Assembly: GCF_001077535.1 (NCBI RefSeq)
Contig: NZ_CP011968.1
Span: 3,038,001 to 3,102,000 of the forward strand
Reading direction: 5' to 3'
Source: Clostridioides difficile ATCC 9689 = DSM 1296
GTDB lineage: Bacteria > Bacillota > Clostridia > Peptostreptococcales > Peptostreptococcaceae
DNA length: 64,000 nucleotides
Part shown: positions 1 through 64,000 of the stretch, piece after piece
Numbering within the stretch: the first letter of the stretch is position 1
How the letters are laid out: each line of letters begins with the position of its first letter
The notes under the pieces: generated by a model
The model's input: the letters and a program-made list of their open reading frames with translations, nothing else
Databases searched by the model: none
What the model was told of the DNA's origin: nothing
Position numbers and translations under genes: made by a program

Positions 1-124
1 TTCCCCCAACCATTAGTTCAGATATAGCTATGTTAGAACCAAGCATATTAAACAATGGAGCTAACCATCCAACTCTTTCCTCTTTTGGAACTGGATTTAA
101 AACTAATTCTTCTCTCTCTTGCAA
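1..124 (-). CDS. cytosine/purine permease-like protein (N-terminus only, cut by window edge)
   Basis: Only the first 41 codons are present; the rest lies left of position 1. The start is a TTG at 122-124 behind a good ribosome binding site (AAAGGGAGGG on the minus strand, about 130-139). The peptide begins MQEREELVLNPVPKEER and continues with GWLAPLFNMLGSNIAI and SELMVGG. This Pro-rich head followed by a GS-N-I-S-ELMVGG first helix resembles the start of NCS1/CodB-type nucleobase permeases. The substrate cannot be inferred from this fragment. A candidate promoter lies just upstream. The family call is from memory of the motif and is moderate in confidence. Confidence 0.55.
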   Translation of the reverse strand, partial: MQEREELVLNPVPKEERVGWLAPLFNMLGSNIAISELMVGG

Positions 125-201
125 TATTATCCCTCCCTTTCTTTATAAAAGAATAATTTCTACTTTTTTCTACTTTTTTTTCACTATTAATAGAATTTTT
201 C

Positions 202-229
202 TTTATATAATTGTAATTCTATTCTACAA
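202..229 (-). promoter_or_regulatory. candidate promoter for the edge permease gene
   Basis: On the minus strand, TTGTAG (224-229) and TATAAA (202-207) are separated by 16 bases and lie about 80 bases before the TTG start at 124. In such AT-rich DNA this match is only moderately informative. I looked for a purine-type riboswitch in the upstream sequence and could not identify one. Confidence 0.35.
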
Positions 230-513
230 AAAAGTATAATATCTAGTTTGTTATCAATTTGATATAATTTAAGTTATAAATAGATAAATAGTCCAAATTT
301 ATTATTTTAATTTAATCTATTAAGTCATATATTAGACTTATTTCAAATTTGTTATATATTCTTTAATTAAAATCGTGTACTCATTACAGAAGTAGTTTCT
401 AAAACAACCAAGTTTATGTAAAATTTTTAGACATAGTATTTTAATTATATTGGTTGAGAATACAAGTATAATTTATGAAAATATATAGAGAAAAAATATA
501 AAATAATTCTAAT
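230..513. other. intergenic stretch, no feature seen
   Basis: AT-rich DNA between the permease promoter and the aspS terminator. I see no ORF with a ribosome binding site and no convincing structured RNA. Confidence 0.5.
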
Positions 514-556
514 AAAAAAAGTCTGAATATAAATATACTTTATATCCAGACTTTTT
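514..556 (-). terminator. terminator downstream of aspS
   Basis: A hairpin pairs AAAAAGTCTG with CAGACTTTTT and extends through ATATAAA/TTTATAT with one mismatch. Read on the minus strand it ends in a T run, so it fits an intrinsic terminator closing the long aspS operon. Confidence 0.8.
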
Positions 557-582
557 ACATTTTAGTTTCTTGCAACTACATA

Positions 583-2370
583 TTATTCATTATCTTTTAT
601 ATCAACTTTTATACTTAATTCTTCTAATTGCTCATCTTCCGCCAATGTAGGAGCATTTGTCATAGGGCAAACAGCATTTTGATTTTTAGGGAATGCAATA
701 ACTTCTCTTATATTATCAGTTCCTGCAAGTAACATAACAAGTCTATCAAGACCAAAAGCTAGACCAGCATGAGGAGGAGTACCATATTTAAATGCTTCTA
801 ATAAATAACCAAACTTTTCATTAGCTCTTTCCTCTGTAAAACCAAGTGCTTTAAACATTCTTGATTGAACATCAGAATTTGATATTCTAACACTTCCTCC
901 ACCTATTTCATAACCATTCAATACAATATCATAAGCTTTCGCTCTTAAAGATGACTTATCACCTTCTTCTAACTTGTCTAAATCTTCATCCATAGGTGAT
1001 GTAAATGGGTGATGCATTGCTGAGAATGTGCCTGTTTCTTCATCTTCTTCAAAAACTGGGAACTCAGTTACCCATAGTAAGTTATATACATTTTTATCCA
1101 ATAGATTAAGCCTATTTGCTACTTCAAGTCTAACTTGTCCTAAAGCATCAAATACTATTGAGTTTTTATCAGCTACAAATAAAAGTAAATCTCCTACTTC
1201 AGCATTCATTCTTGTAAGTATAGCGTTCATTTCTTCTTCATTAAAGAATTTTGCTATTGGAGAAGTTACTCCTTCTTGTCCTACTTTCATCCAAGCAAGA
1301 CCTTTTGCTCTATATGTCTTAGCATGTTCTTCTAGTGATGATATTTGTTTTCTAGTAAAGTCGTCAGCTTTGCCTTTTACGTTTATACCTCTAACACTTT
1401 TTCCTGGTTGTGTAGCATCAGCAAACACTTTAAATCCACAGTTACAAACAACATCAGATATATCTGTTAACTCATATCCAAATCTAGTATCTGGTTTATC
1501 TGAACCATATTTAGACATAGCTTCTGCATAAGTCATCTTAGGAAGTGGAAGTGCCAATTCTACATCTAAAACTTCTTTAAATATCGCTTCAAGCAAACCT
1601 TCAATCATACTCATAACATCTTCTTGCTCAACAAAAGACATTTCGCAGTCTATTTGTGTAAACTCTGGTTGTCTATCTGCTCTTAAGTCTTCATCTCTAA
1701 AGCATTTAACTATTTGGAAATATCTATCCATACCACTTACCATCAATAATTGTTTATATAATTGTGGTGATTGTGGTAATGCGTAAAATTTTCCTGGATT
1801 AACTCTACTTGGTACTAGATAATCTCTTGCTCCTTCTGGTGTTGGAGCTATTAAAAATGGTGTTTCTATTTCGCAAAATCTATTGTTTGATAAGTAATTT
1901 CTTGTAATATTCATTACTTTATGTCTTAATTTTAAATTTCTTTGCATAGATGGTTTTCTTAAATCTAAGTATCTATATTTTAATCTTAGTGCTTCAGAAA
2001 CATCATCATCATCTTTTATATAAATAGGCGGAGTTTCTGACTTGTTTAAAAGTCTAAGTTCAGTTGCAAATATTTCTATATCACCAGTTGGCATATTAGG
2101 GTTTTTAGATTGTCTTTCGCATACTTTTCCTTTTACAGCTATTACAAATTCAGCCCCTAATTTTTCAGCTTTTTCAAAAGCTTCTTTATCTACATCTGTA
2201 TCAAAAACTATTTGACATAATCCACTTGTATCTCTTAAATCAACAAATACAAGACCACCTAAATTTCTTTTTTTCTGTACCCATCCCATAAGTACAACTT
2301 CTTCATTTATGTTTTTTTCTCTCAACTCTCCACAGTAGTGAGTTCTCTTTAAACCCTTTAAAGTTTCCAA
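583..2370 (-). CDS. aspS: aspartyl-tRNA synthetase
   Basis: Charges tRNA-Asp with aspartate in the cytoplasm. The 595-residue length is normal for the bacterial type, which has an N-terminal OB-fold anticodon domain, a class II catalytic core and an inserted GAD domain. Visible landmarks are the class II motif 2 (FRDEDLRADRQPEFTQID) and motif 3 (GLAFGLDRLVMLLAG) near the C-terminus. The start is TTG at 2368-2370, set by GGAGGT six bases upstream. It is the last gene of the operon: hisS ends 73 bases upstream, and a strong hairpin terminator follows. Whether it also charges tRNA-Asn cannot be decided by eye. Confidence 0.97.
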   Translation of the reverse strand: METLKGLKRTHYCGELREKNINEEVVLMGWVQKKRNLGGLVFVDLRDTSGLCQIVFDTDVDKEAFEKAEKLGAEFVIAVKGKVCERQSKNPNMPTGDIEIFATELRLLNKSETPPIYIKDDDDVSEALRLKYRYLDLRKPSMQRNLKLRHKVMNITRNYLSNNRFCEIETPFLIAPTPEGARDYLVPSRVNPGKFYALPQSPQLYKQLLMVSGMDRYFQIVKCFRDEDLRADRQPEFTQIDCEMSFVEQEDVMSMIEGLLEAIFKEVLDVELALPLPKMTYAEAMSKYGSDKPDTRFGYELTDISDVVCNCGFKVFADATQPGKSVRGINVKGKADDFTRKQISSLEEHAKTYRAKGLAWMKVGQEGVTSPIAKFFNEEEMNAILTRMNAEVGDLLLFVADKNSIVFDALGQVRLEVANRLNLLDKNVYNLLWVTEFPVFEEDEETGTFSAMHHPFTSPMDEDLDKLEEGDKSSLRAKAYDIVLNGYEIGGGSVRISNSDVQSRMFKALGFTEERANEKFGYLLEAFKYGTPPHAGLAFGLDRLVMLLAGTDNIREVIAFPKNQNAVCPMTNAPTLAEDEQLEELSIKVDIKDNE

Positions 2371-2443
2371 GATACTACCTCCATTTTATTTAATTTTAAT
2401 GCTATATATTTATCTAATACACAAAACATCATACTTTCTTATT

Positions 2444-3706
2444 TTACAGCTTTTGCTTTAATTCTTCAACTAATGTACTTAATTTTACAGTAGTTTGCTC
2501 TGATGTTTTCATATTTTTTAATGTCGCAGTGTCATTTTTAAGTTCATCATCTCCAATTACTATTGTAAATTTTGAATTTATTTTATCTGAATATTTAAAT
2601 TGTGCTTTAACACTTCTCTCTATATGGTCTTTATCTGCACTTATATGATTTTGTCTCAAGTCTTTTAACAATTTAAAGCTTCTTGTATTTGCTTCTTCAC
2701 CTATAGTTACTATAAATATATCCGTAGATTGAGGGTTTTCTATTTCAATTCCATTACCTTCAAGTGTAAGTAAAAGTCTTTCAATTCCTAGTCCAAACCC
2801 AATTCCACTTATACCTTTTGGTCCTCCTAATTGTTCAACAAGACCATCATATCTTCCTCCACCACATACAGTACTTTGAGCTCCTATATCATTAGATATA
2901 ATTTCAAAAGCAGTTTTTCTATAGTAATCTAAGCCTCTAACTATTGTTTTATCAATTACAAAGTTTATATTCATTTCCTTTAAGTATTCTTGAAGTTTAT
3001 CAAAGTGAGATTTACAATCATCACACAAATGGTCTGCAATAAATGGTATATCTTTGATATTTTCTTTACATGTAGGATTTTTACAGTCTATAACCCTCAT
3101 TGGATTTTTTTCTCTTCTCTCATTGCAAGTATCACACAATATATCAGCTTTTGAGTCAAGATACTCTTTTAATAAAGCATTGTATTCTTTTCTACAAACT
3201 GGACAGCCAACTGAATTTATACTCACTACCAAATCATTTAATCCAACTTCATTAAAAAATTGAACAGCTAGTGCGATTATTTCAGCATCCATTGAAGGAG
3301 TATCACTTCCAAGTGCTTCTATTCCAAATTGGTGAAATTGTCTTTGTCTACCAGCTTGTGGTCTTTCATATCTAAAACAAGGTGTCACATAAAATAATTT
3401 TGTTGGTTGAGTATCTGCATATAATTTATTTTCTATAAATGCTCTTACTACACCTGCTGTACCTTCTGGCTTTAGGGTAATTTCTCTATCACCTTTATCT
3501 TTAAAAGAATACATTTCTTTTTGAACTATATCTGTAGTATCTCCAACACTTCTCTTGAAAAGTTCTGTATGTTCAAATATAGGTGTTACCATTTCTTCAT
3601 ATCCATATAAAGCACATATTTCTCTAAATTTATTTTCTACATAACGCCATTTGTAAGCCTCTTTTGGAGTTATGTCTTTAGTTCCTCTAGGAGCTTTAGT
3701 CAACAT
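2444..3706 (-). CDS. hisS: histidyl-tRNA synthetase
   Basis: Charges tRNA-His. The 420 residues match the bacterial HisS length. Class II motif 2 appears as CFRYERPQAGRQRQFHQFG, the histidine-specific loop as RGLDYYRKTAFEI, and the following GGGRYDGL is typical. The C-terminal ~95 residues form the anticodon-binding domain. The ATG start at 3706 lies inside the end of hemZ (11-base overlap), with AGAGGT upstream, which suggests coupled translation. It contains a Cys-rich insertion (CPVCRKE, CDTC, CKNPTC, CDDC, roughly residues 175-235), which looks like a zinc-binding insert. Confidence 0.97.
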   Translation of the reverse strand: MLTKAPRGTKDITPKEAYKWRYVENKFREICALYGYEEMVTPIFEHTELFKRSVGDTTDIVQKEMYSFKDKGDREITLKPEGTAGVVRAFIENKLYADTQPTKLFYVTPCFRYERPQAGRQRQFHQFGIEALGSDTPSMDAEIIALAVQFFNEVGLNDLVVSINSVGCPVCRKEYNALLKEYLDSKADILCDTCNERREKNPMRVIDCKNPTCKENIKDIPFIADHLCDDCKSHFDKLQEYLKEMNINFVIDKTIVRGLDYYRKTAFEIISNDIGAQSTVCGGGRYDGLVEQLGGPKGISGIGFGLGIERLLLTLEGNGIEIENPQSTDIFIVTIGEEANTRSFKLLKDLRQNHISADKDHIERSVKAQFKYSDKINSKFTIVIGDDELKNDTATLKNMKTSEQTTVKLSTLVEELKQKL

Positions 3707-5252
3707 TTTTATATACCTCTTCTTTCTTCCTTTTTATCATTTCATCTACTCTTTCAATGTATTGTTCAACATTTTTTACATTTTCTACTCTTTCAATTCT
3801 ATCTTCATCTACATAAACAAATTTCGATATAGCACCTGCACCTAATGCATAGTTACTTTGTTTTTCTTCCATAATCTGTATATTATAAATGCACTCATAT
3901 CCTTCTTTAGCATAACCTATATTTTCTAAATTTCCCAACATATGTTTTTGTCTGTACATATAATATGGATTTAATCCCATATCTTTTGCATATTTCATTG
4001 ATAAATCTATCATTTTTACCATTTCTTCATATTGTGTTAGATGTTCTTTATACCTATCCATATTTATATTTAAGTTGGATGCTCTCTTTATGGCTAATGT
4101 ATGAACTGTAAGGCTTTCAGGAGAAAGTTTTTTTATCTCCTCCAATGTATTCTTTACCATATTTAAATCTTCATCTATAAGACCTAAAATTATATCCATA
4201 TTTATATTATCAAATCCCATTCTACGAGCCATATTAAAGCAATCTACTAAATCAGATACTCTATGCTCTCTTCCAATCTTTACTAAAGTATCATCATTCA
4301 TAGTTTGAGGATTTATACTAATTCTACTAACATTGTGTTTTTTTAACACTCTTAGTTTTTGTTCTGTAATAGTGTCAGGTCTACCTGCTTCTACAGTAAA
4401 TTCTTTAATTTTACTTAAATCTAATTCATTGAACAATGAATTTATAAGCAAATCCAATTCTTCCTCATCAAGTGTAGTTGGAGTTCCACCACCAATATAT
4501 AGAGTTTCAACTTCTTTCTTAGTCTCCTTAATAACTTTGGCAAACCCCTTAATTTCTTCAATCAATTTATAAACATATTCTCTTTTTAAATGTCCAAATT
4601 GTTTTAATGAATTTGAAGGAAATGAACAATATACACATCTAGTTGGACAAAATGGAATACTTACATAAAGAGAAATTTTATTTTTATCTATAGGATACAT
4701 AAATAATCGCTCTCTTTTAGCTATTTCAAGAGCTAAATCTATTTTCTCATCTATTATAAAATAATTATCTTTTAGAATGGTTCTTATGCTATTATCATCT
4801 AGCTTTTTATCCATTAAATTGTGGACAATTTTGACTGGTCTAATACCAGTCAAAATTCCCCATGGTACATAAGAATTAAATACTTGTTTAAGCACTAAAA
4901 ACATGCTTTTTTTGATATTTTCTTTACACAGCTTTTTAAAGTTCCTCTTACTTTCACTATCTAGGCTATTAAGAAATTCTTCAATCGTTTTGCTACTATC
5001 AAATCCATCTAAAAATTCAAGATTCATATTTTTTATATTCTGTATTGACTCATACTTTAAGTTTCCATTTTCATAGTATTCAGTACTTGAGAATAATACA
5101 CCATTCTCATAAATCAATCTATTTATTAAATGCTTTGACTCTATATTATTGTTAGCATTAGAGTCTTTAAACTTAAATTCACTGGTAAACAATTTTATAA
5201 GTTCTGCTACTTCATACTTATAATCATGTCCTTTTAAAAAAACATACAACAT
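3696..5252 (-). CDS. hemZ: HemZ-like radical SAM coproporphyrinogen dehydrogenase-family protein
   Basis: A radical SAM enzyme of the oxygen-independent coproporphyrinogen III oxidase group. The Fe-S motif CPTRCVYC (CX3CX2C) sits near residue 205, followed by GGGTPTTL, typical of HemN/HemZ. The ~200-residue N-terminal extension, before the radical SAM domain, distinguishes HemZ from HemN. The ATG at 5250-5252 is preferred over the TTG three bases earlier because of its spacing from AAGGAG. The gene sits between the metallo-hydrolase and hisS in the operon and overlaps hisS by 11 bases. True coproporphyrinogen activity is known only for some family members; HemW-like haem transfer is an alternative. 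Confidence 0.85.
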   Translation of the reverse strand: MLYVFLKGHDYKYEVAELIKLFTSEFKFKDSNANNNIESKHLINRLIYENGVLFSSTEYYENGNLKYESIQNIKNMNLEFLDGFDSSKTIEEFLNSLDSESKRNFKKLCKENIKKSMFLVLKQVFNSYVPWGILTGIRPVKIVHNLMDKKLDDNSIRTILKDNYFIIDEKIDLALEIAKRERLFMYPIDKNKISLYVSIPFCPTRCVYCSFPSNSLKQFGHLKREYVYKLIEEIKGFAKVIKETKKEVETLYIGGGTPTTLDEEELDLLINSLFNELDLSKIKEFTVEAGRPDTITEQKLRVLKKHNVSRISINPQTMNDDTLVKIGREHRVSDLVDCFNMARRMGFDNINMDIILGLIDEDLNMVKNTLEEIKKLSPESLTVHTLAIKRASNLNINMDRYKEHLTQYEEMVKMIDLSMKYAKDMGLNPYYMYRQKHMLGNLENIGYAKEGYECIYNIQIMEEKQSNYALGAGAISKFVYVDEDRIERVENVKNVEQYIERVDEMIKRKKEEVYKNVD

Positions 5253-5342
5253 CAACTTAACTCCTTCTATTTAACAGTAGAAGAACCCCCTCACTAATAT
5301 AGTTATTAAATATTTTATACTTTTTTAAATACTAATATAAAA

Positions 5343-5957
5343 TTACATGTAAGGATTTGTCTTCTTTTCAACCCCTAGAGTACTGGTTGGTCCATGTCCA
5401 GGATATACTCTAACAGCATCTTCATATTTGCATAATTTCTTAAGTGATTTTTCCATTTGGTTAAAATCCCCACTATATAAATCAGTTCTACCAATACTTC
5501 CAGCAAACAAAGTATCTCCTGTGAACATTTCATCTTCAACTCTTATACACATACATCCTTGAGTATGTCCTGGAGTATGCAAGAAAGTCATTTTTAATTC
5601 ACCAAGTTCAAGCTTGTCTTTATCATTCACATAGATATCTGCATCAAACTCTTGCGCTCCACATCTCATTGTATAACTTAGATTTTTATTTTTATCATTT
5701 AATAATTCTTTTTCATCAACATGTGCAACTACTTTAGCACCAGTTTTTTCTTTAATATCCTTAACATATCCTATATGGTCTCCATGCCCATGAGTAAGGA
5801 TAATATATTCAATATTTAATTCATTTTCTTTTACAAAACTTAATGTCTCTACTAAACTTCCACCTGGGTCTATAACTGCACATTTTTTAGTCTTTTCATC
5901 ACCTAATACATAAGTATTTACTCCAAAATAACTATCTACAAATTTTTTTATAATCAT
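5343..5957 (-). CDS. metallo-beta-lactamase fold hydrolase (glyoxalase II-like)
   Basis: A 204-residue single-domain MBL-fold enzyme. The metal motif THGHGDH gives ligands H56, H58, D60 and H61; further ligands are in HTPGHTQG and near VYPGHGP. This short form, typical of Firmicutes, is usually annotated as hydroxyacylglutathione hydrolase-like. The substrate is unknown, and persulfide or other thioester hydrolysis is equally possible. The start is an ATG behind GGGGGA. It lies 14 bases after dtd in the operon. Confidence 0.85.
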   Translation of the reverse strand: MIIKKFVDSYFGVNTYVLGDEKTKKCAVIDPGGSLVETLSFVKENELNIEYIILTHGHGDHIGYVKDIKEKTGAKVVAHVDEKELLNDKNKNLSYTMRCGAQEFDADIYVNDKDKLELGELKMTFLHTPGHTQGCMCIRVEDEMFTGDTLFAGSIGRTDLYSGDFNQMEKSLKKLCKYEDAVRVYPGHGPTSTLGVEKKTNPYM

Positions 5958-5971
5958 TAAAGTTTTCCCCC

Positions 5972-6421
5972 TTAAAAAGATTTACTTGAGTCTAATAGTA
6001 TTGTTACTGGACCATCATTAGTTAACTCTACCATCATATGAGCTGCAAATTGACCTGTACCAACTGTCACACCTTTATCTTTTGCTTTTTTTACAAATTC
6101 TTCATAAAGGTTATTTGCAAGTTCTGGTCTAGCTGCATTACTAAATCCAGGTCTTCTTCCTTTTCTGCAATCTCCATATAAAGTAAATTGAGATACTACT
6201 AAAAGCTCTCCACCTATATCCATTAGAGATAAATTCATCTTGTCATTTTCATCTTCAAAAATTCTCAGATTCAATATTTTATCAATCATATAATCTACAT
6301 CACTTGATTTATCATCATGAGTCACTCCTAACAATACTAGTAACCCCTTATTTATTTGACCTATAGTGTTTTCATCTACTGTAACTTTAGATGAAGATAC
6401 TCTTTGCACTACTGCTCTCAT
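5972..6421 (-). CDS. dtd: D-aminoacyl-tRNA deacylase
   Basis: Removes D-amino acids (and misattached glycine) from tRNA, a proofreading step in translation. The 149-residue length is exactly typical. Family motifs are the N-terminal [13 protein letters not shown], the SQFTLYGD motif in the middle and a C-terminal GPVTILLDS (the cross-subunit Gly-Pro site). The ATG follows GGGAGG. The gene sits 24 bases after rsh, a common neighbour in Firmicutes. Confidence 0.96.
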
Positions 6422-6445
6422 AGTTTCCTCCCTATTATTTTAACT

Positions 6446-8653
6446 CTAATTTGTCATTCTATAAATACTTTCTACACCAGGAATTGCTTTTAATTTTTTC
6501 ATTAGAATTTTTAATTCCTCTGTGTCATTAACCTCTACAAGTAAGTTTATACTTACAATACTATCCTTACCTTTTCTTGCATTTATTCCGTTTAAACTAA
6601 GTTTATCCATTGCAACAATATGAGTTATTTCATTAACAATTCCTCTTCTATCAATAGCTTTTATTTGAATTTCCGCTTCAAACTTACCTTTTCCTGCTGA
6701 ACTCCATGAAACCTCCACCAATCTATTTTGGAAGAAATCACCATTATTGTTTGCATTTGGGCAATCAGCTCTGTGTATGGCTACTCCCCTACCCTTAGTA
6801 ATATATCCTACAATTTCATCTCCTGGAAGAGGATTACAACACTTAGCAAATCTTACTAAGATATTGTCAAGCCCTTTTACTATAATTCCTTGTGATGCGT
6901 TTTTCTTTCTCTTTTTACTGTATTCTGTTTCACTTATATTGTGTTTATTTAAATCTTCTTCTTGTATCTGTTGTTCCTTTTTAGCTTTTTTAACCTCTTT
7001 TAAATATAGGTCTTTTACCTTAGATACCACTTGAGATGACATTATACCACCATAACCTACAGTGGCAATTAAGTCCTCAACACTTGGCTGATTAAATTTC
7101 TTAGCAACTAATGCCATATATTTTTCAACAAGAGGGTCTTTTTGTGGTATATCATGCTTCTTAAATTCTCTTTCTAATATTGTATTTCCACGGTCAACAT
7201 TTTCTTCTCTTCTTTCCTTCTTGAAAAATTGTCTAATTCTACTTTTTGCATTTGGGGTCTTCACTATATTAAGCCAATCCCTACTTGGTCCATTAGAATT
7301 AGATGATGTAAGTACCTCGACAATATTACCATTTTGAAGCTTATAATCAATAGGAACTATTCTTCCATCAATTTTAGCTCCTACACATTTATTACCTACA
7401 TTTGTATGAACCCTATAGGCAAAATCTATAGGTGTTGATTCTGCTGGTAATTCAATTACGTCTCCTTTTGGCGTAAATACATAAACTTGACTATTAAATA
7501 CATCTTCTTTAAGTGCATCCATAAACTCTTGTGGGTCTTTTAAATCTTTTTCCCACTCCATCATCTGTCTCAACCATTGAAGTTTTTCTTCAACCTTTGA
7601 CTCTTTGCTAGAGATACCTTCTTTATATTTCCAATGGGCTGCTATACCATTTTCAGCTATATTATGCATCTCATGAGTTCTTATTTGTATCTCTAAAGGT
7701 TCTCCATCAGGACCTACAACAGTGGTGTGTAATGATTGATACATATTGGGTTTTGGCATTGCTATATAATCTTTAAATCTTCCTGGAATAGGTCTCCATA
7801 ATGTATGAACTATACCAAGTACTGCATAGCAATCCTTTACATTATCAACCAATATCCTTACTGCTGTTAAATCAAAAATCTCTTCAAAAGTCTTATGTTT
7901 TTTTTGCATCTTTCTATATATACTGTAAAAATGCTTTGGTCTACCATATACATCACATGGTATACTTAAATCTTTAAACTTATCTTTAAGAAGTTCAACA
8001 ATTCCTTGAATATAATCCTCTCTTTGACTTCTCTTCATTGATACTCTACTAACTAAATCATAATACCCTTCTGGGTCCATAAATCTTAATGCTCTGTCTT
8101 CTAGTTCCCACTTTATCTTGGAAATTCCTAATCTATGAGCTATACCACCATAAATTTCAAGTGTCTCTTTTGCTTTATACTTTGCTTTTTCTGGAGGCAT
8201 GTATTTTAATGTTCTCATGTTGTGCAATCTATCAGCAAGTTTTATAAGTATAACCCTTATATCCTTCGCCATTGCCAAAAACATTTTTCTTAAATTTTCA
8301 GATTGAGTTTCTTCTTTCGAACGATATTTTATTTGACCAAGTTTAGTTACTCCATCAACCAAATCCGCTACTTCTTTGCCAAATTCTTTTTTTATGTCTT
8401 CATAGGTATATTCTGTATCTTCTACAACATCATGAAGTAAACCTGCTGTTATAGTTTCAATATCTAACTCCATCTCTATTAAAATATTTGCAACTGCTAA
8501 TGGATGAATAAAGTATGGTTCCCCAGATTTTCTATATTGTCCTTCATGCGCTTTTTTTGCAAGATTATAGGCTTTTTCAACCATTTCAAAATTTGCATTA
8601 GGTGCATAAACTTTTATTTTTTCAATTATTTCTTGTAATTCTTTATCATGCAT
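6446..8653 (-). CDS. relA: bifunctional (p)ppGpp synthetase/hydrolase, RelA/SpoT homologue
   Basis: Long-form RSH alarmone enzyme (735 residues). The N-terminal HD hydrolase domain keeps its motif as GLLHDVVEDT (H74, D75). The synthetase domain follows; at R292-D295 it carries RFKD, the RXKD signature of bifunctional enzymes rather than the EXDD of synthetase-only RelA. A TGS domain begins near VFTPKGDVIELP, and a C-terminal ACT domain ends the protein. Both activities therefore look intact. From memory, C. difficile RSH has been reported to make pGpp as a main product; that cannot be seen in the sequence. It lies 73 bases after apt. Confidence 0.96.
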   Translation of the reverse strand: MHDKELQEIIEKIKVYAPNANFEMVEKAYNLAKKAHEGQYRKSGEPYFIHPLAVANILIEMELDIETITAGLLHDVVEDTEYTYEDIKKEFGKEVADLVDGVTKLGQIKYRSKEETQSENLRKMFLAMAKDIRVILIKLADRLHNMRTLKYMPPEKAKYKAKETLEIYGGIAHRLGISKIKWELEDRALRFMDPEGYYDLVSRVSMKRSQREDYIQGIVELLKDKFKDLSIPCDVYGRPKHFYSIYRKMQKKHKTFEEIFDLTAVRILVDNVKDCYAVLGIVHTLWRPIPGRFKDYIAMPKPNMYQSLHTTVVGPDGEPLEIQIRTHEMHNIAENGIAAHWKYKEGISSKESKVEEKLQWLRQMMEWEKDLKDPQEFMDALKEDVFNSQVYVFTPKGDVIELPAESTPIDFAYRVHTNVGNKCVGAKIDGRIVPIDYKLQNGNIVEVLTSSNSNGPSRDWLNIVKTPNAKSRIRQFFKKERREENVDRGNTILEREFKKHDIPQKDPLVEKYMALVAKKFNQPSVEDLIATVGYGGIMSSQVVSKVKDLYLKEVKKAKKEQQIQEEDLNKHNISETEYSKKRKKNASQGIIVKGLDNILVRFAKCCNPLPGDEIVGYITKGRGVAIHRADCPNANNNGDFFQNRLVEVSWSSAGKGKFEAEIQIKAIDRRGIVNEITHIVAMDKLSLNGINARKGKDSIVSINLLVEVNDTEELKILMKKLKAIPGVESIYRMTN

Positions 8654-8726
8654 ATAACCACCTATTTTGTATAAAATTTTAATATATATGAAAATAGTTG
8701 GTGTTATACCAACTATTATAAAAGTA

Positions 8727-9239
8727 CTAGTATTTTATAAGAGAATTAACATCATAGTTAGACAACTTTTCTCTCCCATTTAAGAATTTTAGCTCAATCA
8801 AAAATTGCATAGAAACTACTTCTCCACCTAATTTTTCTACAAGCTTGGCAGCGGCTTCCATAGTTCCACCAGTAGCCAATAAATCATCTACTATTGCTAC
8901 TTTTTGACCCTTTTTAATTGCATCCTTATGTATCTCTAAAGTATCTGTACCATACTCTAATCCATACTCATAACTCTCAACTTCACCTGGTAACTTTCCA
9001 GGTTTTCTAATTGGAACAAATCCTACTCCTAAAGCATATGCTACAGGTGTACCCATCAAAAATCCTCTTGCTTCTGGTCCTATTACTAAATCTACATCTT
9101 TATCTTTCAATTCTTCAACTATAGAATCCACTGCATATTTAAATGCATCTCCATCTTTAAATAGAGTTGTCACATCTTTAAAATCTATGCCTGGCTTTGG
9201 GAAATCATCAATATTCCTTATAAAGTTTTTTAAATCCAT
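8727..9239 (-). CDS. apt: adenine phosphoribosyltransferase
   Basis: Salvages adenine to AMP using PRPP. The 170 residues match the family. The PRPP-binding loop is [16 protein letters not shown] (near residue 120), and the adenine-site region [17 protein letters not shown] is clear. The ATG is read from GGAGG in the 12-base gap after recJ. apt next to recJ and relA is a widely conserved Firmicute order. Confidence 0.97.
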
Positions 9240-9251
9240 GGGAAACGCCTC

Positions 9252-11702
9252 CTAATAACTGCTATTGTATTGTTTTTCTAAATTTTTTAGATTATTGAGT
9301 ATTAAACTCTCATTTAAGTCTAATTTTTTCTGTGGTTTTGGCAATATTCTTATGAGTACAGAATTTTTTTCATAATTTAAATTAAAGTCAAGTAAATTTA
9401 ATTCTCTAAATACATTTAATATCGTAAAAAACTTTAATGGAATTACATTAAAAGTTTCCCTTATATTTACCATATCCAAATCAATTTCTTTTTTTATGAG
9501 TGCTTGTTTATAAATTGTTATAAATTCATCTCTTGATGGAACTATATTACTAACTACATTCTTTAAATATAATAGGTCTGTTTTATTATAATATTTTATA
9601 ATTTCACTTTCTTCTCTTTTATTCTCATATATATACGAATATTCGCCTTTATTGTATAAATAATCATAAAGAATAATATTATTATATCTTTTTAAGTCTA
9701 TTTTATCAATATTAGGAGAAAATATAAGCTCTAATTTATCAGTATTTTTGCTAACATCTTCAATAATATTGTAATTTATGTTAAAATCCAAATCTATAAG
9801 TGATATATCTGACATTGCTCTATAAAATCCATTTATAGAATTAGATATTATTAGTGTATCTTTTTCAAAATAATCAAATATATTTATATCTGTATTTCCA
9901 TCAAATAATTCAAAATCAGACACAGATATATTATACAGGCTTTGAGTATCTTTTGGTATTATTTTTGACATTAATTTCAATGAAAGTTTGTCATTACTTG
10001 CACTTTTAGGTCGAGCCAATCGTATATCTTTAAGTAAAAATTGTACTTTCCTATTTCCCATATAGTTATTTTCATCTAATTGGAATAGTACATCTACCTT
10101 GTCTCCTACTTTATACATTGATTTTAAATGACTCATATTAAATCCTATACATTCATAGCTTTTCTCTTTTTCTATGCTTAATTTCAGATGTTGTTGATTC
10201 TTACCTATAACTTTCAAATCTTTTAAAATATAATTTCTAACTATAAATCTAGGATTAGGATTATTTAATCCAAAGGGTTCTAACTTATGTAATTCTTCTA
10301 CAAGATTTAAATTTATTACATTTTCTTGTAATTCAAACTCGACATTTACATTCTCTATCATATCATCTTCAGTTAAATTATAATCTGCAAATTTATTTAT
10401 TTCATTTGCTAAAATTTCTACATTGTCTGAATCCAAGGATAACCCTGCTGCTTGTTCATGACCACCAAACTTAGTCATCAAGTCTTTGCACTTTATGAGA
10501 GCTTCAAATATATTAAATCCTTTTATTGACCTCGCTGAACCAGTAGCCTCCCCATTTTCTATACCTAAAAGAATTGTTGGTTTGTAGTATTTTTCAGTTA
10601 ACTTTGATGCTACAATTCCTATTATTCCATGTTGCCAACCCTCTTTAGCTAAAACCAACACCTTGTCATCATTGTATCTGCTATTAGACTTTAGCATTTC
10701 TTCAGCTTCATGATACATCTTAGCTTCTATCATCTGTCTTTCATTATTTTTTTCTTCCAATATACTAGCTATTTCTACTGCCTCTTCTTGTGATTGAGTA
10801 GTAAATAGCTCTACTCCTAAGTAAGAATATCCCAATCGACCTGAAGCATTTATCCTAGGACCTATTGCAAAACCTATATGAGAAGAACCTATCTTATCAC
10901 TTTCTACACCACAAACTTTTATAAGCTCCCTTAATCCAATATTTTTGCCTTCTTTCATTGATTTTAAACCATTTTTTACAATTATTCTATTTTCATCTAT
11001 AAGTGGAACAATATCACAAATAGTTGCTAGTGTTACTATTTCCAAATAATTATACATACTAGTTTTAAATTCTTCTTTTGGAGTCAAGGCTTGAATCATT
11101 TTAAATGCTACACCACATCCACATAGTGAATCAAATGGATAATTACAATCTTCTTGTTTTGGATTTATTACTGCAAAGGCTGATGGAATTTCACTTTGAC
11201 ATTCATGATGGTCTGTAATTATAACATCTATGCCCAAATCATTCGCTGTATTGACCTCAGACACTGATGTAATTCCACAGTCAACACTTATAATCAAGTC
11301 ACATCCCCTAGAGCTTATAAGCTTAATAGCATCTTCATTTATACCATACCCTTCTTCTAATCTATTAGGAATATAGTAATCAACATTGTAACCTATACTC
11401 TTAAAATATAAGCACAAGATAGATGTAGATGATACACCATCAACATCATAATCTCCGTAAATCCAAATTTTTTCGTTCTTCTCAACTGCTAACTTTATTC
11501 TATCAACAGCTTTTTGCATATCTTTCATTAAAAAAGGGTCTCTTAAATAATCTAAAGATGGATTCATAAATATTTCTGAATCTTTTTCAGTACATATCCC
11601 TCTATTTTTTAAAATTTGGCAGATTTCCGGGGAAATATTAAGTTTTTTGCTAAATTCACTTTCCTCTATCTTACCTTTATACTTCAATATCCATTTTTTC
11701 AA
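9252..11702 (-). CDS. recJ: single-stranded-DNA-specific exonuclease RecJ
   Basis: 5'-3' ssDNA exonuclease of recombination and base excision repair. DHH-family motifs are present in order: DYDVDG at residues 84-89, VDCGI near 140-144 and the name-giving DHH at 164-166. A DHHA1 domain follows (GGHEQAAGLSLD), then an OB-fold region. At 816 residues it is longer than E. coli RecJ; the extra C-terminal ~230 residues are low-complexity Asn/Ile/Lys-rich and correspond to the Firmicute-specific tail. The start is TTG at 11702 with GGGGGA upstream, 12 bases after the kinase-like gene. Confidence 0.95.
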   Translation of the reverse strand: MKKWILKYKGKIEESEFSKKLNISPEICQILKNRGICTEKDSEIFMNPSLDYLRDPFLMKDMQKAVDRIKLAVEKNEKIWIYGDYDVDGVSSTSILCLYFKSIGYNVDYYIPNRLEEGYGINEDAIKLISSRGCDLIISVDCGITSVSEVNTANDLGIDVIITDHHECQSEIPSAFAVINPKQEDCNYPFDSLCGCGVAFKMIQALTPKEEFKTSMYNYLEIVTLATICDIVPLIDENRIIVKNGLKSMKEGKNIGLRELIKVCGVESDKIGSSHIGFAIGPRINASGRLGYSYLGVELFTTQSQEEAVEIASILEEKNNERQMIEAKMYHEAEEMLKSNSRYNDDKVLVLAKEGWQHGIIGIVASKLTEKYYKPTILLGIENGEATGSARSIKGFNIFEALIKCKDLMTKFGGHEQAAGLSLDSDNVEILANEINKFADYNLTEDDMIENVNVEFELQENVINLNLVEELHKLEPFGLNNPNPRFIVRNYILKDLKVIGKNQQHLKLSIEKEKSYECIGFNMSHLKSMYKVGDKVDVLFQLDENNYMGNRKVQFLLKDIRLARPKSASNDKLSLKLMSKIIPKDTQSLYNISVSDFELFDGNTDINIFDYFEKDTLIISNSINGFYRAMSDISLIDLDFNINYNIIEDVSKNTDKLELIFSPNIDKIDLKRYNNIILYDYLYNKGEYSYIYENKREESEIIKYYNKTDLLYLKNVVSNIVPSRDEFITIYKQALIKKEIDLDMVNIRETFNVIPLKFFTILNVFRELNLLDFNLNYEKNSVLIRILPKPQKKLDLNESLILNNLKNLEKQYNSSY

Positions 11703-11714
11703 ATTTAATTCCCC

Positions 11715-13379
11715 CTAATCTTTTTTGTATTTTGACCTAATACTTCTTATAACTAAGCAAAGGCCTATTATAAAGGATATAAAGAAACCCGCTATTGCAG
11801 TAAATTTTATCCATATATTATTTTCTATATTTGGAGATGCAATTATAAGAGAAGAACCTACTATAATAGATGCCAACACTAAACTCAAAGATATTTGAGA
11901 TGTTAGCTCTATTATACAATTTTCTAACCTCGTCATTTTAACATCTTCAATTTGCATTTTTATATTATTTCTTTCTATATTTTTTAAAATTGCTTTTAAT
12001 TGCTTTGGAATAGTTTTTATGTCCAGTAATATTTCTTCTACATTTTGTCTTGAACTTAAAACAACATTTTTAGGGTTAAATTTACTCTTATAATGATGTT
12101 TCATAAACTCTTTTCCCATAGAACCAAAAGAAAAATCTGTGTTTAAAGTTCTACTTGTTCCTTCTAATGTTATAACTGTCTTTGCAAGAGTTACAAATTG
12201 TGCAGGCATGACTATTTTATACTGTCTAAAAAACCTAAATAGTTCATTTAATATATCTGTTACATTTATTTTTTCTATAGAAATATCATAGTAATAATGT
12301 ATTAGATAAAGTAAATCCTGTCTAAGTCCCTTAATATCAGCCTCTCCATTTAATGCATCCATTTCTATCAATAGATATATTATCTTGTCAACATTCTTTT
12401 CTACACCTGCTAATGCAATTTCATTTAATTGGTTTAAAGTTTTATTATCAATAATTCCAATCATTCCAAAATCTATATATGCTATCTTATTTTTAGCAAC
12501 TACGAATATATTACCTGGATGTGGGTCTGCATGAAAAAATCCATGAGATAATACCTGTGTAAAAAATGACCTAACGCCTATTTCAACAATAGTTTTTGTG
12601 TTATAACCTAGTCTCCTTATTTTTTCTACATCACTTAACTTTGTACCATTAACTTTCTCCATTACTAAAATTTTCTTAGTATTATATTCTGAATATACTT
12701 TAGGTATATATACTTCATCACTATTTTTAAATATCCTAGAGAATTTAGTTGCATTTATAGCTTCAAATGTATAATCAAGTTCCCTCATTAATTGAGTTTG
12801 AAATTCTTCAATCATCTGTACTAAATCTAAATTAAAATCTTTTTTTAAATCTTTTAAAGTATTTGCAATAGTTCTAAGAATCTCTAAATCAGATTTTATT
12901 ATTTTCTCTATATTTGGTCTTTGAATTTTTACGATTACTTCTTCTCCCGTTTTAAGTACACCTTCATAAACTTGACCAATTGAAGCTGCTGCTATTGGTT
13001 CTTCTTTAAATTCTAAGAATATTTCTTCTATACTTAAACCCACTTCTTCTTTAAATATATCAATAGCTATATTTGAATCAAATTTCTCTACATCATCTCT
13101 GAGTTTTGATATTTCATCAATTATATCCTGGTCTAACAAGTCTTTTCTTGTACTCAATATCTGTCCTATTTTTATATATGTAGGTCCTAGTTCTTCTAAA
13201 ACTCTTTTCATTCTCTCACCAGTTGTCATATTTTTTATTTCTTCTGGTGGGTCAAATAGTGGTATTTTATAGGCAATTCCTTCTATATTTAGTCTTTCTA
13301 CAATAAAACTAAAACCATACTTTATTAAAACATATCCAATTTCTCTATATCGCTTTAAATTTCTATAACTTATTCTCAA
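11715..13379 (-). CDS. AarF/UbiB/ABC1-family protein kinase-like protein
   Basis: A 554-residue member of the UbiB/ABC1 atypical kinase family. It has the invariant KIGQ motif at residues 70-73, the Ala-rich loop AAASIGQVYEG, and HADPHPGN with a downstream DFGM. Two transmembrane helices close the C-terminus (from about residue 490), so it is membrane-tethered. UbiB acts in ubiquinone synthesis, but clostridia lack ubiquinone, so its role here is unknown; family members also affect membrane lipids. The start is TTG at 13379 behind AGGAGTG. It is the first gene of the recJ-aspS operon by spacing. Confidence 0.88.
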   Translation of the reverse strand: MRISYRNLKRYREIGYVLIKYGFSFIVERLNIEGIAYKIPLFDPPEEIKNMTTGERMKRVLEELGPTYIKIGQILSTRKDLLDQDIIDEISKLRDDVEKFDSNIAIDIFKEEVGLSIEEIFLEFKEEPIAAASIGQVYEGVLKTGEEVIVKIQRPNIEKIIKSDLEILRTIANTLKDLKKDFNLDLVQMIEEFQTQLMRELDYTFEAINATKFSRIFKNSDEVYIPKVYSEYNTKKILVMEKVNGTKLSDVEKIRRLGYNTKTIVEIGVRSFFTQVLSHGFFHADPHPGNIFVVAKNKIAYIDFGMIGIIDNKTLNQLNEIALAGVEKNVDKIIYLLIEMDALNGEADIKGLRQDLLYLIHYYYDISIEKINVTDILNELFRFFRQYKIVMPAQFVTLAKTVITLEGTSRTLNTDFSFGSMGKEFMKHHYKSKFNPKNVVLSSRQNVEEILLDIKTIPKQLKAILKNIERNNIKMQIEDVKMTRLENCIIELTSQISLSLVLASIIVGSSLIIASPNIENNIWIKFTAIAGFFISFIIGLCLVIRSIRSKYKKD

Positions 13380-13623
13380 ATCTTTTCACTCCTAAGATAG
13401 GTATACCCAAAAACTTACACCTTAATTTATCGTATATGACATTATTTCACCAATTGATATTCTAATATCCTATATCCTCTTTAATATTTAATTTTATCAC
13501 ATATACTACCAATTTTATTAAAATTATTTAACTCAGTTAATTTTTATTTTTGACATTTTATATCTGGTTTAATCAAATACTTTTTGAAAACTAAAATATC
13601 AACAAAATCTAATAAAATAAATT
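13380..13623. other. intergenic region upstream of the recJ operon
   Basis: AT-rich sequence expected to contain the operon promoter on the minus strand. I could not settle on a -35/-10 pair with correct spacing. No ORF or structured RNA is apparent. Confidence 0.4.
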
Positions 13624-13669
13624 AGTGGTTGCCTCAAAACAGATTTAAATATGTTTTGAAACAACCACT
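13624..13669 (-). terminator. hairpin downstream of the gamma-carbonic anhydrase-like gene
   Basis: AGTGGTTG pairs with CAACCACT and TCAAAAC with GTTTTGA, with a two-base mismatch between the stems. It begins eight bases after the stop codon. The T run on the minus strand is broken, so termination may be partial. Its ends (GGTTGCCTCAAAA and TTTTGAAACAACC) resemble those of the dispersed repeat family at 16831, 19501 and 60317, so it may be a distant relative. Confidence 0.6.
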
Positions 13670-13676
13670 CTTTAAA

Positions 13677-14174
13677 CTAATATTTTTGATTTTGTGCTGC
13701 CTCTAAATACCATTCATAAGATTCATCAATATATTTTTTATCTTCTTCTGTAAGCTCTCTAACAACCTTACCAGGAGAACCCATTATCAAAACACCTGGT
13801 GGAAACTTCTTATTAGATGTAATTAGTGTACCTGCTCCTATCAGAGTATATTCTCCTATTTCAGCATTATCCAATATTATTGAACCCATACCAATTAACA
13901 CATTATCACTAATTTTACAACCATGAACTATAGACCTATGCCCAACTGTTACATTGTTACCAATTATAGTTTCTGTATCTCCATGCACTATAGAACAATC
14001 TTGTATATTAGTGTTTTCTCCAATAGTTATTGGTCCTTCATCACCCCTAACTACTGCATTGTACCATATACTTGAATCTTTGCCTATTTTAACATTTCCA
14101 ATTACATCTGCTGATTTTGCCACAAATACACTTTCGTCAATTAAAGGTTTATCTTCTAAATAATCTCTAATCAT
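13677..14174 (-). CDS. gamma-carbonic anhydrase-family hexapeptide-repeat protein
   Basis: A 165-residue left-handed beta-helix protein. Imperfect hexapeptide repeats run from about residue 15 to 130 (IGNVKIGKDSSIWYNAVVRGD, then IGENTNIQDCSIVHGD). The histidines expected to bind metal at trimer interfaces appear in IVHGD, VGHRSIVHGC and similar loops. Members are annotated gamma-carbonic anhydrase, YrdA/PaaY or acyltransferase-like; activity is often unproven. The ATG follows AAAGGAG. It lies 28 bases after the radical SAM gene and is probably cotranscribed with it. Confidence 0.85.
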   Translation of the reverse strand: MIRDYLEDKPLIDESVFVAKSADVIGNVKIGKDSSIWYNAVVRGDEGPITIGENTNIQDCSIVHGDTETIIGNNVTVGHRSIVHGCKISDNVLIGMGSIILDNAEIGEYTLIGAGTLITSNKKFPPGVLIMGSPGKVVRELTEEDKKYIDESYEWYLEAAQNQKY

Positions 14175-14202
14175 ATATAAACAACTCCTTTAAAATATAA
14201 AT

Positions 14203-15582
14203 TTAGTTGGTTGCTCCTTCTAACATTAACTTAGCTTGTATCATTATAGAGCACTCTGTACGTTTTCTTTGCATTTCACATCCTAATTCATATGGTTTTG
14301 ATATGTCATTATTAAAGTTTATCGCATTTGCATGACATCCACCTGAACAGTAAAACTTATTCCAACATTGTTTACACTCTTCTTTAGTATATACATGAGC
14401 TTCTCTAAACATATTTTTTAAATTTTCTGGAAGTACTATTTCTTCATCAAATATATTTGCCATTTTAAATTCTTCATTTCCAACAAATTGATGACATGGA
14501 TAGATATCTCCATTTGGAGTTACAGAAAGATACTCATTTCCAGCTCCACATCCAGTTATTCTCTTTATTACACATGGACCTTGATTTAGGTCTATCATAA
14601 AATGGAAAAATTTAAATCCATCTCCTTGTAATTGTCTATCTGCATACTCTACAGCAAATTTTTCGTACTCTTCAAATATCTTAGGTAAATCTTCTTCTCT
14701 AAGTGCATATGGATTACTCTCATCTCCAACGACTGGCTCTACAGAGGTTAATTTAAATCCTAAATCTGCAAAATGCATAACATCTTTTGAAAAATCTAAA
14801 TTATCTCTTGTAAAAGTACCTCTTATATAATAATACTTATCTTTTGCTCTTTTTTCCACAAGTTTCTTAAATCGTGGTAATGTAATATCATAACTTCCTT
14901 TATCATTTAAAGTTGGTCTCATATTATCATTAACTTCTTTTCTTCCATCTAAACTTAAAACTACATTATGCATATTTTCATTTATATAATCTATAATCTC
15001 ATCATTTAGCAGTACACCATTTGTAGTTATTGTAAATCTTATATTTTTATTATAATCTTTTTCTACACTTCTTCCATAGTCAACCAGTTGTTTTACAACT
15101 TCAAAGTTCATCAAAGGCTCTCCACCAAAGAAATCTATCTCTAGGTTCTTTCTACTTCCTGAATTAGCAATCAAATAGTCAATTGCTGCCTTACCAACTT
15201 CAAAACTCATAAGTTCTTTTTCTCCTCCAAAATCACCTTGAGCTGCAAAACAGTATTTACATTTTAAGTTACAATCATGAGCTACATTTAAACATAAAGC
15301 TTTTACTACAGGCTCTCTATGTACAAAGCTTGGATGATATTGATATGTATCTTCTGTATATAAAAGACCCTCTTTTTCCAAATTTAATATTTCTTCATAT
15401 GCTTCATTTATTTTTTCTTCTTGATATTTTGATTTTAATATCTCTAATATTTCTTCTTTACTTTTTTCTTTATAAAAATCTAACAAATCGTATGCAACAT
15501 CATCTAACACATGAACAGCTCCACCATTCACATCTAAAACGATATTATATCCATTCATAGAAAATTTATGTATCATACTCAT
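14203..15582 (-). CDS. SCIFF-type peptide maturase, radical SAM with SPASM domain
   Basis: A 459-residue radical SAM enzyme. The N-terminal ~80 residues (MIHKFSMNGYNIVLDVNGG, AVHVLDD) look like a RiPP-recognition-like head. The SAM cluster motif is CNLKCKYC (C104, C108, C111), followed by FAAQGDFGG, which I associate with SCIFF maturases such as CteB. The C-terminal SPASM/twitch region holds the auxiliary-cluster cysteines (ITGCGAG, IYPCHQF, CKQCWNKFYCSGGCHAN, LGCEMQ). Such enzymes form thioether links in a 45-residue six-Cys peptide normally encoded next door. No Cys-rich small ORF is found beside it; its upstream neighbour is agrD. ATG behind GGAGGT. Confidence 0.85.
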   Translation of the reverse strand: MSMIHKFSMNGYNIVLDVNGGAVHVLDDVAYDLLDFYKEKSKEEILEILKSKYQEEKINEAYEEILNLEKEGLLYTEDTYQYHPSFVHREPVVKALCLNVAHDCNLKCKYCFAAQGDFGGEKELMSFEVGKAAIDYLIANSGSRKNLEIDFFGGEPLMNFEVVKQLVDYGRSVEKDYNKNIRFTITTNGVLLNDEIIDYINENMHNVVLSLDGRKEVNDNMRPTLNDKGSYDITLPRFKKLVEKRAKDKYYYIRGTFTRDNLDFSKDVMHFADLGFKLTSVEPVVGDESNPYALREEDLPKIFEEYEKFAVEYADRQLQGDGFKFFHFMIDLNQGPCVIKRITGCGAGNEYLSVTPNGDIYPCHQFVGNEEFKMANIFDEEIVLPENLKNMFREAHVYTKEECKQCWNKFYCSGGCHANAINFNNDISKPYELGCEMQRKRTECSIMIQAKLMLEGATN

Positions 15583-15647
15583 ACCCTACCTCCTAAATTA
15601 CTATCTATACTAAAGTTTTTTATTATTTTAATTAAACTTTACCCTTC

Positions 15648-15676
15648 ATTATATCATAAGTTTACATAAAATACAT
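15648..15676 (-). promoter_or_regulatory. extended -10 promoter for the radical SAM gene
   Basis: On the minus strand TGATATAAT gives an extended -10 (TATAAT at 15648-15653) with a weak ATGTAT 17 bases upstream (15671-15676). It lies just beyond the agr terminator and about 65 bases before the start codon, which suggests separate transcription of the radical SAM gene. Confidence 0.5.
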
Positions 15677-15685
15677 ACAATACAA

Positions 15686-15712
15686 AAATGACTTACTCTC
15701 CGTAAGTCATTT
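15686..15712 (-). terminator. terminator of agrBD
   Basis: A perfect 11-bp stem (AAATGACTTAC/GTAAGTCATTT) with a 5-base loop, followed on the minus strand by TTTTTG. It lies about 175 bases after the agrD stop and closes the agrBD transcript. Confidence 0.8.
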
Positions 15713-15886
15713 CATTAAATACACTATATCCCCCTAAATTGGCGCACTAATATATTACCAAATAGGTATTAGGCTCCTATAAAATAAATAAAATAAATTT
15801 TGTATCTGATTTTATATTGTTTTAATCTTATTAAAATATAATAATTTCTTTTTTCCTGATAATTTTGTATAAATAAGTGCTTGTAT

Positions 15887-16033
15887 TTAATTTGTCTTCT
15901 TTAGATTGCTGATTTCTTTGGGTACTTTAGGCTGATGAATAATCCAAGGACAGGTACTATTAGCTGACAAAATAGCAGTGCTAAGTGCCAATGAGCTAGC
16001 AAACTTCATAAATCTTACAATAAACTTTTTCAT
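15887..16033 (-). CDS. agrD: AgrD1 autoinducer prepeptide
   Basis: A 48-residue precursor read directly from the DNA. It has an amphipathic N-terminal leader (MKKFIVRFMKFASSLALS), a core with STCPWII around Cys28, and a charged C-terminal tail (PKVPKEISNLKKTN). This is the standard AgrD layout: AgrB cleaves after the core and forms a thiolactone between Cys28 and the new C-terminus. The ATG at 16033 follows GAGGGAGAG. It begins 29 bases after the agrB stop. No agrC or agrA follows, as expected for the agr1 type. The core matches what I recall of the C. difficile AgrD1 signal. Confidence 0.93.
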   Translation of the reverse strand: MKKFIVRFMKFASSLALSTAILSANSTCPWIIHQPKVPKEISNLKKTN

Positions 16034-16062
16034 AACTTAACTCTCCCTCATACATATTTTAC

Positions 16063-16641
16063 TTATACTTTAGCTTTTAACTTACCTAATACTAACATCA
16101 CAAAAATCCAAAACATGGCAAATGCGCTATATGTGAAATAATCTACAAATATACTCAAAGAAAGACTTAAAATTGTTATCAATAACACTACTGTAGATAT
16201 AAATATAGCAGTTTTCTTATAAACCAACTTTTCCCTATCACTTATAGGGTTACTCCTATGTTCTATTGGGCACAGAACACAAATTCCAACCCAACTAACA
16301 CTTGCAATAATCATAATAATATTTTTAAATAAGTCTATATTTATATTTTCTATAATTAAGATTGTAGATAAAATTATAAAAATAAAGGTTAATAAGCATC
16401 TAAAATAATTGTCTGCATGATACCCTCCTGAAAATTGTCTTATTGGACAATAACACATTAAAAAAAATAATACATATGTAAATTTACCAAATAAAAAACC
16501 TATAAACAGCATGGTGGTTATATTAACTATGAAAGCTATTAATATTTCAAATCCATAAGAATAGACTTTAGATTCATTATTATCTATCATATTATTACAA
16601 ATTAAAACAGATGTCATTTTTTCAGCATATCTTTTAAACAT
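16063..16641 (-). CDS. agrB: AgrB1 autoinducer-processing membrane endopeptidase
   Basis: An integral membrane cysteine protease that cuts and cyclises AgrD. With the ATG at 16641 it has 192 residues; an in-frame TTG twelve bases earlier overlaps the GGAGGT ribosome binding site and is not used. The catalytic pair lies in FSGGYHADNYFRC (H75 and C82), the AgrB hallmark. Several hydrophobic helices follow. The agrD gene comes 29 bases later. Confidence 0.95.
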   Translation of the reverse strand: MFKRYAEKMTSVLICNNMIDNNESKVYSYGFEILIAFIVNITTMLFIGFLFGKFTYVLFFLMCYCPIRQFSGGYHADNYFRCLLTFIFIILSTILIIENINIDLFKNIIMIIASVSWVGICVLCPIEHRSNPISDREKLVYKKTAIFISTVVLLITILSLSLSIFVDYFTYSAFAMFWIFVMLVLGKLKAKV

Positions 16642-16709
16642 TTTTACCTCCAAAAAAATTTTACATATATAGAGTACATTCTTTTTTGAGAAAATTCAAT
16701 ATACTTTAC

Positions 16710-16738
16710 AAAACTAGTTGTTAAAAATGTAAAACTGG
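16710..16738 (-). promoter_or_regulatory. possible LytTR-type direct repeat upstream of agrB
   Basis: AAAACTAG (16710) and AAAACTGG (16731) are direct repeats exactly 21 bp apart, read as CTAGTTTT and CCAGTTTT on the gene strand. AgrA-type LytTR regulators bind pairs of 9-bp repeats with this period. The fit to the AgrA consensus is imperfect, so this is only a candidate site. It lies about 70-100 bases before agrB. Confidence 0.3.
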
Positions 16739-16830
16739 TCAAAAAAAGACCTATATAATTTTCTTCTTATTATTCATATAACAAAACAATTATAATAAAA
16801 CAATTTTATCAAGCTTTATATGCATAAAAA

Positions 16831-16943
16831 GCCTATGTCAAAATAGAAATAAACCTTTTCCCTATTGTTAAAAGGCTAAAAATATATTTTATTTCATATA
16901 AAAAGAGTATCTCACAAACTAAAAAGTTCATTTTGAGATACCC
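16831..16943 (-). repeat. MITE-like dispersed repeat, copy A
   Basis: A ~113-bp non-coding element homologous to those at 19501-19613 and 60317-60425. Its ends are imperfect inverted repeats (CTATGTCAAAAT and ATTTTGAGATA). The right end forms a hairpin, CTCACAAACT through AAAAAGTTCATTTTGAG, followed on the minus strand by CTCTTTTTAT. That hairpin would terminate the DUF4116 gene, whose stop lies 65 bases upstream. Confidence 0.75.
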
Positions 16944-17008
16944 ATTTTATTTATTACAAAATATCAAATTTTATTTATTTGCATATATTTTCTATATATT
17001 TTAGCCTT

Positions 17009-18439
17009 TTAACTTTGTTTTTGTTTTACATACTGTAGTGCTTTTCTATTCTGTTTTACTGCTTCAAGACAAACTTTTTCTGTTTGATTATCAACAAATT
17101 CTAAAGCTCTATAATTTTGCTTTACTGCTTCTAAACATATTTTTTCTGTTTGATTATTTACATATTTCAACATTCTATAATCTTGTTTTACTGCTTTTAG
17201 ACAAACTTCTTCTGTTTGTTCTTTCACATATTTAAGCGCTTCATAACTTTGATTAACTGCTTCTAAACAAATCTTTTCTGTTTGTTCCTTTACATAAGCT
17301 AAAGCATTATAGTTTTCTCTTACTGCCTCTAAACATATTAATTCTGTCTGATTTTCTACATATTTAAGAATTTTTCCATTTTGCTTTACTGCTTCTACAA
17401 ATATTCTTTCTGTTGGTATCTTTACATAACTTAATATTTCTTTTATTTCAAGTTCTTCAAATGAACCTCTTACTGCTTCTATACATATATTTTCAGTCTG
17501 TTTTTTTACATATTGCAGTACTTTTCCATTTTGTCTAACTGACTCCAAGCAAATTTCTTCTGTTTGCTCTTTTACGTACTGTAATGCTCTTCCATCAATT
17601 CTTACTGCTTCCAAACAAATCTCTTCTGTTTGCTTATTTACATACTGTAGAGCCATATAACTTCTTTTTACTGCTTCCATACATATTTTTTCTGTCTGTT
17701 CATTTACATAATACAATGCAAAGTCATTCTGTTTTACTGCTTCTATGCATATTTCTTCAGTTTGCTCTTTTACACAAGATAGTGCACTGTAGTTTTCTTT
17801 TACAGCTTCTAAACATATACTATTACTTTGTTCCTTTACATAAGCTAAAGATTTTCCATCTTTTTTTACAGCTTCTAAACATATGGCTGGAGTTTGCTCT
17901 TTTATTCCTTTTAATATCTCTGCAACATCATTTTTAGATGCCCTTTCTATAAATGCTAGACATACATCTTCTGTTTGCTCTTCCACAAATTTAAATACTT
18001 CCATGACATCATAAGTTGATGCATTTTTTATAGCCTCAATTAGTACATTTTCTGTCTTATTATTTATGTAGTACAAAGCTCTGTAGTTCTGTTTTACTGC
18101 TTCTATACAAATATCCTCATTTTGATTTGTTATATACTTAAGAGATTTATATGTCTGTTTTACTGCTTCCATACATACTTTATAAGTCTTGTCCTTTACA
18201 AACTCAATTATAGTACCATCCTGCTTTACTGCTAGCAGACACATCTCTTCTGTTTGGTTTTCTATGTCTTTTAACTCTCTGTAATCATATTTTACTCTGC
18301 TTAAATCATTTAAATGTACTTTGTTATCTTCCTTTAAATCTTCTTCATTATTTTCTATATCATACTCAAATTCTTCATCATCTAAATAGTCATTTTTTTC
18401 TGGTAAAAATATAGATTTAATTTTATTCTTTATATCCAT
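17009..18439 (-). CDS. DUF4116-type repeat protein, 18 units of about 22 residues
   Basis: After an acidic N-terminal ~60 residues, the 476-residue protein is nothing but repeats: 18 units of 22 residues (two of 27, one of 28) with consensus ICLEAVKQN, a short hydrophobic stretch and YVKEQTE. Sixteen units keep the Cys at position 3; units 4 and 13 have Leu and Phe. The pattern matches DUF4116 repeats, which I expect to form stacked helical hairpins. No signal peptide or catalytic domain is seen, so it is probably a cytoplasmic scaffold of unknown function. The ATG follows GGAGGA. It lies between two copies of the MITE-like repeat. Confidence 0.8.
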   Translation of the reverse strand: MDIKNKIKSIFLPEKNDYLDDEEFEYDIENNEEDLKEDNKVHLNDLSRVKYDYRELKDIENQTEEMCLLAVKQDGTIIEFVKDKTYKVCMEAVKQTYKSLKYITNQNEDICIEAVKQNYRALYYINNKTENVLIEAIKNASTYDVMEVFKFVEEQTEDVCLAFIERASKNDVAEILKGIKEQTPAICLEAVKKDGKSLAYVKEQSNSICLEAVKENYSALSCVKEQTEEICIEAVKQNDFALYYVNEQTEKICMEAVKRSYMALQYVNKQTEEICLEAVRIDGRALQYVKEQTEEICLESVRQNGKVLQYVKKQTENICIEAVRGSFEELEIKEILSYVKIPTERIFVEAVKQNGKILKYVENQTELICLEAVRENYNALAYVKEQTEKICLEAVNQSYEALKYVKEQTEEVCLKAVKQDYRMLKYVNNQTEKICLEAVKQNYRALEFVDNQTEKVCLEAVKQNRKALQYVKQKQS

Positions 18440-18782
18440 AAAATTATCCTCCTTTAATATGATTCTATCATTAAAGTAAATCGTTTTTAAGCACTTATTT
18501 AATTAATTTTATATTAAGTTTATTTAAAAGTCTATTCATTGTCGATAGATTATATTTTATATTAATAATTTTATCTTATATATGTGGGGTAATAAAGTTA
18601 ATAGTGGACATTTTCCATCCCATTAGTATACACTATTTATATTTATTACTCATTTATAGTGATTTTTTTCAAATTTTTTCTTATTTACTATATCATATTT
18701 ATCCAATTTATGATATTATTTAAATATAATATAAGTTTTATAAAGTATATTAAATATATTATAAGATGGAGGTCGAGTAATT
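18440..18782. other. divergent intergenic region
   Basis: 343 bases between the DUF4116 gene (minus) and the unknown gene (plus). It must hold two divergent promoters. TATAAT-like hexamers are present (for example near 18725) but none has a properly spaced -35. No ORF or strong hairpin is seen. Confidence 0.4.
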
Positions 18783-19448
18783 TTGAAAGGAAACATAGTA
18801 CAATATAATTTTGCAGATATAGAGGAAGAAGTATATTCGTTGGATTATGCTATAGCATGGAATACAGACGAGGAAAACGTAAACATAATACCATTTACAA
18901 ATAAATTCTGTAAAGAATCTATAGAATCTTTTTGCCTAGGTAAAATTAATAACTTTGTTGAAATATTAAATGAAGGTTTTGTTGAAAATCATCATTATGT
19001 ACATTTAGATAAAATGATTAGTGTTCCTAAGAAAAAGGTTAATTTAGTATATCAACAAGACACACATGGTTATCTTCTAAGAGATGATAATGACAACCTT
19101 ATTCCTGCAAAAATAACTTCAGAGCAATCTAAATCTATATCAAGTAAGATGGAGTTATTCTGTGCTGGTGAAGAAAAATGTTTAATTAATATATTACTAA
19201 AGGCTGACCCATCATATATTTTAGATGTAGATAGTATAAAAGACAAAAACATTCTAAATCTAGGTTATGAGTCTATTGACAGATATAAAGAATACAATTT
19301 TGATGATGATAAGATTTTAATATTTTTTATAAATAAAAAACGTTATTCAGTGATTATGAAAAAAACAAACAACTCTGATAACGATTTAGTTTCCAGAAAC
19401 AATGCTATTAAAGAATTATTTACTAATAAAGCAGGAAATCTTAACTAA
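18783..19448 (+). CDS. protein of unknown function
   Basis: 221 residues; the start is TTG at 18783, placed by GGAGG eight bases upstream. It has no signal peptide or membrane segment. I do not recognise the family. The N-terminal half has the spacing YAIAWNT, NIIPFTNKF and later LDKMISVPKKKVNL, which faintly recalls PemK/MazF-like folds (a 'vvPfTs' strand and a 'vr-Kir-vpksri' strand); this is too weak to name it a toxin, and no antitoxin partner is adjacent. It is the only plus-strand gene in this part and is divergent from the DUF4116 gene. Confidence 0.75.
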   Translation: MKGNIVQYNFADIEEEVYSLDYAIAWNTDEENVNIIPFTNKFCKESIESFCLGKINNFVEILNEGFVENHHYVHLDKMISVPKKKVNLVYQQDTHGYLLRDDNDNLIPAKITSEQSKSISSKMELFCAGEEKCLINILLKADPSYILDVDSIKDKNILNLGYESIDRYKEYNFDDDKILIFFINKKRYSVIMKKTNNSDNDLVSRNNAIKELFTNKAGNLN

Positions 19449-19500
19449 TAATATAATTTTAAATTATGTTATTGATTAAATTAATAATAGTATACAAAGA

Positions 19501-19613
19501 GGCTGTCTCAAAATAGAGATAAGCTTCTTTTTCATTGTTGAAATAATAAAATATATTTAATTCTATATAAAAGAGAGTGCCTCATAAACTAAAAAGTTCA
19601 TTTTGAGACACCC
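19501..19613 (-). repeat. MITE-like dispersed repeat, copy B
   Basis: Same ~113-bp family as copy A, roughly three-quarters identical, in the same orientation. The terminal inverted repeats are clearest here: AGGCTGTCTCAAAAT at the left and ATTTTGAGACACCCT at the right. The right-end hairpin contains GCCTCATAAACTAAAAAGTT. With copy A it brackets the DUF4116 gene and the unknown gene. Confidence 0.75.
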
Positions 19614-20133
19614 TCCTATTTATAATAAACAAATAAATCCTTAAACCTATCGAGTGATTATAATTTTTAGATTGGGTTATCTTGCATTTTTAAATTTAAG
19701 GTAACTTTCTACTCTAAACTTTAATCTCTAATCAATATCATCAACTGTAACAACTTACAATTAAATCTTTAATAATCAAACTTTAGACTATCTATATTAA
19801 AACTCAAATTAGATTTAGGATTTATTTGGATATCACATTTATTTTATTAACTACTAATCAATTATTTTTACTTATAAACTTATTCTTCCCTAATTCTATT
19901 ATTAAATACTTTTAATTATTTTTCAATACCATATTTTTTTAATTTTTACTATTAAATCACAAAATATTATCTTACTCCATCACAACTACTTTTGATACCA
20001 TTTGAGAATGAATCTTCATTTTAATAGTACTTTTATTGATAATAACATCCATATATACTATAGTCACAATGCAGTTTTGCTTTTTCACAAAATGACTATT
20101 ACAAAGATTAAGTAATTCTTAGTAATCTTTTAT
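19614..20133. other. long AT-rich intergenic stretch
   Basis: About 520 bases with no ORF carrying a ribosome binding site and no recognisable RNA. It looks like degenerate sequence between convergent transcription units. Confidence 0.45.
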
Positions 20134-20177
20134 AAAAAAGAGATGCTTCAAATTTTTATTTTGAAACATCTTCTTTT
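20134..20177 (-). terminator. terminator downstream of ptsI
   Basis: Hairpin AAAAGAGATG-C-TTCAAA pairing with TTTGAA-A-CATCT-T-CTTTT, T-rich on both strands. It starts 63 bases after the ptsI stop. Confidence 0.75.
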
Positions 20178-20239
20178 TAATTCGTAAAATATAATTTTGT
20201 TATTTAGAAAAATGAATTTTAGTAACTATATAACATTAA

Positions 20240-21952
20240 TTATATATTAAAAGTCTTTTCTATATAGCTTTTTATTTCTTCAGCAGTACCCATATTAAGT
20301 ACATCATCAGCTAATTTTTTCATATCTGACTCTTTAACTGAAGTTATTAACTTTCTAGCAGGAAGTATTGATATTGGAGACATAGAGAACTCGTCTAATC
20401 CCATACCTAAAAGTATTGGTATCATTTTTTGGTCTCCAGCAGATTCTCCACACATACCTGCCCATTTTCCTTCTTTGTGTGCATTGTCTATAACAGTCTT
20501 TATAAGTCTTAAAACAGCTGGATTAAATTGATTGTAAAGATAACTTATCTTTTGATTCATTCTATCAACTGCACAAGTGTATTGAATTAAATCATTAGTT
20601 CCTATAGAGAAGAAATCTACGTGTTTAGCCAATACATCAGATATCACAGCAGCAGATGGAACTTCTATCATCATACCAATTTCTACATCTTTAGCATAAG
20701 CCACACCTTCAGAATCAAGTTCTGCTAAAACTTCTTTTACAACTTCTTTAGCTTGTAACAACTCTTCTAAAGATGAAATCATTGGGAACATGATTCTTAA
20801 TCTTCCATGAACACTAGCTCTATATAAAGCTCTCAATTGAGTCTTAAATATATCTTTTCTATCTAGGCAAAGTCTTATTGCTCTGTAACCTAAGAATGGA
20901 TTCATTTCAGGTTCCATACTTAAATAACTTAATTCTTTATCTCCACCTATATCCAATGTTCTTATAACTATAGGCTTTCCATCCATTCCTTCTAATACAG
21001 CTTTGTATGCTTCATATTGTATTTCTTCTGTTGGGAAAGAATCTCTATCCATGTATAAAAATTCTGTTCTATAAAGACCAACACCTTCAGCATCATTCTT
21101 TATTAGACCTTCTATATCGTTAGGTGTTCCTATGTTACCAGCTAATTCTACATGTTTTCCATCTAAAGTTACAGATGGTTTTCCTTTTAATAGCTGTAAT
21201 GCTTTTCTCTCATCTTCATACTTAGCTTTTAATTCAGTATATTTATTTATAGTCTCTTCATCAGGATTCACGATTACTTCACCTGTGTCTCCATTGAAAA
21301 CTACAAAATCTCCATCCTTAACTTTTGAAGTTATATCATTTAATCCAACGATTGCAGCTATTTCTAAAGTTCTAGACATGATAGCAGTATGAGAAGTTCT
21401 TCCACCTATATCAGTTAAAAATCCTAAAACCATTTTTTTATTCATAGTTGCTGTGTCTGATGGAGTTAAATCATGTGCTATTAATACAACTTCTTCGCTT
21501 AAAGCAGATAAATCAACAACTTTAATTCCTAATATATGTCTAAGTATTCTATTTGTAACATCTTTTATATCTGCCGCTCTTTCTTTCATGTACTCATTGT
21601 CCATAGACTCAAACATGCTAACAAACATCTCTTTTATTTCATTTAAAGCATACTCTGCATTTACACTTTCAGTTTTGATTTTATCTATTGCAGAACCAAT
21701 TAATTCTGGGTCTTCTAAGACTAATAAATGTGCTTCAAATATTTCTGCTTCCTCTGCTCCTAATTCTTCAGAAGCCTTTTCCTTAACTTTTACTAATTCT
21801 TCTTTAGAAACTGCAACTGCATTTTCTAATTTAGCAATTTCAGCTTCAACATTATCTATAGATTTTTTTTCAATTACTAATTCACTATGTTCAACTACTA
21901 ACGCTTTCCCTAAAGCAACACCAGGAGAAGCACCTATTCCTTTGTAAGCCAT
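20240..21952 (-). CDS. ptsI: phosphoenolpyruvate-protein phosphotransferase (PTS enzyme I)
   Basis: Transfers phosphate from PEP to HPr at the head of the sugar phosphotransferase system. The 570-residue length is canonical. The phosphorylated histidine is H188 in GGRTSHTAIMSRTLEI; PEP-binding motifs IRTLDIGGDKEL, GIGTNDLIQY-like FSIGTNDLIQYTCAVDR and AGMCGESAGD are present. The ATG follows GGAGGT. ptsH lies 353 bases upstream on the same strand, an unusually wide gap for this pair. Confidence 0.97.
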   Translation of the reverse strand: MAYKGIGASPGVALGKALVVEHSELVIEKKSIDNVEAEIAKLENAVAVSKEELVKVKEKASEELGAEEAEIFEAHLLVLEDPELIGSAIDKIKTESVNAEYALNEIKEMFVSMFESMDNEYMKERAADIKDVTNRILRHILGIKVVDLSALSEEVVLIAHDLTPSDTATMNKKMVLGFLTDIGGRTSHTAIMSRTLEIAAIVGLNDITSKVKDGDFVVFNGDTGEVIVNPDEETINKYTELKAKYEDERKALQLLKGKPSVTLDGKHVELAGNIGTPNDIEGLIKNDAEGVGLYRTEFLYMDRDSFPTEEIQYEAYKAVLEGMDGKPIVIRTLDIGGDKELSYLSMEPEMNPFLGYRAIRLCLDRKDIFKTQLRALYRASVHGRLRIMFPMISSLEELLQAKEVVKEVLAELDSEGVAYAKDVEIGMMIEVPSAAVISDVLAKHVDFFSIGTNDLIQYTCAVDRMNQKISYLYNQFNPAVLRLIKTVIDNAHKEGKWAGMCGESAGDQKMIPILLGMGLDEFSMSPISILPARKLITSVKESDMKKLADDVLNMGTAEEIKSYIEKTFNI

Positions 21953-22305
21953 AACCCTACCTCCTAAAAAATATCATCTAGCACATAAACTCTATAAAAT
22001 TTTATAAATAATTTACATTTTTATAGTTTTATTTACTTATAATTTTTTATAAAATTTTATAAACTATTTGTTACTGTATTTTTACTCTGAATTTATGATT
22101 AAAAATATCTTATTTCATTTTCTAAAATATTTATATTTTTATACCCAATTAACAATAGTCTTAATCTTCTGATTAAATAAACATGAAAGTAACAAAGAAA
22201 TTAAATATCTACAAATGTTGGTCTGTATATGTTTAATACTTCTCTGTTACTTTACTTTAAGTAATATTAGATTCTAAATATCAAATTTTTAAAAAATTAT
22301 TATAT
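21953..22305. other. wide ptsH-ptsI gap
   Basis: 353 bases of AT-rich DNA. The only structure seen is the long hairpin at 22186-22253. No ORF with a ribosome binding site is present. Confidence 0.5.
22186..22253 (-). promoter_or_regulatory. long hairpin between ptsH and ptsI
   Basis: AAAGTAAC-AAAGAA-ATTAAA pairs with TTTAAT-ACTTCTCT-GTTACTTT across a ~26-base loop. On the minus strand it is not followed by a strong T run, so it may be a partial terminator, a processing site or an attenuator that sets the ptsH to ptsI ratio. Confidence 0.5.
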
Positions 22306-22566
22306 CTATTCTCCAAATCCACTTTCAACTAATTCAACCATTGCAGCTAAAGCTACTTCTTCATCTTCTCCATTTACAACTAACTTTAATTCTTCTCCTT
22401 GAGCTAAACCTAAACTCATTATTCCCATTATTGATTTTGCATTTACAGTTTTGTCTTTTGCTACAACCTCTACTGTTGATTTAAATTCAGCTGCCTTCTT
22501 AACAAACATTCCTGCTGGTCTAGCATGTAATCCACTTGCATTTTTGATACTAACTACTTTTTCCAT
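22306..22566 (-). CDS. ptsH: phosphocarrier protein HPr
   Basis: 86 residues, the usual HPr length. The enzyme I phosphorylation site is H14 in ASGLHARPAG; the HPr kinase regulatory serine is S45 in AKSIMGIMSLG, so it can act in CcpA-type catabolite control. The ATG follows GGAGGA. Confidence 0.98.
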   Translation of the reverse strand: MEKVVSIKNASGLHARPAGMFVKKAAEFKSTVEVVAKDKTVNAKSIMGIMSLGLAQGEELKLVVNGEDEEVALAAMVELVESGFGE

Positions 22567-22698
22567 TTTTTTAAATCCTCCTATAAACTTTACATTTTAT
22601 ATTTTTTAAAATTGTTTTCCTGTTTTTTACTTTAATGGTACTAAGTGGTACTTTTTTGTCCTATGGTCATTTTTTGTTCCCACTAGTGCTACAAAAAT

Positions 22699-22704
22699 AT
22701 TATA
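22699..22704 (-). promoter_or_regulatory. candidate -10 box of ptsH
   Basis: TATAAT on the minus strand, about 130 bases before ptsH. No good -35 is seen at 16-18 bases, so the call is weak; it would leave a ~125-base leader. Confidence 0.3.
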
Positions 22705-22758
22705 CTACTAATATACACTTTTTTCGAGTATAATTACAAATTTTTTTTTGTTTTTTAT

Positions 22759-23970
22759 TTAACTTTGATTTTTTATGTCTTTTATAATACAATTTGTCAA
22801 TAATTTTGTGTTTTTGTTCTTTTTAATACTAATTTTAGGTCTAACTTCAAAATTAGAAGCTAAATTTCTATTAGAATCAATATTTGTATTTACAACATCT
22901 ATAACCTTGTTAAAATCATATAATTTTATCCTGTTTATATTATTTTCTTCAAGTTTCTTTTCATATATACAGTAAAACAAATCTTTATATGAAAAATCCT
23001 TTGGCAATCCAAGCACCTCACCAAGCTTTGGTATTACACTTTCCATAACAGTTCTAAGTGAAGCATCTCTTTTTATATTCAATAAATTACAGATATATTG
23101 TATTGTTTCATTGCTCATACTTCTAAATTTATCAAAACAATATTCTTCATTATATTTATACTCTACATCAAAATAATACTTAATTCCAGTGCATCTTTCA
23201 TATGCTTTCATAGTATCTAAGTAACCTAGTCGGATGTTTTTTTCTACATTATCTCTATCTTTATTAAGAGAACCTCCTAGATATTCTGATGGTATTATAG
23301 TTTTTATATTTATATTTTGATGTCGATTTAGATTCATTTTCCCAATAAAATCATCAATCAACCTAATTACAACAACATCTTCATAACCTTTGTCTTCCAA
23401 GAGTCCTATTGGCATGTTATCACAAAACATTCCATCAAGATACAACTTATCATCCATCATGTTCGTTTGAAAAATAGGCAAACTGGAACTAGCAATTAAA
23501 TAATCAATCAATCTTCCTTTAGGTATATCTTCGATATACAATGGATATGGATTAATTTTTTTATCCCACCAGACCGTAACAAGTCCAAAGTCTTTTTTTG
23601 ATTTCCTTATTATGTCTTCATTTAATGTTGTCTCCATTAGTTGTCTTAATGGGCTTATATCTATACCTTCATTTTTTCTAGCTTTATTTATAAGCTCAAA
23701 CACTGCATTGAGATTTTTAGTAGTGAAATCTACATTTTTAAACCTCTCATAGGTTTCTCTATCAATATTCATAAAATGAGTATAGTCATAATTTAACCAA
23801 ATATCTTCCATTACTTCAATATCATTTTGAATTATATATGCTCCATTTAAAGCACCAATTGATGTGCCAGTTACTCCTTGAAACTCTATACCAAGCTCTC
23901 TTAAAGCTTTATATGCACCTATTTGGTAGGCTCCTTTTGTTCCTCCACCTTCTAAAACTAATCCTTTCAT
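22759..23970 (-). CDS. patatin-like phospholipase
   Basis: 403-residue patatin-family serine hydrolase. The oxyanion motif GGGTKGAYQIGA is at the N-terminus, the nucleophile is S37 in GTSIG, and the catalytic aspartate is in LYLDGMF near residue 175. There is no signal peptide, so it probably acts on lipids from the cytoplasmic side. The C-terminal ~130 residues match no domain I know. The ATG follows AGGTGA. It lies 231 bases downstream of camA on the same strand; the gap suggests its own promoter. Confidence 0.88.
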   Translation of the reverse strand: MKGLVLEGGGTKGAYQIGAYKALRELGIEFQGVTGTSIGALNGAYIIQNDIEVMEDIWLNYDYTHFMNIDRETYERFKNVDFTTKNLNAVFELINKARKNEGIDISPLRQLMETTLNEDIIRKSKKDFGLVTVWWDKKINPYPLYIEDIPKGRLIDYLIASSSLPIFQTNMMDDKLYLDGMFCDNMPIGLLEDKGYEDVVVIRLIDDFIGKMNLNRHQNINIKTIIPSEYLGGSLNKDRDNVEKNIRLGYLDTMKAYERCTGIKYYFDVEYKYNEEYCFDKFRSMSNETIQYICNLLNIKRDASLRTVMESVIPKLGEVLGLPKDFSYKDLFYCIYEKKLEENNINRIKLYDFNKVIDVVNTNIDSNRNLASNFEVRPKISIKKNKNTKLLTNCIIKDIKNQS

Positions 23971-23987
23971 ATTATCACCTACTATAT

Positions 23988-24095
23988 CAAAAACGTTTCT
24001 GATTTTTATTCTTAAGCAAATATTAATTCAAAAAACTATTTTTAGTTATTGGAGAAAAATAAAATTGCACAAATTCATTCTTATTTTATCAAAAA
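23988..24095 (+). promoter_or_regulatory. cluster of three CAAAAA (CamA target) sites
   Basis: CAAAAA occurs on the plus strand at 23988, 24029 and 24090 in the short gap between camA and the patatin gene. CAAAAA is the published target of CamA, methylated on the last A. Their position upstream of the patatin gene makes them candidate regulatory marks; the function is inferred. Confidence 0.4.
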
Positions 24096-24201
24096 AATAT
24101 TGAAAAGTATATATTTTTAATATTTTTTATATGGCTAACTTTTTATTTCTAAATTTAAATAAACAATTAAAAGATTATAATTTTTTAATACTTACAACTG
24201 C

Positions 24202-25935
24202 TTATATACCTAAAGAATCCATTATCAAGTTATCCATTTTTATCTGCAATTTTTCTACTTTTCCTTTATCTATAGACTTATTTAATAAAATTGATATTAT
24301 TTGCTTTGATAAATTCTCTATCTCTTCATAATTATTATCTCTAAAAATCCTTATCTTCATAACCTTATTAGGATAGTAATCATATATATTTTTACTCATT
24401 TTTTTAGCAGTTATTTTAAAGTATTTATCATAAACACTGGAATTTAAAATTCCAACTAGATATTCATATGAAAATTTATCTAAATACTCTTCTTTTATAA
24501 AAAAAGAATATACATCTGCACTTGAAAAATTGTTATCATAATCTATAGCAAATCTATTTTCATTTGATTTATAAGGATACATTATCTTTTTTCTTTCAAA
24601 GAAAAGCTTTTCTCTACCCCATTGAAGTTCATACCATTTCCTTATTCCACTTTTACATTCTCTTCTGTTTTCTAATTTTGTTTTATATAGCCCTATAATT
24701 TCATCTAGTATCCTTTTATTTGTATTCTCATTATCTATATCATTTGAGTATATTAGCCTATATTCACTTTTATCTACTATATATTTATTTATATTCTTAC
24801 TTTTTATCCAACATTTTAAAAATTTATCATCTACAAGGTTCAACTTTACATCATCTTTACTTAAAATAAACGCTTTATCACACCCTGTAATTATTCCTTG
24901 AAAACTTATTGCTATATCTTCCAAGCTATATTTACATTTTTCTTGTATCTTATTATAAAAAGTTTCATCATCTTTATTTACAAGTATCCATTCGTCAGAT
25001 AGCAATCTCTGAGTTATATTAAAATGTTCAAATTTGCTACTCTTTAGAAGTTCTTCCAATGTTTCAAATTTATTTATACATATATCCTCATTTTTGATTT
25101 TAAATACATCTATATATGTCTCTTTTGTTTTTTTCTTATCAAAAGTTAGAATACAACTAGATACCCCTATATTTTTAAATATATTTGCACCTAAAAAATC
25201 CACTATTTCTTGAACATTGACATTTGATTTAATATATTCTCTTAAATCTTTACCTGATAGACTTTCTAAAAAATATCTTGGAGTTATAACACTGCCAATC
25301 CCTCCTTGCTTTAAAATATCTATAATCTTTTTATAAAAACAAAAATATAAGTCAGCTTTATCCTTATAAACTTCACTATATTTTTCTAGGAGAAATTTTT
25401 TATATTTCTTTTCAAGTTTTTTATGACCAATATAGGGTGGATTACCCACTATGTAATCAAACTTATATCGCCATTTCTTTTTAAGACTATCACAACAAAA
25501 TAGATTAATCTTTATATCAGATTCATCTAAATCATTTACTACCTTTTTATTTGTTAAGCTATCTTTTAATATACTTATAGCTTTTTCATCAATATCAGCA
25601 CCATATATACAATAGTTTAATATATGACGGTGTATGTTATCAACAGTCCAATAATTTTCATCATACTTCTTTTTCAATTCATATATATTTTCCTCAAATA
25701 AGTCATATAAAATATCATATACTTCTAAAAGAAAATTTCCACACCCACAGGAAATATCAAGTATTCGTGGATATGGATTTTTAATTATATCGTGATTTTT
25801 TAAAGTTTTTTTTACAATATAATCTACAATTATTTTAGGAGTATAATATATTCCACTTGCTTTTTTAGTATCTACATCTAAGCTATTCTCATACTCTTTA
25901 GACAGTAGAAAATTATCTTGAGATATATCATCCAT
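24202..25935 (-). CDS. camA: CamA, orphan DNA adenine methyltransferase
   Basis: 577 residues, matching C. difficile CamA, which methylates the last A of CAAAAA and influences sporulation. Visible motifs: GIYYTPKIIVDYIV (motif X, about 28-41), the SAM-binding DISCGCGNFL (motif I, 60-69), and the catalytic NPPY at 165-168, the numbering I recall from the CamA structure. The remaining ~300 residues form the target recognition part. No restriction gene is adjacent, so it is an orphan. The ATG follows GGAGG. It is 39 bases after an Rrf2 regulator gene and is probably cotranscribed with that gene and the EAL gene. Confidence 0.95.
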   Translation of the reverse strand: MDDISQDNFLLSKEYENSLDVDTKKASGIYYTPKIIVDYIVKKTLKNHDIIKNPYPRILDISCGCGNFLLEVYDILYDLFEENIYELKKKYDENYWTVDNIHRHILNYCIYGADIDEKAISILKDSLTNKKVVNDLDESDIKINLFCCDSLKKKWRYKFDYIVGNPPYIGHKKLEKKYKKFLLEKYSEVYKDKADLYFCFYKKIIDILKQGGIGSVITPRYFLESLSGKDLREYIKSNVNVQEIVDFLGANIFKNIGVSSCILTFDKKKTKETYIDVFKIKNEDICINKFETLEELLKSSKFEHFNITQRLLSDEWILVNKDDETFYNKIQEKCKYSLEDIAISFQGIITGCDKAFILSKDDVKLNLVDDKFLKCWIKSKNINKYIVDKSEYRLIYSNDIDNENTNKRILDEIIGLYKTKLENRRECKSGIRKWYELQWGREKLFFERKKIMYPYKSNENRFAIDYDNNFSSADVYSFFIKEEYLDKFSYEYLVGILNSSVYDKYFKITAKKMSKNIYDYYPNKVMKIRIFRDNNYEEIENLSKQIISILLNKSIDKGKVEKLQIKMDNLIMDSLGI

Positions 25936-25974
25936 AACCGAAAACCTCCAATTATTATCATAGCTGAAAATTTT

Positions 25975-26373
25975 TTATTCTAGTATTTGTCTTATAGATT
26001 TTCTCGATAAAAGTTTATAAATTTCTTTTTCTATTTCTAGCAATTCACGATTTACTTTACAACCTTTTAAGCAATTACTGCAATTAGATACATATCTCGT
26101 ACATTTATTTATATATATTTTTCCATCAATTACTTCTACAATAGTTCTTAGACTTATTGTATCCAATGACACATTTAACATGTATGTCTTGCCATCTTCT
26201 TTGTTAAAAGTAAGAATATTGTTTGCACAAAGCTTTCTAAGCAGTCTGTATAGTGTTAGTATTGGTATATCTTCACTTTTTAATATCATTTTAGCATCTA
26301 TTGGTTTATCTTCTCCATTATTAAATATAGCTCTTATGATTCTTATTGAATAATCTACATCTTCTGAAATCAT
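25975..26373 (-). CDS. Rrf2-family transcriptional regulator
   Basis: 132-residue winged-helix protein. The start MISEDVDYSIRIIRAIF matches the Rrf2 N-terminus. A Cys cluster, CTRYVSNCSNCLKGC (C-x6-C-x2-C-x3-C, about residues 91-105), could bind a Fe-S cluster as in IscR/NsrR relatives, so it may sense redox or nitric oxide. It begins two bases after the EAL gene and lies 39 bases before camA. It is the obvious candidate local regulator of the operon. Confidence 0.88.
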   Translation of the reverse strand: MISEDVDYSIRIIRAIFNNGEDKPIDAKMILKSEDIPILTLYRLLRKLCANNILTFNKEDGKTYMLNVSLDTISLRTIVEVIDGKIYINKCTRYVSNCSNCLKGCKVNRELLEIEKEIYKLLSRKSIRQILE

Positions 26374-26375
26374 CC

Positions 26376-27923
26376 TTACTCCTCCTCAACTGTCATGCAT
26401 TTATCTAAAAGAGTATCTTTCAGATTTATATAACTTCCGTCAGTAAGAAGTTTTTTATAATTCATCTCATCCAAAGGTTTAAAAAATACATAACCTTGTA
26501 TGAAATTACATCCCAGTTCACTTAAGACTTTGACCTGATGCATATCCTCTACCCCTTCACATATAACAGTTACGTTTAAATCATGTGAAAGGTTAACAAT
26601 TGCTTTCACCATAAACTTTGTTTTTGTATTTGTAACTATATCCAATATAAGTGACCTATCAATTTTTATAATATCTAGTGGTATCCCCTTAAGATTGATA
26701 AAATTTGAATTACCTACTCCAAAATCATCTAATGATATATTCATACCTAAAGATTTAATCTCATAAAGCCTTTCACTTATAAATTTTACATCTCTTAGTG
26801 CTGTCGTTTCTGTAATTTCTAATTCTATAAGTTCTTTTGGAATATTATATGTATTAAACATCAGTTTAAAAAAATCAACTAAATCATTTTTATATAGTTC
26901 TACTCTAGAAAGATTTATTGAGACTGGTAAGACATTTATACCTTCTGAAATCCACTTGTTAATGGTAATAAAAACTTCTTGAATTAGCCATCTACCAATA
27001 TTGTTTATCAGACCATTTTTTTCAGCTATAGGTATAAACTTATTTGGTCCAACCATGCCTAATGATGGGTGCAACCATCTTATCAATGCCTCTGAACCTA
27101 TAATGTTACCTGTACTTGAATCAACTTTAGGTTGATAGTGAATTACAAACTCTTTATTTTTAATAGCCAAGAATAAATCTCTCTCTATTTTCATAATTGA
27201 TTGTATTTCTTCTTCCATAGCATTATCAAATTCTACATACTCTATGTGCTTTAGTCCTTTTGATTTAAGCCTTGCCATATCAGCATTATCTATAGCTTTT
27301 TTTATATCAATTTCATTATTGTTAAATTTATAAATTCCAATAGAAGCCTCAATATTTATATCCATTTTAAAACTGTCAATCTGACTTAGTATCACAATTT
27401 TATTCTTAATAAGATTTACTAAATAAGGAATCTTCTGTTCCCTATTTTCAAGCTTTATTATTAATACAAAAACATCACTTTTTAACTTTCCATAAATAGC
27501 TTCTTTTCCAAAATAATTTTTTAAGTTACTTAAAATATTATTTAACACTTCATCCCCTAGCTCATAACCATATATATCATTTATAAGTTTGAGTCTACAT
27601 AAATCAAAACAAGCCATTACACAGTTTTCTTTTTCATTACTGATAATATAATTTTGAACATGTTTTAGGAAGTTCTCATCTTTAGTAATATTTATAAACT
27701 TATCTGAATTATTTATCAATCCTAAATTAATTTTATCCTCATACAACTTAATTTTAAGATATGAAATAAATACATTTATACTAAACAAGGTTAATAAAAT
27801 TAAAATTAAAACTTTAATATCTACCTCAATATGTCTTGTGAGTAAAACTATTCCTAAAATTCCAATTATAATAAAAATTATTTTATTTAAACTGTAAATT
27901 CTTGTCATGCTATTTTTATTCAT
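26376..27923 (-). CDS. c-di-GMP phosphodiesterase with degenerate GGDEF and intact EAL domain
   Basis: 515 residues. Two N-terminal helices (about residues 12-58) anchor it in the membrane. A GGDEF-like domain follows (about 85-215), but the signature is replaced by KLKSDVF, so cyclase activity is not expected. The EAL domain (about 245-495) keeps SEALIRW, ELEITETT, DDFGVGNSNF, KIDRSLI and ICEGVE, the metal and catalytic motifs, so it should hydrolyse c-di-GMP. It is the first gene of the operon with the Rrf2 gene and camA. Confidence 0.92.
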   Translation of the reverse strand: MNKNSMTRIYSLNKIIFIIIGILGIVLLTRHIEVDIKVLILILLTLFSINVFISYLKIKLYEDKINLGLINNSDKFINITKDENFLKHVQNYIISNEKENCVMACFDLCRLKLINDIYGYELGDEVLNNILSNLKNYFGKEAIYGKLKSDVFVLIIKLENREQKIPYLVNLIKNKIVILSQIDSFKMDINIEASIGIYKFNNNEIDIKKAIDNADMARLKSKGLKHIEYVEFDNAMEEEIQSIMKIERDLFLAIKNKEFVIHYQPKVDSSTGNIIGSEALIRWLHPSLGMVGPNKFIPIAEKNGLINNIGRWLIQEVFITINKWISEGINVLPVSINLSRVELYKNDLVDFFKLMFNTYNIPKELIELEITETTALRDVKFISERLYEIKSLGMNISLDDFGVGNSNFINLKGIPLDIIKIDRSLILDIVTNTKTKFMVKAIVNLSHDLNVTVICEGVEDMHQVKVLSELGCNFIQGYVFFKPLDEMNYKKLLTDGSYINLKDTLLDKCMTVEEE

Positions 27924-27975
27924 ATAAATTCCCCTATTTTTTAAATTATCTTACAGTTAAACTTTATATATACTA

Positions 27976-28004
27976 ATTATAAAGCACAATTGATAGCAAA
28001 TCAA
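27976..28004 (-). promoter_or_regulatory. sigma-A-like promoter of the EAL-Rrf2-camA operon
   Basis: TTGATT (27999-28004) and TATAAT (27976-27981) on the minus strand with exact 17-base spacing. Transcription would begin near 27969, about 45 bases before the EAL gene start. Confidence 0.65.
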
Positions 28005-28092
28005 TGCAAGTTAAAATCACATATAAATAACTACATTACATTATACTAAATTTATTTTTTAAAATTTTATAACTATAAATTTTTTGCAAAAA

Positions 28093-28140
28093 AAACTATG
28101 AAATTAGATATAGATAAAATAATTTCTAATTTCATAGTTT
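28093..28140 (-). terminator. terminator downstream of the amidase gene
   Basis: A perfect 16-bp stem, AAACTATGAAATTAGA/TCTAATTTCATAGTTT, with a 16-base loop, followed on the minus strand by eight T residues. It isolates the camA operon from the upstream amidase gene. Confidence 0.88.
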
Positions 28141-28237
28141 CTAAATTCAAACAATATTTCCAACATTACGAAATAAAGTTAATACAATTTACACAGTTAA
28201 ACTTTTAAATTTATCCTCACATTAAAGTAAAGTTAAC

Positions 28238-29062
28238 TTACTTATTCCCTTTAGAATCTAGGTATGAAAGTACACCTTGAACAATTCCTTCCGCAAGTTG
28301 GTCTTGATATTTTTCATTTATTATTTTTTGTTCCTCTGAAGGTGTTGTTAAAAAACCACACTCTATTAATATAGCAGGCATATTTGATTCTCTAAGTACT
28401 TCAAAGTTATTTTCAACTATTCCCCTATCTCTAACTTTAACATAGGATACTATAGTACTTTGTACTGTCTGTGCAAGTTCTTTTGAACCATCTGTAGCTT
28501 TATTCCTATACCAAGTTTCTATACCTGTTGCTGTATTACCATTTTTCTCTGCATTTAAATGAATAGAAACAAGCACATCAGCAGAACTATTATTTGCTAA
28601 GATAGCTCTATCCTTTAATGATATATATGTATCATCAGTTCTGGATACTACTACTTGAATATCCTTTTGTTTAGATAATTTATTTGCTAATTTTTTTGCA
28701 ATTTGTAGATTTAGGTCTTTTTCATATCTATTACTGGTCTTGCTTTCAGTTCCTTTATCATTGCCTCCATGACCTGGGTCTATAAATACAGTATATTTTT
28801 TCTTTTTATTTTCCTCTTCATTACCAAGGTCAAATTGTTCTGAGTTAACATTTTGTTGTTGATTAGTTTTATTACTTTTATCCATACTTTTTACCAAAGC
28901 TACTACACCTTGAGTAGCCTTAAATGCAATAAATAAAAATAAAACTGTAAAGCAAATCAACACTGCTAACTTTTTCTTATTTAATTTTCGCTTTTTTCTA
29001 TTCAGATGACTGGTCTTTTTAGATTTGTTTCTTGAATTATTGTTATTATTGCCTTTTGACAT
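28238..29062 (-). CDS. membrane-anchored N-acetylmuramoyl-L-alanine amidase
   Basis: Cuts the amide bond between muramic acid and the stem peptide. Starting at the ATG at 29062 (AAGGGTGA upstream) it has 274 residues; a 27-codon upstream extension has no ribosome binding site. The N-terminus is very basic and Asn-rich, then one membrane helix (about LAVLICFTVLFLFIAF), then an Amidase_3 domain with zinc motif IDPGHGG, later SIHLNAE and the catalytic Glu in ILIECGFLT. Unlike Cwp6 it has no CWB2 modules. It follows the cis-prenyltransferase gene by 123 bases. Confidence 0.92.
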   Translation of the reverse strand: MSKGNNNNNSRNKSKKTSHLNRKKRKLNKKKLAVLICFTVLFLFIAFKATQGVVALVKSMDKSNKTNQQQNVNSEQFDLGNEEENKKKKYTVFIDPGHGGNDKGTESKTSNRYEKDLNLQIAKKLANKLSKQKDIQVVVSRTDDTYISLKDRAILANNSSADVLVSIHLNAEKNGNTATGIETWYRNKATDGSKELAQTVQSTIVSYVKVRDRGIVENNFEVLRESNMPAILIECGFLTTPSEEQKIINEKYQDQLAEGIVQGVLSYLDSKGNK

Positions 29063-29185
29063 TTCTTCACCCTTCTTGGTATAAATTTTTACACTTTTAC
29101 ATATTATTAGTGTTATTTTACCATCAAGAAGTTTTTTTTTCAATAATTTAAAACACTCTACAACCTTAAATCAGAATATTTTTAA

Positions 29186-29830
29186 TTATCCACCTAAAGT
29201 TACATCTTGTGTATCATACCAACTAAATGCGTCCTTTATATCGTCACTCTTAAAATCTGGCCAATAATTATCTATAACATAAAAATCTGCATAAATTGAT
29301 TGTACAGGAAGGAAACCACTTAATCTCCTTCTTCCACCCCATCTGATTATCAAGTCTAGTCTGGATACATCAAATGACTGTATGTAATCCTGTATATTAT
29401 TTTTATTTACATTTTCTACTCCTGATATATTATTTAAGTCCCAATACCAACCATAATTTACCAGAAGATTTGCTTTTATTTGACCTTCTTTGGCTTTAAT
29501 TCTATTAGTATATGGTAATAATTCTTCTGGAAACATTGGCGATTTTGTATTTCCTACAACTAATAAAGCAGCACCTTCATCTATTAATATATTTGCAGCA
29601 TCAATACATGCTTTTGTAAAAGCTTTTGTCTGCACTGATGGACGTCTTGTATTATCAGTTGTAAATCCATAAAAAGTCACCTCTTCACAGCCTAAATCTC
29701 TACATAATCTATAAGACTCTAGTCCAGGGTCTATTCCACTTTCATATCCTTTATCTTTTGTCATACCATTTTGACTTGCCCACCTTCTATTTCCATCCGG
29801 TATAATTCCTACATGTTTTGGTATTCTCAT
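29186..29830 (-). CDS. divergent cis-prenyltransferase (UppS family)
   Basis: 214 residues, shorter than the usual ~240-250. The Mg-binding PDGNRRWA motif (D12) is intact and the fold landmarks are recognisable to the WPDF near the C-terminus. The usual signature RTSGE-x-R-x-SNF is replaced by RWGGRRRLSGF, losing the Ser and Glu expected near the IPP phosphates. It may be a second undecaprenyl diphosphate synthase, or make a different product. ATG behind GAGAGGTGA. It is near envelope genes, which suggests a lipid-carrier role. Confidence 0.8.
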   Translation of the reverse strand: MRIPKHVGIIPDGNRRWASQNGMTKDKGYESGIDPGLESYRLCRDLGCEEVTFYGFTTDNTRRPSVQTKAFTKACIDAANILIDEGAALLVVGNTKSPMFPEELLPYTNRIKAKEGQIKANLLVNYGWYWDLNNISGVENVNKNNIQDYIQSFDVSRLDLIIRWGGRRRLSGFLPVQSIYADFYVIDNYWPDFKSDDIKDAFSWYDTQDVTLGG

Positions 29831-29968
29831 TTCTAATCACCTCTCAATAGGTATTATTATCAAAATATTACATTATTAATCAAAACTGTAACATTAAATA
29901 CATTTATTTTTATATAATTATGTAGTAAACTAATTTAAGACAGAGTTTAAAAAACTTGGAGGTTTATC

Positions 29969-30439
29969 ATGAAAAAAATTTTAATATTGTTTTTTTCGAT
30001 AATCTTATCATTAGGAATGGTTAGTTGTTCTTCAAGTGGTGATTACAAAAACGTTTCTACATCAAAAATAAAAAAAGCATTAAAATCTTCTGATTTACTT
30101 ATAAAGGAATCAAAAATCTTTGATGCAAAGGATTTTAACTATTTTAATGATGTAGAGGAAGACATAATTCAAGGTTTTGTAATTAATTCTTCTGAAAAAT
30201 TATCTCTAGAAGATATTATCGTTATAAAAACTGACGAGGTAGATAAAATCTATAAAACTCTAGAAAATTATAAAAAAGATATGATACAAGCACCTTTTGG
30301 AGAAGGACATGGAGAAAAAATCAATTCTGAAATAGCAAATAATACTATAATTGAGAAGGCAGGTAGATATGTTTATTTAATTTCTGCTGAAAATGCAACT
30401 CAAATAGAAAACAAAATACTGAATATCATAAAAAAATAA
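29969..30439 (+). CDS. DUF4358-like lipoprotein
   Basis: 156-residue predicted lipoprotein: a hydrophobic signal followed by the lipobox-like MVSC with Cys20, so it should be lipidated and face outwards. The rest resembles the DUF4358 family (KIDEIYKTLENYK-type segment followed by a C-terminal conserved 'yvyLIsA' strand). The function is unknown. The ATG follows GGAGG. It is transcribed away from the prenyltransferase gene and ends at a strong shared terminator. Confidence 0.8.
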   Translation: MKKILILFFSIILSLGMVSCSSSGDYKNVSTSKIKKALKSSDLLIKESKIFDAKDFNYFNDVEEDIIQGFVINSSEKLSLEDIIVIKTDEVDKIYKTLENYKKDMIQAPFGEGHGEKINSEIANNTIIEKAGRYVYLISAENATQIENKILNIIKK

Positions 30440-30461
30440 ATATCTATTATTGATGTTTATT

Positions 30462-30523
30462 AAATATCAATGTAATTTTCGCATAAATAAACTTATTTAT
30501 CAAAATTACATTGATATTTTTTT
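30462..30523. terminator. bidirectional terminator
   Basis: A perfect 18-bp stem, AAATATCAATGTAATTTT/AAAATTACATTGATATTT, with T runs on both sides, placed between the convergent lipoprotein and HAD genes. Confidence 0.88.
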
Positions 30524-30561
30524 GATTTCTTCAAAATAATCTTTTTCATCTATACATATGA

Positions 30562-31350
30562 CTATCCAATTTTTATAACCTCTTTTATCTTATCTACAAC
30601 GCCATTTTCAGTATTTCTTTTTGCTCTAAATCTAGCAATTTGTTTCAAATGTTCATTTGCATTTTCCATGGCATAACTATGATAGGCACTTTTCATCATT
30701 TCCACATCATTTAACTGGTCACCAAATACCATAGTTTCTTCATATTTTATATCTAACATTTTTTGTACTTTTTTTATGGCACTCCCTTTATTTGCACCTT
30801 TTGCAGTTAAATCAAGCCACTCCACTCCAGAAATACATACTTGAGCTCTATCAGAAAACTTTTCAAAGTAGATATTATTATTATGTTCTGCACCTTTGAA
30901 GTCAAATACAGCTATCTTCAATATGTCTCCCTCTACTTTCGTCAAATCTTCTACAATTTTAAACTTTGCATAATAAGTACTGACCTCTTGTATAAACGCT
31001 TCATCTTTGCTTTCTATATAAGCGTATTTTTTCCCACTCATTACAATTTTTTTCCCTTTTATACTTCTTGTTGTCTCTATGATTTCATTTACTAATTCTT
31101 TATTTAAAGGATTTGATAATATTTCTTTTCCTTTATATACTACTAGTGTTCCATTTTCTGATATAAACATCATATCATCTTTTATATCTTCAAATTTTTT
31201 TATAAGATTTTGATACTGCCTGCCACTAGCAGCAGAAAACATTATCCCTCTCTCTCTTAATTTTTTAAATACTTTATAAAACTCTGGATTTATTTCGCTC
31301 TTTTCATCTAACAAAGTTCCATCTAAATCTGTTGCTATTAATTTTATCAT
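30562..31350 (-). CDS. Cof-type HAD hydrolase (sugar-phosphate phosphatase-like)
   Basis: 262-residue HAD-superfamily phosphatase. Motif I is DLDGTLLD near the N-terminus with nucleophile Asp8; motif IV is FGDQLNDVEMMK near residue 215; the mid-region cap is of the C2B (Cof) type. Substrates of this class are usually phosphosugars or cofactors and cannot be predicted here. The ATG follows GGGGGAGG. Confidence 0.92.
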   Translation of the reverse strand: MIKLIATDLDGTLLDEKSEINPEFYKVFKKLRERGIMFSAASGRQYQNLIKKFEDIKDDMMFISENGTLVVYKGKEILSNPLNKELVNEIIETTRSIKGKKIVMSGKKYAYIESKDEAFIQEVSTYYAKFKIVEDLTKVEGDILKIAVFDFKGAEHNNNIYFEKFSDRAQVCISGVEWLDLTAKGANKGSAIKKVQKMLDIKYEETMVFGDQLNDVEMMKSAYHSYAMENANEHLKQIARFRAKRNTENGVVDKIKEVIKIG

Positions 31351-31646
31351 ACATTTCCTCCCCCAAATTATTAATTTATAATTATTTTTTATTAATTTTT
31401 ATCGGTTTGAATTTTCAATTCTTATTATACACTAAAAATTTTAAATTACAATTTGCACCTTTCATAAGATGCTATAACTACATTCAGGAAAATATTTTTT
31501 TCAATATACACATTAGTTTATAAAAATTTAAGTCTTCATACAATTATATTCCAATAAAATCAATAATAACTACACACTTTCTTCTATAAAATACTATAAA
31601 AATAATTATATTATGACAAACTTATGCTAATTTATTGTGTTTTTTA
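31351..31646. other. divergent intergenic region
   Basis: AT-rich sequence between the HAD gene (minus) and the first LCP gene (plus). Apart from the LCP promoter at its right edge I see no feature. Confidence 0.4.
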
Positions 31647-31675
31647 TTGCTTATGTAACAAATTTTTAATATAAT
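31647..31675 (+). promoter_or_regulatory. promoter of the first LCP gene
   Basis: TTGCTT (31647-31652) and TATAAT (31670-31675), 17 bases apart, about 43 bases before the TTG start. The -10 region (TTTAATATAATTAA) is shared with the second LCP promoter. Confidence 0.7.
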
Positions 31676-31717
31676 TAACTATGTGTAATTAAAAAATTTA
31701 GAAAGTAGGGGATATTA

Positions 31718-32674
31718 TTGTCAGGACTCAAAAAGTTCGTTATATTTCTAGCCCTTTTAGTTATAGCATTTCCTGTTAGTATATATGGATATGTTTTTAC
31801 TAAATTAAAAACTATACAAGATGATAGTATAAATACAGAGGCGCTTAGTAGTAATGACTATAAAAACGAAGAAAATATCACAAACATATTATTGTTAGGT
31901 ACAGATGCAAGACCAGGAGAAGAAGTTTCTCGTTCTGATGCCATGATGATACTTACTATTGATAATAAAAATAAAAGTCTTAAGCTAACTTCATTAAATA
32001 GAGATACTTATGTTAATATACCAGGACGTGGAGAACAAAAATTAACACATGCCTACGTATATGGACAAGCTAACTTATTAATAGAAACTATAGAAGAAAA
32101 CTTCCAACTTGATATACAAAACTACGCCGTAGTTGACTTTTTCTCTTTTATGGATATAGTTGATGCTTTAGGTGGAGTTACTGTTACTGTTGATAAGAGT
32201 GAAATAAGAGAATTAAATAAATTTATTCCTGAAACTTATAAATGGAATAAAAATGACAATAAAGGTTCTCTTAAATATATAAGAAATTCTGGTGAGCAAA
32301 AATTAAATGGATATCAGACACTTGCATTTTCTCGTATAAGAAAAAATGATAGCACAGATGAAAGAGATAGAAGACAAAGAAGTGTTATACAGAGTTTAAT
32401 AAATGGTGTTAAGGATTTACCAGTCACTAAATATCCTAATCTAGTTAACACAATACTTCCGTATGTAAAAACTAATATGAATCCTAATGAAATAATATCT
32501 TTAGGAAAAGAACTTTTAAGTATAGGAAATTTAAATTTGAAATCTATGGAGTTTCCTCTTTCTACTGAAAATGGTAGAAAAATAGGTAATGCAGGCTATG
32601 TAATACCTTTTGAGGAATATGAACTAGATGCAATGCATGATTTCATATTTAAAGATATTATGGTTGAAGATTAG
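31718..32674 (+). CDS. LCP (LytR-CpsA-Psr) family cell wall polymer ligase, first copy
   Basis: 318 residues; the TTG start at 31718 is set by AGGGGAT. One N-terminal membrane helix (about 6-26) precedes the extracellular LCP domain, with conserved LLLGTDARPGE, RSDAMMILTID, SLNRDTYVNIPG and later FSRIRKND and DRRQR. LCP enzymes transfer lipid-linked polymers to peptidoglycan; next to the polysaccharide locus it probably attaches the PSII-type polymer. About 60-70% similar by eye to the next gene. C. difficile lcpA and lcpB have been described from this locus. Confidence 0.94.
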   Translation: MSGLKKFVIFLALLVIAFPVSIYGYVFTKLKTIQDDSINTEALSSNDYKNEENITNILLLGTDARPGEEVSRSDAMMILTIDNKNKSLKLTSLNRDTYVNIPGRGEQKLTHAYVYGQANLLIETIEENFQLDIQNYAVVDFFSFMDIVDALGGVTVTVDKSEIRELNKFIPETYKWNKNDNKGSLKYIRNSGEQKLNGYQTLAFSRIRKNDSTDERDRRQRSVIQSLINGVKDLPVTKYPNLVNTILPYVKTNMNPNEIISLGKELLSIGNLNLKSMEFPLSTENGRKIGNAGYVIPFEEYELDAMHDFIFKDIMVED

Positions 32675-32706
32675 AAATTCCAAAACAAACCAATAATTTG
32701 ATGATA

Positions 32707-32758
32707 AATACATACCTCTTAAATGCAAATTATTTTGTATTTATGGGGTGTGTTTTTA
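32707..32758 (+). terminator. weak terminator between the LCP genes
   Basis: ACATACCTC pairs with GGGGTGTGT (two wobbles) with further pairing inside, followed by TTTTTATTTT. It lies 33 bases after the first LCP stop. Confidence 0.45.
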
Positions 32759-32876
32759 TTTTAAAATATAAATTACTTTTAAAAAATATATTATATATAC
32801 TTTTAACTATATATATAGGTCGATAAATTTTCTTATAAATTATATCATTGTCTTTTTTTTGTAACTGAAACAAGTA

Positions 32877-32905
32877 TTGAATATATCTCAATACTTTAAT
32901 ATAAT
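32877..32905 (+). promoter_or_regulatory. promoter of the second LCP gene
   Basis: TTGAAT (32877-32882) and TATAAT (32900-32905) with exact 17-base spacing, about 53 bases before the TTG start. Confidence 0.7.
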
Positions 32906-32958
32906 TAAGTGTATGCTATTAAAAAATATACAGGAAAAAGAAGAAAGAAGGGGTACTT

Positions 32959-33924
32959 TTGTCAAAATTAAAGAAATTTGTTATACTACTGGCTTTCTTG
33001 GTAGTAATATTCCCTATAAGTGTCTATGGATATTTTTATTATAAATTATCTGCTATTCATGACTCGAGCATAAGTAGTGATTTATTGGATAACAATGACC
33101 ATAAAAATGAAGATGGGATAATTAACATACTACTTATGGGAACAGATGCTAGACCAAATGAAGATTCTTCAAGGTCAGATGCTATGATGATACTTACTAT
33201 TGATAACAAACACAATGATATCAAACTTACATCATTAGCTCGTGATAGCTATGTAGACATCCCTGGTCATGGTAAACAAAAACTTACTCATGCTTATGCT
33301 TATGGACAAGCTGATTTATTAATACAAACAATTGAAGAGAATTTTAATATTGATATTCAAAATTATGCTTGTGTTAATTTCGAATCATTTATGTATATAA
33401 TTGATGCTATTGGTGGCGTTGAGGTTACTGTTGAAAAAGGAGAAATACGAGAACTAAATAAATTTATTCCTGAAACTTATAAATGGAATAAAAGTGATGA
33501 TAAAGGTAGCATACAATACATTAGAAACTCTGGAAAGCAGACTCTAAATGGATATCAGGCACTATCTTTTGCACGTATCAGACACAACGATACAGCCTTT
33601 GCTAGAGATGGCAGACAGAGACAGATTATACAAGCTATAATCAAGAAAACGGAAACTTTACCTGTTACTAAATATCCAGGTTTATTAGATGCAGTTCTTC
33701 CATATGTTAAAACTAACATGAAGCCTAATGCAATACTTTCTTTAGGAGCTCAAGTTTTAAAAATGGGTGACTTAAATATTAAGCAATTTGAATTTCCTAT
33801 TGATGATGAAATTCACAGTACAGGTGGTATATATGGAAAAGCTGGATGGGTTCTTAGATTTGACCCAGATACTTTAGACATATTACACGATTTTATATTT
33901 AATGACATAGAGTTTAAACAATAA
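32959..33924 (+). CDS. LCP (LytR-CpsA-Psr) family cell wall polymer ligase, second copy
   Basis: 321 residues, TTG start at 32959 behind AAGAAGGGG. Same build as the first copy: one membrane helix, then an LCP domain with LLMGTDARPNE, RSDAMMILTID, SLARDSYVDIPG and FARIRHND. The two share long identical runs such as ELNKFIPETYKWNK, so they arose by duplication. The role is presumably the same, attaching polymer to peptidoglycan, perhaps with different timing or acceptor. Confidence 0.94.
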   Translation: MSKLKKFVILLAFLVVIFPISVYGYFYYKLSAIHDSSISSDLLDNNDHKNEDGIINILLMGTDARPNEDSSRSDAMMILTIDNKHNDIKLTSLARDSYVDIPGHGKQKLTHAYAYGQADLLIQTIEENFNIDIQNYACVNFESFMYIIDAIGGVEVTVEKGEIRELNKFIPETYKWNKSDDKGSIQYIRNSGKQTLNGYQALSFARIRHNDTAFARDGRQRQIIQAIIKKTETLPVTKYPGLLDAVLPYVKTNMKPNAILSLGAQVLKMGDLNIKQFEFPIDDEIHSTGGIYGKAGWVLRFDPDTLDILHDFIFNDIEFKQ

Positions 33925-33970
33925 AAAATTCAACATAAAGTTTATTAAAAAGTATAAGATTAATTACTAA

Positions 33971-34043
33971 AAAAGAACTATATCGCATAATTATTTTCAA
34001 GTTGCTGTGTACACTTGATTACAAAATGCATATAGTTCTTTTT
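33971..34043. terminator. bidirectional terminator between LCP and cwp19
   Basis: AAAAGAACTATATcGCAT pairs with ATGCATATAGTTCTTTT (one bulge) around a long loop, with T-rich flanks on both strands. Confidence 0.7.
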
Positions 34044-34121
34044 TATTTTCTAATTTATCATGATAATTTTCATTTTAATCTACATTTATAAAATACTCTG
34101 TATTTTAAATTAACTTTTTTA

Positions 34122-36233
34122 TTACTTAACTAAGTTTAAGAAAGTGTTTAATGTGTTTTGATTTATACCATCTCCAGCTTCGTATACTAGAGTAGTTTTC
34201 TTAGGCTCTAAAGCAGTTTTCTGAGCAGATGTTACACTATTTCCAAGCATAACTACTGGTGATTTTAATTTAGCTGCTAAAGGACCTGATGTTAATGCAT
34301 CTACCAATTGATTACTTTTACTTACAAACATTGATGAATATTCAGCATTTGGATAGAATTTTTGTATTACTTTTCCATTTGTTTCTTCTCTATTTTCTCC
34401 AGCTATTCTATTTTTAGATACATCATTTGTAATGACCTTATCCAGCTTATTTATTACTGAATCAGATATACTTAGATTACCACCTATAAAATAAGCATCT
34501 TTTACTTTTAAATCTGATATCCAATTGTAAACTTCATCACTTACATTATCTTTTGATACTAATACTATTGGTTGCTTTTCTTCTCCTGCTTTTGAAGCTA
34601 TAGAAAGAGAATCTGCTTCACCTGTACCACTTGTTATATATAGTTTTTCTACTGGATTAGTTTTTACTAATTCTTTTGCTATCATTAAAGATGTACTATA
34701 TCTATCTGAACCACCAACTCTATTTATTGATACATTTGACAATGTATCTTTTATCTCACTCTCAACTTTATCTCCAATAGAGTTATTTCCTCCAATTAAA
34801 ATAACTTTACTTGGATTAAGTCTTTTTAACTCATTCTTAGTGGATGTAGGTATATTATCCTTATTTACCAATAGTATAGGAGCATCATTTGATGTAGCAA
34901 GTGGTGTTGATGTTATACCATCAACTATAGAGTACCCATTTACTAATACTACTGTATCTGAATTTGTAGCCCAACCTTTTTTACTTATTGCTACTGCTGT
35001 GTCATATCTTTCGTCGCCTCTTAATTTCTCCACTTTAACATTAGATGGTGGAGTAACTGGTTCTTCACTACTAGAATATAAACTCTTTAAATCCTTTTGT
35101 ATAGAAGTACTATTTGCTATATCTTTAGCTGAGAAATACATACTACCTTTTATTTCACTATACTTTCTATTTAATGTTACTTGTTGTACTATTTCTTTTG
35201 CTATATTTTGTCCACCATAACTCGATTGACCTTGCTTATATATACCTTGTCCTATGTATAAGTCTACATTTGTTCCTTTTACTTCATTAGCCCACCATGC
35301 CACTAATTTAGAATAATCTGCTGCTTTAAGACCAATTGGCCAGTAAAGTTGTGGAACTACATAGTCAATCAATCCTTGTTTTATCCATGCTCTTGTATCT
35401 GCATATGTACCTACATAACTTTCATTACCTGATGTATCTGAACCTGTTGGGTCACTACTCTTATTTCTCCATATACCTGCTGGGCTTACACCAAATACAA
35501 CATTAGGCTTTATACTCTTTATAGACGCTTTTACATCTCTAAGTAGAGTATTTACATTTTCTCTTCTCCAATTATCCTTATTTTGTCCTTTTCCATATTT
35601 TTGGTATGTTGCAGTATCATTGAAACTTACTCCTGGATAGAAGTAATCATCAAAATGAACTCCATCTATATCGTAATTTTGAACTACTTCTGCTATACTA
35701 TCCACTATGTACTTTCTAACTTCTGGTAAACCTGGGTCGTAGTAATACTTATTTCCATGTTTAACTACCCAGCTTGGATTTTTCTTTGCTGGATGATTTG
35801 CTGGCAATTTATCTATGCTCTCATCTGCCATAGTTATTCTATATGGATTAAACCATGCATGAAATTCCATTCCTCTTTTATGTGCTTCTTCTATTAAAAA
35901 TGGTAATGGGTCATATCCAGGGTCTTTACCTTGTGTACCGGTAAGATATTCAGACCATGGGTTTATATTTGATTTATATAAAGCATCTGATTTTGGTCTT
36001 ACTTGAACCACTGCTGTATTTATTCCTACACTTTTTAATTTGTCCAATAAATCTGTGTATTCCTTTTTTTGCTTGGCTTCATTATTCTTAGTCTTAGGCC
36101 AGTCTAAATTATAAACTGTAGATATCCAAGCAGCTCTCATTTCCTTATCATTTGATGAATCAGCAAATGAACTTACACTACACATAGTAAGTGTCATTAT
36201 CAATGATAATACTAATATACTTATTTTTTTCAT
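34122..36233 (-). CDS. cwp19: Cwp19 cell wall protein, GHL10/DUF187 lytic enzyme with CWB2 modules
   Basis: 703 residues. A signal peptide (about 1-25, ending SSFADS) is followed by a glycosyl hydrolase-like domain (about 30-370) with EMRAAWISTVYNLDWP, HAWFNPYRIT, DGVHFDDYFYPG and YVVPQLYWP. Three CWB2 modules fill the C-terminal ~300 residues, each opening like KLRGDERYDTAV, and hold the protein to the cell wall polymer. Cwp19 is reported to be a peptidoglycan lytic transglycosylase involved in autolysis. ATG behind AAGGGGGA. Confidence 0.93.
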   Translation of the reverse strand: MKKISILVLSLIMTLTMCSVSSFADSSNDKEMRAAWISTVYNLDWPKTKNNEAKQKKEYTDLLDKLKSVGINTAVVQVRPKSDALYKSNINPWSEYLTGTQGKDPGYDPLPFLIEEAHKRGMEFHAWFNPYRITMADESIDKLPANHPAKKNPSWVVKHGNKYYYDPGLPEVRKYIVDSIAEVVQNYDIDGVHFDDYFYPGVSFNDTATYQKYGKGQNKDNWRRENVNTLLRDVKASIKSIKPNVVFGVSPAGIWRNKSSDPTGSDTSGNESYVGTYADTRAWIKQGLIDYVVPQLYWPIGLKAADYSKLVAWWANEVKGTNVDLYIGQGIYKQGQSSYGGQNIAKEIVQQVTLNRKYSEIKGSMYFSAKDIANSTSIQKDLKSLYSSSEEPVTPPSNVKVEKLRGDERYDTAVAISKKGWATNSDTVVLVNGYSIVDGITSTPLATSNDAPILLVNKDNIPTSTKNELKRLNPSKVILIGGNNSIGDKVESEIKDTLSNVSINRVGGSDRYSTSLMIAKELVKTNPVEKLYITSGTGEADSLSIASKAGEEKQPIVLVSKDNVSDEVYNWISDLKVKDAYFIGGNLSISDSVINKLDKVITNDVSKNRIAGENREETNGKVIQKFYPNAEYSSMFVSKSNQLVDALTSGPLAAKLKSPVVMLGNSVTSAQKTALEPKKTTLVYEAGDGINQNTLNTFLNLVK

Positions 36234-36384
36234 TTCATCCCCCTTAATTTTTTAAATTTATTTTTTCTACAATATACTTCTTATTAAGTATATCTAAAAT
36301 TCATATTATCTGTCAAATATTGAATAATATAGTTAAAATTTATATTTGATATTTGATTATAATATGAAATAATTTATTATAAAA

Positions 36385-36420
36385 AAAACAGCAAAGAAAT
36401 TTATCTTCTTTGCTGTTTTT
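36385..36420 (-). terminator. terminator downstream of the NlpC/P60 gene
   Basis: AAAACAGCAAAGAA/TTCTTTGCTGTTTT stem with a 7-base loop and T tract; it lies between the NlpC/P60 stop and the cwp19 start. Confidence 0.85.
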
Positions 36421-36534
36421 ATAACGTTCATCACTATTTTAATATTACTAAACTCTTAAATCTCTATGTAAAACATTAAATGTAATTATATATTTAATGT
36501 TAATATTCAATCCTATGTAAATCAATATCTATTA

Positions 36535-37242
36535 TTATTGTAAAACACGTGTAGCAGTTATAAGTCTTTTTGCATAATTAGTTCCTGGAGCCATGCTAGT
36601 AACTTTTACTACATCTCCTGTTTGTGGTGAATGTATGAATTTAGAATCTCCTACATACAATCCAACGTGATTTATTGAACCACCTGAACCAAAGAAAACT
36701 AAATCTCCTGGTTTTAATTCTGCTCTTGATACTTTCTTTCCTACTGTTGCTTGTGATCTTGATACTCTTGGTAAATTAACTCCTGCTCCATTTTTATAGA
36801 CATAAGAAGTGAACCCAGAACAATCAAAAGAATTTGGTCCAGTTGCTCCCCATTTATATGGCTTACCTTGTTGCTTAAATGCTAAGTTTAAAACATTTTG
36901 TACCTTTGCATCTACATTTCCACCTTGAATAGTTAAATAATCTCCATTTACCCATCCTGTAACATTGTCAACACTTTTTATTTTAATCCATCCATTTGAA
37001 TGTAATTCTAAAACTTCAACTTTGTCTCCTGTGTTTATCTTTCCTACTACTGCATCATTTGCACTAGCTCCACTTCTTACATTTAAAAAATCACACTGGT
37101 CTACTGTTGCACTCATAGGTGAATTAGTTGGCTCTGCTGCACTAGCCGTTATTGCTCCTGCTTCTACTGTGACAACTCCTGCTATTAACACCATAGCTAT
37201 AAATTTTTTCAATATATGTTTTTTATTTTTAATATTCATCAT
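36535..37242 (-). CDS. secreted NlpC/P60 peptidoglycan endopeptidase with SH3 domain
   Basis: 235 residues. A signal peptide (about 1-36, ending TASAAEP) is followed by a bacterial SH3 domain (about 44-105; LNVRSGASANDAVVG, GWVNGDYL), then the NlpC/P60 domain. The catalytic residues are C141 (SFDCSGF), H192 (NHVGLY) and H204 (FIHSPQ). It should cut stem peptides. It has no CWB2 modules, so it binds the wall through SH3. Its promoter sits just below an exact triple WalR-type box. The start ATG is tandem (ATGATG) with a weak ribosome binding site. Confidence 0.94.
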   Translation of the reverse strand: MMNIKNKKHILKKFIAMVLIAGVVTVEAGAITASAAEPTNSPMSATVDQCDFLNVRSGASANDAVVGKINTGDKVEVLELHSNGWIKIKSVDNVTGWVNGDYLTIQGGNVDAKVQNVLNLAFKQQGKPYKWGATGPNSFDCSGFTSYVYKNGAGVNLPRVSRSQATVGKKVSRAELKPGDLVFFGSGGSINHVGLYVGDSKFIHSPQTGDVVKVTSMAPGTNYAKRLITATRVLQ

Positions 37243-37309
37243 AATCTCAAATACCTAATCCTTTCGAAAATTTAACATTTTGTTCCTTCGTTTCCAATTC
37301 CTAATTAAC

Positions 37310-37338
37310 ATTCTATCTTACATCAAAATAAATTGCAA
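37310..37338 (-). promoter_or_regulatory. promoter of the NlpC/P60 gene
   Basis: On the minus strand TTGCAA (37333-37338) and TAGAAT (37310-37315) are 17 bases apart, with the WalR-type box seven bases upstream of the -35. Confidence 0.65.
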
Positions 37339-37345
37339 CCTTTTT

Positions 37346-37373
37346 TGTAATCTTTTTGTAATCTTTTTGTAAT
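37346..37373 (-). promoter_or_regulatory. triple WalR-type box
   Basis: Read on the plus strand, TGTAAT at 37346, 37357 and 37368, separated by CTTTT each time: exact TGTWAH-N5-TGTWAH spacing twice over. The position just upstream of the -35 suits activation by WalR. Identity as a WalR site is inferred from the consensus. Confidence 0.6.
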
Positions 37374-37440
37374 CTTTTGTTTCTTTTTAGTATATATTTG
37401 TTTCTTTTTGCTCCCCCTGGTTACAAATTAGAAATATATT

Positions 37441-39354
37441 CTACTTTTCTCTAGTTGTTGCAATTTCTTTGATATTAGCATCTTCTGGTTTAATATAAGT
37501 TGGCACTAATTCCCTCATAATACCATCTATTTTTTCAACCTCTTCATTGTTAGTAATTTCTCTTAAAAGTTTTAAGTATTTTGTTATTTTTTCTCTATCA
37601 ACATCTATTGGTCTACCAATAAAAATCTTTTTATGCTCTGTATCCAACAGACCTTCTTCTGACATAAGTAGTTCTTCATACAACTTTTCTCCTGGTCTAA
37701 GACCAGAAAATTCAATTTTTATATCAACATCTGGCTCAAATCCACTGAATTTAATTAAGTTTTTTGCTAAATCCAATATTCTTACAGGTTCTCCCATATC
37801 AAGTACAAATATTTCTCCACCTTTAGCCATAGCCCCAGCTTGTATGACTAAGCCTACTGCTTCTGGTATTGTCATAAAATATCTAATAATATCTGGATGA
37901 GTAACTGTCACTGGTCCGCCATCTTCAATTTGCTTCTTAAAAAGTGGAATTACACTACCATTACTACCAAGCACATTTCCAAATCTAACAGCAACAAATT
38001 CAGTCTGGCTTTCAGCATTCATAGTCTGTATAATCATTTCAGCAGCTCTTTTAGTAGCTCCCATTATGTTAGTAGGGTTTACAGCCTTATCTGTAGATAT
38101 AAGGACAAATTTCTTAGCTCTATATTTTGAAGACAAGCCAGCTATGTTTAAAGTTCCAAATATATTATTCTTTATAGCTTCGCCAGGGCTCGATTCCATA
38201 AGAGGAACATGTTTATGTGCTGCTGCATGAAATACCACTTCTGGTTTATATTTATTAAATATTTCATCCATTCTTTTTTCTTCTCTTATTGATGCTATTA
38301 CTGTTTTTAAATCTAATTTATTTTTATATTTTCTAAGTAATTCTTGTTGTATTGAGTAAGCATTATTTTCATAATTATCAACTATAATAAGCTCTTTAGG
38401 ATTAAATCCTGCAATCTGTCTGCAAAGCTCTGAACCAATTGAGCCTCCTCCTCCAGTTATTAAGATTACTTTTCCCTCAATGTAATTACTTATCTCTCTT
38501 AAATTTGTTTTTATAGGCTCTCTACCCAACAAGTCTTCTATCTCTACTTCTCTAATCTGTTTTATATCAACTTTTCCATCTATAATTTCGTAAATTCCTG
38601 GTATTGTCTTTATTTTACAGTTAGTGTTTTTACATATATCAATAATATCTTTTTTTCTACGTTTCTCTATGTTTGCTATTGAAAAGATTATCTCATCTAC
38701 ATTGTACTTTTCTACCACATCTTTTATATCTGAAGTTGTTCCTACAATTTTCACATTATGGATTATTCTTCCAATTTTATTTTTATCATCATCAATTATA
38801 GCCACTGCTACTTTTTTAAGTTCTGGATTTCTTTTTAGTTCCTGTATAACCATTTCTCCTGCATCTCCTGCACCAATTATAAGGATATTTGAAACCTTTC
38901 CTCTAGAATATGTCTTGTTCATGACTATTCTTATAGCTCTATAGGCTATTCTTGCGCCACTTGTAAACATTATAATAAATATTGTATTTAATACATAAAA
39001 CATTATAGGATAATCAAACCCTAATAATTTATTTATTATATAAATCGGAATTAAATAAGCTAAAGTTGCCACAAAAATAGATATAATTTCTTCTTCTCCT
39101 GCATATCTCCATAATGTGTTGTAGCACTTAAACAATCTAAATGATACTATATGAAGTACTATATATATACACACTGAAATTATTATATCATTAGTGGTAA
39201 ATGCATTTAAATTACCTGTCAAGCTTAAAGACATTCGAAACGCTACTAGTACGCTACAAATATCTAGAATTAATAGTGTTAAATGTCTAAATTTATATTT
39301 TTTAAAAAGCCTATTAAAAAAGCTTTCTTTCTCTAAATCTATACTTTCTCGCAT
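37441..39354 (-). CDS. membrane nucleotide-sugar epimerase/dehydratase (CapD/PglF family)
   Basis: 637 residues from the ATG at 39354, which has AAAGGAGGG upstream (the nine-codon longer ORF lacks one). Four N-terminal membrane helices (about 20-145) are followed by a Rossmann domain (IIGAGDAGEMV) and a SDR domain with ITGGGGSIGSEL and STDKAVNPTNIMGATKR. This family converts UDP-GlcNAc to 4,6-dehydro or epimerised sugars. For a PSII-type polymer it could help make GalNAc units, but 4,6-dehydratase activity is also possible. Last gene of the polysaccharide operon, preceded by a structured hairpin. Confidence 0.9.
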   Translation of the reverse strand: MRESIDLEKESFFNRLFKKYKFRHLTLLILDICSVLVAFRMSLSLTGNLNAFTTNDIIISVCIYIVLHIVSFRLFKCYNTLWRYAGEEEIISIFVATLAYLIPIYIINKLLGFDYPIMFYVLNTIFIIMFTSGARIAYRAIRIVMNKTYSRGKVSNILIIGAGDAGEMVIQELKRNPELKKVAVAIIDDDKNKIGRIIHNVKIVGTTSDIKDVVEKYNVDEIIFSIANIEKRRKKDIIDICKNTNCKIKTIPGIYEIIDGKVDIKQIREVEIEDLLGREPIKTNLREISNYIEGKVILITGGGGSIGSELCRQIAGFNPKELIIVDNYENNAYSIQQELLRKYKNKLDLKTVIASIREEKRMDEIFNKYKPEVVFHAAAHKHVPLMESSPGEAIKNNIFGTLNIAGLSSKYRAKKFVLISTDKAVNPTNIMGATKRAAEMIIQTMNAESQTEFVAVRFGNVLGSNGSVIPLFKKQIEDGGPVTVTHPDIIRYFMTIPEAVGLVIQAGAMAKGGEIFVLDMGEPVRILDLAKNLIKFSGFEPDVDIKIEFSGLRPGEKLYEELLMSEEGLLDTEHKKIFIGRPIDVDREKITKYLKLLREITNNEEVEKIDGIMRELVPTYIKPEDANIKEIATTREK

Positions 39355-39374
39355 AACTAGAAGCCCTCCTTTAA

Positions 39375-39426
39375 ACAGCAAAAGCTACGCACCTAAGCAT
39401 AGCCAACAACATCTATCTTTTGCTGT
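39375..39426 (-). promoter_or_regulatory. nested hairpin just before the capD-like ribosome binding site
   Basis: Outer stem ACAGCAAAAG/CTTTTGCTGT (39375-39384 with 39417-39426), inner stem GCTACGC/GCATAGC with one G-U pair (39384-39390 with 39397-39403) and an asymmetric 13-base bulge. On the mRNA strand it ends a few bases before AAAGGAGGG. On the plus strand it is followed by a T run. It could protect the mRNA end, set translation, or stop antisense transcription. Confidence 0.55.
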
Positions 39427-39437
39427 ATTTTTTCATT

Positions 39438-40529
39438 TTATTTTTTATATTTATCAAATATAGAATCATAAATTTTTTCTATATCATTAAAGTTTAAATT
39501 AACCTCATAATTTTCTCTAACAAATTGACGCCCTTTCTTACCCATATTAAGTCTAAGTTCATCATTTTCCATTAGTTTTATTATAGCATTTTTTATTTCT
39601 TCTGGTTGTTTTGGTTCTACAATTAAGCCAGTTTCATTTTCCCATACAGATTCTGGATGTCCTCCTACATTTGTAACTATAACAGGTACTTCACATGCTT
39701 CTGATTCTATAGCTGCCACTCCAAATCCCTCTCTTAAAGAAGGAAATACAGTTACATCAAAAGAATTAAAAGTCTTGCTTACATTTTCTGGAGATATTCT
39801 TCCTAAAAACTGAACATCATTTTCTATACCCAATTCTTTAGCTAAATTTATTAGGTTGTCCATCTGACTTCCAGAGCCACCTATTTTAAGAATTATTTTC
39901 TTATCTTTATATTCATCTTTAAGCATCTTAAATGCTTGTATTAAATATTCTATTCCATATTTTTTTTCTAAACTCTTTATAATTCCTATTACAAAAGCGT
40001 CTTCTTTTTCTACTTCCATAGGCTTAAACCTATCCATATCTACTCCAAAAAAGGTTACATCTACATGTTTAGCTGTATATTTATTAGCCTCTTTAGCCAT
40101 ATCTCTACTATTTGAAAAGATATAGTCTGCTTTTCTAAAGTTATGTTTTATAATTTGTTTTTGTATAAAACCATTATTAGGGAAATCATAAATATCAGTA
40201 CCCCAAACAGAAATAATATATGGATGATACCCAAGTAGACTGCCTATAAATCCATAACTACTTGCATACTGTGCATGCAATATATCTGGCTTTATTTCAT
40301 TTACTAGCTTCTTTATCTGCTTTATTGAACCTAAGTATCCCGTTTTTTTAGAAATATTTTCATTTTTTAGTTCTTCTACATTAGAACCAAAATTATAAAT
40401 TTTTATTCCTTCCATGTGACCTCCATTTAAAGAGATTACATGAATGTCATATCCTTTATTTTTAAAAAAACTACACCATTTTAAAGTATGAGGATTTGAC
40501 CCATCAGCTAAATAACAAACAGTCTTCAT
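39438..40529 (-). CDS. glycosyltransferase family 4
   Basis: 363 residues. GT-B fold: N-terminal acceptor half and C-terminal donor half with GGSGSQMDNLI, FLGRISPENV and the EX7E-like SLREGFGVAAIESEACEVPV. Retaining transferase adding a sugar to the lipid-linked repeat unit; donor unknown. No membrane segment. It begins five bases after the ugd gene. Confidence 0.9.
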   Translation of the reverse strand: MKTVCYLADGSNPHTLKWCSFFKNKGYDIHVISLNGGHMEGIKIYNFGSNVEELKNENISKKTGYLGSIKQIKKLVNEIKPDILHAQYASSYGFIGSLLGYHPYIISVWGTDIYDFPNNGFIQKQIIKHNFRKADYIFSNSRDMAKEANKYTAKHVDVTFFGVDMDRFKPMEVEKEDAFVIGIIKSLEKKYGIEYLIQAFKMLKDEYKDKKIILKIGGSGSQMDNLINLAKELGIENDVQFLGRISPENVSKTFNSFDVTVFPSLREGFGVAAIESEACEVPVIVTNVGGHPESVWENETGLIVEPKQPEEIKNAIIKLMENDELRLNMGKKGRQFVRENYEVNLNFNDIEKIYDSIFDKYKK

Positions 40530-40534
40530 AATAT

Positions 40535-41830
40535 TTACCTTCCTATCGAATAATACTCAATTCCTAACTCTTCCATATCTTTAATTTTATAACAATTTCT
40601 TCCATCAAGGACTAAAGGATTTTTCATCTTTTCCTTATACTTATGTATATCATAATTTAATACATCTTTCCATTCTGTCATTATAAAACATATCTCTGCA
40701 TCTTCTATCGCATCATCTACAGAATCAGCATAAAGTATAGAATCACCAAATATTTTCTTAGTATTATTTACACCAATTGGGTCATATACAGTAACTCTTG
40801 CCCCTCTTTCGAGCAAATATTTTATATTTGGTATAGATGGTGCTTCTCTTATATCATCAGTATCTGGCTTAAAAGTCAAACCTAAAACAGCAACCTTCAT
40901 ATCTTGAAAGCTCTCTACTAACTTAGATGCCTTTCTAACTAATTTAAGTTTTTGACTTTCATTAACTTCTATTGCAGCTTTTACTGTTTTTAATTCATAA
41001 CCATTATGTTCAGATAACCAGTGAAGAGCTTTTGTGTCTTTTGGAAAGCAAGAACCACCATATCCTATTCCCGCCTTTAAAAACTTACTTCCTATTCTAT
41101 CATCATAACTCATTCCTAAAGCTACATCTTCTATGTTAGCTCCTGCTATTTCACAAAGATTTGCAATATCATTCATAAATGATATTTTAAGAGCTAAGAA
41201 GTTATTTGATGCGTATTTTATCATCTCAGCACTATTTCTATTTGTAACTATTATAGGTTGATTAAAAGGCTTATAGATTTCCTCTAATATTTCTCTAGCC
41301 CATTCACTTTCTACACCTATAACGATTCTTGAAGCATGTAGAGTATCTTTTACTGCTGTTCCTTGTGATAAAAACTCTGGATTAGATGCAAGTTCTACTT
41401 TTACATCATTTTTTAGGTTTCTATTTATATAATCTTCTATCTCTTCATTTGTACCAATTGGAACTGTAGATTTTATTACTACTAGAGTATCTTTTGTCAC
41501 AGTTTCAGCTATTTGCTTTGCAACTGCCTTTATATAATCTAGGTTGGCTGAGCCATCACTTCTCTCAGGTGTACCTACAGCTATTAATATTACATCTACA
41601 TCTTCATAAGCTTTTTTATAGTCTGTAGTGTAATCTATTCTTCCTCTGTTGTAATTTTTAACCATAAGTTCTTCTAGGCCTTCTTCATATATAGGTGCTA
41701 TTCCAAGTTTCATTGATTTAACCTTTTGTTCATCTACATCAACACAGACTACATTTTCATTGCCTACCTCTGCTAGACAAACACCTGTAACCAAACCTAC
41801 ATATCCCGTCCCAGCTATAGCTATTTTCAT
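40535..41830 (-). CDS. ugd: UDP-glucose 6-dehydrogenase
   Basis: Oxidises UDP-glucose to UDP-glucuronate with two NAD+. 431 residues from the ATG at 41830, which has TTGGAGGT upstream; a longer ORF extends 24 codons without support. The Rossmann motif GTGYVGLVTG starts the protein; the catalytic cysteine lies in GIGYGGSCFPKD; K in LNNFLALKISF-like SNNFLALKISF is typical. The published PSII repeat, as I recall it, contains no uronic acid, so the product may feed a strain-specific sugar or another polymer. Confidence 0.93.
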   Translation of the reverse strand: MKIAIAGTGYVGLVTGVCLAEVGNENVVCVDVDEQKVKSMKLGIAPIYEEGLEELMVKNYNRGRIDYTTDYKKAYEDVDVILIAVGTPERSDGSANLDYIKAVAKQIAETVTKDTLVVIKSTVPIGTNEEIEDYINRNLKNDVKVELASNPEFLSQGTAVKDTLHASRIVIGVESEWAREILEEIYKPFNQPIIVTNRNSAEMIKYASNNFLALKISFMNDIANLCEIAGANIEDVALGMSYDDRIGSKFLKAGIGYGGSCFPKDTKALHWLSEHNGYELKTVKAAIEVNESQKLKLVRKASKLVESFQDMKVAVLGLTFKPDTDDIREAPSIPNIKYLLERGARVTVYDPIGVNNTKKIFGDSILYADSVDDAIEDAEICFIMTEWKDVLNYDIHKYKEKMKNPLVLDGRNCYKIKDMEELGIEYYSIGR

Positions 41831-41855
41831 TTTTTTACCTCCAAGTATATAAAAC

Positions 41856-42608
41856 TTATACTCTTTTTTTAATGGCATTAAAAACATAGAAACAAAATAC
41901 ATATAGACTTTTTGGTAAACTTAAATTTTCAACATTTCTATAAGTATTCCAAGTTCGTTTTAATGCTTTTATCTTGTTACTTGATATAGAATTTCCAACT
42001 AATCTGTAATTCACTAAATCTTCTTGAATCCCATATGCATATTTTTCCTTTTTAAGTAACTGTAACCAGGTTGCAGTATCTTGTCCTCTTCTTACCAAAG
42101 GCATGCTGAACTCTCCTACAATCTCCTTATCAATGACCACTGTAGAACATCCTATTATAGTATTTCTAAGTAATCCTTCATAGTCAATTTTCTTAGGAGC
42201 TCTTGCAACCTTATTCGTTTTTGACCCATCTTGTCTCATATATCTATAAGATGTAAAAGAAAAACCTACATTTTCTTTTAACATATATTCTATCTGAATC
42301 TCTAATTTTCTACTATCCCATAAATCATCACTATCTACAAATGCAATAAATCGACCTTCCGCATTCTTAATACCAACATTTCTAGATACTGCAGCTCCAG
42401 AATTTTTTTCAAGCTTTATATATTTTATTCTAGCATCTTCTTTTCGAAAACTTTTTATAATTTCACTTGAATTGTCCTTAGAACAATCATCCACTAATAA
42501 AAGCTGCCAATTTTTATAAGTTTGATTTTGGATTGACTTTATCGTCTCTGATAAAAACTCTTCTGAATTATAAACAGGAGTAATTATCGATACTAAAGGC
42601 TCATTCAT
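41856..42608 (-). CDS. glycosyltransferase family 2
   Basis: 250 residues from the ATG at 42608 (AAGGAGAG upstream; an eight-codon extension is rejected). GT-A fold: VSIITPVYNSEEFL, AFVDSDD (the DXD-like metal site) and a GQDTATWLQLL region. Closely similar to the gene at 43586-44335 (both share SIITP-YNSE-FL, a GL-R-TIIGC-like segment and a C-terminal RTWNTYRN), so the two are duplicates. Adds one sugar to the repeat unit. Confidence 0.9.
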   Translation of the reverse strand: MNEPLVSIITPVYNSEEFLSETIKSIQNQTYKNWQLLLVDDCSKDNSSEIIKSFRKEDARIKYIKLEKNSGAAVSRNVGIKNAEGRFIAFVDSDDLWDSRKLEIQIEYMLKENVGFSFTSYRYMRQDGSKTNKVARAPKKIDYEGLLRNTIIGCSTVVIDKEIVGEFSMPLVRRGQDTATWLQLLKKEKYAYGIQEDLVNYRLVGNSISSNKIKALKRTWNTYRNVENLSLPKSLYVFCFYVFNAIKKRV

Positions 42609-42655
42609 ATTTTTACTCTCCTTATATAGCAACTAGCAGTACTATACCAACAAGT

Positions 42656-43564
42656 TTACTTAGATACTAATTTTCTTTGTCCAATATATTTGTAATATCC
42701 TAATGGGAATAATGCTAAATACAACAATTTATCAGATACTTTTCTTAATTCACCAAAATAATGACTATCAGACAACAATGAGTATCTGGCTAAATTTATG
42801 TAATTTTTTATCCACATATATGGATATCTACTTAATGGATATGTATTTTGATTTATTAAATATAAAAACTCTAATGCTCTACCTCTTAATGCATTTTTAC
42901 TTAATATATTCTTAGTCAAACCATCATCCAAATAATCTCTTATTATCATAGGTTTATTTACACATATAACTTTATAGTATTTAGACATTTCATTCCATAC
43001 TACACTTTCTGGTAAAAATCTCACTTCTTTTCTTTCTGGAAAAGGAAATTTTATAAGCTCATCAGTTACAAATACTATGCTTTTATCTCCCTTAACGCCA
43101 TACTTAAAATATAGGTCTGCAAAGTGACATATTTTCTTATCTTCAGGCATTTCTGTCCCTATCAAATCTCCACTTGGATATACACAAAGTCCAACAACTC
43201 CACTAAATCCTTCTTTATTCTCTAAAGAATCCCACTCATCATTAGCAATTTCAAGAGAATCTTTAATTAAACCATCATCACTATCTACAATGAAAAATAG
43301 CTCTCCATCTGCATTTTTTACACCTAGATTTATTGCAGTATGTTTTCCTCCATTTTCTTTGTATATATATCTTATATTTAATTTATTTTCTGATATAAAT
43401 TTTTCAACTAACTCTTTAGTACTGTCGCTACTTCCATCATCAACAATCAACCATTCAAAATCATTGAAATCATAAGTTTGAGCTTTTAAATCATTGTACA
43501 AATTTTCAAGTAAATGAGCTCTGTTATACGTCGGAGTAAATACAGTAAATTTATATTTATACAT
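42656..43564 (-). CDS. glycosyltransferase family 2
   Basis: 302 residues. GT-A fold with FTVFTPTYNRAHLLENLY, WLIVDDGSSDST, and FIVDSDDGL as the metal-binding DXD. A conserved 'K-W' type acceptor segment follows (FPERKEVRFLPESVVWNEM). Longer C-terminus than its neighbours and no membrane segment. Donor and acceptor unknown. ATG 21 bases after the upstream GT2. Confidence 0.9.
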   Translation of the reverse strand: MYKYKFTVFTPTYNRAHLLENLYNDLKAQTYDFNDFEWLIVDDGSSDSTKELVEKFISENKLNIRYIYKENGGKHTAINLGVKNADGELFFIVDSDDGLIKDSLEIANDEWDSLENKEGFSGVVGLCVYPSGDLIGTEMPEDKKICHFADLYFKYGVKGDKSIVFVTDELIKFPFPERKEVRFLPESVVWNEMSKYYKVICVNKPMIIRDYLDDGLTKNILSKNALRGRALEFLYLINQNTYPLSRYPYMWIKNYINLARYSLLSDSHYFGELRKVSDKLLYLALFPLGYYKYIGQRKLVSK

Positions 43565-43585
43565 TAATTAAATCTTCCTCTCTGT

Positions 43586-44335
43586 CTAACTTTTTTTGAT
43601 TCCGTTTATTCCATAATTAATAAAGTAGTATATAGCTTTGTATAAAGGTATTTTTTCTATATTTCTATATATATTCCAAGTCCACATAGCAGCTTTTATT
43701 TTATTACCACTTAGGGAATTGCTAGATTTTCTATATAATGCTAGAACTTCATTTATTCCATGAGCAATATGCCCTTTTTTCAATATCGATAACCATAAAA
43801 CATAATCTTCATGTCTTACACCACTCATTCTTATTTCAAAATCCAATTTAGACTTATCAATCACAACAGTAAGACATCCTAAGATATTTCCTTTTAATAA
43901 TCTTCTATAATCTACATTAGGTGGAACTTTTATTACTTTGTTTAATTTTTTATCATTTTCATCCATCAGTTCATATGAAGTAAATGAAATTACATAGTCA
44001 TTTTCTAACATAAAATTTACTTGTTTTTCTAACTTACTACTATTCCATTGGTCATCACTATCTAAAAAAGCTATAAATTGTCCTGTTGCCTTACTTAGTG
44101 CTAAATTTCTAGCATTAGAGACACCCTTATTAGTCTCAGTCTTTATACATTTTATTCTACTATCCTGTTGCATATAAGATTTGACTATATTAGGACTATT
44201 ATCTGTTGAGCAATCATCAATAATTAACATTTCCCATTCTTGATAAGTTTGGTTTAATACTGATTTTATGGTTGCTTCAATAAATTTTTCAGAATTATAC
44301 ATGGGAGTAATTATAGATACTAAATTCTTCTTCAT
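43586..44335 (-). CDS. glycosyltransferase family 2
   Basis: 249 residues; paralogue of the gene at 41856-42608. SIITPMYNSEKFIEAT, DDCSTDNSP and AFLDSDDQW (DXD) identify GT2. The C-terminus ends in an amphipathic, basic segment that may touch the membrane. Two near-duplicate transferases suggest two related glucose or GalNAc additions in the repeat unit. Confidence 0.9.
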   Translation of the reverse strand: MKKNLVSIITPMYNSEKFIEATIKSVLNQTYQEWEMLIIDDCSTDNSPNIVKSYMQQDSRIKCIKTETNKGVSNARNLALSKATGQFIAFLDSDDQWNSSKLEKQVNFMLENDYVISFTSYELMDENDKKLNKVIKVPPNVDYRRLLKGNILGCLTVVIDKSKLDFEIRMSGVRHEDYVLWLSILKKGHIAHGINEVLALYRKSSNSLSGNKIKAAMWTWNIYRNIEKIPLYKAIYYFINYGINGIKKS

Positions 44336-44363
44336 ATTACCTTCCTCATCATTTATAAAATAT

Positions 44364-45539
44364 TTATTTAATTTTACTTAATACACAATCATATATCCTC
44401 TTGCAGTTCTTATTATCATTATATCTGAAAAACTTATTTCTTTCATTTTTTTGGTTATCCATAACCTCAAAATTATTTTCAATAATATCAATAAGTTTAT
44501 TCACGGCTTCATCATTATTATAAGCCAAAGACCCAAACATTTCACTTTTTAAATCTATATATGAATCAACTTTTTCCATATATTCATCCAAATCGAATTG
44601 GTAAAACAAGATAGGTCTATTCATATACAAAAAGTCTATGGCTACACTTGAATAATCAGTTATATTTGCAGCTGATTTTCTGATTTCATTTGCTAGAGTT
44701 ACCCCTTTATCTAAAAACACAATTCGTTTTCCTGTTATATTTTCTTTTATATCATCTATAAACTCATGCATAAGATGATGCATATAAATTTTTACATTTA
44801 TATCTTTCTCATCTAATATTTTATTTAATTTGTCATCATTTAAAAAATTCATTATATTTTTAAAATAATCTGTATCCGTAAATTTTCCTGAACTAAATTT
44901 TATCCAATCTCTCCATGTAGGAGTATATAATATATCTCGAGTTTGTGCAACTTCATTTGTTGGTAAATTGTCATATCTTGCATTTCCAATTATATAAACT
45001 GAGTCATCTAACATTCCCCAATCATTTACCATAACATTTCTTTCAAATTCAGAACTTGCTGTAACTATATTATAGCTTTTATATAGGTTATCTATAATAT
45101 TTTTGAACTTTTTGTTCATAGGTTTTCTTTTTTTAAAACTTATAGTCCCATGATTTAAAAACACTTTTATCGTTTTTTTATGAAAATAATTAAGAACAGG
45201 TACAGCAAAATTGTATGGTGCTATATCTGCTGATGGTGCATGTGAAAATACTATAGCTTTTGAATTGTAATAATACAGATAGTTTTCTACACTTCCTCTT
45301 ATTAATTTTTTGCCTGGAATTTTATCAAATACTTTACTGTCTTTATTTACTACCCAATAAGTTTCTACATCATTATGTTCTTTTAGCATATACTCATAAA
45401 AAAACTTTGAATTATCATTGTATATATCCCCTGAATGTCCACCTATAAGCCAGATATCTCTACCATTAAACTTATGCTTATTAAATGGATATATAAAAAA
45501 AGCCAAAAGCATATTTATTAAAAATTTAACCTTGTCCAT
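44364..45539 (-). CDS. CDP-glycerol glycerophosphotransferase-family protein
   Basis: 391 residues from the ATG at 45539 (GAGGATGG upstream); an earlier ATG at 45554 overlaps the previous stop as TAATG but lacks a ribosome binding site. Landmarks are VFLNHGTISFKKRKP, LYTPTWRDW and ITDYSSVAIDFLYMNRPI, the TagF/TagB pattern with the nucleotide-binding His and the SSxxxD segment. Such enzymes transfer sugar- or glycerol-phosphate. PSII contains a mannose-phosphodiester linkage, so this protein is a candidate for a phosphate-bearing step. An N-terminal hydrophobic segment may attach it to the membrane. Confidence 0.88.
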   Translation of the reverse strand: MDKVKFLINMLLAFFIYPFNKHKFNGRDIWLIGGHSGDIYNDNSKFFYEYMLKEHNDVETYWVVNKDSKVFDKIPGKKLIRGSVENYLYYYNSKAIVFSHAPSADIAPYNFAVPVLNYFHKKTIKVFLNHGTISFKKRKPMNKKFKNIIDNLYKSYNIVTASSEFERNVMVNDWGMLDDSVYIIGNARYDNLPTNEVAQTRDILYTPTWRDWIKFSSGKFTDTDYFKNIMNFLNDDKLNKILDEKDINVKIYMHHLMHEFIDDIKENITGKRIVFLDKGVTLANEIRKSAANITDYSSVAIDFLYMNRPILFYQFDLDEYMEKVDSYIDLKSEMFGSLAYNNDEAVNKLIDIIENNFEVMDNQKNERNKFFRYNDNKNCKRIYDCVLSKIK

Positions 45540-45553
45540 AAACACCATCCTCA

Positions 45554-46393
45554 TTATAACTTGTACTGTCTAAATCCATTAATTCTTCCTTTTATAGTGG
45601 CACTATGATAATCTCTATTGGAACTCAATATAAGACCTCCTATATTTCTTACAAGTTTTGATACCATAACTTTTGCAAACTTATAATTTTTTCTATAGAC
45701 TATTTCCTTTTTGCAAAGCGCTCCAAAGCCTCTTCCATAGTTATAATCTTTTTGATACTTTTCTTTAGATTTAGAATGTTTTTTTGCAGGATGGTAAATT
45801 ATATCATTTCCAAAGTATTTTCCTTTAAAACCTAAACTCAATAAGTTTAAAACATAATCTATCTCTTCACCAGCACCAAACTCTCCACCAACACCCAATT
45901 TCTCATCAAATCTTGTATAGTCTTTACCTTCAAAATCAATAAAAAAAGTTATGGATGTTATAGTATCCAAAACGTTGGAACTTGTGATATCACAAGTTCC
46001 ATCATACATTTTCTTAAATGCATCAACTTTATTTGAATCCATAGTTTTGCAACTGTATATTTTATAATCTTTATTTTTATTAAAGAAATTTATAACTTTT
46101 TCTAATGTATCATTTTCGTAGACACAATCATCATCAGGGAAACCTATAATTTGCCCTACAGCATTGTCTATGCCTACATTTCTGTTATAACTCAATCCTT
46201 TTTTAGAGCTTTTTATATACTTTATATCTAACTTATCAATGTATTTATCAACTATTTCTTTAACTTTGCTATTATCATTTTGGTCTACTACTATAAGTTC
46301 AAAGTTTTTGTAAGTTTGATTTTCTAAGCTGTCCATAAGTAAGTATATATCATCATATCTATTTAATGTTGGCATTATTAATGATATTAACAT
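45554..46393 (-). CDS. glycosyltransferase family 2
   Basis: 279 residues with strong GGAGGT upstream. SLIMPTLNRYDDIYLL, ELIVVDQNDNS and GFPDDDCVYE (DXD-type metal site) define GT2; GGEFGAGEEIDYVL resembles the acceptor loop of galactosyl/rhamnosyl transferases. It begins two bases after the polymerase gene, so translation is likely coupled. Confidence 0.9.
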   Translation of the reverse strand: MLISLIMPTLNRYDDIYLLMDSLENQTYKNFELIVVDQNDNSKVKEIVDKYIDKLDIKYIKSSKKGLSYNRNVGIDNAVGQIIGFPDDDCVYENDTLEKVINFFNKNKDYKIYSCKTMDSNKVDAFKKMYDGTCDITSSNVLDTITSITFFIDFEGKDYTRFDEKLGVGGEFGAGEEIDYVLNLLSLGFKGKYFGNDIIYHPAKKHSKSKEKYQKDYNYGRGFGALCKKEIVYRKNYKFAKVMVSKLVRNIGGLILSSNRDYHSATIKGRINGFRQYKL

Positions 46394-46395
46394 TA

Positions 46396-47553
46396 CTACC
46401 TCCTACTTTTCATCTTCCACAAATCTATTTCCCTTTTATCATTTAATATCACTTCTTTTATTAGTAATACTACTGCAAAACTAAATGAAGCTTCTAATAA
46501 TAAATTTTCTGCAAAAGAGTATAGTAAAAATATAAATAAAGCTACTAAATATGCTTTTTTATCTTTTTCTATAAAGCTTTCTATTCCTTTATACATCAAA
46601 TACATAAATAATATACAAGCAACTACTCCTAGTACACTAATTATATATACATAAGAACTATCTAATGGATTAGTTGCTTTTATAGCAGGACTATATGAAT
46701 TTCCAAAAGGTTTTAGAAAGTTCCCCTTTTCAGCCAAGTATACATGCCAGAACTTAGGTCTACTTGCTAATAATCTATTTAATAAAGTGCTTTTATCAAA
46801 TACTTTACCAATAATTACACTAAATAAAGTAAGTATTATCGGTAATGTCTTTAGGAGCATTGGTAGTCCTTTTATTTTTTTTATATCTATCCATCTTATT
46901 ATTTCTACAAATATTAATCCTGCTAATATAGTGAAAAATCCAGTTCTACTATATGTGGTTTGATAAACAAAAAATGCAGAACCAAATAAAATTATTCTAT
47001 CCCATTTATTATAATCTTTATATCTTAAGAATATATATGCTGCATATATAGTAACCATATGATAAAATACACTATTTGGATTACCAAGTCCAAAATCCAT
47101 TCTTGTAACAAGCATATCTATTTTTTCTATATATCTATAGTGGACTTCCTGATTAAATATTAATGAAGGAAATAGATTAAATAATAATATAGCTACCATT
47201 AAAAAACATGCCGATATTATTAAATAATTTTTAACTATAAATTTATCATCTATTTGCTTAGCTGATACAGCTAATAAAACGATTAATAATATAGCTCCTT
47301 CCCTATTTAATAAATAAAGTAAGACACAAACTCCAACTAGTACCATTTCTGTTATACTTTTTCTCTTATCAAATAAAAAAAGTAGCATTAGTATTCCTAT
47401 TGAAGAATAAAATAACGCTGATTTAATCATCCCTATATCCATATTTGGGTCAATAAATGATATCATATACTTTCTAAGTAATATGATAAACAAAACAAAT
47501 ATATAAAGATATTTTCTAATCATAATATTTCTATCATCATTTAAAGTCTTCAT
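46396..47553 (-). CDS. O-antigen ligase/polymerase-like membrane protein
   Basis: 385 residues, about ten membrane helices, with one larger loop between residues ~245 and 295. This is the general build of Wzy polymerases and O-antigen ligase-like proteins, which share almost no sequence. In this locus it is the only candidate to polymerise the lipid-linked repeat units on the outer face of the membrane. ATG behind AAGGGAG. Confidence 0.78.
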   Translation of the reverse strand: MKTLNDDRNIMIRKYLYIFVLFIILLRKYMISFIDPNMDIGMIKSALFYSSIGILMLLFLFDKRKSITEMVLVGVCVLLYLLNREGAILLIVLLAVSAKQIDDKFIVKNYLIISACFLMVAILLFNLFPSLIFNQEVHYRYIEKIDMLVTRMDFGLGNPNSVFYHMVTIYAAYIFLRYKDYNKWDRIILFGSAFFVYQTTYSRTGFFTILAGLIFVEIIRWIDIKKIKGLPMLLKTLPIILTLFSVIIGKVFDKSTLLNRLLASRPKFWHVYLAEKGNFLKPFGNSYSPAIKATNPLDSSYVYIISVLGVVACILFMYLMYKGIESFIEKDKKAYLVALFIFLLYSFAENLLLEASFSFAVVLLIKEVILNDKREIDLWKMKSRR

Positions 47554-47568
47554 TTTACTTTCTCCCTT

Positions 47569-48291
47569 TTAGCTTCGTAAAGTATTACTTGCAAATATTT
47601 TACAACACTTCCATATCTTATTTACACCTGTTAAGTGTTTGCTTTCTAAGAAATAATTTCTCTTTTTAGCCCAACTTTTTCCCCACCAATGTATCCCAAA
47701 AGTGTTTTCTGTTATACATTCTGGTGTAAAGTCTTCTTTAAATCCAAAAGGATAAAAATATTCTTTGTCGTAAACACGTATTCCTTCTTCATAATTATTT
47801 AGGTCAATCTTCTTATAATTCTTTTCCATAAGATGAGTCATTATCTTTGGTATTGTAAACAATGAAGAAGTAAGTACTTCTTTTTCATAGTACTCCAATA
47901 AGTCTTTTAAAAAAGGATGTCCTTTTTCTACACCTATTATAGCACCATTTATATACTCTCTATCATCTTCATACCCACAGATTAGCCTATTATTTTCTAA
48001 AAGAGGAGTTATATCCTTTAATATTTGCATATCTGTATCCATATAAACTCCACCTTGTTCATAGAGTACTTTTATTCTTGTATAATCAGATATGAATGCC
48101 CAAAGTTTTCTTTTATAACATTCTTCCAAAAACTTATTTCCTTTTATTTCTTTCTCTATATCAAAGTTTTTTTCATTCCACTCTACTATCTCATATTCTG
48201 GAAGCTTTTCTTTCCAAGAATTTATACATATATTTTCTATATTTCCTTTTGGACCACCAAACCATACATAATGTATTTTTTTAGGAATCAA
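47569..48291 (-). CDS. glycosyltransferase with DXD motif (GT32/OCH1-like)
   Basis: 240 residues. IPKKIHYVWFGG at the N-terminus and GGVYMDTDMQIL (DXD) are the hallmarks of the 'sugar-binding region containing DXD' family, which includes mannosyl- and GlcNAc-type transferases. The C-terminal GIHWWGKSW is also typical. The start is TTG at 48291, set by GGAGGT. Directly after manC, so transfer of mannose is an attractive but unproven idea. Confidence 0.87.
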   Translation of the reverse strand: MIPKKIHYVWFGGPKGNIENICINSWKEKLPEYEIVEWNEKNFDIEKEIKGNKFLEECYKRKLWAFISDYTRIKVLYEQGGVYMDTDMQILKDITPLLENNRLICGYEDDREYINGAIIGVEKGHPFLKDLLEYYEKEVLTSSLFTIPKIMTHLMEKNYKKIDLNNYEEGIRVYDKEYFYPFGFKEDFTPECITENTFGIHWWGKSWAKKRNYFLESKHLTGVNKIWKCCKIFASNTLRS

Positions 48292-48302
48292 ATGAACACC
48301 TC

Positions 48303-49376
48303 CTACATATATTCTTGTCTATCTTCTTCTTTTAACTGCTCTACTATTTTTTTGACATCTTGAGCTTTATCTTTTCTACAAACCATAACTGCATCATTTG
48401 TAGATACTACTATCAAATCACTAATACCTATTGTCGATATTAATTTGTCATCTGAATATATAATTGAATTTTTAGTATCTATAGTAATATTTTCACCTCT
48501 TTTGATATTACCTTCATCATCAGTTGGATATATTGCACCTAGAGAATCCCAAGAACCAACATCATTCCATCCAAAATCACCAGGAACTACTATAACATCA
48601 TTACTTCTTTCCATAATACCATAATCTATAGAGATTGATTGTATAGTTGGGTATATTTCTTTTATTTTTTCCATTTCTTCTTTTGTTCCTAAGTATTTAC
48701 TTATATCTTCTAATTTTTCATATACTTTTGGCAAGTATCTCTTAAAATCTTCTAGTATTTTAGATACCTTCCATACGAACATTCCACTATTCCATACATA
48801 CTTTTTAGAGTTTACATATTCTTTAGCAATTTCATAGTTTGGTTTTTCTACAAACTCCACTACCTCATATGCAACATCTTCTATAGTATTTTCTCTATTA
48901 AAATTTATGTATCCATATCCTGTTGATGGAAATGTAGGAGTTATCCCAATAGTTACTAGTTTATCATTATTTTCTGCTATATAGATAGCTTTTTCCAAAA
49001 TAGATTTAAATTCTTTTTCATCTTTTATATAATGGTCAGCTGGATATACACACATAACACCATCACCATATTTTTTCATTATGTTAAATGCTGCAAAGCC
49101 TATAGCTGCTGCTGTATTTCTGGCACATGGCTCTGGCAATATATTACTATCCAAACATTTATCTTTTACTATATCCTTTAAAGCTTCCAATTGCTTCTCA
49201 TTGGTTACTATAAATAAATCATCTTTTTTTGCTAGAGAATCTATTCTGTTTATAGTTTCGTTTATTAAAGCATCTTCTCCACTTAAATTTATAAGCTGTT
49301 TAGGTACTTCTTGTCTACTAAGTGGCCAGAAACGAGTTCCTCCTCCTCCAGCCATTATGACATTGTATACTTTCAT
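48303..49376 (-). CDS. manC: mannose-1-phosphate guanylyltransferase
   Basis: 357 residues, the short single-domain type without the C-terminal isomerase. Nucleotidyltransferase motif GGGGTRFWPLSR with QEVPKQLI, and FVEKPNYEIAKEY near residue 165, are diagnostic. Produces GDP-mannose, the donor for the mannose residue of the polymer. Immediately follows the phosphohexomutase, which could supply mannose-1-phosphate. ATG behind GGGGAGA. Confidence 0.94.
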   Translation of the reverse strand: MKVYNVIMAGGGGTRFWPLSRQEVPKQLINLSGEDALINETINRIDSLAKKDDLFIVTNEKQLEALKDIVKDKCLDSNILPEPCARNTAAAIGFAAFNIMKKYGDGVMCVYPADHYIKDEKEFKSILEKAIYIAENNDKLVTIGITPTFPSTGYGYINFNRENTIEDVAYEVVEFVEKPNYEIAKEYVNSKKYVWNSGMFVWKVSKILEDFKRYLPKVYEKLEDISKYLGTKEEMEKIKEIYPTIQSISIDYGIMERSNDVIVVPGDFGWNDVGSWDSLGAIYPTDDEGNIKRGENITIDTKNSIIYSDDKLISTIGISDLIVVSTNDAVMVCRKDKAQDVKKIVEQLKEEDRQEYM

Positions 49377-49397
49377 TGTTTATCTCCCCTTAGCTTT

Positions 49398-51104
49398 TTA
49401 TATAGAATCCACTACATTTAATATATAAGATATTAAATTGTTCAACTTAAATTCTACATCTTCTTGATTGTCTGAATTTGCTCCAAAGTAAAATTTAATT
49501 TTAGGTTCTGTACCTGAAGGTCTTATAGCTATCCAAGAGCCATCTTCAAGTAAAAATTTAAGTACATCTGACTTAGGTAAATCATCAACACTATCTTTAT
49601 AGTCTAAAATTTTATCTACTTTTACATCAGCCACATTATCTATTTTAACACTTCTAAAGTAAAGCATCATCTCTTTTATTTTTTTTATTCCATCTATGCC
49701 TTTTAAAGTTACTGACTTTAAGTCCTCTTTGTAGTATCCAAATTTATTATATGTATCTATCAAAGCTTCATACAAGTTCATACCTTTTGAAGAATAGTAT
49801 GCTGCCATTTCACATATCATAAGTGAAGATACAACACCATCTTTATCTCTAGCATGAGTTCCAATTAAGTAACCATAACTTTCCTCATATCCCATTATAA
49901 AACTTCTATCATTGCTTTCTTCAAACGCTTTTATTTTTTCTCCTATAAATTTAAATCCTGTTAAAGTATTTAAACAATCTACATTATAAGCCTTTGCTAT
50001 TTTTGCACCTAGTTCTGATGTAACTATAGTTTTTATTATTGTAGGATTGTTTTTAGGAAGTTTATTTTCTTCAACTAAACTCTCTAATATATATCTAACT
50101 AAAAGTGAACCGACTTGATTTCCATTTAAGACTACATATTCACCACTTGAATCTTTTACAACGATACCTACTCTATCACAATCAGGGTCTGTTCCTATTA
50201 TCAAATCAGTGCCATTATTCTTTGCCATTTCAATAGCTATATTAAACACTGACTTTTCTTCAGGATTAGGATACTTTACTGTTGAAAAATTAGAATCTGG
50301 CAATTCTTGCTCCTTAACTACCATTACATTTTCAAAACCACATTCATTTAAGACTTTTCTTACTGGCTTATTTCCTGTACCATGAATAGGTGTATATATT
50401 ATTTTTAATTTTTTCCCGTATTCATCTATTATATTTTGTCTTAAAACTTGCTTCTTAACAGCTTTTATAAACTCATCATCTACTTCATTATCTAATATAG
50501 TTATTAAATTTTTAGATAAAGCTTCTTTAAAATCTATACTTTTAATAGTACTGTAATCATCAATCTTATTAACTTCTGCTATTATATCATTTGCCATATC
50601 TATACAGATTTGACCACCATCTGAGTCATATACTTTATATCCATTGTATTCTTTAGGATTATGACTTGCTGTTATTACTATTCCCATAGCACACTTTAAA
50701 TATCTAACAGCAAAAGAAAGTTCTGGTGTAGGCTTTAATTCTTCAAAAATATAAGCCTTTACACCATAAGCACTTAAAGTCTTTGCTACTTCTATACAAA
50801 ACTCCCTAGACATGTATCTACTATCATGTGCTATAACTATTCCCTTTTGCTTACCTTCTTCTCCTTGAGTTTTCATGATATAATTTAAAACGCCCAGTGT
50901 CGCACGTCTAACAGTATAAATATTGATTCTATTAGTTCCCGCTCCTATTATACCTCTTAAACCACCTGTTCCAAACTCTAAATTTTTATAAAATCTATCT
51001 TGTATTTCTTTTTCATCATCTTTTATACTTAATAGCTCATTTTTCGTTTGTTCATCAAAATAAGGAGAATTTAACCACATCTCATAATTATTCTTATAAT
51101 CCAT
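49398..51104 (-). CDS. phosphohexomutase (phosphoglucomutase/phosphomannomutase)
   Basis: 568 residues, alpha-D-phosphohexomutase superfamily. The phosphoserine loop is [11 protein letters not shown], the metal site [11 protein letters not shown], the sugar-specificity loop GYEESYGYL and the phosphate-binding [12 protein letters not shown] near the C-terminus. Length and the N-terminal [10 protein letters not shown] match the long Firmicute PgcA-like group. It interconverts 6- and 1-phosphates of glucose or mannose for the UDP-Glc and GDP-Man used in this locus. Confidence 0.94.
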
Positions 51105-51149
51105 ATTTTCATCCTTTCTGACTCTAATTTAAAATTTCAAGGTAATTAT

Positions 51150-52706
51150 CTATCTTCTAAGTAGTTTTTGTTTTCCTTTTCTTAAAAATTCAAAAGCTAA
51201 ATCCATCTCTTCTACCTTAAATAAAACTATCAATACAGTATATACAGAAGCTCCACCTAATACTCCAGCTCCAACTGATATAATTTCTTTAATTGTTCCT
51301 GAACCCATAAATGCATATAGATTATTATATATCAATAAAGTAGCTACTGCCATCACACCAGATGCTACCAAACTTTTTAGACCAGTCTTTATAATTTTAT
51401 CCCCTCCAAAATATCCATTTTTCTTTTTAAGAGATATAAATAATAATATAACTGTAATTATGTTTGATGTACTAGTTGATATAGCAATACCTGCATGACC
51501 CAATGGTCTTATCAATATTAAATTAAGAACTATATTTATTATTAAAGCTATACTTCCATTTATCATTGGCGTTTTTGTATCTGAAAGAGAGTAAAATGCC
51601 CTATATAAGACATCTCTTACTCCACAAGCCAATAAACCTAGTGAATATAATCTAAGCGCTATAGATGTAAGGTCTGTTGATAACGCATCAAATTTACCCC
51701 TTTGGAATAATATTCTAACAAGAGGCTCTGCTAATATAATAGCTCCTATAGATATAGGAAGCACCACCAATATAATACAATTTGAAGATTTTACAATAGT
51801 GCTTATAAATCCTTCTTTATTATCTTTACCAGACATTTTTGCTAGTTTAGGATATATAACTGTTATTATAGATGTAACAAATAATGCCATAACAAACTCA
51901 TTTAGCCTATTTGCATAGTTAAGAGCAGACAACTTTCCATCACCCAAAGTGGTTGCCAATAATCGGTCAACAAATATATTTAACTGTCCAACAGCTACTC
52001 CTACCAACATAGGCAATACTAGGTTGACTAACTCTTTTATGGACTCATCCTTTAAATTTATATATGGCTTATACTTGTAGGACTTCTTAAACGCAAATGG
52101 CAGTTGAAACAATAGCTGACTCGCCATAGCCAATAATGCTCCTGCTGGCAGTATCCATACATTTTTACCTGCACTTAGTGCTATTGCTGCTATTATTATA
52201 ATATTATATGGGATTCCTATAAGCCCAGGAATTACAAAACTGTCATTCACCTGTAAAAACGAACTAAATATCTTACTTCCACTCAGGAATAAAACTCCTG
52301 AAATCATTATTTTAGTAAATAATATTGCTGCTTGGAACTTAGCAGGGTCGTTTCTAAATCCTGCTGCAAATACTGTAACAAATTGCTCTGTAAATAAAAG
52401 CCCAATAATAGCTATTACTATAGCCATTATATAGCATATATTTAAAACATTATTAGTAAATTTTAAGGCACCTTCATCTCCGAGTCTTTTCTTTGTCTCA
52501 AAGTACATAGGTATATAAGTTGTAGCAACTGCAGAGCCTATGACTGCTATGATTAAACCAGGTATATTTAATGTTAATACAAATACGTCTGCATACATAC
52601 CTGTCCCATAGAAATTTGCAAGTACAAGTTCTCTAAGGAAACCTAATACTTTTGAAAACATAGTGGCTGCCATAATCCACAATGCTGCTTTAGCTGTTTT
52701 TGACAT
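51150..52706 (-). CDS. murJ: MurJ/MviN-family lipid flippase
   Basis: 518 residues with 14 or so membrane helices; MOP-superfamily pattern with an N-terminal TMFSKVLGFLRELVLANFYG like MurJ. MurJ flips lipid II; placed inside the polysaccharide operon, between cwp7 and the phosphohexomutase, it may instead flip the polymer repeat unit, because no separate Wzx-like gene is present. ATG behind AAGGAG. Confidence 0.9.
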   Translation of the reverse strand: MSKTAKAALWIMAATMFSKVLGFLRELVLANFYGTGMYADVFVLTLNIPGLIIAVIGSAVATTYIPMYFETKKRLGDEGALKFTNNVLNICYIMAIVIAIIGLLFTEQFVTVFAAGFRNDPAKFQAAILFTKIMISGVLFLSGSKIFSSFLQVNDSFVIPGLIGIPYNIIIIAAIALSAGKNVWILPAGALLAMASQLLFQLPFAFKKSYKYKPYINLKDESIKELVNLVLPMLVGVAVGQLNIFVDRLLATTLGDGKLSALNYANRLNEFVMALFVTSIITVIYPKLAKMSGKDNKEGFISTIVKSSNCIILVVLPISIGAIILAEPLVRILFQRGKFDALSTDLTSIALRLYSLGLLACGVRDVLYRAFYSLSDTKTPMINGSIALIINIVLNLILIRPLGHAGIAISTSTSNIITVILLFISLKKKNGYFGGDKIIKTGLKSLVASGVMAVATLLIYNNLYAFMGSGTIKEIISVGAGVLGGASVYTVLIVLFKVEEMDLAFEFLRKGKQKLLRR

Positions 52707-52820
52707 CTTCTTTCTCCTTATCTAATTTAAACTCTAAAAGTAGAACTTTTAAAACTGCTTATAAACATTATTCTAATTAAGTAAATTTAACCTATGAAAA
52801 GCTTCCTTATAAATCAAAAA

Positions 52821-53876
52821 CTATTTCGACTCATATCTAAGTGCCCTAAATGTAATCAATAGTAATAATAGTATTAATACTATACAAGATAAGAATGTTA
52901 GATTAAATATGCTCTTAAATAGACTATAATCACCTACTGTATACCCAACTTCAACTACATCATTTATATTGCTATCTTTCAAGAATTTATCTTGTGCACG
53001 ACTTAAGTTATCACTACAAATCAGTATTGGCATATTTTCTTTTGCTGATACTACTCCCAAAGAAATATATTCGTTTACATCAGATCTACTACCAAAGTCT
53101 AATCTAGCAGTATAGATTTTCTTTATATCTTTTTCATCATAAAACTTCTTTATTAAATCAACATTTGTACTTGACTTATTTATTTGCTTTATTCCTTCTA
53201 TATTTTTTAAGTTAGAATCAATCTCTGCAATAAACTCTTTTGAATCACCTAATGCATATATTTTTTTAAGGTTTTTGCCTTTTAAGAAATCAATTTGTTC
53301 CTCAAACCCTTCATCTTTAGCCCATATTATTGGCATTCCACTTTTAGCGGCATAAGAATATACAGATATGGCGTTCTCTAATCCTGTTGTTGAGCTAAGT
53401 AAAAATGCTTCATCAAATCCTACTGTTCTATACATTTCTCTAGCTATCTTTAAAGATGTATCATATCTGTCTTTCCCTCTTATTCTTTCTACTTTCATTC
53501 CCATTTTTTCTATATTACGTTCAGCATCTTTAGATACTGCCTTTAAACCACCTACTATCGTAACCTTCTCTGGACCTAGTTCTTTTAGATAATTTCTTGT
53601 TACTCTACCAAGATTTTTACTCTTAGTTACAACTATTGGAGCATTTTTTGCATATGCTAAAGGTGTTGCACTTATACTATCTACAATTGACTCTTCATTT
53701 ACAAGAATTACTTCTTTAGAATCCTTAAATGCTCTTTTATTTAATTCTGTCGAAATCTCTGGTATACTCCCTTCTATCAACTCTCTTTTGGGATTTGCAT
53801 CTGCAAATACTCCTATCGTACTAGAAATAGAGATTAACAAAACTAACGATAATATAGTAGAAATTTTTTTAATCAT
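52821..53876 (-). CDS. cwp7: Cwp7 CWB2-type cell wall protein with C-terminal membrane helix
   Basis: 351 residues. A signal peptide (about 1-25, ending GVFADA) is followed directly by three CWB2 modules, rather diverged in sequence (modules begin near ELNKRAFKDSKEV, RIRGKDRYDTSL and QINKSSTNVDL). Unlike other Cwp proteins it has no effector domain; it ends in a hydrophobic helix (about LSCIVLILLLLLITF) and RALRYESK, so it should stay membrane-anchored. It lies 114 bases upstream of murJ and may be part of the export machinery. Confidence 0.88.
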   Translation of the reverse strand: MIKKISTILSLVLLISISSTIGVFADANPKRELIEGSIPEISTELNKRAFKDSKEVILVNEESIVDSISATPLAYAKNAPIVVTKSKNLGRVTRNYLKELGPEKVTIVGGLKAVSKDAERNIEKMGMKVERIRGKDRYDTSLKIAREMYRTVGFDEAFLLSSTTGLENAISVYSYAAKSGMPIIWAKDEGFEEQIDFLKGKNLKKIYALGDSKEFIAEIDSNLKNIEGIKQINKSSTNVDLIKKFYDEKDIKKIYTARLDFGSRSDVNEYISLGVVSAKENMPILICSDNLSRAQDKFLKDSNINDVVEVGYTVGDYSLFKSIFNLTFLSCIVLILLLLLITFRALRYESK

Positions 53877-53915
53877 AAGTTCTCATTCCTTTTCTTTTTT
53901 GTATTTTTTGACAAT

Positions 53916-53942
53916 AAAAAAGCTCTTTTTAAAGAGCTTTTT
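53916..53942 (-). terminator. terminator after the priming sugar transferase gene
   Basis: AAAAAGCTCTTT/AAGAGCTTTTT hairpin with a short loop and T tract on both strands, between the priming transferase stop and the cwp7 start. It separates the two transcription units, or gives partial termination. Confidence 0.85.
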
Positions 53943-53970
53943 CATTGATTAGTAATCTAATATTTTAAAA

Positions 53971-54657
53971 TTATCTAGCTCCGTCTCCTGTCAATACTAC
54001 TTTAACAGTTTTAAAGAGTATCTTAAAGTCAAGTAATATACTCCTATTTTTTATATAGTAAATATCTTCTTTAAGTTTTTCTTCAGGAGTGATTTCGTAT
54101 CCACCATTTACTTGTGCCCAACCTGTAAGCCCAGGTTTTATAGCGAGCCTGTTGATAAATCCAGGTATTTCCTCATTAAATTGAACAGTAAAGTTCGGTC
54201 TCTCTGGTCTAGGACCTATTAAGCCCATGTCCCCCTTTAATATATTAAACAGCTGTGGAATCTCATCAATTCTAGTTTTCCTAATAAACTTTCCAACCTT
54301 AGTTATTCTAGGATCATCTTTTTCAGCCCATTGTGCGCCAAATTTTTCTGCGTCTGTTCTCATAGATCTCAATTTATATATATAGAATCTTCTCCCGCAT
54401 TTTCCTAGTCTTTCTTGCTTATAAGTTATTGGTCCTTTGTCCTCTATTTTAATAAGAATTCCAAATATTGCTATTAAAGGTAAACCTATCACAAGTCCTA
54501 TTATAGATAAAACTAAATCCATAATTCTTTGGTACAAGTCGAATAAAACTGTTCCTTTTACTATGCTATAGTCAATCTCACTTGCAATTTCTTTATCTGC
54601 CCCTGGATAGCTTTTAATTTTAGGTATTTCACACTCATCATTAGTATATCCAGACAT
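53971..54657 (-). CDS. priming undecaprenyl-phosphate sugar-phosphate transferase
   Basis: 228 residues from the ATG at 54657; a four-codon longer reading starts inside the GGAGGT ribosome binding site. One membrane hairpin (about LVLSIIGLVIGLPLIAIFGI) and the polyprenyl-phosphate hexose-1-phosphate transferase core: KIEDKGPITYKQERLGKCG, YKLRSM, DEIPQLFNILKGDMGLIGPRPE and GLTGWAQVNG. This enzyme starts repeat-unit synthesis by loading the first sugar-phosphate (Glc, GalNAc or similar) onto undecaprenyl phosphate. Confidence 0.93.
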   Translation of the reverse strand: MSGYTNDECEIPKIKSYPGADKEIASEIDYSIVKGTVLFDLYQRIMDLVLSIIGLVIGLPLIAIFGILIKIEDKGPITYKQERLGKCGRRFYIYKLRSMRTDAEKFGAQWAEKDDPRITKVGKFIRKTRIDEIPQLFNILKGDMGLIGPRPERPNFTVQFNEEIPGFINRLAIKPGLTGWAQVNGGYEITPEEKLKEDIYYIKNRSILLDFKILFKTVKVVLTGDGAR

Positions 54658-54809
54658 AGTTACCTCCATATTGGAATAAAAATTTTTTTAATTCTTAATT
54701 TCAACTTATTTCTATCTTATTTTTGACTTATTTCTATATTATACTCAATAATGAGCAGATTATCAATACAAGAAACATCATTGTAAACAATTTGATTCTT
54801 TACAAAAAT

Positions 54810-54853
54810 ATATCATCTCTTGTTATATTTTACATTATAACAGGAGATGATAT
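54810..54853 (-). terminator. terminator of cwp6
   Basis: ATATCATCTC-T-TGTTATA pairs with TATAACA-G-GAGATGATAT around an 8-base loop, ending in ATATTTTTG on the minus strand. Confidence 0.85.
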
Positions 54854-54876
54854 GTTTTGCTTTAATATTTTCTATT

Positions 54877-56904
54877 TTATTTTACTGTATCTTCTATTCC
54901 TATTCCAATTTGAGTTCCCATTGTTTTTACTTTTTCTGCAGTATTTAACTTATCCATATCGCTCTTATTGTCAATAAATGCACATTCAACAAGTATTGCT
55001 GGATAATTGTTATTTCTTAACACATATAGGTAATCTTTTCCATTATCAAGTGTTCTTGTCTTGATTCCTCTATTTTTCATGTTAAATTTTTCTAGTATTC
55101 TTTTTAAGATATTTGATGCTGCAGTCTTAGTTGTTCCACCATTTTTATCTTTTACTTTGTAATAAATTTCCACACCATTACCAGCTCCATTAGACGCATT
55201 GTAATGTATACTTGTAAATAAATCTGGCTTTATAGTATTTGATAATGCTGTTCTTTCTCCTAAAGCCATTGTTTTATCTGTATCTCTAGTCATAACAACA
55301 TTTATACCTTTTGAACGTAAATATTCAGTAGTTGCTAATGCTGTATTAAGAGTATATTTCTTTTCTTGTGCTCCACCATTTAATCCACTTGTTGCCCCTG
55401 AATCAGAACCCCCATGGCCTGGGTCTATCACTACAGTTTTTCCTGCTGCTGAACCTGAATTATCTGGTTCTGTTGGTGCATTGTGTTTTGATAAACTAGA
55501 TGCTATAGAATTTATAACACTATCTTTCATTCCATCACCAATTTGATATACTGTTTCTGCTGTTTTTTCTGATAAGTTTGTACTATGGTATGCAGAAACA
55601 TAAGTTTTTGGAGTTATAAGTATTGGAGCTTTTAATTTAGCTGCTAAAGGTCCTGCTGTTATTGAATCAACTATTATGTCAGATTTTGCAACTAACATTG
55701 CACTCAACTCTTTATCTGGATAGAAAGTCTTAATTACATTTGCATTTGTTTCATGTCTATCTGCTCCAGAAACTCTATTTTTTGAAGTACCATTTTTTGC
55801 TATTTTAGATATTTGGTCTATAATTTTTGATGATAAACTTTGACTACCACCTATGTAATAAGCTTCTTCTAAACCTTGTGAAGATAACCAATTATATGTA
55901 CCTTGTGGTACAGAATCTTTATTAGCTAATATTATAGGTTGTTGGTCTTCACCAGCTTTTGATGAAATATTAAGAGCATCATATTCACCAGCATATCCAT
56001 TTGCTATGTATATTTTATTAACATCATGATACTTATCTATTTCTTTTGCTATAAGTAAAGATGTTTCATGTCTATCAACTCCACCAATACGAGTCACATT
56101 TACATTTACAGCAGATTTAATTTGAGACACTGCCTTTTGTGAAACTGAACCATCATCACCTATAATTATTACATCACTTGGATTTAGACGTTTTAACTCT
56201 GCTTTTGTACTTTCTGGTATATCATCTTTATTTGCAAGTAATATTGGTGCGTCATATGTAGATGCAAGTGGAGTAGCTGTAATTCCATCTGCTGCTAATT
56301 CTCCATTAACTATTACAACCTTACTAGACCCATCTTTCCAACCTTGTTTACTTATCTCAACAGCAGTTTCAAATCTAGTAGCTCCAGCAAGTTTTTTTAC
56401 TGGTGCAGAAGTTTTTCTCATATATTCATTTACTGCTTTTGTTGAATTTGCATCACTTATTATAAACTCTTGCGTAACATCATAATCCTTAAGATTTAAT
56501 CCCATAGACTCTAAGTCTTCTTTGTTTAAAACTTTCTGTTCATCTTTACCATTTATTTTTATGCTTTGAAGTTCCCATACATTTAAGTATTCTGGGTCTT
56601 TGTTATAGTTTATTACACCTTCATATGAATCTGTCTTTTCATTGTAATTTAAAGTAGCTTCAAGTGGCATATCATAACACATAAAATTTAATGTTATTGA
56701 ATCAGCATTTAATTTTTCTTTAAATTTTACACTTGCATTAGATTTACTTCCTAACACTACACTTTTTCTTTGTAAATTTATATTAATATCTGAATTAGAT
56801 TCTGTATTTGCAGTAGTATTTTCAGCCGCTAAAGCTACGTTTGGTGCCACCATTGCTACAGACAACATTCCTGTTGCCAATAATTTTGTTGTTTTTTTCA
56901 TCAT
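54877..56904 (-). CDS. cwp6: Cwp6 cell wall protein, N-acetylmuramoyl-L-alanine amidase
   Basis: 675 residues. A signal peptide (about 1-27, ending VALAAENT) leads a ~130-residue N-terminal domain of unknown role, then three CWB2 modules (about 165-450, opening with KLAGATRFETAV), a Pro/Ser linker and an Amidase_3 domain (about 495-675; VIDPGHGGSDSGA, FTSIHYNAS, ILVECAFIDN). It cuts peptidoglycan at the wall surface. The ATG is tandem (ATGATG) behind GGGGGGA. An exact WalR-type box lies over its promoter. Confidence 0.94.
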   Translation of the reverse strand: MMKKTTKLLATGMLSVAMVAPNVALAAENTTANTESNSDININLQRKSVVLGSKSNASVKFKEKLNADSITLNFMCYDMPLEATLNYNEKTDSYEGVINYNKDPEYLNVWELQSIKINGKDEQKVLNKEDLESMGLNLKDYDVTQEFIISDANSTKAVNEYMRKTSAPVKKLAGATRFETAVEISKQGWKDGSSKVVIVNGELAADGITATPLASTYDAPILLANKDDIPESTKAELKRLNPSDVIIIGDDGSVSQKAVSQIKSAVNVNVTRIGGVDRHETSLLIAKEIDKYHDVNKIYIANGYAGEYDALNISSKAGEDQQPIILANKDSVPQGTYNWLSSQGLEEAYYIGGSQSLSSKIIDQISKIAKNGTSKNRVSGADRHETNANVIKTFYPDKELSAMLVAKSDIIVDSITAGPLAAKLKAPILITPKTYVSAYHSTNLSEKTAETVYQIGDGMKDSVINSIASSLSKHNAPTEPDNSGSAAGKTVVIDPGHGGSDSGATSGLNGGAQEKKYTLNTALATTEYLRSKGINVVMTRDTDKTMALGERTALSNTIKPDLFTSIHYNASNGAGNGVEIYYKVKDKNGGTTKTAASNILKRILEKFNMKNRGIKTRTLDNGKDYLYVLRNNNYPAILVECAFIDNKSDMDKLNTAEKVKTMGTQIGIGIEDTVK

Positions 56905-57006
56905 ATCCCCCCTAATTTTTTGGTTCTTTAAATCTTTAAATCTTTTTTAATACATCTTAAGCTTGTTTTATATTACATAAATTCAATATTATGTAAATCT
57001 TTTTTC

Positions 57007-57036
57007 ATTATAGCACAAAAAATTACAAATTGTAAA
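57007..57036 (-). promoter_or_regulatory. promoter of cwp6
   Basis: On the minus strand TTTACA (57031-57036) and an extended -10, TGCTATAAT (TATAAT at 57007-57012), are 18 bases apart, about 100 bases before the start. Confidence 0.6.
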
Positions 57037-57047
57037 CTTTTTGTAAT
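57031..57047 (-). promoter_or_regulatory. WalR-type box at the cwp6 promoter
   Basis: On the plus strand TGTAAA-CTTTT-TGTAAT, an exact TGTWAH-N5-TGTWAH match. One half-site coincides with the -35 hexamer. Orientation and spacer are the same as in the box upstream of the NlpC/P60 gene. Confidence 0.6.
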
Positions 57048-57154
57048 CTTTTATGGCATGGTTTTTAAATTTTATCGAGGAGAAATTTTGATTATATCTG
57101 ATAGTTTCCGTATATTTGAACAAATCAAAGACTTTATCATCTAAAAATATTGCA

Positions 57155-58498
57155 CTAAATTTTAATAAATATTTTTTTCTTGTACATTATAGACATTACT
57201 ATAACCCAGAATAGGACATACAATAAAGAAAATATAAGAGAATCCCAAGTTGTACCTGCCCAAGGTGTTATAAGTTCATATGTAGTCCACTCTACCAAGG
57301 TAGTTGGATAATCGACTTTGTTCGTAAGTTTTGGAACATTCCAAAAAACATGACTTAATATTTCAAGGCACATATATGTAAAAATAGGGCTACTTCCAAG
57401 TGCTATTATTGGGGTAAATATTTTACTTTTATTTTTGATGTCGCATATAAAATAAAATATTGACAGTAATATACCATAACTGCCAGCCATTAAAAGTACA
57501 AATGAGCTAGACCATAATCTTTTATTAAATGGAAAATACTGATTAAAGATAAAAGCACCTATTAGCAGGATTATGCTCATAACCAGTATTTTAAAGAATT
57601 TTTTATATTCTCCTAGATTTTCTTTTAAAAGTACACATCCCATAGTGCATCCCAACATACCTGAAGAAATTGCTACTATACTAGTTAAAAAACCATCTGG
57701 TTCAAATTCTGGCTTGTACAAATGTCCCTTGAAGAAATGTAAATCCACTAACTGTGCAAGAGAACCTTCTAGCTCAAATCCATAAGGTTTTGCTAATATG
57801 TAGTACCCAACTATTATAAATGTAGATATACATAGAAAAGTAATTATTGTAGCAGTACTTCCAACATTTAATTTTTTTAGTAGTAAATATACTAAACTAG
57901 TCACAAAATAGACTAATCCCATACGTTGAAGTACTCCAAGTATTCTTACAGTATCTAAATCAGGATTTCCTAGGTAATTTAAGAAAAATCCAAATAATAT
58001 CAATAAGATACTTCTCTTGAATATACTAAGTATTATACTCAGTGTGGATTTATTATTTTTTATCTTACTATTTATTGATATTGGAATTGTAACACCTAAA
58101 GATATAACAAAAAAAGGAAATGCAAAATCTGCAAGTGTTACACCATGCCATACAGCATGTCTTAATTGAGGATACATTCTCATCCAAGTCCCAGGATTAT
58201 TGCAGACTATCATGAGGGCTATTGATAGCCCTCTTATTATATCTATTGATTTAATCCTACTATTCATAAGTTTAGAATCTACAGCATTATTTGAAATTTT
58301 ATTGCTATTGCTATTGCTATTGCTATTGCTATTGCTATTGCTATTGCTATTGCTATTGCTATTGCTATTGCTATTGCTATTGCTATTGCTATTGCTATTG
58401 CTATTGCTATTGCTATTGCTATTTAGATTATTTTTCTTTATTCTAGTTTTGTCAATACTTTTATTTATTTTTTTGTTACATTCAATTCCAATCCCCAT
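57155..58498 (-). CDS. integral membrane acyltransferase (DUF5009/heparan-alpha-glucosaminide N-acetyltransferase-like)
   Basis: 447 residues from the ATG at 58498 (GGGGAGGTAAC upstream). The first ~75 residues are low complexity, largely an Asn-Ser tract encoded by a hexanucleotide repeat. Then RIKSIDIIRGLSIALMIVCNNPGTW opens a multi-helix domain of the YeiB/DUF5009 type, which moves acyl groups across the membrane to sugars. In this setting it may acetylate a surface polymer. The gene lies between cwp6 and cwp5. Confidence 0.85.
   Translation of the reverse strand: MGIGIECNKKINKSIDKTRIKKNNLNSNSNSNSNSNSNSNSNSNSNSNSNSNSNSNSNSNSNSNSNKISNNAVDSKLMNSRIKSIDIIRGLSIALMIVCNNPGTWMRMYPQLRHAVWHGVTLADFAFPFFVISLGVTIPISINSKIKNNKSTLSIILSIFKRSILLILFGFFLNYLGNPDLDTVRILGVLQRMGLVYFVTSLVYLLLKKLNVGSTATIITFLCISTFIIVGYYILAKPYGFELEGSLAQLVDLHFFKGHLYKPEFEPDGFLTSIVAISSGMLGCTMGCVLLKENLGEYKKFFKILVMSIILLIGAFIFNQYFPFNKRLWSSSFVLLMAGSYGILLSIFYFICDIKNKSKIFTPIIALGSSPIFTYMCLEILSHVFWNVPKLTNKVDYPTTLVEWTTYELITPWAGTTWDSLIFSLLYVLFWVIVMSIMYKKKIFIKI
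58301..58420 (+). repeat. (ATTGCT)20 hexanucleotide tandem repeat
   Basis: Twenty perfect tandem copies of ATTGCT inside the acyltransferase coding region, encoding Asn-Ser pairs on the minus strand. The 6-base unit keeps the frame, so gain or loss only changes linker length. Perfect repetition marks it as recently active. Confidence 0.98.
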
Positions 58499-58631
58499 GT
58501 TACCTCCCCAAAGCTTATTCAAATATATACTAAACTACATATTTATCTATAAATCTATTTGTATATAAACCTGTTTAACTACATAAATTTAGAACAATTA
58601 CAACACACACTTCACTTAAATATATATATTC

Positions 58632-60209
58632 TTAGCTAAGAAATTTCTTTAGAAATCCAAGCTTATCTAGTATATCTTGTATTTTATTGACTTTTTGACT
58701 TATAGAATCTATAGCTTTTTCAATTGAATCTACTTTAGCCTCTAAATCTTCAACCTGATTAACTTTTTTATCTATAGTACCATTATTAGTTATATCACTA
58801 TTAGATGAATTATCTATAAGTTTTCCTATATATCCATCATTAATCAATTTTGTATCATTAGCAGAAGCTAATATCATCAACGTATCTATATCTGAATTTC
58901 TAGTATTTTCTATAACTCTACCATTTTTGTCACGAACTGACAATATAGTGATTGTATCATGGTTATTAAATCCACCTTCTCCAATATTTCTAACTATAAC
59001 ATTTACCAAAGTAGCATAGTTATTCACTTCACCATTAGGCATATCTACTGTAAGAGTCTTTGAACAATCACCCTTTATATTCACAGTTATTGGTTTATTT
59101 GTTACCATTCTAAAAGCTTCATTTACAGTATTCTCTTTTGGTTTAAAGTTTATAATATCATTAGGACTTGCTATATTTATCATATCAGTTAATTCCTCAA
59201 CAGTTTTTGCTTCAAACACAGTTTTTTCTTGTAGACTTTTAATTTCATCAAAAGCTTCTTCATTTCCATTTCCACCTACCTGTGTTATAGTATTTAATTT
59301 TTTAGTACTAAGTATGTCCCTTTGTTTTGTGTTTAATTTATTACCAACCAAAACAACAGGAGACTCATTTTTTGCAGCCAATACTCCAACAGCTAACGAG
59401 TCTATTAGTTGATTCTCATTTTTACTACCATCCTTAGTTACATATAAATTACTTAAATTTGTATCAGTGTAAAACTTTTCTATGACCTTAGCATTAGTCT
59501 CATTTCTATCTTTCCCACTCACTCTTTCTGCATTAGGAAGACTCTTTTCTACAGCTCTTGAAACTGAAGTCGTACCTCCAATTACATATGCTTTTATAAC
59601 TTTCTCATCCCTTATAAATTTATCAAATGCTTCTACTCCGTCCTTAGGACTAGACAAAATTATAGGCATCTTATTTTGAGCTGCTGGTGCTCCAACGCTA
59701 ACAGCATCACTTAATCCTTTTTCACCATTTACTACAGCAACTTCCTTAATATCTTTTATATCCTTAAGCTTATTAGCCAAAATCAGTGAAGTTTCATATC
59801 TATCCTTACCATTAATTCTTTCTACATTAAGTCCATTACCTTTTAACTTGTTCTCTATATCTTTATTAAGTACAGCAGTACCTCCTATCAAATAAATATC
59901 TTTAGCTCCTAGACGTTTTATCTCTTTTTCAGTCCTATCATCTAGCTTATCACTTTCTGTCAAAAGTATTGGTGCTCCTTTAGCCTTTGCAAATGGTGTG
60001 GCTGAAAGTGCATCAGCTAATGAATTGTCATTAACTAACACTACATTAGAACTAGAACTGTATGCCTTTTGACTTATCTTTACAGCAGTTTCATATCTAC
60101 CATTACCTATTAATTTTTCCTCTGTAAGTGCATATGATGGTATTATAGAAATGCTACTTAAAGTAAGCGCTATTGTCAGTATTGTTAAAATAGTTTTTGG
60201 TGCTTTCAT
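58632..60209 (-). CDS. cwp5: Cwp5 cell wall protein
   Basis: 525 residues. Signal peptide (about 1-28), then three N-terminal CWB2 modules (about 30-315, opening with KLIGNGRYETAV and RINGKDRYETSL). The C-terminal ~200 residues hold a beta-rich stretch (TVNIKGDCSKTLTVDMPNGE) that may be helical-repeat/solenoid-like, then a coiled coil (about VEDLEAKVDSIEKAIDSI). No catalytic motif seen. Function unknown; probably structural. ATG behind AGGGGGA. Confidence 0.88.
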   Translation of the reverse strand: MKAPKTILTILTIALTLSSISIIPSYALTEEKLIGNGRYETAVKISQKAYSSSSNVVLVNDNSLADALSATPFAKAKGAPILLTESDKLDDRTEKEIKRLGAKDIYLIGGTAVLNKDIENKLKGNGLNVERINGKDRYETSLILANKLKDIKDIKEVAVVNGEKGLSDAVSVGAPAAQNKMPIILSSPKDGVEAFDKFIRDEKVIKAYVIGGTTSVSRAVEKSLPNAERVSGKDRNETNAKVIEKFYTDTNLSNLYVTKDGSKNENQLIDSLAVGVLAAKNESPVVLVGNKLNTKQRDILSTKKLNTITQVGGNGNEEAFDEIKSLQEKTVFEAKTVEELTDMINIASPNDIINFKPKENTVNEAFRMVTNKPITVNIKGDCSKTLTVDMPNGEVNNYATLVNVIVRNIGEGGFNNHDTITILSVRDKNGRVIENTRNSDIDTLMILASANDTKLINDGYIGKLIDNSSNSDITNNGTIDKKVNQVEDLEAKVDSIEKAIDSISQKVNKIQDILDKLGFLKKFLS

Positions 60210-60316
60210 TATTATTCCCCCTTATTTTGTTTAAAATCTTACTATATTTATATTATAAAATAACTTTACACTATTTTACAGTTTAAAATTATTACATTTT
60301 TCATCAATAATAAGAA

Positions 60317-60425
60317 AACTATCTAAAAATATAGACAAGCCTATTTTTCATTATTTAAATGATAAAAATATAAAACAACAAAAAAGAGTGCCTCATGAAC
60401 TAAAAAGTTCATTTTGAGACACCCC
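60317..60425 (-). repeat. MITE-like dispersed repeat, copy C, with cwp84 terminator
   Basis: Third copy of the family at 16831 and 19501, in the same orientation. The left half aligns from AACTATCTAAAAATATAGAC onwards with a degenerate left end; the right half (60383-60425) is well conserved. The right-end hairpin, GTGCCTCATGAACT around AAAA, is followed on the minus strand by CTCTTTTTTG and would terminate cwp84. Confidence 0.7.
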
Positions 60426-60505
60426 TTTTTGTTATTTTATATTTATAAACTTCTATTGAACATTTTTTAATAATAAAATGTATATCCTTACTATCTTTCC
60501 ATTCA

Positions 60506-62917
60506 CTATTTTCCTAAAAGAGTATTTAGTTCATTAAAAGCATTTTCATTTCCATTTCCACCAACTCTAATAGGAGTTTCTATTTTCTTAGACTTAAGTA
60601 CATTTTTTTGACTTTCATCTAACTTATTTCCAACTAGAACTACTGGTGAATCAGTTTTAGCACCTAATGCTCCTACTGCTAGTCCATCTATCAAGTCTCC
60701 TTGACTCTTTGAACCATCTTTAACAACAAAAGCATATTTCAAATCTGAGCTAGGATAGAATTTATCTATTATCTTAGCATTAGTTTCATTTCTATTACTT
60801 CCTGCAAGTCTTGTTGGATTTGAAAGCTTACTTTCTAAATTTGATGATAAAGTAGCTGTTCCACCAATTATATAAGACTTAGTTATTTTTGATGAATTTA
60901 AAAACTCATCAGCACCTTGCAACTCACTTTTTTCATTAGTAAGTATTATTGGCATATTGTTATCAGCAGCTGCTGCACCAACACTTATTGCATCTGCAAG
61001 TCCATTTACACCATTTGCCACTGCAACTTGTGAAACAGATTTTATACTATTTAACTTTTGAGCTAGAGATATACTAGTCTTGTATCTATCACTACCTGAA
61101 ATTCTTTCTACTGATATACCCATATTACTAAGTTGAGTTTGTACATTCTTGCTTAAAGAATTTTCTCCACCTATTAGATAAACTTTTTTAGTTCCTAATC
61201 TTTGTAACTCTGCCTTAGTTTTTGAATCTAAGTTATCTTTTCCTGTCAAAAGAATTGGAGAGTCGATTGCTGCTGTAAATGGTGTAGCTGTTAAAGCATC
61301 CACTATTGCGTCTCCATTTACTAATACTGCATTTTGTGAAGAAGTCCATCCTTTTTGACTAACTTTAACTGCTGTTTCATATCTATCTGCTCCAGTTAAA
61401 GATTCTCCTGAAGTAGCTTGTCCAGAAGATGTTTTTGTTATAGCTTTTATAACAAAGTTACAAGGAGAAAATTCACTATATGTATTTATATCCTCAAACT
61501 TATTGTTTTGAAGTATGTAGCTTTCACCTAAGTTTGCTTTAGCCTCATATAAATAATATGCATCTATATTAGTTTCATATGCTAAAGTTGATTTTTCTCT
61601 ATTAGGATTTGCTGTGTTGTCTATAACTACTACTATTGCTCCTTTACCTTTTGGTAAGCTGTAAGAATTAGTAGGTACATTTATGTATCCAGAATATGAT
61701 ACTGTTCCACTTGCAAGTTTTGTCATTGAATTGTTTTGAGGAACTCCATTTACCACTGGTGCATAATATACTTCATATTTTGCTCCTACAGAGTCTGTTT
61801 CAAACATAACAGAATCAAGTTTTTCAGAGTCTCTGCTAAAATCAAATACATTTGCTGCTGTTACTTTATTTGACATTATCTTGCTAAGACCAGCATATTC
61901 AAGTTGGTACATTTTTTTATCACTATCTGGTTTTGATACTGATTTCATTGCATAGTTATCTGTATCTGTTAGTAGAGTTTTATCTTCATAAGAAATCCAG
62001 AAGAATCCTTTCATAGAGTTAAACTCTCCCCAACTGCTTTTTACTAACCATGCTCCATTTGATTCTGGTTTTACATCAGATGCAAAATTATCTTTTGAAT
62101 AATTATCATCCCATCCTACTATCGCTACAGCGTGATTTAATGGAGCTCTCTTATTTGTACAGTTATATGCTGTTTCATCTTTATTAAAATATGTTGAATA
62201 ATGTGCATAACCTGATGTCACTGAACCATATTGCATTATAGCATTCTTTACAGTTTCCTTATCTTTATTAAGACGAACAACATCTGTTACATTAAATTGA
62301 GTAGGTGCAGTATCCATATTTGAAGGTTCAGTTGCACCTTGTGCCTCAGATTTAAGATTATATGGTATGTCCTTTTCTAACTTAGGACCTGCCCATGCTG
62401 TCAGATATCCTATAGCTGTTACATTTGAACTCCCTGACATATCATCTAAGTTCCATCCATATTTTCCACCAGTTGCCCACCATCTTAAATGTTCTTCTGA
62501 TAAGTCATACGTTCCATATCCTTTTAATTTAAGATATGCTTCTAAAGTTGACATACCTGAAAAAGACCAGCATGTATTAAGACTTCCTTGATTTTTTGCT
62601 GGTGTAGTAAGACCAAGATCCATTGGGTTGTATGCTACACTTGATTTATATGCTGATGGAAGACTACTTCTACCCTTATTTCGAAGTGTTGTACCTTCCA
62701 TTTCATGTGGAAAAGGTATTACTCCATTATATTTTGCTGTGTCTCCATTTTTGACATCTTCTAGGTATTGAAGATAGCTTTCAGAATACTCTGCAGTTTC
62801 TACTCCATCTAGAGTTTTATGGTTTTCTGCTGAGACAGGTATTGTTGACACTATTAAAAAGCAAACTGTCAACAATGCTAGTAGCTTTGACAATTTTTTT
62901 AATTTGTACTTTCTCAT
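60506..62917 (-). CDS. cwp84: Cwp84 cysteine protease that matures the S-layer precursor
   Basis: 803 residues. Signal peptide about 1-30, propeptide to about residue 91, then a C1A papain-like protease with C116 (NTCWSFSG), the His in HAVAIVGWDD and Asn in KSSWGEF. A lectin-like region (about 330-490) precedes three CWB2 modules (from SLTGADRYETAV). Cwp84 cleaves SlpA into the two S-layer subunits; C116 agrees with the known active site. ATG behind AAGGGGGT. The terminator is the right end of the dispersed repeat. Confidence 0.96.
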   Translation of the reverse strand: MRKYKLKKLSKLLALLTVCFLIVSTIPVSAENHKTLDGVETAEYSESYLQYLEDVKNGDTAKYNGVIPFPHEMEGTTLRNKGRSSLPSAYKSSVAYNPMDLGLTTPAKNQGSLNTCWSFSGMSTLEAYLKLKGYGTYDLSEEHLRWWATGGKYGWNLDDMSGSSNVTAIGYLTAWAGPKLEKDIPYNLKSEAQGATEPSNMDTAPTQFNVTDVVRLNKDKETVKNAIMQYGSVTSGYAHYSTYFNKDETAYNCTNKRAPLNHAVAIVGWDDNYSKDNFASDVKPESNGAWLVKSSWGEFNSMKGFFWISYEDKTLLTDTDNYAMKSVSKPDSDKKMYQLEYAGLSKIMSNKVTAANVFDFSRDSEKLDSVMFETDSVGAKYEVYYAPVVNGVPQNNSMTKLASGTVSYSGYINVPTNSYSLPKGKGAIVVVIDNTANPNREKSTLAYETNIDAYYLYEAKANLGESYILQNNKFEDINTYSEFSPCNFVIKAITKTSSGQATSGESLTGADRYETAVKVSQKGWTSSQNAVLVNGDAIVDALTATPFTAAIDSPILLTGKDNLDSKTKAELQRLGTKKVYLIGGENSLSKNVQTQLSNMGISVERISGSDRYKTSISLAQKLNSIKSVSQVAVANGVNGLADAISVGAAAADNNMPIILTNEKSELQGADEFLNSSKITKSYIIGGTATLSSNLESKLSNPTRLAGSNRNETNAKIIDKFYPSSDLKYAFVVKDGSKSQGDLIDGLAVGALGAKTDSPVVLVGNKLDESQKNVLKSKKIETPIRVGGNGNENAFNELNTLLGK

Positions 62918-63060
62918 GTTTACCCCCTTATATGTATTTAATTTTTATTATATCAGATTTCTAAATTAAGGTCATATTTTATTTTGATAAAATATGGATT
63001 ATGAGTACATATTAATTATAGAATATTATAGTTTTATTTTTTATAATATTTTAAGATATA

Positions 63061-63087
63061 TTGATTTATTAATAGATGTGCTATACT
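63061..63087 (+). promoter_or_regulatory. candidate promoter of the GtrA-like gene
   Basis: TTGATT (63061-63066) and an extended -10 TGCTATACT (TATACT at 63082-63087), only 15 bases apart; the extended -10 may compensate. It is about 60 bases before the start. Confidence 0.4.
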
Positions 63088-63144
63088 AATGTTTGTTAGT
63101 ATCTTTAAGTATATTTATATTAAATTAGCTTAGGAGGATTATAT

Positions 63145-63540
63145 TTGATTTTAAAAAAGTATAAAGAGACAATATTATATTTATTTTTTGGAGCATTTAC
63201 TACTCTTGTAAATATAGTTTCGTATTTATTTTTTACTAGAGTTATTTTATTTAATTTTATGGTTGCAAATGCTTTGGCATGGATACTTGCTGTTTTATTT
63301 GCTTATGTTACTAATAAGTTTTTTGTGTTTGAAAGTAAAAGAATTGAAATAAAGTTCTTATTTAAGGAATTTTTGTCTTTTGTTAGTTTTAGGCTACTTT
63401 CTGGTGTCGTTGAAATGTTAATTATGTATGTAATGATTGATTTGCTTTTTGTAAATGATGTTATTGTAAAAATATTTACTAATATAGTTGTTATAGTTTT
63501 AAATTACTTGTTTAGCAAGATGATAATTTTTAAAAAATAA
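63145..63540 (+). CDS. GtrA-like membrane protein
   Basis: 131 residues with four membrane helices; LYLFFGAFTTLVNIVSYLFF and ALAWILAVLFAYVTNKFFVF match the GtrA family, which helps move lipid-linked sugars or their carriers across the membrane for surface glycan decoration. The start is TTG at 63145 behind AGGAGGA. It is divergent from cwp84. Confidence 0.9.
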   Translation: MILKKYKETILYLFFGAFTTLVNIVSYLFFTRVILFNFMVANALAWILAVLFAYVTNKFFVFESKRIEIKFLFKEFLSFVSFRLLSGVVEMLIMYVMIDLLFVNDVIVKIFTNIVVIVLNYLFSKMIIFKK

Positions 63541-63543
63541 ATA

Positions 63544-63567
63544 GCAGATTACTAAATAGTAATCTGC
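63544..63567. terminator. terminator between convergent genes
   Basis: Perfect 10-bp stem GCAGATTACT/AGTAATCTGC with a 4-base loop. The T-rich tract is on the minus strand, so it mainly serves the surface protein gene to the right. Confidence 0.8.
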
Positions 63568-63587
63568 AAAATGAATAAGTTTAATGT

Positions 63588-64000
63588 CTAAATTCCATCA
63601 TCTGTAATGCTAGATTTTCCCCATCGTGAAACTTCATTATTTGAGGTATCTATTTCTACTGCTTCTATATATGATCCATCTTTGGCTCTTTCAATAAAAG
63701 ATTGATTTGATATTGTAACCATACTCCAACCTTTAGTACTAATTTTTTCTCCAACATATTTCGCAGATGGTTTTTCATCAACTACTCTATAATAAATTTT
63801 ATACTTTGAACTCTCTGGTTTTGTTGATATAGTTATTCTTACATAATCTTTTAAAGCAGGTATACAAGATTCTACTTTAGGATATAAACCACGTGCCTTT
63901 TTATCTTCATCTTTATCTGTATCATTAGTTATAGGTTTTTTACCACTTATTGATGGTTCTTCACTTCCACTTATAGTATTAATATTACCTGAATTTTTTA
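63588..64000 (-). CDS. cwp66: C-terminal part of a large surface protein, probably Cwp66 (cut by window edge)
   Basis: The last 137 codons of an open frame running in from the right edge, ending with TAG at 63588-63590. The translation is a Ser/Gly/Pro-rich linker (SGSEEPSISGKKP), an acidic-basic stretch (DTDKDEDKKARG), then a beta-rich domain (VRITISTKPESSKYKIYYR, SFIERAKDGSYIEAVEID). This looks like a Cwp66-type extracellular repeat. The name rests on gene order, because cwp66 follows cwp84 in the S-layer region; the domain itself is strain-variable. No CWB2 module is visible in this part. Confidence 0.55.
   Translation of the reverse strand, partial: KNSGNINTISGSEEPSISGKKPITNDTDKDEDKKARGLYPKVESCIPALKDYVRITISTKPESSKYKIYYRVVDEKPSAKYVGEKISTKGWSMVTISNQSFIERAKDGSYIEAVEIDTSNNEVSRWGKSSITDDGI

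Follow-up and report, generated by a model that had tools for sequence, protein, structure and literature searches.

Gene order and probable transcription unit of the camA locus

The window analysed here, a 64,000-nucleotide stretch of the Clostridioides difficile ATCC 9689 = DSM 1296 genome (NZ_CP011968.1, positions 3,038,001 to 3,102,000), carries three genes that follow one another in the same orientation on the minus strand, namely an EAL-domain gene, an Rrf2-family gene (rrf2) and camA. These genes and the accompanying features are as follows (conservation counts refer to eight Clostridioides genomes):

28088..28139, minus strand: AT-rich hairpin followed by T8, likely serving the upstream uppS-amidase unit as its intrinsic terminator; folds in 8/8
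28081..28092, no strand assigned: two CamA sites at the end of the hairpin T run, TTTTTG at 28092-28087, which reads CAAAAA on the complementary strand, and CAAAAA at 28086-28081
27990..28006, minus strand: imperfect dyad spanning the -35 element (ATTGAT-N5-ATCAAT), a weak candidate Rrf2 operator; perfect in 4/8, one mismatch in 4/8
27976..28004, minus strand: promoter-like site TTGATT-17-TATAAT; 8/8, same aligned place
26376..27923, minus strand: predicted EAL-domain c-di-GMP phosphodiesterase gene, 515 aa; Pfam EAL 227 bits
26381..26386, minus strand: AGGAGG, the Shine-Dalgarno sequence of rrf2, located within the EAL gene at its 3' end; GAGGAGG in 8/8
25975..26373, minus strand: gene for an Rrf2-family regulator of 132 aa; scores 52.5 bits with Pfam Rrf2 (cut-off 30)
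26059..26103, minus strand: cysteine cluster C91-x6-C98-x2-C101-x3-C105 of Rrf2, a possible cluster or metal site; all four cysteines in 8/8
25945..25949, minus strand: GGAGG, the Shine-Dalgarno sequence of camA, within the 39 nt that separate it from rrf2; TTGGAGG in 8/8
24202..25935, minus strand: camA, encoding a 577-aa orphan adenine methyltransferase that targets CAAAAA; full-length match to solved CamA

The ORF coordinates place the rrf2 start 2 nt after the EAL stop and the camA start 39 nt after the rrf2 stop, which bears out the reading frames, strand and gaps given by an earlier sequence-only reading of this DNA. The complete arrangement, comprising the trio, the promoter, the hairpin, a close EAL/Rrf2 junction and a short Rrf2/camA gap, recurs in 8/8 genomes searched within the genus. 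The EAL/Rrf2 junction measures +2 nt in three of these genomes, -1 nt in two and -4 nt in three, and the Rrf2/camA gap is always 36-39 nt long with a Shine-Dalgarno within it.

The promoter proposed by the same reading is present at 28004-27976. A lone match to TTGATT-17-TATAAT means little, because promoter-like sites in 23900-28400 are as frequent as in shuffled sequences (39 versus 37.5 +/- 7.2); it is conservation that gives the site weight. Across the eight genomes, 25 of 31 columns are identical in the promoter block, compared with 32 of 81 in the stretch separating it from the hairpin. Four sites are conserved in at least seven of the eight genomes over the span from -260 of the EAL gene to +150 of camA, and only 28004-27976 is non-coding. 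The "strong terminator" claimed upstream stands as an AT-rich hairpin with a T run, whose folding is supported in every genome of the genus set (z -3.2 to -8.9, at least 7 T after the stem), but a G+C-based terminator scan reported none, this hairpin included.

Other regulatory elements were considered and set aside. Methylation-based autoregulation through the upstream CamA sites is left as a weak lead: TTTTTG is kept at the hairpin end in 8/8 genomes, which a T run with a G after it would explain, and the adjoining CAAAAA occurs in only 3/8. The dyad is too short and imperfect to be accepted as an Rrf2 operator. A riboswitch was likewise rejected, as the window has no Rfam match at gathering score and 23000-29500 has none at E up to 0.5.

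The conserved promoter, hairpin, junctions and Shine-Dalgarno sites lend comparative support to the claim of a single EAL-rrf2-camA transcript, and the three genes very probably form one operon transcribed from 28004-27976. We regard the evidence for this operon as strong. Gene order, conservation and family assignments are observed; the single transcript, the enzyme activity, the signal and the direction of the physiological effect are what we infer.

Features of the encoded proteins

The methyltransferase can be identified from its sequence as CamA, as the sequence-only reading had proposed: the product matches 7lni and 8cxz, two solved chains, from residue 1 to 577, contains all published CamA base-contact residues and has Eco57I/N6_Mtase/TaqI_C domains (Pfam, NCBIfam). 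A phage or plasmid origin of camA was rejected, the best matches in 2 phage records and among those listed for 51 plasmid records being 24-26% identical.

The EAL protein combines its EAL domain with a weaker GGDEF match (51 bits in Pfam; Pfam and NCBIfam were searched) and two predicted N-terminal membrane segments. The EAL family is marked by the motifs EAL, N, ExxE, DDFG, K, E and Q, all of which are intact in the alignment. The GGDEF site reads KSDVF and is thus degenerate, not an intact diguanylate cyclase site. In this alignment, the row for locus L082 is a downstream GGDEF paralog rather than its EAL gene, and the true EAL gene of that locus is 78% identical.

The Rrf2 protein is 91-95% identical in seven genus relatives and scores below the NCBIfam cut-off for the Rrf2 superfamily (40 of 73.3 bits) as well as below that for IscR. 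Three of its conserved cysteines (C91, C98 and C105) lie in the loop that precedes the final helix, as in IscR, and recur in three distant Rrf2 proteins. Judged from this arrangement, Fe-S sensing by Rrf2 is plausible.

CamA relatives and their genomic neighbourhoods

Some papers portray CamA as seldom present in other bacteria, or as a highly specific feature of C. difficile. Our survey contradicts this premise: of the 53 family genomes that lie outside the genus, 46 encode CamA, and homologs with the same base-reading residues are widespread in clostridia. The 11 base-reading residues are on average 98% conserved, versus 48% for the recognition domain, in 72 of 78 sequences (four near-identical Clostridioides rows and the fragments L163 and L168 were left out). 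All 11 recognition-domain base contacts are kept in 52 of 56 loci and in 61 of 78 named loci. The relatives compared are the best 80 of 259; L192 and L196 yielded no CamA ORF, and the CamA tree omits L106, in which camA is broken.

The trio itself, for which the earlier reading looked to other Clostridia, holds within the genus (8/8) but is found in 0/44 of the other family loci analysed (44 of the 46; G038 and G059 were left out). This Rrf2 gene was likewise seen adjoining camA only in the genus, and 297 genomes of the order contain no Rrf2 protein of more than 40% identity outside it. Among the 78 named loci, five from Clostridium have an Rrf2-type gene (32-38% identity) on the opposite strand, placed two genes ahead of the camA homolog, and a related gene occurs in three loci of a second survey. 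Being at most candidate orthologs, these genes were left uncounted, but they argue against treating Rrf2 near camA as exclusive to the genus.

EAL and camA share one strand and the same relative place in 7 of the 44 loci, spread over several genera; EAL is missing beside camA in the other 37. Commoner neighbours are patatin-1, found in 23 loci at the position where the genus has Rrf2, and a 114-aa gene, found in 25. Patatin-1, camA and the 114-aa gene remain clustered in two kinds of genomic setting, one containing the amidase/HPr genes and one lacking them, and patatin-1 survives elsewhere in the genus chromosome (8/8). A SpoIIAA-like identity of the 114-aa protein was rejected (0.8% probability in profile comparison; nothing over the Pfam cut-off). 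Further afield, the Clostridium camA homolog precedes spoIIAA-spoIIAB-sigF in 9/9 readable loci, and two genomes of family f33, from two genera, carry a diguanylate cyclase gene directly upstream of camA. The distribution indicates that the EAL-camA link is older than the Rrf2 insertion. In terms of descent, camA would be the old gene, to which an EAL gene became linked in a wider Peptostreptococcaceae clade, and Rrf2 would later have taken the place of the patatin gene in the genus.

Proposed function and alternatives

On balance, the trio most likely represents a pro-sporulation unit that would pair c-di-GMP removal with CAAAAA methylation, with Rrf2 as local regulator. The membrane-anchored EAL enzyme would hydrolyse c-di-GMP and CamA would methylate CAAAAA sites. 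Published work reports that c-di-GMP inhibits early sporulation and that the EAL enzyme PdcB raises it (PMC8653836), and that CamA increases both the expression of spoIIE and the activation of sigma-F (PMC13395437). Because c-di-GMP and CamA are reported to act oppositely on early sporulation, co-expression of EAL and CamA may push the cell in one direction, toward sigma-F activation, a step that we hold to be possible. Somewhat more tentatively, Rrf2 could regulate its own operon and therefore set the dose of both enzymes, possibly answering Fe-S, redox or NO state. Several observations run counter to this proposal: most of the 44 other family loci (37) have no EAL gene beside camA, patatin-1 and the 114-aa gene being commoner there; the f33 enzyme beside camA is a cyclase, of opposite activity; the dyad is imperfect in half of the genus genomes; and the infection effect of CamA is described in PMC13395437 as largely independent of sporulation. 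Moreover, genus genome G000 has 35 GGDEF matches, so one phosphodiesterase may matter little.

It is rather unlikely that the genes are co-transcribed without joint function, the EAL-Rrf2 pair merely chancing to lie before a camA that is constitutive like any orphan methyltransferase. The confinement of Rrf2 at camA to the genus and the 37 loci without EAL would fit such a coincidence, as would the near-full CAAAAA methylation reported in PMC5154133 for two ribotype 078 strains (98.75 and 98.8%), a level at which the dose could have little influence in the conditions concerned. However, the EAL-camA pairing persists in several genera even though the intervening protein differs, a cyclase gene takes the position before camA in family f33, and promoter, junctions and gaps are all kept within the genus.

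An improbable variant splits the locus in two: EAL-rrf2 would be transcribed from the mapped promoter, and camA would depend mainly on a promoter of its own within rrf2, possibly one used by a different sigma factor. The Rrf2/camA gap exceeds the EAL/Rrf2 gap, and rrf2 contains poorly conserved promoter-like sites in a scan that covered sigma-A-like promoters, but no such site in rrf2 or the junction is conserved in at least 7/8 genomes, which speaks against the separate camA promoter, and the G+C-based scan finds no terminator-like site there. Least probable of all is an origin of CamA in a cassette for restriction or defence (made up of patatin, the methyltransferase and the 114-aa protein) with a secondary regulatory role, for although these three genes travel together and CamA shows kinship with Eco57I-type and BREX methylases, a domain search found no nuclease domain in CamA or an 898-aa relative, Clostridium homologs lie at the sigma-F operon, and patatin-1 persists apart from camA in the genus.

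Returning to the pro-sporulation unit, CamA is perhaps the C. difficile member of an old group of clostridial, CAAAAA-reading orphan methyltransferases in sporulation control, associated with the sigma-F operon in Clostridium and at least twice with c-di-GMP enzymes (EAL in Peptostreptococcaceae, a cyclase in f33), and rewired in Clostridioides under a genus-specific Rrf2. If so, camA expression would be testable through rrf2 and EAL, and c-di-GMP turnover would be physically linked to epigenetic control of sporulation. The spread of CamA-like enzymes would open the sigma-F link to study in harmless clostridia, and their unchanged DNA-reading residues would weaken the case for a CamA drug as C. 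difficile-specific, because gut relatives, among them Romboutsia, Intestinibacter and Terrisporobacter, carry it.

Comparison with known systems

The solved chains of IscR, CymR, RsrR and NsrR match the Rrf2 profile, and three cysteines of the present Rrf2 show IscR-like spacing; it differs from these regulators in having four cysteines and in scoring under the NCBIfam Rrf2 and IscR cut-offs. PdcB of C. difficile shares with the camA-linked enzyme an EAL domain and likely membrane association, but is a separate, phase-variable gene, whereas the EAL gene described here is fixed beside camA; unlike for PdcB, a published sporulation effect of the camA-linked enzyme was not found in the searchable literature. 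The methyltransferase is the same protein as CamA (CD2758) of C. difficile 630 over residues 1-577, with the same published contact residues. The CAAAAAR methyltransferases of Clostridium and acetogens, such as Awo_c14460 of Acetobacterium woodii, which is compared here by its published motif, have the same core motif and m6A at position 6, but unlike CamA read seven bases with a 3' purine. CAAAAAR methylation is published for several clostridia and acetogens, which is consistent with CAAAAA recognition by CamA-like proteins.

An operon-like unit of EAL, rrf2 and camA in Clostridioides

The gene of CamA, the orphan adenine methyltransferase for CAAAAA, ends a run of three genes. Their order, shared strand and gaps of 2 and 39 nt, as proposed in the sequence-only reading, are borne out by open reading frames, Pfam and NCBIfam.

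Features of the unit in the window (G000:C1:3038001-3102000; G000 is the genus genome carrying it)
28004-27976, (-), promoter-like site, 17-nt spacing kept in 8/8 genus genomes
26376-27923, (-), EAL gene, 515 aa, family by Pfam and NCBIfam
25975-26373, (-), Rrf2 gene, 132 aa, family by Pfam and NCBIfam
24202-25935, (-), camA, 577 aa, family by Pfam and NCBIfam

We compared eight genus genomes (the window's own and seven relatives; four of the contigs are named C. difficile). The EAL and Rrf2 genes are 2 nt apart in three and overlap by 1 nt in two and by 4 nt in three; seven genomes have 39 nt between Rrf2 and camA, and one has 36 nt. The overlapping or 2-nt EAL/Rrf2 junctions are strong signs of co-transcription. 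Since the number of promoter-like sites in the region does not exceed that of shuffles (39 versus 37.5 +/- 7.2), we used conservation as the test. Four sites between -260 of the EAL gene and +150 of camA are conserved in at least 7/8 genomes, and the sole noncoding one is the previously proposed TTGATT-17-TATAAT promoter, found in all eight. At the same threshold, and with a sigma-A-like consensus, no conserved site lies within rrf2 or the rrf2/camA junction. The "strong terminator" suggested upstream of the EAL gene is upheld as a hairpin that folds in 8/8 genomes (z -3.2 to -8.9), but it is AT-rich and was missed by a G+C-based terminator scan. The literature searched yielded no description of an EAL-rrf2-camA transcript; the first paper on CamA reportedly has a figure of the gene context. 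The gene order itself is plain from the genome, and what is new is the comparative picture.

Solved CamA chains match the methyltransferase over its full length. The EAL protein starts with two hydrophobic segments (by sequence inspection); its GGDEF site reads KSDVF and its EAL-family motifs are all intact, so that it should degrade c-di-GMP rather than synthesize it. Its relatives outside the genus are longer (542-767 aa), and the one scanned, at locus L089, carries a dCache_1 sensor absent from the genus version. In 8/8 genus genomes Rrf2 contains cysteines 91, 98, 101 and 105, with 91, 98 and 105 recurring in three distant Rrf2 proteins; G000 has two model-spanning Pfam Rrf2 matches, of which the match at 1.38 Mb is stronger than the camA-linked one. 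Control of their own operon is common among Rrf2 proteins, and an imperfect dyad covers the -35 element of the promoter-like site, through which Rrf2 might, as a guess, control this operon.

The camA neighbourhood across the Peptostreptococcaceae

A CamA search of 100 relatives, with 53 family genomes outside the genus, gave matches at E <=1e-90 in 46 of the 53 and weak matches alone in seven; neighbourhoods were obtained for 44 of the 46. The usual frame, on one strand, is amidase_3, patatin-1 (~301 aa), camA, a 114-aa gene, patatin-2, HPr and PtsI. Counting same-strand genes at most four genes from camA, we found the amidase at 32/44 loci outside the genus, patatin-2 and HPr at 31/44 each, and the 114-aa gene at 25/44 (none in the genus). 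The trio, suggested for a search in other Clostridia, is present throughout the genus (8/8) and at none of the 44 other family loci: EAL is near camA at 7/44 of these, and Rrf2 at 0/44. Because patatin-1 is near camA at 23/44 loci outside and none in the genus, the reverse of Rrf2, its place is, judged by gene order, filled by Rrf2 in Clostridioides. Patatin-1 is retained elsewhere on the chromosome in 8/8 genus genomes (64-65% identity; G000:C1:2361287-2362174). The 114-aa gene was not found in the eight at E up to 0.001 (insignificant hits in two). Its product, which has no Pfam family, is encoded after camA at 25 loci, one of them L103 (6918-7262).

Outside the genus, EAL-camA occurs at seven loci, among them those of Romboutsia maritimum, R. 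weinsteinii, R. lituseburensis, Clostridium sp. CCUG 7971 and Faecalimicrobium dakarense, the last with a camA (L106, L168) broken into several open frames. In the CamA tree (55/56 rows; L106 left out), all EAL-bearing rows fall inside one weakly supported 22-row fork and the EAL state changes at least four times, which either a single gain with several losses or several gains would explain. Among the 100 relatives and 297 order genomes, no match to the genus Rrf2 from outside the genus exceeds 40% identity. Of 78 named loci drawn from the best 80 of 259 CamA relatives, five, all Clostridium (L195, L206, L207, L214, L215), carry a divergent Rrf2-like gene (32-38%) two genes away from the camA homolog and on the opposite strand; we do not count it as the link seen in the genus, yet it weakens the claim of uniqueness.

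c-di-GMP enzymes and sporulation genes beside camA

In two genomes of different genera within f33, a family of our class-level survey, the gene directly upstream of camA encodes a cyclase whose GGDEF is intact.

Diguanylate cyclase gene-camA homolog pairs
L260, 5695-8356, 31 nt apart
L266, 6597-9279, 16 nt apart

The remaining four of six f33 genomes lack a camA match at 1e-60. In Tepidibacter, a PAS-GGDEF gene lies three genes upstream of camA. Nine genomes outside the genus have 5-13 GGDEF hits each, and two within it have 35 and 47; from these numbers we estimate chance adjacency outside the genus at well under 1% per place.

In C. difficile, c-di-GMP inhibits early sporulation, which an EAL enzyme is reported to increase (PMC8653836), and CamA increases transcription of spoIIE as well as activation of sigma-F (PMC13395437). 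An operon yielding phosphodiesterase and CamA would thus act twice in the same direction, toward sporulation. The f33 cyclase does not fit such a simple rule.

Sigma-F activation is CamA's known role in C. difficile, and Clostridium camA homologs lie just upstream of the sigF operon.

camA homolog upstream of spoIIAA-spoIIAB-sigF
L215, 6791-10576 (also L250-L257), same strand, Clostridium; at L215 all three over curated cut-offs

spoIIAA follows the camA homolog on the same strand, at 95 to 5,337 nt, at 12/78 named loci (nine Clostridium, three Tissierellia), some contigs being so short that absence carries little weight. The class survey (391 genomes; camA match at 1e-60 in 46; 36 loci retrieved), which overlaps the named loci and is not independent of them, placed spoIIAA-spoIIAB-sigF 77-1,438 nt from camA at 9/9 loci with a continuing contig in family f51, taken as Clostridium; at the tenth f51 locus only 1,030 nt of contig follow camA. 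The gene set is absent beside camA from the remaining 26/36 loci, of other families.

Conservation of the DNA-reading residues

One paper calls CamA rare among other bacteria (PMC8187626), and another regards it as highly specific to C. difficile (PMC13395437). Judged by its homologs, it is not C. difficile-specific, contrary to these descriptions. Base contacts were read off the homolog alignment using the residue list in PMC8187626, and 11 in the recognition domain were chosen (346, 349, 425, 438, 439, 441, 455, 456, 472, 473 and 521). All 11 are intact at 52/56 loci and, down to 37% overall identity, at 61/78 named loci. Across 72 sequences (the 78 minus four near-identical Clostridioides rows and two fragments, L163 and L168), their mean conservation is 98%, a value reached in 0/100,000 random draws of 11 residues, versus 48% for residues 321-577. 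Contacts 514 and 517 are poorly conserved (36% and 42%), and adding them lowers the mean to 89% (0/50,000 draws); contact 171 is likewise variable.

Some homologs are long (765-958 aa; L119-L123, L130, L162, L175, L191), the extra part being mostly N-terminal, judging from L122. In other clostridia, the camA homolog is located at a glycogen phosphorylase gene cluster (L172, L181, L261, L262, L271).

CAAAAAR methylation has been published for C. pasteurianum, C. ljungdahlii, C. autoethanogenum, Eubacterium limosum and A. woodii; in A. woodii the motif has been assigned to one enzyme, and a 2023 paper already suggested a shared function for such motifs. These reports fit the conserved base contacts. 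Compared with the CAAAAA of CamA, the motif of these other clostridia and acetogens has an additional 3' purine, so the specificity of CamA-like enzymes may differ slightly.
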